From positions 1 to 26,092 of the IMG/VR virus record IMGVR_UViG_3300025652_000467: 26,092 nt of DNA; one strand, given 5' to 3'. The first letter of the stretch is position 1. Each line of letters starts with the position of its first letter. The translations under genes were made by a program, and so were the position numbers. Below the pieces are notes generated by a model. The model had not been told where the DNA came from and searched no databases. It saw nothing but the letters and a program-made list of their open reading frames with translations. Shown here piece by piece: positions 1-26,092 of this stretch. This DNA is from a virus.

Positions 1-38
1 CACGCTGATGATAGCATTCCCCTATTAATGTATACCAT
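1..38 (-). CDS. Possible start of a leftward gene, cut by window edge
   Basis: On the minus strand an open frame begins at ATG 38-36 and leaves the window; a second in-frame ATG lies at 17-15. It starts 14 nt downstream of the HNH endonuclease stop, which fits a leftward operon. An AAGG stands 3 nt before the first ATG, and AGGGG almost touches the second; neither is an ideal ribosome binding site. Only about a dozen residues are visible (MVYINRGMLSSA), so nothing can be said about function. The frame may simply be an open stretch. Confidence 0.3.
   Translation of the reverse strand, partial: MVYINRGMLSSA
6..17. repeat. 12-bp direct repeat TGATGATAGCAT, copy 1
   Basis: The identical 12-mer occurs at 624-635. 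On the minus strand both copies read ATGCTATCATCA, that is Met-Leu-Ser-Ser, and both follow a GTATAC by 10-12 nt. This looks like a duplicated gene start or leader. Confidence 0.5.
24..35. repeat. 12-bp direct repeat ATTAATGTATAC, copy 1
   Basis: The identical 12-mer recurs at 518-529, so the two copies bracket the HNH gene with about 0.5 kb between them. It contains the palindrome GTATAC. It could be a shared control element in front of two leftward genes, or a duplication left by insertion of the HNH gene. Confidence 0.55.
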
Positions 39-51
39 GTACCTTACAGTG

Positions 52-507
52 TCACCACCAAGGCTTTAAAATCTTACCATCGTCACCCCTCACACCACAC
101 TTAATTTCTGAGACATACCGTTGATTGATACCTAACAGCTCGCTTATATCCCGCTGCCTCATCCCTTCCTTAAGCAATGCCTTAACAGCCGCTATAGTCT
201 TAGGAGTTACTACCCTATACCTCCTTCCTGCATTGTCCATATCCTTAACATTATCAGCATCTGTACCCACTGATAGGTGTTCAGGATTAATACAAGCCCT
301 ATTGTGGCAGGAATGACGCACAACCCTACCCTCAATATCCAGACCAGATAGACGAGCCACTGCCCTATGCCCGCTGCCTGCCTTACCCATGTCCACAAAT
401 CTAGAATATCCTGCCACAGTTAAACTACCCTGCCACACTAGACATTCCCCCTCCGGTTTAGTTCTTGACATAAAGAATGCCATATCCCTAACAACTGGTT
501 TTCTCAT
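52..507 (-). CDS. Free-standing HNH homing-type endonuclease
   Basis: This 151-residue protein is probably a DNA endonuclease of the phage HNH (HNH_3-like) family, which nicks or cuts DNA and spreads itself between related genomes. Residues about 47-80 hold the motif: His47 opens the fold, then RHSCHNRACINPEHL carries the His/Cys and Asn/His residues of the beta-beta-alpha-metal site. Residues about 101-138 look like a helix-turn-helix (QRDISELLGINQRYVSEIK), the usual DNA-binding tail of this family. I start it at the second Met (507) because GGAG lies 7 nt before that ATG, while the upstream ATG at 519 has no ribosome binding site. It stands alone, not inside an intron that I can see. Twelve-base direct repeats flank it. 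The family call is firm; the target site is unknown. Confidence 0.88.
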   Translation of the reverse strand: MRKPVVRDMAFFMSRTKPEGECLVWQGSLTVAGYSRFVDMGKAGSGHRAVARLSGLDIEGRVVRHSCHNRACINPEHLSVGTDADNVKDMDNAGRRYRVVTPKTIAAVKALLKEGMRQRDISELLGINQRYVSEIKCGVRGDDGKILKPWW

Positions 508-517
508 ACAATTCTCC

Positions 518-529
518 ATTAATGTATAC
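518..529. repeat. 12-bp direct repeat ATTAATGTATAC, copy 2
   Basis: This is the second copy of the repeat at 24-35. It lies just upstream of the chosen HNH start on the minus strand and overlaps the rejected upstream ATG. Confidence 0.55.
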
Positions 530-623
530 AGTAATCATTTACTATACATTATAGAGTACCAAATAATTTAGGAATTAACAACCAAACTAGGGAATTAATC
601 TCAAATTACTCGGTACTTGGCCG

Positions 624-635
624 TGATGATAGCAT
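624..635. repeat. 12-bp direct repeat TGATGATAGCAT, copy 2
   Basis: This is the upstream partner of the copy at 6-17. Read leftward it opens a nine-codon frame (MLSSRPSTE, then TAA), so if it was once a gene start it is now dead or a leader peptide. Confidence 0.5.
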
Positions 636-659
636 ACTATACTCGGTATACGCGAGAGA

Positions 660-672
660 TGGATCACCTCCT
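660..672 (+). other. 13-nt identity to 16S rRNA 3' end (anti-Shine-Dalgarno)
   Basis: The plus strand reads TGGATCACCTCCT, identical to the conserved 3' terminus of bacterial 16S rRNA. On the minus strand this is an unusually complete Shine-Dalgarno (AGGAGGTGATCC), but no ATG, GTG or TTG lies at a usable distance behind it; the next leftward ATG is about 31 nt away. It is either a relic ribosome binding site, a ribosome-binding leader, or an anti-SD mimic if the plus strand is transcribed. Confidence 0.6.
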
Positions 673-700
673 AGAGCTTAAGCCCCTTTAGTAAATCATG

Positions 701-729
701 TATATACACTGCCTCCTACAGTGTACATA
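701..729. repeat. Hairpin with CCTCC loop
   Basis: TACACTG and CAGTGTA pair perfectly around the loop CCTCCTA, and the stem continues outward through an A/C mismatch with about three more pairs. On the plus strand the loop is again anti-SD-like (CCTCC); on the minus strand it exposes AGGAGG. It lies between the 176-residue gene and the HNH gene. No T-run follows on either strand, so it is not a standard terminator. Confidence 0.45.
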
Positions 730-759
730 GTATGATGAACCAATGTTAAGCAGCTAGTA

Positions 760-1290
760 TTACGCTGCCTCTTTAATAGCAAGTTGCTCCATTAGTAGTA
801 CTAAGTCAGCTAATGATACGCCACCTTCTAATACCGCGGACAATATAGCTCCACCTTCAATACCTTCTTGGTCGTCAGCTAGAGCCTTCTTAGTTAAGTC
901 AGCTATTTTCTTAGCATATTCTTTAGCCTTAACAGGCGGCTTAACACCTTCCGCTTCGTACCAAGTCCACACTGTATTAGCTTCCACTTCTAAGAACAAT
1001 GCACCCGCTTCAACCTTGTCAGCTAATTTCTTATCGCCCTTGATTTTCTTAGAGAATACACCCGCCGCTTGTTTGAATGGTAGGAATTCTTCAAAGAATT
1101 CTATTGCAGTGCGCTTATTAGCAGGAGTCAACACCTGCAATAGACGGTTTACGGTTGCTATATCGTTAGTGTCATCAATGACAATGTATTGAATCATATC
1201 CCGTGACAACTCACCTAGTACTGTACGTGTAACCTTTTCAGCACCTGCTAGAGCTTCGATTTTCTTGATTAGATCAGCTTGATTTAACAT
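760..1290 (-). CDS. Hypothetical protein, 176 residues, leftward
   Basis: I do not recognise this protein. It is a soluble, mostly helical 176-residue chain with no membrane segment, signal peptide or cysteine cluster. Residues about 70-130 are lysine-rich (KKIKGDKKLADK, then KAKEYAKKIADLTKKAL), and the C-terminal 30 residues are hydrophobic and leucine-rich (LADLVLLMEQLAI). The start is well supported: AAAGG stands 7 nt before the ATG at 1290. It is the first leftward gene next to the long gene-less region, so it is probably read from a promoter around 1340-1370. A short GCAGC/GCTGC inverted repeat (750-768) straddles its stop codon. It belongs to the leftward, presumably earlier, arm; its role is unknown. 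Confidence 0.75.
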   Translation of the reverse strand: MLNQADLIKKIEALAGAEKVTRTVLGELSRDMIQYIVIDDTNDIATVNRLLQVLTPANKRTAIEFFEEFLPFKQAAGVFSKKIKGDKKLADKVEAGALFLEVEANTVWTWYEAEGVKPPVKAKEYAKKIADLTKKALADDQEGIEGGAILSAVLEGGVSLADLVLLMEQLAIKEAA

Positions 1291-1324
1291 AATATTACCT
1301 TTTTAGTTTAGTTAGTTTACATTG

Positions 1325-1392
1325 TAGCCGAATGGCTATCCATATCCTACCTATTGCTAGGTAGTCAACGGATAAGCACTTGTCTTATCGTT
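1325..1392. repeat. Three consecutive hairpins
   Basis: TAGCC/GGCTA (1325-1338, 4-nt loop), CTACCTA/TAGGTAG (1347-1364, 4-nt loop) and GATAAG/CTTATC (1371-1389, 7-nt loop, extendable by AAC/GTT across one bulged G) follow one another. If transcribed they would fold into a three-hairpin array. Arm lengths and loops do not fit a tRNA. Confidence 0.5.
1339..1368 (-). promoter_or_regulatory. Candidate leftward promoter with internal palindrome
   Basis: On the minus strand TTGACT (1368-1363) is followed after 18 nt by TATGGA (1344-1339). The spacer contains a near-complete inverted repeat, CTACCTA/TAGGTAG, that could be an operator or a hairpin. It would give a leader of about 40-50 nt to the gene starting at 1290. 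The -10 match is mediocre, so this is only a candidate. Confidence 0.25.
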
Positions 1393-1393
1393 T

Positions 1394-1448
1394 GGTATCT
1401 TATTTCCGCCGATACCACTTAAGTATTTTACGATACCTAATAGGCGGA
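1394..1448. other. Possible H-type pseudoknot
   Basis: GGTATC (1394-1399) pairs with GATACC (1411-1416) around an 11-nt loop. The loop half TCCGCC (1405-1410) is complementary to GGCGGA (1443-1448) downstream, which is the layout of an H-type pseudoknot. A second CGATACC at 1431-1437 could compete for the first arm and make a switch. Confidence 0.4.
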
Positions 1449-1490
1449 TTGTTGTCATAGGTTTTAAACGTATACTATATGCATTGCAGC

Positions 1491-1584
1491 TAGAATTAAT
1501 GCACAATTCTACGGCAAACCATTCTCGACAACTCCAACAATTTTAAAGATCAAACCTAGTGTATACCTATTTAGTTTGTGCCGT
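1491..1584. repeat. Stem-loops: TAGAATT/AATTCTA and long-range ACGGCA/TGCCGT
   Basis: TAGAATT (1491-1497) and AATTCTA (1505-1511) form a perfect 7-bp inverted repeat. Directly after it ACGGCA-AAC (1511-1519) can pair with GTT-TGCCGT (1574-1584) with a 2-nt bulge, closing a domain of about 55 nt. Confidence 0.4.
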
Positions 1585-1669
1585 TTATATCAGACGCACT
1601 TACCCCTGTCCTGTAAAGCATTAGTTTCAATTATACCAGACGCCTACCAATCTTAACCGAGAGATTTAA

Positions 1670-1696
1670 ATACGGAATGCCTAGCATTAACCGTAT
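1670..1696. repeat. 11-bp hairpin, ATACGG-AATGC
   Basis: ATACGGAATGC pairs with GCATT-AA-CCGTAT: eleven base pairs, a 3-nt loop and an AA bulge. It is among the strongest hairpins of the region. No run of T follows on either strand, so a terminator role is not supported. Confidence 0.55.
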
Positions 1697-1811
1697 TGTT
1701 ACCCTATTCAAGCCAGTGTTTTGAGAATACACGCTTTAATAACATTCACCCACCAATAGGAGGATATACACTACATTTTTAAATAACAGGCAACCGCTAG
1801 GGTGTACCTTA

Positions 1812-1832
1812 CTGGCCAAACTATCTGGCCAG
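1812..1832. repeat. 7-bp hairpin CTGGCCA/TGGCCAG
   Basis: A perfect 7-bp inverted repeat with a 7-nt loop. The sequence ACTATCTGGC at its right arm recurs at the foot of the next hairpin (1900-1923), so the two may be related elements. Confidence 0.5.
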
Positions 1833-1899
1833 AAACTCCACTATACAGACTTGAAACCATATAGCAACTCCTTTTTAAAACCTTTTTCGTCTCTACTAT

Positions 1900-1969
1900 C
1901 TGGCTAGGCGGGCAACCTACCAGAGGACTAGCAACCTTTTAATTTGTATCCCGCTAGCAGGTGAAGCGG
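1900..1969. repeat. Two hairpins, CTGG-TAGG and CCGCT/AGCGG
   Basis: CTGG-C-TAGG pairs with CCTA-CCAG (1900-1923; eight pairs, one bulged C, 7-nt loop). CCGCT (1951-1955) pairs with AGCGG (1965-1969). GCAACC recurs around them (near 1791, 1912 and 1931). Confidence 0.4.
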
Positions 1970-1989
1970 TAAGTCGCGTTGTTGCCTCG

Positions 1990-2003
1990 ACTTGTTAACA
2001 AGT
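1990..2003. repeat. 14-bp perfect palindrome ACTTGTTAACAAGT
   Basis: A gap-free 14-bp palindrome with GTTAAC at its centre. As DNA it looks like an operator for a dimeric regulator; as RNA it cannot make a normal loop. No regulator gene is visible in the window. Confidence 0.5.
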
Positions 2004-2113
2004 GTACAGACTATTTCATATTAGTACAATGTTTTAAATTCATATGTATAGCAATATGTATTCCTTTGAGGACTATTACTATTTACGTCTATGTATATAA
2101 GCAGGAGTGAATA

Positions 2114-2179
2114 GTGTCTGTACCTAACAGATATAGAGACAATAAGCAACAACTAATAGGTAATAAGAAGCATAGGTGA
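2114..2179 (+). CDS. Possible 21-codon leader peptide
   Basis: A GTG start lies 6 nt behind AGGAG (2103-2107) and opens 21 codons (MSVPNRYRDNKQQLIGNKKHR) ending in TGA. The peptide is strongly basic. Its 3' half overlaps one arm of the TAATAGGT inverted repeat, so translation could affect folding. The good spacing is the only support; it may be chance. Confidence 0.2.
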   Translation: MSVPNRYRDNKQQLIGNKKHR

Positions 2180-2236
2180 TATAACCTATTAAGTATGTTA
2201 GTAGTCACTACTGCTACAGCCTTAGTTAGACTAAGG
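2154..2236. repeat. Three inverted repeats in series
   Basis: TAATAGGT/ACCTATTA (2154-2161 and 2184-2191), the odd palindrome AGTAGT-C-ACTACT (2200-2212), and CCTTAG/CTAAGG with a 5-nt loop (2220-2236). Confidence 0.45.
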
Positions 2237-2312
2237 ACGAACGATCGGTAGTAAAGTAATACCAAGGCATAGGGTAGGCATAAAATGGCTTAGAGAGCAT
2301 TAGAGAGCGTTC

Positions 2313-2384
2313 TAGCACTATAGACTTATAACGTATAAGACATGCATTAAGTATAGCGTTATAGTATAGGCTATTGTCGTGCTA
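2313..2384. repeat. Nested stem-loop around 2325-2339
   Basis: TAGCAC and ATAG (2313-2323) can pair with CTAT and GTGCTA (2371-2384) across a 4-nt bulge, enclosing the hairpin CTTATA-ACG-TATAAG (2325-2339). A tandem repeat of TTAGAGAGC (2290-2298, 2300-2308) lies just before it. Confidence 0.35.
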
Positions 2385-2816
2385 TCTATTGACTATATAC
2401 TTGAGGAGTGGTAGGGAATGACGACTTGAGGACAAATGCTATATAAATCAAGGGGTTAAGTGTGAAAGGTGATGTTGTGTAGGGGATATGAGGTAAATTC
2501 ACATATAACACTGTTATGCATGAACATTATTCATTTGACTTTCAAGGCTACCTGTGCATATGGTCGAAAAGGGGGGCAGGGGTCTCCTTGAGTGTTGCAT
2601 TGGACCTTAATAATTTCTACACAGAATATTGACAACTCGCCCCTCAGTCCTTAGGGGAGTCCTTGAGAGGTATGTCTATACGCCTCCGGCAATCTTCCTA
2701 GGACGTAAGGTATATGTCGGAGACGTTAGTAGTGATGTTATTGGCGACAGCCTATAACGAACGATCTATCCCCTAAAGAGACCTTTTATCAGTTTATTTT
2801 AACTATTTGTAAGATT

Positions 2817-2875
2817 TTGGTTGAGAATCCTGAAAAAATTTTATACTTATATATATAAGACATTATATAAGACAT
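2817..2875 (+). promoter_or_regulatory. Promoter-like element, copy A (tail fibre unit)
   Basis: The block TTGGTTGAGAATCCTGA, then an AT-rich tract with TATACTTA, then two AGACAT boxes (2858-2863, 2870-2875), recurs upstream of the acetyltransferase gene at 17780-17845 in the same order and nearly the same spacing (41 and 42 nt from the first T to the first AGACAT). Read as a host sigma-70 promoter, TTGAGA (2821-2826) and TACTTA (2844-2849) are 17 nt apart; a phage polymerase or activator site is the alternative. It is about 100-150 nt upstream of the first rightward gene. Confidence 0.6.
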
Positions 2876-2876
2876 A

Positions 2877-2925
2877 CGTAAGGGTGAGCTTGAACGAACG
2901 TTAGTTGGTTCAAGTGAACCTTACG
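2877..2925 (+). promoter_or_regulatory. Long leader hairpin upstream of tail fibre genes
   Basis: CGTAAGG (2877-2883) pairs with CCTTACG (2919-2925), and inside it CTTGAAC (2889-2895) pairs with GTTCAAG (2908-2914), giving 14 perfect pairs broken by one internal loop. It lies directly after the promoter-like element, so it would be near the 5' end of the late transcript, where it could stabilise the mRNA or be a processing site. No T-run follows, so it is not a terminator. Confidence 0.55.
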
Positions 2926-2971
2926 GACTCCTTAGGAATCCCTAGGGACAGGATGAGACATAGGAATCTAG

Positions 2972-3529
2972 ATGGCTAAGATAACGATAGATGACATATT
3001 AACACAGTTCGCTTCTAGCCAGTCGATTAACAGTCGATTCCAGCAGATAGAAGATGCCCTGAATGATAAGGTGTTGTACAGGAACAACCCCACCGGTGAA
3101 CCTAACTACATGGTTAGTGACTTCGACATGGCAAACAATGATTTGCTTAATGGTGGGGATGTGTATGTCACAGACCTATACATTGGAGGAGTGAACTGGT
3201 CTGGTCTAGACCCAGCCACCATCCTTGCAGCAGAGGCAGCAGCGGTAGAGTCAGAAGCAAGTGCAGCAGCAGCTCTAGTAAGTGAGAACAATGCAGCAGC
3301 TTCGGAGACAGCAGCCGGTATCAGTGCAGACACGTCACTGACTCAAGCTCAGATAGCGGTAGCAGCAGTATCAACAATACCAATAGGCACGTTAGGGTTC
3401 TTGCCCTTCACAATAGCTTCAGGGGCTTCTAGCCCTATCAGTATACTAGAACCAGCCCCGGGTGTATACACACTGCCCTTCTTCAATGCGGCAGGTGCAG
3501 CTAAAGACATACCAATCTACGGGGTGTAA
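2972..3529 (+). CDS. Tail fibre N-terminal / adaptor protein
   Basis: This 185-residue virion protein probably links a tail fibre to the tail. The N-terminal 75 residues hold a pattern seen at the start of many podoviral fibre proteins (SINSRFQQIEDALNDKVLYR, then DMANNDLLNGGDVYVTDLYI). Residues about 80-125 are almost pure Ala/Glu/Ser and should form a trimeric coiled coil. The last 50 residues are hydrophobic and glycine-rich. It is too short to hold a receptor-binding tip, which the next gene supplies, so fibre and adaptor seem to be split. AGGA stands about 7 nt before the ATG. It is the first gene of the rightward block, behind the promoter-like element and leader hairpin. Confidence 0.65.
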   Translation: MAKITIDDILTQFASSQSINSRFQQIEDALNDKVLYRNNPTGEPNYMVSDFDMANNDLLNGGDVYVTDLYIGGVNWSGLDPATILAAEAAAVESEASAAAALVSENNAAASETAAGISADTSLTQAQIAVAAVSTIPIGTLGFLPFTIASGASSPISILEPAPGVYTLPFFNAAGAAKDIPIYGV

Positions 3530-3584
3530 GAAAGCCCCCTTCTAACCTAAGAATCTAAACGAATTTAAAAGACAGGAATATATA

Positions 3585-6302
3585 ATGGCAACAGTCATAC
3601 CAACAAAGGCTCGGTTCTCAGGATTGGACGTAGTAGCTCTAGGTGAATTTGAATCAGGTGATGTCCTTCCGGTAGATGCGGTTGGTACTATTACTAGTGA
3701 TTATACAGATAGTGGTTCAGCAGATGTCTATGTACTCACAAAAACGGCCACCACTCCCACCATCGCTTCATACGTAGAAGGTGCAGTTTATTCAGTAAAG
3801 GTAGCTAACACTAACACAGGCGCATCCACTGTTAACATAGATGGCTTAGGTGTTAAGAACATTAAGACTCCAGAGGGTACAGACCCTGCTGCTGGAGACA
3901 TTGTTGATCGTGTTGACCTAGCGTATGACTCAGCTAATGACTGGCTAACTCTTCGTTCTTTTGCTACACAGGTATCCTTATCTACCCCACCTATCTCTTC
4001 TGGTAGCCGTAACCAAGTAATGAACCAGAACCCACTAAGCCAAGGCTTGTCTCAACGTGTCGGTATGTCTTCTACTTTGTACACTGGCAATGGCTCTACT
4101 CAGTCTATAGCGACTGGTGTTGATATGGACACAGGTGACTTTGGTGGTTTTGTTTGGATTAAAGACAGAACAGGCGCAAACTCAAATTACTTCTATGACA
4201 CTGTTAGGGGTGCGGGTGAAGACCTTATCTCCAATTTATCCAACGTAGAAGCTACTCAAATTGCAAGGCTGTCAGCATTCAGTTCTACTGGTTTTGATCT
4301 AGGTAGTAACACAGGTACTAACACAAACACAAACAACCTTGTAGCATGGAGCTTCCAAACTACTGACAAGTTCACTGGTACGACTAACCGTAACAAAGCG
4401 TACACAGCACACTATAACGCTGAGATGGGCTTTAGTGTGGTAGGCTATCTTGGAGATGGCGTAGACGGACACGAAATCCCACACCACTTGGGTAGAACTC
4501 CTGAGCTTACAATCTTTAAGAATCGTGATTCGGTAGCTAGTTGGTTGGTTCAATCACCTATGTTCGATATAGATGAATACCTATACCTCGATCAAACAGC
4601 AGCTTTAGCCACCTACAGCCAATTTAGCACATTGTTTTCAGACACAACGACTAAGCTAGATATATCACAAGCGTACAACTTCGCTGAGAACTACGTGCAA
4701 TACAACTTCGCCTCAGTTAAAGACGCTGACGGTGTTTACACAAGTCGAGTAGGCAAGTACATCGGCACAGCCGCCGCAGGGAATTACGTTGATTGTGGCT
4801 TTGGCGATAAGTCTGCGGGTTTTGTGATGGTTAAGGAACTGACTGGCACAGGCGATTGGATAGTATTTGACTCAGTAAGAACAGCAAACTACTATTTACT
4901 AGCTGACACTTCGGGCGCAGAGGCTACGACCGCAAACATAACGATTGACTATGTAGCTGGCGGTTTTGTTGTAGGCACTACTAATGGGGCGTATAACGGC
5001 TTAAACGATGAATACCTATTCCTAGCATTCGCTGACAACACTGGCACTACTGGCGAGACTGACTACGACTACCCAACTACTGACGACACTCTAACGATTG
5101 AGCAAGATACGCTTATCAGTTTCGCTGATGGCTTTAGCTCTACAGGTGAAACTAACGTACAGGAGAACGTAGCTGCTGCAACCACTATGACATTCGGTGC
5201 AGGCTTTGAAGATGCTAAGTATTACATCTACAAGGATGAAGGTGGCTCATACGGTACAACGCTATACAGACCGTTAGAAGACCAAGACTACTCAGGTGTT
5301 CAGACTCCTAATCAGATTGATAAGAACCTTAGAACTACAGCCAAGCATGTTGACTATGAGAGTAGTACCGGTGTTGTTAGTGCTAGTTCAGAGCAGTCTA
5401 CTTATTACGCTTGGCAATCTTTTAATGGTACCAATGTAGGGTCTGCCGGAGCAGGGGCTAATAAGTGGTTATCTCTTTCAGGCAATACAACAGGTAGTCT
5501 CCAGTATAAGTATGCTGAAAAGCGGGTATTAAAGTCTTACAGATGGATGACTCCTGCTCTTGATGCGGGTACAAATGGTATCACTAGAAGCCCTAAAGAC
5601 TACACTATTGATGGGTCTAACGATGGGTTTACATGGACTACATTGGATACTGTTGCAACCTTCGTTCCCGTTGCTTCTATGTTGTGGAATCCGCTTGTAG
5701 ACCTTTCAGCCAACACCACGGCTTACTTGTACTACAGAATTAACGTGACATTAAATAACGGTGACGTTAACTATCTATCTATACAAGAACTAGAGTTCAA
5801 CACTGAGTTATCAGCAGACCGTTACGATGTTAGTGAAGGTGTGATGTACAACTACGCAGGCACAGCTATTAATCGTGTCTACTTAGGTGAGCTTCGTACT
5901 GATGACGATGGTGACATAATCAATAATACGATTGTGAACTACACACCTAACAAGTTGAAAACTACGGATGCTGAGTTTCACGGTGATGTTACTATTCGCG
6001 GTAAGGTGTTAGATGGCGTGTTAGGTGCAGGGCAAACTTGGCAGGATTTAACAAGTGAACGGGTTTGGGGTGTGACTTATACTAACTCAACAAACAAGCC
6101 GATCTTCCTTATATCTCAGCCTAATGCTGCTGCGTCATCAGCTACAACACTAACCGTAGATGGCGTAGTAGTGAGCGTCAGTGCTGCTTCAGTAAGTGAT
6201 ACGTCTAATCCTGTAACAGGTATTATCCCCGCAGGTTCTACCTATGCAGTCACTAGAACGGCGGGAACAGCAGGTCTCGTACTATGGTCGGAGTTACGAT
6301 AA
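3585..6302 (+). CDS. Large modular tail fibre / receptor-binding protein
   Basis: This 905-residue protein is probably the distal fibre that binds the host surface. An N-terminal head (1-130) ends with a phage fibre motif (YSVKVANTNTGASTVNIDGL). Residues about 165-500 contain two or three related beta-rich modules of the kind labelled DUF7483 in phage fibres: compare GFVWIKDRTGANSNYFYDTV with GFVMVKELTGTGDWIVFDSV. Residues about 600-740 resemble a discoidin/F5-8C carbohydrate-binding fold (YYAWQSFNG, PKDYTIDGSNDGFTWTTLD, YYRINVTLN). The last 100 residues look like a fibre tip (GVTYTNSTNKPIFL, IIPAGSTYAVT, WSELR at the end). No chaperone-protease motif is evident. The stop overlaps the next ATG in TAATG. 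Structural role is well supported; module names are from pattern memory. Confidence 0.8.
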   Translation: MATVIPTKARFSGLDVVALGEFESGDVLPVDAVGTITSDYTDSGSADVYVLTKTATTPTIASYVEGAVYSVKVANTNTGASTVNIDGLGVKNIKTPEGTDPAAGDIVDRVDLAYDSANDWLTLRSFATQVSLSTPPISSGSRNQVMNQNPLSQGLSQRVGMSSTLYTGNGSTQSIATGVDMDTGDFGGFVWIKDRTGANSNYFYDTVRGAGEDLISNLSNVEATQIARLSAFSSTGFDLGSNTGTNTNTNNLVAWSFQTTDKFTGTTNRNKAYTAHYNAEMGFSVVGYLGDGVDGHEIPHHLGRTPELTIFKNRDSVASWLVQSPMFDIDEYLYLDQTAALATYSQFSTLFSDTTTKLDISQAYNFAENYVQYNFASVKDADGVYTSRVGKYIGTAAAGNYVDCGFGDKSAGFVMVKELTGTGDWIVFDSVRTANYYLLADTSGAEATTANITIDYVAGGFVVGTTNGAYNGLNDEYLFLAFADNTGTTGETDYDYPTTDDTLTIEQDTLISFADGFSSTGETNVQENVAAATTMTFGAGFEDAKYYIYKDEGGSYGTTLYRPLEDQDYSGVQTPNQIDKNLRTTAKHVDYESSTGVVSASSEQSTYYAWQSFNGTNVGSAGAGANKWLSLSGNTTGSLQYKYAEKRVLKSYRWMTPALDAGTNGITRSPKDYTIDGSNDGFTWTTLDTVATFVPVASMLWNPLVDLSANTTAYLYYRINVTLNNGDVNYLSIQELEFNTELSADRYDVSEGVMYNYAGTAINRVYLGELRTDDDGDIINNTIVNYTPNKLKTTDAEFHGDVTIRGKVLDGVLGAGQTWQDLTSERVWGVTYTNSTNKPIFLISQPNAAASSATTLTVDGVVVSVSAASVSDTSNPVTGIIPAGSTYAVTRTAGTAGLVLWSELR

Positions 6303-6685
6303 TGAAATATTTTAAAGATTTAGAAGATAAGATATACGGCTACAGTGAAGATCAGGCCGACATCATTCCTGCTGAGTACATAGAGCTAACAGGTGGCATT
6401 CCTGATGGGGTGTTCTCTGCCAATACTTGGATTGTAGGCGCTACCGAAGTTACTACAGACTTTGAACTAGCGAAGGAAGAAGCACACGACAAGCGCAGAG
6501 CTAAACGTGATGCAGCTTATCAAGCTGTTGATGGTGGCTCTCAATACATCGTGGTCAGTGCTGAAGGTGAGTCTAAGCGCAAGAATGTTAAGACTCCTGA
6601 CGATGCAGAGCAGACAGCTATTGATGCTACTAACACTGTTGAGGAACTTCGGGAGTTTATCAATGCGACATATCCTGCAAGCTAG
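6302..6685 (+). CDS. Probable tail fibre assembly chaperone
   Basis: A 127-residue protein that begins like many small tail-fibre assembly proteins (MKYFKDLEDKIYGYSEDQ). It continues with a charged helix (KEEAHDKRRAKRDAAYQAV) and an acidic C-terminal half. Such proteins help the fibre trimerise and are often encoded right behind it. Here the ATG overlaps the fibre stop (TAATG), which suggests coupled translation and supports this start over the upstream ATG at 6284. The last 23 nt overlap the next gene. It could be an unrelated small virion protein; the position is the strongest argument. Confidence 0.45.
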   Translation: MKYFKDLEDKIYGYSEDQADIIPAEYIELTGGIPDGVFSANTWIVGATEVTTDFELAKEEAHDKRRAKRDAAYQAVDGGSQYIVVSAEGESKRKNVKTPDDAEQTAIDATNTVEELREFINATYPAS

Positions 6686-7259
6686 TCTGTTCTTTATAGC
6701 AGGCTTCATAGCTCAGTTAGCGTTCATCATAACTGGGCTAGTAGTATGTCTACTTCCTAAGACCAAACTTAAGCACGAAGCAGAAGCCTTCACAAGCAAC
6801 ATAGGTATTTGGTATCCAGTACATCTACCTAAGTGGGCTTGGCTCTGGGACAATGATGGTGACGGTGCTAGAGGGGATAAGCGTGGTTGGTTCTGGTGTG
6901 AGTATATGCCAGATATGCCAGAAGCTTTTAAATATTGGTTCTGGTTAGCTATACGTAATCCTGCTAACAACTTCAAGAGATTTATACTAGGCTTTGATAT
7001 TAGAACAGAAACAATAGAAACTATCTATGGAGAAGACTATGTTCGTGACGACTTTAATAGCACTGGGTTTCAACTTGTTAGAGCAGGTAGGCGGTATCAT
7101 CTATACTATGTTAGACGTTATAGCAACTCACCTAGGGCGTTGGTTATAGAACTAGGTAACAAGTTTAGGGTGGAGCATAACGGCAAGACCTACGAGAGTG
7201 AGCACAAGTACTTCAAAGGCTTCACATTCGAGGTTAATCCTTATAAGGACATTAGCTAA
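6663..7259 (+). CDS. Conserved phage protein with N-terminal membrane segment
   Basis: A 198-residue protein. Residues about 8-30 form one hydrophobic helix (FFIAGFIAQLAFIITGLVV), followed by a basic turn, so it is likely anchored in the inner membrane with its body in the cytoplasm. The body is rich in Trp and Tyr and holds a striking motif (WLWDNDGDGARGDKRGWFW, then FWLAIRNPANNFKR), which I associate with a family of unknown function in phage late regions (DUF7338-like). I place the start at 6663, inside the end of the previous gene, because the membrane segment begins there. The stop overlaps the small terminase start (TAATG). No function can be assigned. Ca-binding by the DNDGDG loop is conceivable but unproved. 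Confidence 0.7.
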   Translation: MRHILQASLFFIAGFIAQLAFIITGLVVCLLPKTKLKHEAEAFTSNIGIWYPVHLPKWAWLWDNDGDGARGDKRGWFWCEYMPDMPEAFKYWFWLAIRNPANNFKRFILGFDIRTETIETIYGEDYVRDDFNSTGFQLVRAGRRYHLYYVRRYSNSPRALVIELGNKFRVEHNGKTYESEHKYFKGFTFEVNPYKDIS

Positions 7260-7750
7260 TGGCTAAATTTAAAGACTCGATGAACCGTTGGTACACCAAG
7301 GGGTTATTCTATGAGACTTCAGGATACCAGATTGAGAACGCCGTCTTCACTCTTGCAGAAGAAGATAAAGAAGTTAAAGGTAAGAAGCTCCTATCGTTTA
7401 AAAGACTCTTCGTTGAGACCAATGATCCTACAGAGTACGACCTTGCACGTAATCATCTAGGTGGCTGGGCTCATTGGAAAGCAGTACAAGGCGTTAAAGA
7501 CCTTGAGAGCTTCATTGAGGATTGTCGTGAAGAGTTAGAAGTGAAGCTTAGGTCTGAAGGTATACGTAAGATTGGTAAGCTCGCTGAAGATGAGAAGGGA
7601 TACCAAGCTGCTAAGTATATGGCAGACAAAGGGTGGAGTCAGCGTAAAGCTGGTGCTCCTACTAAGAGTGAGAAAGCAGGCCAACGTAAGGTTGACCGTA
7701 AGCTTGCCACTGTACTAACAACAGACTTTGAACGTATCAAGGGGTTATAG
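7259..7750 (+). CDS. terS: Terminase small subunit
   Basis: This 163-residue protein probably recognises phage DNA and hands it to the packaging motor. The pattern is that of a phage small-terminase group: a conserved core LGGWAHW, then EDCREELEVKLRSEGIRKI, then YQAAKYMADKGW followed by a basic tail that ends RKAGAPTKSEKAGQ. The tail would be the flexible DNA- or motor-binding part. It begins in the stop of the gene before it (TAATG) and is separated from the large subunit by one small basic gene. Assignment rests on sequence pattern plus position; an N-terminal helix-turn-helix is not obvious. Confidence 0.65.
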   Translation: MAKFKDSMNRWYTKGLFYETSGYQIENAVFTLAEEDKEVKGKKLLSFKRLFVETNDPTEYDLARNHLGGWAHWKAVQGVKDLESFIEDCREELEVKLRSEGIRKIGKLAEDEKGYQAAKYMADKGWSQRKAGAPTKSEKAGQRKVDRKLATVLTTDFERIKGL

Positions 7751-7751
7751 A

Positions 7752-8057
7752 ATGGCTACGATAGGTGGAGCGAGAGATGCTCTAAAGAACAGAAAGCAAC
7801 AACTAGAGAGTGCATTAGCTAAGCCTAAGAAGGCTGCTGCTAAGAAGAAAGCTCCTGCTAAGAAGTCGTTAGCATCTACTGGTAAGTCGATGAAACAACT
7901 ACGTGAGGAGTCTATTGCTCGTGCAAAGAAAGACCGTGCGGCTAAGGAAGCTAAAAAGAAAAAGAAAGCTCCGTCGAAGGTAAGTGCATTAACAGCAGAA
8001 CGTAAACGCCTAGAGGCTAAGCTTAAAGCGCAGAAGGCAAAATCTAAGAAGAAATAA
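7752..8057 (+). CDS. Lysine/alanine-rich histone-like protein
   Basis: A 101-residue, extremely basic protein. Runs such as PKKAAAKKKAPAKK (about residues 24-37), AKKKKKAPSK in the middle and KAQKAKSKKK at the end recall the tails of histone H1 or bacterial nucleoid proteins. Two short amphipathic helices (SMKQLREESIARAKKDRAAK and SALTAERKRLEAKLKAQKAK) separate them. It has no catalytic motif. I use the ATG at 7752 because AAGGGG lies 7 nt before it, rather than the TTG at 7728. It sits between the two terminase genes with 1 nt after the small subunit and 11 nt before the large one. A DNA-binding role in packaging or in condensing DNA is inference from composition and place. Confidence 0.7.
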   Translation: MATIGGARDALKNRKQQLESALAKPKKAAAKKKAPAKKSLASTGKSMKQLREESIARAKKDRAAKEAKKKKKAPSKVSALTAERKRLEAKLKAQKAKSKKK

Positions 8058-8068
8058 TAGAGAGAGTT

Positions 8069-9601
8069 ATGACCAATAACATCCTAGACGAGATTAAGAA
8101 AGCAGCAGAGAGTGACCTACATACATTTGCTTGTCTTGTAAATCCTTCTAGGGTGTATGGAGACGTTCATAAAGAAGTGTTTAGATGGTTGATGAGGGAA
8201 GAGAATCCCAATCAACTCCTTCTGCTCCCACGAGCACATATGAAGTCTCATTGTATAGCGGTATGGTGCGCATGGTGGATAACGAAACACCCTGAGACCA
8301 CCATACTCTATGTATCAGCGACGAGTAGTTTGGCTGAAGCTCAGTTGTCGGCAATCAAGGGCATACTTGACTCAGACATCTATCGTCGTTACTGGCCTGA
8401 GATGCTACACAGAGATGAAGGTAAGAGGACTAAATGGTCTACCACTGCCATAGCTGTTGATCACCCCCAACGAACGATCGAAGGGGTGCGTGACAACACC
8501 ATCGTAGCAGCAGGTCTCACTACAAACACAACAGGCTTCCATGCTGACATCGTTATACCAGATGATGTCGTGGTTCCTGATAACGCTTATACGGAAGACG
8601 GTAGGCGTAAGTGTGCAGGTGCTATGTCACAGATGGCATCTATTCTTAACACAGGCGGTATGGTGAAAGCTTGTGGTACACGTTACCACCCATCAGATCA
8701 ATACCATACGTGGCGGGAACAGATGGTTCCTATCTACGACGAAGAGACTGATGAGATCACAGGCCAAGAGCCTATTTGGGAAATCTTTGAAAGGGTAGTA
8801 GAGATAAATGGTACATTCATATGGCCTAGAGAGACTCGTGACGACGGAAAATCCTTTGGTTTCAACCGTAAGGAACTGGCTCGCATATCAGCTATGTACA
8901 CTGACAGAACACAGTTCTATGCTCAGTATTATAATGATCCTAACGATCCTGAATCAAATCGACTAGATGCTTCTAGGTTCCAATACTATGAACCCCGCAT
9001 TATGCGCTATGAGGCTGGTCAGTGGTATGCTGGCAAGAACCCCATGAACGTATATGCAGCAATTGATTTTGCATTCTCTCTTTCTAAGAAAGCGGATTAT
9101 ACAGCAATTGTTGTTGTAGGTATTGACAGTGAAGGTTATATATACGTATTAGATATTGACCGATTCAAGACTGACAAGATAAAGGTGTACTTCGAGCATG
9201 TACTTGAACTTCACAGTAAGTGGATGTTTAAGAAGCTAAGGGCAGAGGTTACAGTAGCACAAGCTATTATCTGTAATGATCTTAAGGACAGTGTAAGGAA
9301 GGAAGGGATGTCCGTTGTAATAGACGAGCACAGACCTAACAGACACCAAGGCAGTAAAGAGGAACGGATAGCAGCGGTGTTAGAGCCTCGCTATGAGAAC
9401 CTTTCTATCTGGCACGCAAGAGGTGGTTACACTCCAGCACTTGAAGAAGAACTCCTCCTAGCTCGTCCACAACACGATGATATAAAGGACTGTCTAGCCA
9501 GCGTTATCGAGATTGCAATAGCACCTCGTAAGCGTAGGAATCTAGAGAGCAAACACAATGTCCTCCAGTTCAACTCGAAGTTTGGTGGAATAACTTTTTA
9601 G
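8069..9601 (+). CDS. terL: Terminase large subunit (packaging ATPase-nuclease)
   Basis: The motor that pumps DNA into the prohead and cuts it. In 510 residues both domains are complete. The ATPase has a Walker A variant LLLPRAHMKS at 51-60 and a Walker B strand HADIVIPDD at 158-166 with catalytic acidic residues, plus a coupling-type motif near ACGTRYHP (201-208). The RNase H-like nuclease has Asp333 in AAIDFAF, an acidic residue near Glu393, and the closing cluster HDDIKD (469-474). Length is typical. It lies downstream of the small subunit and 8 nt upstream of portal, the standard packaging order. Which type of end it makes cannot be read from the sequence alone. Confidence 0.95.
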   Translation: MTNNILDEIKKAAESDLHTFACLVNPSRVYGDVHKEVFRWLMREENPNQLLLLPRAHMKSHCIAVWCAWWITKHPETTILYVSATSSLAEAQLSAIKGILDSDIYRRYWPEMLHRDEGKRTKWSTTAIAVDHPQRTIEGVRDNTIVAAGLTTNTTGFHADIVIPDDVVVPDNAYTEDGRRKCAGAMSQMASILNTGGMVKACGTRYHPSDQYHTWREQMVPIYDEETDEITGQEPIWEIFERVVEINGTFIWPRETRDDGKSFGFNRKELARISAMYTDRTQFYAQYYNDPNDPESNRLDASRFQYYEPRIMRYEAGQWYAGKNPMNVYAAIDFAFSLSKKADYTAIVVVGIDSEGYIYVLDIDRFKTDKIKVYFEHVLELHSKWMFKKLRAEVTVAQAIICNDLKDSVRKEGMSVVIDEHRPNRHQGSKEERIAAVLEPRYENLSIWHARGGYTPALEEELLLARPQHDDIKDCLASVIEIAIAPRKRRNLESKHNVLQFNSKFGGITF

Positions 9602-9609
9602 GATAGAAT

Positions 9610-11361
9610 ATGGCTGGCAAAGTCACAGAATTAAGAGCAAGGTTTGATGAGGTATCTGACTTAGCAGCTACATCTATTGCTGAGAAATGGAGCACATGGA
9701 ATAGTCAACGGGAAGGTAAGATCGCTGAGTGGATGGAAGTGAGAGACTATCTCTTTGCTACCTCCACTAGCACAACGTCTAACAGTGGGCTTCCTTGGAA
9801 GAACTCAACCACAGTTCCTAAGTTATGTCAGATACGAGACAACCTACATTCAAACTACATCAGTGCATTGTTCCCTAATGACAACTGGCTAGAGTGGAAA
9901 GGTTATTCACAAGAAGACTCTATACGTACTAAGAAGGAAGCTATTACTGCTTACATGGCTAACAAGACTCGTGAGCCTGACTTCCGCAATACAGTGTCAC
10001 AGTTAGTGTATGATTACATCGACTACGGTAATGTATTCTTTGACGTAGGCTATGAGGACAACCACTTCGTTAACGATCAAGGTGAGTACGTACAGGGCTA
10101 TGTAGGCCCGGTCATTAAACGTATCTCACCATATGACATAGTGTTCAACCCGATAGCTTCTAGCTTCACGAAGAGTCCTAAGATTGTAAGAGAGATCATT
10201 ACACTAGGCGAGCTGAAGCAGTTAGCAGAGAGCAATGAAGACTGGGCTATAGCTGCTGCGAAGACTGAGGTGATGCGTACATCATCTGGAGGCTACTCTA
10301 AGGAAGACTACCATAAAGCTGCTGGCTTTGCAGTAGACGGCTTTGGAGACCTTAAAGAATACTACGGTACAGAGTATGTAGAAGTGATGACCTTTGAAGG
10401 TGACTACTTCGACCCTGATACCAGAGAGTTACATGCCAACCAAGTGATTGTTGTTATTGATCGTTCTATTACGGTTAGTATGAAGAAGATAGACAACTGG
10501 TTAGGTAAGAGTTTGAAAGGACATGCTGGATGGCGACTACGTACAGATAACCTGTATGCTATGGGGCCACTAGATAACCTTGTAGGCTTACAATACAGAC
10601 TAGACCACCTAGAGAACCTCAAGGCCGATGCACAGGATTTATCGGTACATCCTCCATTAAAGATCAAGGGTGATGTAGAGGACTTCGACTGGGGGCCAAA
10701 TGCTGAGATATACATCCCCGGTGATGGTGATGTAATGGAGCTAGGCCAGAACCTCGGTGGTGTAATATCTGCCAACAATGAGATAGACCGCTTAATGGTT
10801 CTCATGGAGGAAATGGCAGGTGCTCCTAAGCAAGCTATGGGTATACGTACTCCCGGTGAGAAGACTGCATTTGAAGTTCAGAGCTTAGACAATGCTGCTG
10901 GACGTATCTTCCAAGAGAAGACAGTCAATTTTGAATTAAATTGTTTGGAGCCTGCCTTGAACGGTATGCTCGCAGAAGGCCGACGTAACTTAGATGGTGT
11001 GGATGCTGCTAGGGTCATGGATGATGACCTAGGTGTTGAAACCTTTATCTCTATTACGAAGGATGATATTTCTGCTGCTGGTAAACTACGCCCAATTGGT
11101 GCAAGACACTTTGCTCAACAGGCGCAGCTACTACAGAACTTAAACCAGACCTTCTCTGGGCCGTTAGGAGCGAAAGTTGCTCCTCACTTCTCAGGTAAGG
11201 AACTAGCTAAGTTAGTAGAAGATAGTTTACAGATTGGACAGCTTGGTATAGTCCGCCCCAATGTTGCAGTATTTGAGCAACAGGAGACACAACAGATGAT
11301 GAATTCGGCTCAAGAAGAAGGCGAAGTTCAAGATGCTGTTCCACCTCCGGGGGCTGAATGA
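9610..11361 (+). CDS. Portal protein (head-tail connector)
   Basis: This 583-residue protein forms the ring at one vertex through which DNA enters and leaves. It matches podoviral portals of the T7 gp8 kind in length and pattern: an N-terminal helical region (WSTWNSQREGKIAEWMEVRD), then DNLHSNYISALFPNDNWLEW, a central part with YGNVFFDVGYED and RISPYDIVFNPIASSF, and the long-helix and crown region with MEEMAGAPKQAMGIRTPGEK and AFEVQSL. The C-terminus is acidic and Gln/Pro-rich. It follows large terminase by 8 nt with TAGGAT as binding site, and its TGA overlaps the next ATG (ATGA). Confidence 0.9.
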   Translation: MAGKVTELRARFDEVSDLAATSIAEKWSTWNSQREGKIAEWMEVRDYLFATSTSTTSNSGLPWKNSTTVPKLCQIRDNLHSNYISALFPNDNWLEWKGYSQEDSIRTKKEAITAYMANKTREPDFRNTVSQLVYDYIDYGNVFFDVGYEDNHFVNDQGEYVQGYVGPVIKRISPYDIVFNPIASSFTKSPKIVREIITLGELKQLAESNEDWAIAAAKTEVMRTSSGGYSKEDYHKAAGFAVDGFGDLKEYYGTEYVEVMTFEGDYFDPDTRELHANQVIVVIDRSITVSMKKIDNWLGKSLKGHAGWRLRTDNLYAMGPLDNLVGLQYRLDHLENLKADAQDLSVHPPLKIKGDVEDFDWGPNAEIYIPGDGDVMELGQNLGGVISANNEIDRLMVLMEEMAGAPKQAMGIRTPGEKTAFEVQSLDNAAGRIFQEKTVNFELNCLEPALNGMLAEGRRNLDGVDAARVMDDDLGVETFISITKDDISAAGKLRPIGARHFAQQAQLLQNLNQTFSGPLGAKVAPHFSGKELAKLVEDSLQIGQLGIVRPNVAVFEQQETQQMMNSAQEEGEVQDAVPPPGAE

Positions 11362-11603
11362 ACAAGACTTGGATAAAAGGTTTAGACAGTAGTGAGAAGA
11401 TGGAGGTTCAGAAGCGTTTGTCCGAATGTAGTGACATTCTGCTTCGCCTAAGTCAGATCATTAAGGATAAAACCGAAGCTACCCAAAGTAAACAGCTAAC
11501 TCTTAGCTATGATCTCCCAGCGTGGAGTGAGAATCAGGCAGACCTGCTTGGTTACATGCGAGCGCTGAAAGAGATTCAAATATTAATAACTGAAAAGGAT
11601 TAG
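11358..11603 (+). CDS. Small helical protein between portal and scaffold
   Basis: An 81-residue protein I do not recognise. It looks fully helical (KMEVQKRLSECSDILLRLSQ, then LGYMRALKEIQILITEKD) with no membrane segment. It starts inside the portal stop (ATGA), so its translation is probably coupled to portal, and ends 8 nt before the scaffold gene. A small head-assembly cofactor is a fair guess from position only. Confidence 0.7.
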   Translation: MNKTWIKGLDSSEKMEVQKRLSECSDILLRLSQIIKDKTEATQSKQLTLSYDLPAWSENQADLLGYMRALKEIQILITEKD

Positions 11604-11611
11604 TCACGACC

Positions 11612-12340
11612 ATGACTGACATGTTTAACGAAGAGAACACTACACCTGCCACTCCACCAGAGGGCGTTGTAGCAACACCATCTCCAACAGAACCTAACCC
11701 AGCAGACCAGCTATTGAAAGGTATTGTTAACGAGACTGGCGAACAGAAGTATGCATCTGTAGACAAAGCATTGGAGGCACTAGCTGCTTCTCAATCGTAC
11801 ATCAAGAAGTTGGAGACTGAGAATTCAGACTACCGAGTGAAGGGTGATAAGGCTACAGCTATGGAAGACATTCTGGCTGCCATAAAAAGTAGAGACAGCG
11901 GCGAACCCGCTCCAGCTCCGGCTGAAGCAACTCCTGCACTTGATCCTACACAGTTAGCCGATATGGTTAACGGCCTGTACAACCAAACTAAAGCTAATGA
12001 AGTGTCTGAAGCTAATCGTAAAGCGGTTATCGAAGCAGCTACAGCTAAGTATGGCGAACAGGTAGGTACTAAATTCTATGAGGAAGCTGCTGCTAAAGGA
12101 TTCGATAAGGAAGACATTAATCGTCTTGCTGCTAAGAACCCTGCTGCCGTATTCAGCCTCTTAAACATTGACGGTAAAAAGGACACCCCTCTAAAATTAG
12201 AGAGTTCAATACGTACTGAAGGATTTCAACAAGCCCCGGCTAAACCTGTTCGTGCTATGGCACATGGGACAACTGGTGACTTGTTAACATCTTGGCGTGC
12301 AACTGTCGCTAAAGTCAATAAAGACTTAGGAATCAATTAA
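11612..12340 (+). CDS. Capsid scaffolding protein
   Basis: A 242-residue protein with the make-up of phage scaffolds: a Pro/Thr/Glu-rich disordered start, a coiled coil around residues 50-95 (SYIKKLETENSDYRVKGDKA, then MEDILAAIKS), a second Pro/Ala linker, further helices, and a basic C-terminal tail (LLTSWRATVAKVNKDLGIN) that would contact capsid protein. Scaffolds co-assemble with capsid protein and leave the head before or during packaging. It lies between portal and major capsid, as T7 gene 9 does. The binding site AAAGG is rather far (about 13 nt) from the ATG at 11612; the Met at 11621 is an alternative start. Confidence 0.85.
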   Translation: MTDMFNEENTTPATPPEGVVATPSPTEPNPADQLLKGIVNETGEQKYASVDKALEALAASQSYIKKLETENSDYRVKGDKATAMEDILAAIKSRDSGEPAPAPAEATPALDPTQLADMVNGLYNQTKANEVSEANRKAVIEAATAKYGEQVGTKFYEEAAAKGFDKEDINRLAAKNPAAVFSLLNIDGKKDTPLKLESSIRTEGFQQAPAKPVRAMAHGTTGDLLTSWRATVAKVNKDLGIN

Positions 12341-12350
12341 GGAAAACTAA

Positions 12351-13301
12351 ATGTCTATTACATCTAGCTCGAACCGTGCTTTCGTTGAGGCGGAACAATA
12401 CTCATCTTTCATCCTAGAACACATGCATGACGGTATGTTACCGGGTAGTTTCTACCGTGACGTATCTGATTTCGGTAATGGTGAAGTGTTAAACATCAAG
12501 ACTATCGGTGAAGCTCAAATCCAAGAAGTAGAAGAAGATTCTCCTCTTGTATATAGCCCTATCGAAACTGGTGAAGTTGAATTACGTATTACTGACTATG
12601 TTGGTGATGCTTGGTATGTTACCGATAAGATGCGTCAAGATGGTGCTCAGATTGAACAATTGCTTGCTGCCCGTAGTAAAGAAGCTACTCGTGCCATTCA
12701 AGAGTTTGTTGAGACCAAAGCATTACAAACTATTAACGATGCACAAACTCCTAACGATGCTAACACCATCAATGGTTTTGCTCACCGTTTCTTAGCTACT
12801 GGTACTAATGACACCATGCTACAGATCGACCTTATCAACATGAAACTCGCTTTCGATAAAGCTGAAGTCCCTTACGGTGGCCGTGTAGCTTTTGTTGATC
12901 CAGTTGTTGGTGCAACTCTTGATACTTTGTATCAGTCTTCGTCTAACGTAGATAGCAACCCTACTATGCAAGCAATTATGGAAAACGGTTTTGATCGTGA
13001 CCATGACTATGTTTTGTCTATGTTTGGTTGGAGCATCATCTCTTCAAACCGTCTACCTGACATCGCTGCAAGCGCTGAGTTTAGTAATGCTAATGCAAGT
13101 AAAGCTAACTTGTTCATGTGTATTGCTGATGACCAGTGTAAGCCGTTAATGATGGCTTGGAGACAGCAGTCTAAGGTTGAAGGCGATCGTAACAAGGACA
13201 AGCAGCGTGATGAGTTTGTACAGACAGCTCGTATGGGCTTCGGTGCTCAGCGTGTTGACACCTTGGGTGTTATCATCACCTCAGCAACTCACATTGCCTA
13301 A
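12351..13301 (+). CDS. Major capsid protein
   Basis: The 316-residue shell protein, presumably of HK97 fold. It follows the scaffold gene by 10 nt with AAGGA as binding site, and a strong terminator-like hairpin follows its stop. Visible features are a long N-terminal arm, a central helix-rich region (DKMRQDGAQIEQLLAARSKE), the segment VPYGGRVAFVDPVVGATL typical of the P-domain spine in podoviral capsids, and a C-terminal strand (RMGFGAQRVDTLGVIITSAT). Codon use is enriched in simple frequent codons, as expected for the most expressed gene. No separate capsid-protease gene is present and the N-terminus gives no sign of cleavage. Confidence 0.92.
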   Translation: MSITSSSNRAFVEAEQYSSFILEHMHDGMLPGSFYRDVSDFGNGEVLNIKTIGEAQIQEVEEDSPLVYSPIETGEVELRITDYVGDAWYVTDKMRQDGAQIEQLLAARSKEATRAIQEFVETKALQTINDAQTPNDANTINGFAHRFLATGTNDTMLQIDLINMKLAFDKAEVPYGGRVAFVDPVVGATLDTLYQSSSNVDSNPTMQAIMENGFDRDHDYVLSMFGWSIISSNRLPDIAASAEFSNANASKANLFMCIADDQCKPLMMAWRQQSKVEGDRNKDKQRDEFVQTARMGFGAQRVDTLGVIITSATHIA

Positions 13302-13305
13302 TCCG

Positions 13306-13338
13306 TTCCCTCCTCTGCTTAGCATGAGGGAATCTTTT
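13306..13338 (+). terminator. Terminator-like hairpin after capsid gene
   Basis: TTCCCTC (13306-13312) pairs perfectly with GAGGGAA (13326-13332) around a 13-nt loop, and TCTTTT follows. It lies 5 nt after the capsid stop. It may end part of the transcripts or protect the capsid mRNA 3' end, since the next gene has no promoter that I can see. Confidence 0.65.
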
Positions 13339-13357
13339 AATATTTAAGGAAATTATT

Positions 13358-13798
13358 ATGTCTACATATGAATCCGATCCTGCTGGTCTTGGTACTGGTA
13401 AGCGTTACGGCAAATTGAATGTTGGTGGCGTAGCCGGTACTTACCGTGGCGAAGGCTCTCAACGTGAGATCGTCTTTGAATTCGCTGCTGGCGAAATGGT
13501 CAATGGCGCACCTTTCACTGTTCCGCTTCCTGCTAACTACTTAGTAGAAGCGTTATACTTGGAAGTTGAAGAAGCGTTTGCAGCTACATCAGGTGCTAAC
13601 TTCTCCATCGACGGTGGTGATCCTCTCACTACTGAATTGCCTTTAGCAACTGCTATCGCTCTTACTTCAGTAGCCTTGACTGGTCTTACTAAGTTGAGTG
13701 GTGTTGCTGCTGGTAACATCGTGCTAACCGCTGATGCTGCTTCAATTGCATCAACAACTGGTAAAGCTCGTTTAGTTATTCAGTATAAATCAGTATAA
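13358..13798 (+). CDS. Head decoration / minor head protein
   Basis: A 146-residue, Ala/Thr/Gly-rich, beta-strand protein with no membrane segment or enzyme motif. Its pattern, YGKLNVGGVAGTYRGEGSQR at residues 17-36 followed by IVFEFAAGEM, resembles small proteins encoded directly behind capsid genes in podoviruses and taken to coat the head. It lies between two terminator hairpins, which would make its level depend on read-through from capsid. AAGGAAA stands before the ATG. The call is by pattern and place; binding to the capsid is not shown by the sequence. Confidence 0.6.
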   Translation: MSTYESDPAGLGTGKRYGKLNVGGVAGTYRGEGSQREIVFEFAAGEMVNGAPFTVPLPANYLVEALYLEVEEAFAATSGANFSIDGGDPLTTELPLATAIALTSVALTGLTKLSGVAAGNIVLTADAASIASTTGKARLVIQYKSV

Positions 13799-13815
13799 CT
13801 ATAAGTAGTAATTGA

Positions 13816-13841
13816 AAGGGGCCGAGTGCCCCTTCTTTTTT
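13816..13841 (+). terminator. Rho-independent terminator after decoration gene
   Basis: AAGGGGC (13816-13822) and GCCCCTT (13828-13834) form a perfect GC-rich 7-bp stem with a 5-nt loop, followed by C and six T. This is the most canonical terminator in the window. The next gene begins only 15 nt later, so some polymerase must pass it. Confidence 0.85.
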
Positions 13842-13844
13842 ATC

Positions 13845-13850
13845 AGGAGA
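13845..13850 (+). promoter_or_regulatory. Ribosome binding site fixing a TTG start
   Basis: AGGAGA lies 6 nt before the TTG at 13857. No ATG stands at a useful distance in this frame, and the longer frame would begin upstream of the terminator, so TTG is the likely start codon. Confidence 0.65.
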
Positions 13851-13856
13851 ATTAAA

Positions 13857-14462
13857 TTGGCAGAGCATAATGTATTAACAGACCCAGAGCTACATGAGCC
13901 TAAGGGCGTTGCAGCAGCGGCTGTCGGTAAAGTATATAAGTCAGATGGTGCAGCCAGCGGCAGTTGGGAAACCTTACCATCTAGTACGACATCAACACAG
14001 GTTTTAGAAGCCTTTAGTGTTCTTACACAGAACCCATCAGGGACAGATGTAGAGACACAAATTGAATTTGGAGCAGGTCAAGGGTCAGGTTCCGACCCCG
14101 TAGAATTGTCAAGTGCAGGAACAGTTACGTTTAATGAAGCAGGACTATACCACATACGAGTTACCACTGTATATGGACGAACTGGAAGTGCTGGTCAAGC
14201 AGAACTAATGTCAAGAGCAGTGTACAATGGTGTTCAGTTGGGTAAAGCCATACACACAGTCCTCACGGATGCTGAGATTGCAATACCTCTGTCTGTGTCC
14301 TACTTAGCAACCATGTCGGCTACTGACACCATATCTTTTGAAATACTCAGAGATAGTGGTGGTAATGACTCAGGTGGCTTATTCGCTTTCACACCTACAA
14401 CATCAGATTGGGGCGTTACACCTTCAGCAATACTTACTATAGATCAATTGGAATTAGTATAA
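13857..14462 (+). CDS. Head fibre-like protein with C1q/TNF-like domain
   Basis: A 201-residue virion protein read from a TTG start. The N-terminal 40 residues carry a motif common to phage head-fibre and decoration proteins (HEPKGVAAAAVGKVYKSDGA). After a Thr/Ser linker, residues about 80-200 read as a ten-strand jelly roll of the C1q/TNF type (GTVTFNEAGLYHIRVTTVYG, then TDTISFEILRD and LTIDQLEL at the end), a trimeric fold often used to bind surface glycans. It sits between head and tail genes, directly behind a strong terminator. It could be a head fibre or a short side fibre. Adhesive role is inference; the modular reading is from sequence pattern. Confidence 0.6.
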   Translation: MAEHNVLTDPELHEPKGVAAAAVGKVYKSDGAASGSWETLPSSTTSTQVLEAFSVLTQNPSGTDVETQIEFGAGQGSGSDPVELSSAGTVTFNEAGLYHIRVTTVYGRTGSAGQAELMSRAVYNGVQLGKAIHTVLTDAEIAIPLSVSYLATMSATDTISFEILRDSGGNDSGGLFAFTPTTSDWGVTPSAILTIDQLELV

Positions 14463-14463
14463 T

Positions 14464-15261
14464 ATGAAATTTACACTACTAGGAATTGTACAAGATATAC
14501 TGAATGACCTAGATAGTGATGAGGTTAACAGTATTACTGACACTATGGAGGCTATGCAAGTAGCTCAGATAGTACAGTCTACATACTTCGAGATGATGTC
14601 ACAGAAGGATTGGCCACACCTACGATCGCTAGGACAGTTGGAATCCCTTTCAGACAACACCCGTAAGACGGCCCTACGTATCCCTGAGACCGTATCTAGA
14701 TTAAACCTTATCAATTATGATAAGAAGCGTCTAGGGGATACTAGGAGCCGCTGGAGCCCTCTCAAGTATAAGGAGCCAGAGGTATTCTTACGGGATGCTA
14801 ACAGTCTTAATACAGATAACACCAATGTAGAAACTACGTCTATATCTGGTGGTGTCACTATAAGTATTAAGAATGACAGAGCACCTGAATACTGGACTAG
14901 CTTTGATGATGAAGTTGTAATAGTAGATGGATTTGACAGCACTGTAGAGACTACCTCACAGGGTATCAACACCCAAGCCTACTATTTTAAAACTCCATCA
15001 TTCACTATAACAGATGGCTTTATACCTGACCTTCCTACAGAAGCTTTCCCTGCACTAATGGCAGAGGCTAAGTCTGTATCAGCTTTACGTATAAACAAAG
15101 AAGCAGATCAGAAGGCAGAGCAACAAGCTACAAGACAGCGTAGACGTATGTCCAATCAAGCTTGGGTTGCTAAGGGTGGTATTCGTAGAGCCAACTATGG
15201 CCGTGTCCCTCGTAAGGGAACCATCTCCAACCATAACAACTTGTTAGATAAGGAATCGTAA
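14464..15261 (+). CDS. Tail tubular protein A-like adaptor (T7 gp11-like)
   Basis: This 265-residue protein probably forms the ring that joins portal to nozzle. The helical N-terminus (GIVQDILNDLDSDEVNSITD, then QVAQIVQSTYFEMMSQKDWP) is typical of this adaptor family (T7 gp11, P22 gp4). The middle has an inserted beta region with PEYWTSFDDEVVIVDGFDS, and the C-terminal helix QKAEQQATRQRRRM is highly charged. It is longer than T7 gp11 (196 residues). It starts 1 nt after the preceding stop and its own stop overlaps the next ATG. Confidence 0.8.
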   Translation: MKFTLLGIVQDILNDLDSDEVNSITDTMEAMQVAQIVQSTYFEMMSQKDWPHLRSLGQLESLSDNTRKTALRIPETVSRLNLINYDKKRLGDTRSRWSPLKYKEPEVFLRDANSLNTDNTNVETTSISGGVTISIKNDRAPEYWTSFDDEVVIVDGFDSTVETTSQGINTQAYYFKTPSFTITDGFIPDLPTEAFPALMAEAKSVSALRINKEADQKAEQQATRQRRRMSNQAWVAKGGIRRANYGRVPRKGTISNHNNLLDKES

Positions 15262-15506
15262 TGACAGAGACAGCGCAGAGACAGCTTGAGGTGAGGCTTA
15301 AACCCGGTGCAGGTGCATTGTACGAGATACGCCTAGAAGGTGGTGGTCAAGTGCCAGAGCTTCTGTCAGGGGTTTATAATCGTAAACTGGTAGCTAACAA
15401 GGCTATCTCTGACTACCTTAGTGACAAAGCATACAAGCAAGCTAACAAACGTAGCTACAACCGGAGCAGAAAAGATGCCAAGGCAAAAGACCAATCTGGA
15501 GATTAA
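15261..15506 (+). CDS. Small basic protein between tail genes
   Basis: An 81-residue protein without a family I recognise. The N-terminal half is beta-like (QLEVRLKPGAGALYEIRLEG), and the C-terminal half is strongly basic (AYKQANKRSYNRSRKDAKAK). The ATG overlaps the adaptor stop (TAATG) and the last 32 nt overlap the nozzle gene. Small genes nested between the two tail-tube genes are common in podoviruses; function unknown. Confidence 0.65.
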   Translation: MTETAQRQLEVRLKPGAGALYEIRLEGGGQVPELLSGVYNRKLVANKAISDYLSDKAYKQANKRSYNRSRKDAKAKDQSGD

Positions 15507-17766
15507 TACGTTTGTCAAGGGACTTATTACAGAGGCTGGCCCTCTTACGTTCCCTGAGAATGCTTCCTTAGAAGATGTGAACTTTGTACTGAATAGGGAT
15601 GGGAGTCGCCAACGTAGATTTGGTATGGACTTCGAGACGAATTCTGTACAGAAAAGCCTAGGGTATGACGTACTAGCTGCTGATACCACTAACATTAATA
15701 GTGCTGTGTGGAAGAACCCAATAGGAGATGGCTCACTAGACATTGCTGTAGTTCAGGTTAATGACGAACTATTCTTCTTTGACAACAGTGCAGCCTCTAT
15801 ATCCAATGCCCCTCTAAATGGTGGGAGCAGTGTGACGATTTCTAGCCTGTCAGGGAATGATGCTACCTTTGCTTCTATACAAGGTAACTTGCTTGTCACT
15901 AATGGCTCACGCTATCCAAGCCTATTAACATACGACAGTGCCACTCAATTAATATCTTCAGACACAATTACACTACAGACTAGGGACTTGTTTGGGGTTG
16001 ATGACAACTATGCTGTTAATCTGAGATCAGGGTCTCTATCTGTAGCCCACGAGTGGAATCTTAGAAACCAAGGGTGGCCTTCATCGTTCGATTGCGCCAG
16101 ATCAAGAAATGGGGATGGAATAGTCTTCGCAGACCCAGTTAGCTACTCTAAGAGCAAGCAAGGGATATACCCAGCTAATACAGACCTGTTGTGGGCGGCT
16201 ACTATAGATACTGCGAAGGAACCTGAAGCTGTAGGGACATTCTGGCCCGAGGAACTCTATAAGAACCTATTCGGAACAACCCCTGCCCCTAAAGGCAGTG
16301 CTATTTTAGACTTGTTTGAAAGGGGGGCTTCTCGAATATCGCTCAACTTAAACAGATTAACAAACGAAGCATCCCTCCCTCAAGACGAGACATTAGGGAA
16401 TGTCAGCAATGTAGGCTTCTACGCAGGAAGGGTGTTCTACGCTATAACCGAAACAGGACTGACTGGAGGTGACGACAACAGCCCTAAACTTGGTACTATG
16501 ATATTTTATAGCCAAGTGGTAGACAATGTAGATAAGCTCGGTAAGTGTTACCAAGAAGCTGACCCCTCTGCTGAAGACATCAACGACGTTATTGCCACGG
16601 ATGGTGGGTTCATATCTATACCAGAGGCAGGTAAGATATTAACATTGACACCCCTAGGTACAAGCTTATTCGTTATCACTACTAATGGTGTATGGGAAGT
16701 AAGTGGTGGTGAAAAAGGTTTTAGTGCTTCCGAACAGAAGCTGAGCAAGGTAACGAACATTGGTGCCGTATCGGCAAGCTCTGTAGTTGTCAGCGAAAAC
16801 CTACTAAGCTTTTGGTCAGAGAGTGGCATACAGGGTATTCAAATTGATGAGATCAGTTTGGCGGGTAAGGTAGACAACATCACCCAAAGTACCGTACAGG
16901 AGCTGTACGACAACATACCCGTAGCTGCTAAGGTGAACGCAACAGCCGTATATGACTCCGTTGCTAGGCAAGTACGTTGGCTGTATAGGGATAGGACTCT
17001 AGCGAGCAGTGGCTTCTATAACAAAGAACTCATATACGATTTGAACTTACAAGCATTCTATGAGAGTAATGTGGAGGCTGTAAATACAGCATCCGGCCCC
17101 TTCCTATCAGGGTATTTAGACCTACCAAATGCTGTATCTGTTTCAGCAACAGAAGATGTTGTTGTGAATGATGTAGTTGTAACTGCTGACGGTGAGGACG
17201 TAACTGTTACCACAAGAGAGGTGGATGAGGGTATTCGGGCTTCTACGAAGTACCTTACCTTTGATACGACAACCTCCAACACAACCTTTACCTTCTCGTC
17301 ATACTCCAACCTAGACTTTATTGACTGGCTGACATATGACGATGTTGGTATAGACGCTCCTGCTACGCTTCTAACGGGTTATCTTACAGGGGGTGCTGGT
17401 AGTAAGGTTAAACACATAAGCGCTCTTGTGGTGCATCTGAGGAGGACTGAGGAGGGGTTTACGGATACAGGTGACGGGTTTGAGGCTGTTGGCCCTAGTA
17501 GTTGTTTAGTTCAGGCACAATGGCAGTGGACGAATAGCGCTTCATCAGGACGATGGGGTACTGAGTTTCAAGCATATCGTATACCTCGTATGTACGTAAA
17601 CGACAATGTCAATGATCCGTATGACTATGGGTTTAGTGTGATTAGTTCTAAGAACAAGTTGAGAGGAAAAGGAAACGCATTAAGTGTTAAGTTTTCAACT
17701 GAACCTGCTAAGAACTTACACCTATACGGATGGGGTTTAGAAGTGCTAGTAGATCAAAATATGTAA
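15475..17766 (+). CDS. Tail tubular protein B-like nozzle (T7 gp12-like)
   Basis: A 763-residue beta-rich protein that should form the hexameric nozzle at the tail tip. Near the N-terminus it has the family signature: EINTFVKGLITEAGPLTFP, then SLEDVNFVLNRDGSRQRR. Further on are propeller-like stretches such as IPEAGKILTLTPLGTSLFVI with TTNGVWEVSGGEKGFS, and a C-terminus ending in LYGWGLEVLVDQ. Length is close to T7 gp12 (794). I start it at the ATG 15475, with GGAG about 7 nt upstream, not at the GTG 15421. The gene closes this transcription block: 114 nt without coding follow, containing the second promoter-like element. Confidence 0.85.
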   Translation: MPRQKTNLEINTFVKGLITEAGPLTFPENASLEDVNFVLNRDGSRQRRFGMDFETNSVQKSLGYDVLAADTTNINSAVWKNPIGDGSLDIAVVQVNDELFFFDNSAASISNAPLNGGSSVTISSLSGNDATFASIQGNLLVTNGSRYPSLLTYDSATQLISSDTITLQTRDLFGVDDNYAVNLRSGSLSVAHEWNLRNQGWPSSFDCARSRNGDGIVFADPVSYSKSKQGIYPANTDLLWAATIDTAKEPEAVGTFWPEELYKNLFGTTPAPKGSAILDLFERGASRISLNLNRLTNEASLPQDETLGNVSNVGFYAGRVFYAITETGLTGGDDNSPKLGTMIFYSQVVDNVDKLGKCYQEADPSAEDINDVIATDGGFISIPEAGKILTLTPLGTSLFVITTNGVWEVSGGEKGFSASEQKLSKVTNIGAVSASSVVVSENLLSFWSESGIQGIQIDEISLAGKVDNITQSTVQELYDNIPVAAKVNATAVYDSVARQVRWLYRDRTLASSGFYNKELIYDLNLQAFYESNVEAVNTASGPFLSGYLDLPNAVSVSATEDVVVNDVVVTADGEDVTVTTREVDEGIRASTKYLTFDTTTSNTTFTFSSYSNLDFIDWLTYDDVGIDAPATLLTGYLTGGAGSKVKHISALVVHLRRTEEGFTDTGDGFEAVGPSSCLVQAQWQWTNSASSGRWGTEFQAYRIPRMYVNDNVNDPYDYGFSVISSKNKLRGKGNALSVKFSTEPAKNLHLYGWGLEVLVDQNM

Positions 17767-17779
17767 AGATAGTGTAAAG

Positions 17780-17845
17780 TTGGTTGAGTATTCTGATATA
17801 TTTTAGTACTAATAAGTATTTAGACATATTAAAAGTATCAGACAT
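17780..17845 (+). promoter_or_regulatory. Promoter-like element, copy B (ejection protein unit)
   Basis: TTGGTTGAGTATTCTGA, an AT tract with GTACTAA, and two AGACAT boxes (17822-17827, 17840-17845) repeat the layout of 2817-2875. As a sigma-70 promoter it reads TTGAGT (17784-17789), 17 nt, TACTAA (17807-17812). It stands in the only sizeable gap of the late block and points at the acetyltransferase and internal virion genes. Confidence 0.6.
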
Positions 17846-17880
17846 TACTATCTAACTAACATTATAAAGGAATACATAGA

Positions 17881-18336
17881 ATGTATATTATTACTGAAGA
17901 ACCTCTGAAGGATTGTATTGAAGAAATGAAGCCTCTTCTGTTAGAACATTATGAAGAGGTAGCATTTAGGAAGGATAAGATAGCGTTCAATCCTGATTAC
18001 GATAAGTACTTACAACTTGCTGACATAGACATGTTACATCTTGTAAGCGTTCGTAAGGAAGGGGTTCTTGTTGGTTACTACTTATCGTTCATCTCAATCA
18101 ACCCACACTACATGGATCACACATATGCTGCTAATGACGTTTTATACGTTCACGAAGAGCATAGAGGAGGCACTGTAGCTTATCGTATGTTTAAGTATGC
18201 AGAAGAGAAGTTGAAAGAAAAGGGTGTATCAATTATAACAGTACACATGAAAAACAAACTGCCGTTCGACCGCTTGTGTGAAGCTAGGGGTATGGAAGCA
18301 ATTGAAACAATTTATATGAAATATATCGGAGATTGA
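17881..18336 (+). CDS. GNAT-family acetyltransferase
   Basis: A 151-residue protein with the GCN5-related N-acetyltransferase core. The acetyl-CoA loop is in NDVLYVHEEHRGGTVAYRMF (about 85-104): a beta-4 strand, then R95-G-G-T-V-A as the pyrophosphate-binding turn, then helix 3. Strand beta-5 follows as VSIITVHM, and the end reads FDRLCEARGMEAIETIYMKY, the usual closing region. The substrate is unknown; protein or small-molecule amines are both possible. It is the first gene behind the second promoter-like element and holds the place of T7 gene 13, among internal virion genes, so it may be carried in the virion. AAAGGA precedes the ATG. Confidence 0.8.
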   Translation: MYIITEEPLKDCIEEMKPLLLEHYEEVAFRKDKIAFNPDYDKYLQLADIDMLHLVSVRKEGVLVGYYLSFISINPHYMDHTYAANDVLYVHEEHRGGTVAYRMFKYAEEKLKEKGVSIITVHMKNKLPFDRLCEARGMEAIETIYMKYIGD

Positions 18337-18337
18337 T

Positions 18338-18799
18338 ATGTCATTAGGTGGAGTGGGTTGGGCCATTGGTGCTGCTGTCGTTGGTGGAAAGATAGAGCAC
18401 GATGCAGCTAAGAAGCAGGCTAAGAAGACAGAGGAGGCAGCAGAGAAAGTTGCAGAGTCTGAACGTGCAGCAGAAGGTGAGAAAGCTGCGCGTCAACGTA
18501 GACAGCAAGTTAAGCAGGCACGTATAGCTAGGGCTGATATTCAGAACGTAGCTGCCGTTTCAGGACAGTCAGGTGGCTCTGCTGCTATTAGTGGGGCTCA
18601 GAATGTCACAGGGACAGCCGCTAGTAACATTGGTGCTATTAATAAAGCTAAGGCTGGGGCTGATGCCACATCAGGTGCTCAACAGAATCTCTTTGCAGAA
18701 CAGATTGCACCACCATCAAGTAGTGCTGCTGTCGGCGGGTTCTTGAAGAGTAATGCTGGTTCTATAGGTAAAGGTATAGACGCTTTAATTACAAAGTAA
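18338..18799 (+). CDS. Internal virion protein, T7 gp14-like
   Basis: A 153-residue protein matching the small internal core protein that is ejected first and forms a pore in the outer membrane in T7-type phages. It has a short hydrophobic glycine-rich N-terminus (GGVGWAIGAAVVGGK), a long Ala/Lys/Glu helix (residues about 22-65), then the family signature RQRRQQVKQARIARADIQN followed by VAAVSGQSGGSAAISGAQ, and a Gly/Ser/Ala-rich tail. It follows the acetyltransferase by 1 nt with GGAG as binding site, and precedes the giant internal protein by 30 nt. Confidence 0.78.
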   Translation: MSLGGVGWAIGAAVVGGKIEHDAAKKQAKKTEEAAEKVAESERAAEGEKAARQRRQQVKQARIARADIQNVAAVSGQSGGSAAISGAQNVTGTAASNIGAINKAKAGADATSGAQQNLFAEQIAPPSSSAAVGGFLKSNAGSIGKGIDALITK

Positions 18800-18829
18800 A
18801 AACCTAAGGGTACATAACAAGAGAACATT

Positions 18830-21800
18830 ATGGATATATCGGACAATAACGATCAGGCACTAGATAAGGCACTAGATGCTGGGGCTGACATCGAGGACAT
18901 TAACAACTTACGTTCTCGTTCAGGTCTTACACAGTTACAGGAAGTCCAACCGGAAGCAGCACCAGAGGGTGCAGGAGAAGCTCCTGTAAGCTCGCCTGAG
19001 GTTGCTGTCGAGGAACCTATAGTAAGTGCCACTGCTGAGGAGTACGTTGATGAGACGGAAACTGAGGGCACTTCAGAGGTCTATATTGACCCACCACTGC
19101 CTCTCCAGCAAGATGCTGTTAAGAGACGTATAGCATTAGACCAAGCAGCACTGGCTAGTGCAGAAGGAAGAACACCTCGTAACGTATATGAGGAATTAAT
19201 GGCTGCACCTAACGATCCTGATATGTTGACTAAGGAGTTGTTTGAGAACACCAGTAAGGCTATTGACAAGACAGACAGTGCAGTAGATGCTGCTTTAAGT
19301 GGTGGTATTGAGGTAGATGGGCCTGCTGTAGCAGCCACTATTACTGGATTGGCTGAACTGAATGACACAGGAGGAGCATTAGCTAACGCAACATCATATA
19401 TAGAAGCCCTTCCCCAGTCTTCTCTACTATCCGTAGACGAAAAGAAGGATGTGATATTCCATCAATACCTGCGTAACATCGCAGCAGAAGTTGTAGATGA
19501 CATGGGTGTTGGTGATTGGTTTGCAGACATTGGGGGTTACTTCGTACCTCAGGAGAACCTACGTCTATCAGAAGCTGCTAAGGTCATGGGCGTTAACTAC
19601 GAAGAAGCTGACTACCTTGACTACACAGACTTCCTGAGTCGTACTGCTTCTAAATTGAAAGACCTTCCAGATGACATTAGATTTCAGATGATTGAGAATC
19701 TTGTTGATGCTTGGCCTGAGATTCATGGGGATAATAGGTTGGCACTATCTGACTTCCTACAGAACCTTACAGGTGAGTTTGATAGAGATTGGAAACATGT
19801 GGAGAGTGCGTTTGAGCGTGTAGATCAGTTTGGCCTAGGGGTTATGACTCCTTATCAAATAATTAAAGGACTGTTCAAAGCGTCTAGCGCCATGCGTATT
19901 GCTGTTAAGTCTGGAAATATAGAAGGGGCTGCTGACATAGCACAGGCTGCTGCTAAAGGAGAGCTTGCTGGTAACGGAGTAACACCTTTAGAAGGGGCTA
20001 CGTCCATGTTACCTGTAGAGGGCTTAGACGACCTTGTGAAGGGGGCTGACAGTAGCCAAGCAGAGAACATCCGTAAGGTGATGGAAGAGAACAGTGCCTT
20101 CTTAGATGAAGTGGACAGTGTTAACTCCTTCGGTCTATCCCTTACAGAGCAAGAGAAAGCTTACGGAAAAGCAGAAGCTATTCGTGAGATTATAGCAGAA
20201 CCGGGTATGGCTAACATACGTGTAACGAAGACAGGTGACACTACCTTTGATGTTACGTATGAAACAGAAGAACTACTTAACGGTAAGTTCCAAACTGTAG
20301 AGCGTGTAAGACAAGCTAAGGCTGTTGATGTAGACCAGAAGACATTCAATGTTGAATACGACGAACTTACAGATACAGGTACTGTCACTAATACGGTAAC
20401 AAAGAGCTTTCAGATTGACTCTATTAAGGGTTCATCTGAGACTGGTGCTGCTTTCCAAGCTAAAGGTACAGACGGTTTCACAGGAACTATTGGTTTAGGT
20501 TCTGTGTTAAGTCCTAAGGCTAAGTTCTGGAAAGACAGCGATGTCTTAGTGGCTATACCAGAGCAGTTAGGAATGAAGGGTTCTAAGATTAAGGGGCTCT
20601 TCCAAGGTGCTGTAGAGAACACGCTAGGAGGTCTGAAGCCTAAGTCTGTTGAACGTCTAGGTGTTGTGTTAACAGCAGGGGATGACCAAGCTAAAGTGTT
20701 CTCCTTTGCAGAAGCTGTACTATCTAAGGATGGTATTAATGGTGTAAGGCTTACTCCCCAAGAGTTTGAGGGATACGTAGGTATGCGTCAGATCATGGAC
20801 AAGCTTCATGCTGTTAAGAACAAAGAGATTGTAGACACTTGGAGGGCACAAGGCGTTAAGGTGTTAGATTGGTTTGGTGGCACTGCTCCGGTTAAGGACT
20901 ACCCTACTGCTGAAGGTGCTCGTATGGCTTTCCAACAGTCTGTAACTAAGTCTAAACACATAGCTATTGAAGGTGCTGAAGATTCTTTCAGCATACAAGA
21001 CCCTTCCAAGTGGGATGACATAGGTGAGGAGCTGGCTTCTAAGTATGCACAAGGCTATCGTCTAGTTAAGACTAAGGAAGGTAAACTACTCCCTGCTGGA
21101 GAGACTAACGTAGAATGGGCACTTGTCAAAGGTGAACGCTTAGACGAACCTTCTGGCATCGTACTTAGTAAGCGTGAAGGCTACATGCCTAAGATACGTA
21201 CAGACGCTAACTACTTCTTGAAACAAACAGTAGCAACTAAGGTTGGTAGTGAAGAGTTTCCTATGGAGAAGACTGTTCGTTACTTCGATAACCGAGCAGA
21301 TGCTGATGCATACAAACAGATAGTTGACCCTGAAGGTACTGGAGGTTTCGCTGTCAAGGCTGATAGGGAATTTACTCCGTCACAATTAGCTGATGAATAC
21401 GTTAACATATCTGGTGGCTTGTTCACTGGTGGACGTAAGAGTGAAGATATACCTTTCGGCTTAGATGGTGCTAAGGGTAAGCGTATGGATAGCCTGACAG
21501 CTATGCAGCGTTACGTTGATAACATCGCTCGTACAACGCCTATGAGCTTGTACAGGGTAGGTGTAGAGGCTAGGTGGTTGCAACATGCTAAGGACTTAGG
21601 GGCTATCTCTAAGAACTACACAGGCAGCTATGCATCTGCATTGGACGATGGTGTATTTGATTCTCACCATGCATCTGCTGGGTTCTTGAGAGAGAGTCAC
21701 GATCAGATAAGCTTTGTTAATGGCATACCAACTTCTTCTGAGAAACTAATGGACATCAAGCTGAGAGCTATGGCTAACGGTTTAGATGAGATAAAGTTCT

Positions 21801-23488
21801 TTGGTAAGAAACCTTTTGCAGCGCTATCGAGACAGTTACACGATACTTCTGTTGAAGGTATGACAGGTAATATGAGGGGAGCAGCTTTCCATCTTATGTT
21901 AGGAATGTATAACCCTGCACAGTTGGCTATTCAGGCTTCTGGTTCTTTAGTGGCACTATCCGTTAATCCTTTACACGGCGGTAAGGGTATAGGACAGACA
22001 CTAGGCTACGCTGTAGCTGATCTAATTACAGGAAGTCCAGAGTCTAGGCGTAAGCTCATACAAAATATGAGGGATCAGGGTTATGATGTGGATGGCTACG
22101 AGATGTGGGAGAAGAGTGGGATGCGTGAGAACGTGGTCAACTCCAACTTAGATTACAGTAGCTTGTGGTCAGACAGACCTTATGACGCTGGTGTGTTCCG
22201 TAAACTGTTAGGTAATGGTGACATGTTCTTCAAATCAGGAGAGCTATTCAACAGCCGTGTATCGTTTGCTACAGCATACAATTGGTTCAAGGCTGAGAAT
22301 GGTGGACGTAAGGTTCTGGATAGTGACATGCAAGCCATCTTAACTAGGGCTGAAGAGTATAGGTTGAACATGACCCGTGCTAACTCCGCTAAGTTTCAGA
22401 CTGGTTTGTCCAGTGTACCTTTACAGTTCCAACAAGTGAACACTAAGTTCATTGAGAAACTCCTACCTAAGAGCAGCTTTGGCACTCAAGAGAAATTGAG
22501 ACTGGCTGCTGGTCAGGTAGCGTTATTTGGAACTGCTGGTGTCCCATTGGTAGGTTCGTTAATGCCTATCGTGTTAGATGCTGCTGGTATCAACATGGAA
22601 AACTTTGAACCTGAACAGCTTAACAAGATGCGTAATGGGGTGTTAGCTTACGTCTTACAGGATTACATGGACATCGAGAGTGTTATCACCGGACGTATGA
22701 CTTTAGGTAGTGACATTGTAGAGAATGCCTTTGGACTGTATAACAATTCCATATCACTTCCTGAAGTAGCTATGGGGCCATTTCATTCGGTGTGGGACAA
22801 GCTTAACCCTACACCACTACTTCCGGGTGTACATGGGAGTGCTAATAACTTCTTTGAAAAGGTTATGACCATCACCAGTACAGTTGCTCATGGAGAAGAC
22901 TTCACTATAACAGAACATGCTCAAGTGGCTAAGCTGTTAGCAGAGAGTGTCTTGCAGATTCCGAGTAGTGGTAGTAACTTAGTACGTGCCAACTACATGT
23001 ACCATTCCAAGTTCTACAAGAACAAGAACGGTAAGTCCATATTTGAGTGGGGAGAGAAGAACTTACAGACGGTTATTGTGTCTGGTTTAGGGTTCTCTCC
23101 ACAAGAAACTCAGGATTGGTTTGAACTTTCAATGACTCCGGGTGGTGTTAAACCTGCCGAGAAGAAGGTTGAAGCTAAGAGGATTGCTTGGTTGTTGTCT
23201 CGTATGGAAGATACCTCCGATGCTACACAGCAGAAGATGATTGCTGCTTCGATCAATGCCATTTCCCATACGTATGAGAAGGGTAAGGATCGTATGGAGA
23301 TATGGGATCACGTGCATACCTTACTGAAAGAGCCTGAAGATTCTTGGGAGAAACTCCTTAAGACTGCTGTGGAGGAGTCCGAGAGTGACCTACGTGATGG
23401 CCTTGGTGCGATACTGAAGAACTCAAGATTCCGTACTAATCCAGATGCGGCTAGACGATTACAAGAAATGGGAATAGGAAAACAATAA
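18830..23488 (+). CDS. Giant internal virion (ejection) protein, gp16-like
   Basis: At 1552 residues this is the largest gene here. It resembles the large ejected core protein of T7-type phages (T7 gp16, 1318 residues), which spans the cell envelope and pulls in DNA. The N-terminal 110 residues are acidic and disordered. The middle is long and helical. The C-terminal third carries hydrophobic stretches (FHLMLGMYNPAQLAIQASGS; QVALFGTAGVPLVGSLMPIV) and the segment ANSAKFQTGLSSVPLQFQQV that I associate with gp16-like C-termini. T7 gp16 has an N-terminal lytic transglycosylase; I see no such Glu-containing motif here, so the wall-cutting job may be elsewhere. The stop overlaps the next ATG (TAATG). 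Confidence 0.7.
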   Translation: MDISDNNDQALDKALDAGADIEDINNLRSRSGLTQLQEVQPEAAPEGAGEAPVSSPEVAVEEPIVSATAEEYVDETETEGTSEVYIDPPLPLQQDAVKRRIALDQAALASAEGRTPRNVYEELMAAPNDPDMLTKELFENTSKAIDKTDSAVDAALSGGIEVDGPAVAATITGLAELNDTGGALANATSYIEALPQSSLLSVDEKKDVIFHQYLRNIAAEVVDDMGVGDWFADIGGYFVPQENLRLSEAAKVMGVNYEEADYLDYTDFLSRTASKLKDLPDDIRFQMIENLVDAWPEIHGDNRLALSDFLQNLTGEFDRDWKHVESAFERVDQFGLGVMTPYQIIKGLFKASSAMRIAVKSGNIEGAADIAQAAAKGELAGNGVTPLEGATSMLPVEGLDDLVKGADSSQAENIRKVMEENSAFLDEVDSVNSFGLSLTEQEKAYGKAEAIREIIAEPGMANIRVTKTGDTTFDVTYETEELLNGKFQTVERVRQAKAVDVDQKTFNVEYDELTDTGTVTNTVTKSFQIDSIKGSSETGAAFQAKGTDGFTGTIGLGSVLSPKAKFWKDSDVLVAIPEQLGMKGSKIKGLFQGAVENTLGGLKPKSVERLGVVLTAGDDQAKVFSFAEAVLSKDGINGVRLTPQEFEGYVGMRQIMDKLHAVKNKEIVDTWRAQGVKVLDWFGGTAPVKDYPTAEGARMAFQQSVTKSKHIAIEGAEDSFSIQDPSKWDDIGEELASKYAQGYRLVKTKEGKLLPAGETNVEWALVKGERLDEPSGIVLSKREGYMPKIRTDANYFLKQTVATKVGSEEFPMEKTVRYFDNRADADAYKQIVDPEGTGGFAVKADREFTPSQLADEYVNISGGLFTGGRKSEDIPFGLDGAKGKRMDSLTAMQRYVDNIARTTPMSLYRVGVEARWLQHAKDLGAISKNYTGSYASALDDGVFDSHHASAGFLRESHDQISFVNGIPTSSEKLMDIKLRAMANGLDEIKFFGKKPFAALSRQLHDTSVEGMTGNMRGAAFHLMLGMYNPAQLAIQASGSLVALSVNPLHGGKGIGQTLGYAVADLITGSPESRRKLIQNMRDQGYDVDGYEMWEKSGMRENVVNSNLDYSSLWSDRPYDAGVFRKLLGNGDMFFKSGELFNSRVSFATAYNWFKAENGGRKVLDSDMQAILTRAEEYRLNMTRANSAKFQTGLSSVPLQFQQVNTKFIEKLLPKSSFGTQEKLRLAAGQVALFGTAGVPLVGSLMPIVLDAAGINMENFEPEQLNKMRNGVLAYVLQDYMDIESVITGRMTLGSDIVENAFGLYNNSISLPEVAMGPFHSVWDKLNPTPLLPGVHGSANNFFEKVMTITSTVAHGEDFTITEHAQVAKLLAESVLQIPSSGSNLVRANYMYHSKFYKNKNGKSIFEWGEKNLQTVIVSGLGFSPQETQDWFELSMTPGGVKPAEKKVEAKRIAWLLSRMEDTSDATQQKMIAASINAISHTYEKGKDRMEIWDHVHTLLKEPEDSWEKLLKTAVEESESDLRDGLGAILKNSRFRTNPDAARRLQEMGIGKQ

Positions 23489-25596
23489 TGGCTAGTTTTA
23501 AAAGAGACGTAGCAGACCCCAACTTATCCTTCTCTGGAGGCAGTACCCCTCGGGGTGGTGGCTCTCGGGGGCCAAGTTCCACCAGTGCAGGTCTGGAGGT
23601 CTTGGGTCAGGTGGCTAAGATTGGTATGGAGGCTTACGGTGCTAAGAAGGCTACTAAGGCTGGGGAAGAGATTAGTGGTCAGAATGAGACACATGTTGAG
23701 GCGGGTAAGGCTGTACAAGAAGCCACAATGCTTCAGGGTATGTTTGAGGATGACACTAAGTTAAATCAAGGCAGACCTCCTACTAAGAATGAACTAAATG
23801 ACTTCAGGGATGAAACCTTTGGTAATCTTCTTACTAACCAGAAGCGTATACAACAAGCTGTAGAGGCAGGTGCAATATCTAGTTCGGAAGGTAATGCTCG
23901 ACTCGGTAAGTTAAGAGCAGAGGCTCTGTCTAATCCTCTGACCGCAGCACACCAAGACAAGCTGGATAACATACTATTCAAGTCTACAGGGGGAGCAGCC
24001 CCTTCTAACGGACTTATCACATCAACACCTTATGAGCAGCAACAGGCTAGAGAGGCAGAGAACAGAGCAGCAGGTGAGGCTCAATTGATGGTAGCTTCTG
24101 AATCTCTATTACAGTCAGGTGTAGTTCCTAGTATAAGTGCTGCTAAGACTCTTATAGGTCAGTCCCAGCAGGCTAAGCTACAGAAGAGCGTGTTGGATAC
24201 TAAACGTCTTAATAAGACTATGAATAGTGAGGATGCGTTTTCTTCTCAACAGTTGAACTTAGAAGACTACTCTGTTGAAGGTTATAAAGCTGTACAGACA
24301 TGGTTAACTGCTGGAGGTAATGCAGCAGATCAGGATGGCCTAGTGGCTAACCTAGACCTGTTACATAGAACCGCTTTGTCCGACCTACGTAAGAATGCAC
24401 CGTTTATGACTCCGGGAAACTTCACTACTGCTGAGAAACAGCTTACCACACAGCAAGCTTCTCTAAACACGTTGATGAAGGATCGTTCTGCTACTGAGAA
24501 CATAACTAAGGTGTTCAACGAAGTCCAAGTTAAGATGGACAGACAGAACCAGAAGTTTGAACTCAAGCTTACACAAGCACTACCCTACCTCCAAGCTTAC
24601 AACAAGTATGGTGGACAGGAAGGTGTTGGCTTCTACATGCGATTAGCTACTAACGACAATCAAATGTCAGACAAAGTGTTAGAGCATATGTCCCCTATTA
24701 TGCGTACACTTAAGAAGCTGGATATGGATGCTAGAGCCGTATTTACTGGTCAGCAGTTTGAGACGTTTGAAGACCCCACTGTACTCCAACTCCCTGCGGA
24801 CACTAAGGCTTACTTCGGAGAGATACTGACACAGCAAGGTGGTTTCAAGGTGTTGTTGGGTAGGTTGGAAGATCAGCCTGAAGACACCATACGTAAGGTG
24901 GGACAGTCTGACATGAATCTACGGTCTATTGTGAATAGCCGTGAGTGGATGAACCTGTCTAATACAGATCAAGGCAAGGAGTTGATACGTGCCTCTGTGA
25001 AGGGTGGAGCTTCTAGTGCGAAGGTTAGTACTATAGGCCAGTTCGGAACTGTACCCTCTAAGGTGAGTGTTACACAACGTGACAAACAGGTTGGAGGTAA
25101 GACAGAGGGGACACCTTTCACTATTGATACCTTCGGTGTAGAGACTAGCGCCACGTATAAACAACAAGTGGTGTCTGCATATCAACTGGCTAAGATAAAG
25201 CCTGAGTTATGGCAGAATGAGTATGATAACATTGACGAATACCTAACCGCTAACTTCGCAATTGGAGGCGCTCAAGCGGAAACTCCGCCCCCTTTTGAGG
25301 CAAGGGCTGAACGCCCACAAGACTTCCCTTTCATAGATAATGGTAACGGTTCAATCTCTACACACCGTATGGCCGCAGAGGTAGACGAGGATGGTAACTG
25401 GAGAGCGTTCCCTACTATCGTACAGATGCCGAATGGTACATTGAAGGAGTTTGAAGATGTACGTGAAGCTGAAAGGTACAATAAGTCTATAGGCAATACT
25501 AAGGAGTTTGGTAAGGATAAAGCCGCTGCACTTAAATATGCAGAGGGTGGATATAAACCTAAACAGCTAAAAGACTTCGGTAAGGGTAGGAAATAA
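23488..25596 (+). CDS. Internal/structural virion protein with C-terminal module
   Basis: A 702-residue protein. The first 35 residues are Gly/Ser/Arg-rich and disordered (SFSGGSTPRGGGSRGPSSTS). Most of the rest is helical and Gln/Lys/Glu-rich, as in the middle-sized ejection protein (T7 gp15, 747 residues). The last 90 residues are different: a compact module with PFIDNGNGSISTHRMAAEVD, then WRAFPTIVQMPNG and a helical tail AERYNKSIGNTKEFG. That module recurs at the ends of phage structural proteins, with unknown function. It is coupled to its neighbours on both sides (TAATG). The order large-then-middle is the reverse of T7. The ejection role is inferred from size and position. Confidence 0.6.
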   Translation: MASFKRDVADPNLSFSGGSTPRGGGSRGPSSTSAGLEVLGQVAKIGMEAYGAKKATKAGEEISGQNETHVEAGKAVQEATMLQGMFEDDTKLNQGRPPTKNELNDFRDETFGNLLTNQKRIQQAVEAGAISSSEGNARLGKLRAEALSNPLTAAHQDKLDNILFKSTGGAAPSNGLITSTPYEQQQAREAENRAAGEAQLMVASESLLQSGVVPSISAAKTLIGQSQQAKLQKSVLDTKRLNKTMNSEDAFSSQQLNLEDYSVEGYKAVQTWLTAGGNAADQDGLVANLDLLHRTALSDLRKNAPFMTPGNFTTAEKQLTTQQASLNTLMKDRSATENITKVFNEVQVKMDRQNQKFELKLTQALPYLQAYNKYGGQEGVGFYMRLATNDNQMSDKVLEHMSPIMRTLKKLDMDARAVFTGQQFETFEDPTVLQLPADTKAYFGEILTQQGGFKVLLGRLEDQPEDTIRKVGQSDMNLRSIVNSREWMNLSNTDQGKELIRASVKGGASSAKVSTIGQFGTVPSKVSVTQRDKQVGGKTEGTPFTIDTFGVETSATYKQQVVSAYQLAKIKPELWQNEYDNIDEYLTANFAIGGAQAETPPPFEARAERPQDFPFIDNGNGSISTHRMAAEVDEDGNWRAFPTIVQMPNGTLKEFEDVREAERYNKSIGNTKEFGKDKAAALKYAEGGYKPKQLKDFGKGRK

Positions 25597-26066
25597 TGTA
25601 TCAATGTAAACACTTTGACATACGTGAACTAGTATCCCCCATAGCGTATAGGGACAGGGGTGGTAGATGTTGGGAGTTGTTAGACGATAGGATGTTGAAG
25701 GAGCTTGACTACATACGTGAGACCTTTGGCCCTACAGTGATAAACACTTGGCATTCTAAAGCCCTAACAGAAGCTTATGGCTTCCGTAGGTATTCAGGAC
25801 TCCGAACTATGGACTTTTGGGTTAAACCAACTATGTCTGCTTCGGAGAATGCTGAGGCTATAGAGAAGTACAATCGCTCCTACAGCCAACACAAGTATGG
25901 TAGGGCATTTGATTGTCTGTTCAGAGATCATGTCGTAGCGGCTGTTAGAGAGCGTATCAAGGAGTCTCCTGCGTTACACAAGGGAATCACTGCGATAGAG
26001 GAAGGGGTGAGTTGGTTACATATTGACTCACGCAATGTTGAGCAGTATAAATTGTTCTATCCGTAA
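25596..26066 (+). CDS. M15-family peptidase (endolysin-type or virion muralytic)
   Basis: A 156-residue zinc peptidase of the M15 (VanY/L-Ala-D-Glu endopeptidase) type that cleaves peptidoglycan cross-bridges or stem peptides. Metal ligands are visible: His99 and Asp106 in SQHKYGRAFD, and His142 in WLHID near the C-terminus, with Glu136 as possible catalytic base. There is no signal peptide or wall-binding domain, so export would need a holin, or the protein could be carried in the virion. It starts in the stop of the preceding structural gene (TAATG), and another gene with a strong AAGGAG begins 9 nt after it. Endolysin is the likelier reading. Confidence 0.82.
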   Translation: MYQCKHFDIRELVSPIAYRDRGGRCWELLDDRMLKELDYIRETFGPTVINTWHSKALTEAYGFRRYSGLRTMDFWVKPTMSASENAEAIEKYNRSYSQHKYGRAFDCLFRDHVVAAVRERIKESPALHKGITAIEEGVSWLHIDSRNVEQYKLFYP

Positions 26067-26070
26067 GGAG
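26065..26070 (+). promoter_or_regulatory. Ribosome binding site for the gene at the right edge
   Basis: AAGGAG stands 5 nt before the ATG at 26076 and overlaps the peptidase stop codon. Confidence 0.7.
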
Positions 26071-26075
26071 TTACT

Positions 26076-26092
26076 ATGGGTATTCTAGGGAA
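26076..26092 (+). CDS. Start of a further rightward gene, cut by window edge
   Basis: An ATG with a near-perfect AAGGAG upstream opens a frame reading MGILG before the window ends. The place behind a probable endolysin suits a holin or spanin, but five codons show nothing of the product. Confidence 0.6.

Follow-up and report, generated by a model that had tools for sequence, protein, structure and literature searches.

Two copies of a composite promoter-like element, A and B, that precede late genes in a 26,092-base virus record (the whole stretch analysed, hereafter the window) are most likely a phage-specific late promoter. In the reading we consider probable, the host RNA polymerase would use A and B as late promoters once it carried an ECF-type sigma factor made by the phage, and would probably use a third site, C, as a weaker promoter of this class; the specificity of such sigma factors would change quickly from phage to phage. 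We infer promoter function, the start sites and the possession of such a sigma by the window phage; for this phage the phage-sigma mechanism is a well-motivated proposal.

The window is a genome fragment from which the replication arm is absent. Its terminase, portal, capsid, tube and internal virion proteins and its gene order group it with the Zobellviridae (ICP2, CVT22, CW02 and others), and virion genes and gene order together indicate that it is a fragment from an uncultured, Zobellviridae-like podophage.

Composite elements of the window

The features referred to below are as follows.

52-519, minus strand: HNH endonuclease gene that lies downstream of copy C and whose product has a helix-turn-helix at its C-terminal end
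555-585, minus strand: copy C, TTGGTTG-N20-TACT, weaker and without an AGACAT box, read leftward from 585 in the gap 520-759
760-1290, minus strand: leftward gene for a 176-aa protein, adjoining the late leader
2817-2875, plus strand: copy A, the composite promoter-like element of the late leader, situated 97 nt upstream of the first late gene
2817-2833, plus strand: upstream or -35-like box of copy A, TTGGTTGAGAATCCTGA, the same as copy B at 15 of 17 positions; its TTGGTTG is also in copy C
2844-2849, plus strand: -10-like box of copy A, TACTTA, overlapping TATACT at 2842-2847
2858-2863, plus strand: first AGACAT box of copy A, at +41 from the first base, predicted to lie at or just past the transcription start
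2870-2875, plus strand: second AGACAT box of copy A, forming with the first a tandem 12-bp repeat, TATATAAGACAT
2972-3529, plus strand: first late gene past copy A, with a tail-fibre-like N-terminal region
17780-17845, plus strand: copy B, the second composite promoter-like element, located in the 114-nt gap that follows the tail-tube (tail appendage) gene
17780-17796, plus strand: upstream or -35-like box of copy B, TTGGTTGAGTATTCTGA
17807-17812, plus strand: -10-like box of copy B, TACTAA
17822-17827, plus strand: first AGACAT box of copy B, at +42 from the first base
17840-17845, plus strand: second AGACAT box of copy B
17881-18336, plus strand: GNAT acetyltransferase gene, the first after copy B
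18338-26066: genes beyond the GNAT gene, among them those for an internal virion protein and an endolysin

Copies A and B had been noticed in a first-pass annotation of the sequence, whose coordinates and letters proved correct on re-reading. As it stated, the two copies occupy the only large non-coding gaps before rightward genes (1291-2971 and 17767-17880), and the first AGACAT, found at 2858 in A and at 17822 in B, lies 41 and 42 nt from the first base. Both copies have TTGGTTGAG-W-AT-Y-CTGA, then TTTTA, then TACTWA 27 nt from the first base, and 30 of their first 40 positions are identical. By itself the AGACAT hexamer is frequent, with 20 occurrences on the plus strand of the window, and the boxes therefore carry weight only in context.

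The repeat itself is real. A gapped local alignment of the A gap with the B gap scores 39, a value reached by none of 1000 dinucleotide shuffles and then by one of 6000. No other intergenic pair in the window scores as high as A/B, and the maximum over 25 shuffled intergenic sets was 33. The first-pass annotation had also raised the case of a motif occurring randomly within coding regions; a scan of the window found no coding occurrence at the strength of A and B.

Copy C, absent from that annotation, was found by scanning the window with the positions common to A and B. In its first 31 nt it matches 19 of 24 consensus positions, compared with 16 for the next best site in the window and 18 for the best in 17 related genomes. 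The spacing TTGGTTG-N20-TACT, with TACT at index 27, is the same in A, B and C, and its simulated expectation is 0.03 per window. An unseeded EM search of the window's intergenic gaps returned A, B and C as its top three sites, each lying between genes and oriented like the gene it precedes. To this three-site core A and B add AT-Y-CTGA and the AGACAT boxes. Because copy C has both boxes but no AGACAT, the comparison suggests that TTGGTTG plus TACT is the functional core, and that the remaining identity of A and B is a common extra feature or reflects recent common descent. The description of the element as fronting late gene blocks thus holds for A and B, while its restriction to late genes does not, as the gene that the weaker copy C precedes is a leftward, early-side one.

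Several other features of these regions were observed. ATTAATGTATAC occurs twice on the plus strand, at 24-35 and 518-530; read on the minus strand it is GTATACATTAAT, which stands just before the HNH start codon and before a possible further leftward start at the edge of the window. At about 550 the minus strand has TAATGTATA, the phiEco32 consensus, probably by chance. Positions 1291-2971 form about 1.7 kb of divergent control region without a convincing gene, in which TATAAGACAT also occurs at about 2334-2343. The leftward gene for the 176-aa protein, which has no Pfam or PHROGs family match, adjoins the late leader also in T5S1, G022, CW02, G020, G021 and CVT22. A further conserved element, at 2571-2640 on the plus strand of the window, is found about 200-400 nt before the first late gene in many Zobellviridae, including L125, L134, L135, L136, L172, L162, L115 and others. 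It consists of G-runs (GGGGG..GGGG), TGCAT and then AAATTTCTAnnAnAAATTATG with an inverted repeat, is in tandem in L115 and L100, and is perhaps a packaging (cos) site or an origin.

Counterparts and sigma factors in related phages

Two contigs (L044 and L045) carry terminases about 80% identical to that of the window, and neither extends as far as the sites. Across the late module, G022 (47,975 bases; loci L119 and L160-L162) is clearly the closest of 17 genomes compared, with a summed score of 4055 against 2979 for the next. No closer relative emerged when the tube, fibre, internal-virion and 176-aa proteins were used as queries. G001 was at first taken as the closest from its acetyltransferase and was set aside, the late module ranking it the most distant of the 17.

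The exact A/B motif was found in no relative, and a scan of the relatives with mismatches allowed gave nothing convincing. An exact 17-mer scan of viral contigs gave 39 matches, none of which has the rest of the element, and hence there is no conserved motif in those contigs. Searches of the A and B gaps against phages with blastn returned chance-level matches only. An EM motif search on the relatives found no clear motif; pairwise alignment of intergenic regions did succeed.

In G022, GTTAGA-N15-TATTAT is the most repeated 6-N15-6 dyad, with four exact copies: one in the gap after the tail-tube gene (11882), one in the late leader (42195), an intergenic one in the control region (39283) that is oriented against its neighbouring genes, and one within a coding region (33613, minus strand). 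Only a single exact match (in T2S2) was found in the other genomes scanned. The copies at 11882 and 39283 have about 70 nt in common, with a score of 70 against a maximum of 35 for shuffles, and this shared stretch contains a downstream box, TCTAAGTAGTAGTCCAG, that is the counterpart of AGACAT; the late-leader copy aligned alone with the tail-tube-gap copy gives p = 0.06. Similarly, the late leader of L105 and the tail-tube gap of L123 have in common a 52-bp composite, TTCAGG-AT-TTCCT...CTTATTATA, with a score of 48 and a shuffle maximum of 31. A gap after the tube gene, absent from most annotated Zobellviridae examined, is present in G022, L123, L113 and the window.

Relatives thus have composite elements of the same layout at the same places with other letters. 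Direct alignment of A or B with the elements of G022 or L123 is not significant. Such a failure of the letters to align is expected if sigma specificity drifts, and it means that the link between the window and G022 rests on place and layout.

Longer repeats were also observed, in CVT22 (6362+, 44135+, 23280-), CW02 (34040-, 46129-), T2S2 (40159-, 3699-), T5S1 (19811+, 9833+) and T4S1 (42404-, 5585-), with a similar one in G022 (39273+). Their scores are well clear of those of shuffles, with weaker evidence from T4S1, whose sequence is very AT-rich. One copy occupies the gap that precedes the scaffold gene; another is located some 3-5 kb inside the early arm and points in the late direction, antisense to the early genes.

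Sigma factors are annotated near the primase/helicase and DNA polymerase genes of CVT22, CW02, T2S2 and T4S1. A search with phrog_1740 also matches G001, G019, G020, G021 and G007 and, weakly, G002 and G022; it found no sigma in ICP2, GX1, VP41s3 or T5S1, and sigma use is therefore not universal in the family. The ICP2 proteins between primase and helicase were tried as sigma candidates and rejected on testing. No sigma gene was matched in the 26-kb window, the replication arm, where relatives keep theirs, being outside the fragment. The sigma-like ORF of G022 (165 aa) is between primase/helicase and DNA polymerase and has ECF family matches of 7e-7 to 2e-5 (TIGR02937, 2.3e-5); on Pfam it is weak, with region 2 only and below cut-off. 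With a profile built from six such sigma proteins, ECF sigma factors of solved structure are retrieved at about 1e-18.

The sigma of G001 has strong regions 2 and 4, from which a two-box promoter is expected. The late-leader element of G001, TTTTTGAAACTT...TGTATACT, recurs directly upstream of its own ECF sigma gene (15574-15650, minus strand; 26061-26129, plus strand), and the leader element of G007 likewise recurs upstream of its own sigma gene, which suggests an autoregulated ECF sigma in both. Within the G001 element, TTGAAACTT..TGTATACT resembles an ECF -35.

Candidate readers of the element

Given that relatives have different elements at the same places together with sigma factors of their own, the window element is most likely a phage-sigma late promoter. 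Under the mechanism proposed, a phage ECF-type sigma made from early/middle genes would redirect the host core RNA polymerase. The sigma holoenzyme would recognise the upstream box TTGGTTG(AGWATYCTGA) and the -10-like TACT(WA) 20 nt further on, and transcription would start about 7-10 nt downstream of the -10-like box, at or beside the first AGACAT, placing the AGACAT boxes in the first transcribed bases. From the late leader, copy A would drive the head and tail genes; copy B would re-initiate after the tail-tube gene, boosting expression of internal virion, other virion and lysis genes; and copy C would serve the leftward gene as a weaker promoter of the same class.

The first-pass annotation had read TTGAGW, a 17-nt spacer and TACTWA as a weak sigma-70 promoter. 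Both copies fail a scan for such promoters: with -35/-10 hexamers at 16-18 nt spacing and at least 9 of 12 matches, no site is found at A, B or C. It is conceivable, if somewhat unlikely, that A and B are host sigma-70 late promoters that need a phage activator at TTGGTTGAG-ATYCTGA, in the manner of the middle/late activators of other phages. The 17-nt spacing of TTGAGW and TACTWA and the TATACT within copy A would fit such an arrangement, and the late leader of some relatives without a sigma match has a textbook sigma-70 promoter (in L082, TTGACA and then TTATAAT). However, besides the failed scan, the -10-like box of copy B is poor, the TATAAT of copy C is offset, and what stays constant in all three copies is TTGGTTG with TACT, not a sigma-70 -10.

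The identity of A and B extends over about 55 nt, longer than a two-box promoter needs, and the AGACAT boxes would be in the transcript. Instead of a dedicated promoter class, this could point mainly to a recent duplication, to a binding site for a protein, or to an element acting at the RNA level (a leader RNA, or a signal for processing or translation). CVT22, CW02, T2S2 and T5S1 have long repeats (42-104 nt) with second copies that do not precede a gene in the sense orientation, which points the same way. We nevertheless hold this to be distinctly improbable, as copy C keeps just two separated boxes at a fixed spacing, as expected of protein-DNA contacts, G022 has the same two-box pattern at a fixed spacing, and Rfam searches, as well as tRNA searches, of the window gave no match.

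Use of the element by a phage RNA polymerase, as the first-pass annotation also envisaged, is unlikely, and promoters for a T7-type single-subunit enzyme have only a slight probability. In length, the uninterrupted and highly conserved 17-bp block is similar to such promoters; copy C breaks it, and no single-subunit RNA polymerase (RNA_pol, PF00940) was matched in 19 relatives, with T7 as positive control detected at 1e-109 and with the window's own genome incomplete. Finally, although the A and B gaps are both AT-rich, a chance likeness between them has a next to negligible probability, being very unlikely by the shuffle tests and also opposed by the three-site spacing and the parallel elements in relatives.

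A phage late promoter distinct from ordinary sigma-70 sites, as the annotation proposed, is thus the best reading, with comparative support from the same-layout elements at the same places. An ECF-type sigma, at which it hinted only as something to check, is a likelier agent than the phage RNA polymerase that it named.

Known phage-sigma promoters and the Zobellviridae

To the Zobellviridae belong the cholera phage ICP2 and numerous phages of marine origin. The literature searched yielded no account of their late promoters. Phage-sigma late promoters are known as a kind; the window instance and, in that literature, any for the Zobellviridae appear undescribed. How these phages switch to late transcription would have a testable answer in an ECF sigma of the phage and the composite promoters that belong to it. 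Their sigma-promoter pairs would form a natural series in which specificity diverged while genome positions stayed, and such promoters can be revealed when intergenic gaps are compared by place as well as by sequence.

More tentatively, Zobellviridae genera may hold their late promoters at constant places, namely in the late leader, upstream of the sigma gene, and in a late gap that either follows the tube gene or precedes the scaffold gene, with a recognised sequence that changes in step with a fast-evolving phage ECF sigma. In several genera an additional copy, pointing in the late direction, may lie some 3-5 kb inside the early arm; late transcription from it would be antisense to the early genes and would turn them off. 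We regard this broader scheme as possible and put it forward with reserve.

Among known systems, Salmonella phage 7-11 has the sigma SaPh711_gp47, which acts with the host core polymerase at late promoters GTAAtg-(16)-aCTA, and phiEco32 uses the sigma gp36 at tAATGTAtA (PMC8948821). An earlier bioinformatic prediction for 7-11, made by pairwise intergenic alignment, gave a motif resembling that of phiEco32 (PMC4331800), to which the experimentally mapped promoters are dissimilar (PMC8948821 versus PMC4331800). This mismatch calls for caution on motif letters inferred by pairwise intergenic alignment.

A and B form a repeated non-sigma-70 motif upstream of late genes at fixed spacing. They contain neither GTAAtg-16-aCTA nor tAATGTAtA, so that specificity differs; the consensus letters of 7-11 or phiEco32 are not required for membership of the class, its two founding members themselves being different. 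Like A and B, the late promoters of 7-11 are bipartite, non-sigma-70, few in number and located before late virion genes; their -10 part, aCTA, resembles the TACTWA of the window, and the 7-11 sigma has regions 2 and 4. The boxes and spacing differ (GTAAtg-16-aCTA against TTGGTTG-20-TACT), and A and B add further conserved boxes. Two elements of CW02 fit GTAGAG-N16-ACTA, close to 7-11. The middle/late promoters of phiEco32 likewise depend on a phage sigma with the host core polymerase, in a genome whose early and late arms are oppositely transcribed, but they consist of the single element tAATGTAtA with no -35 box.

Bacterial ECF promoters of the SigE/SigW type are matched by G001 in that its sigma gene is apparently under its own promoter, whereas the TTGGTTGAG of the window is not the usual GGAAC-type -35. 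With the other Zobellviridae (ICP2, CVT22, CW02 and oyster phages) the window has in common the order of terminase, portal, capsid, tube and internal virion genes and the divergent early and late arms, and several members have a sigma gene; the sequences of the elements, in contrast, vary from phage to phage.
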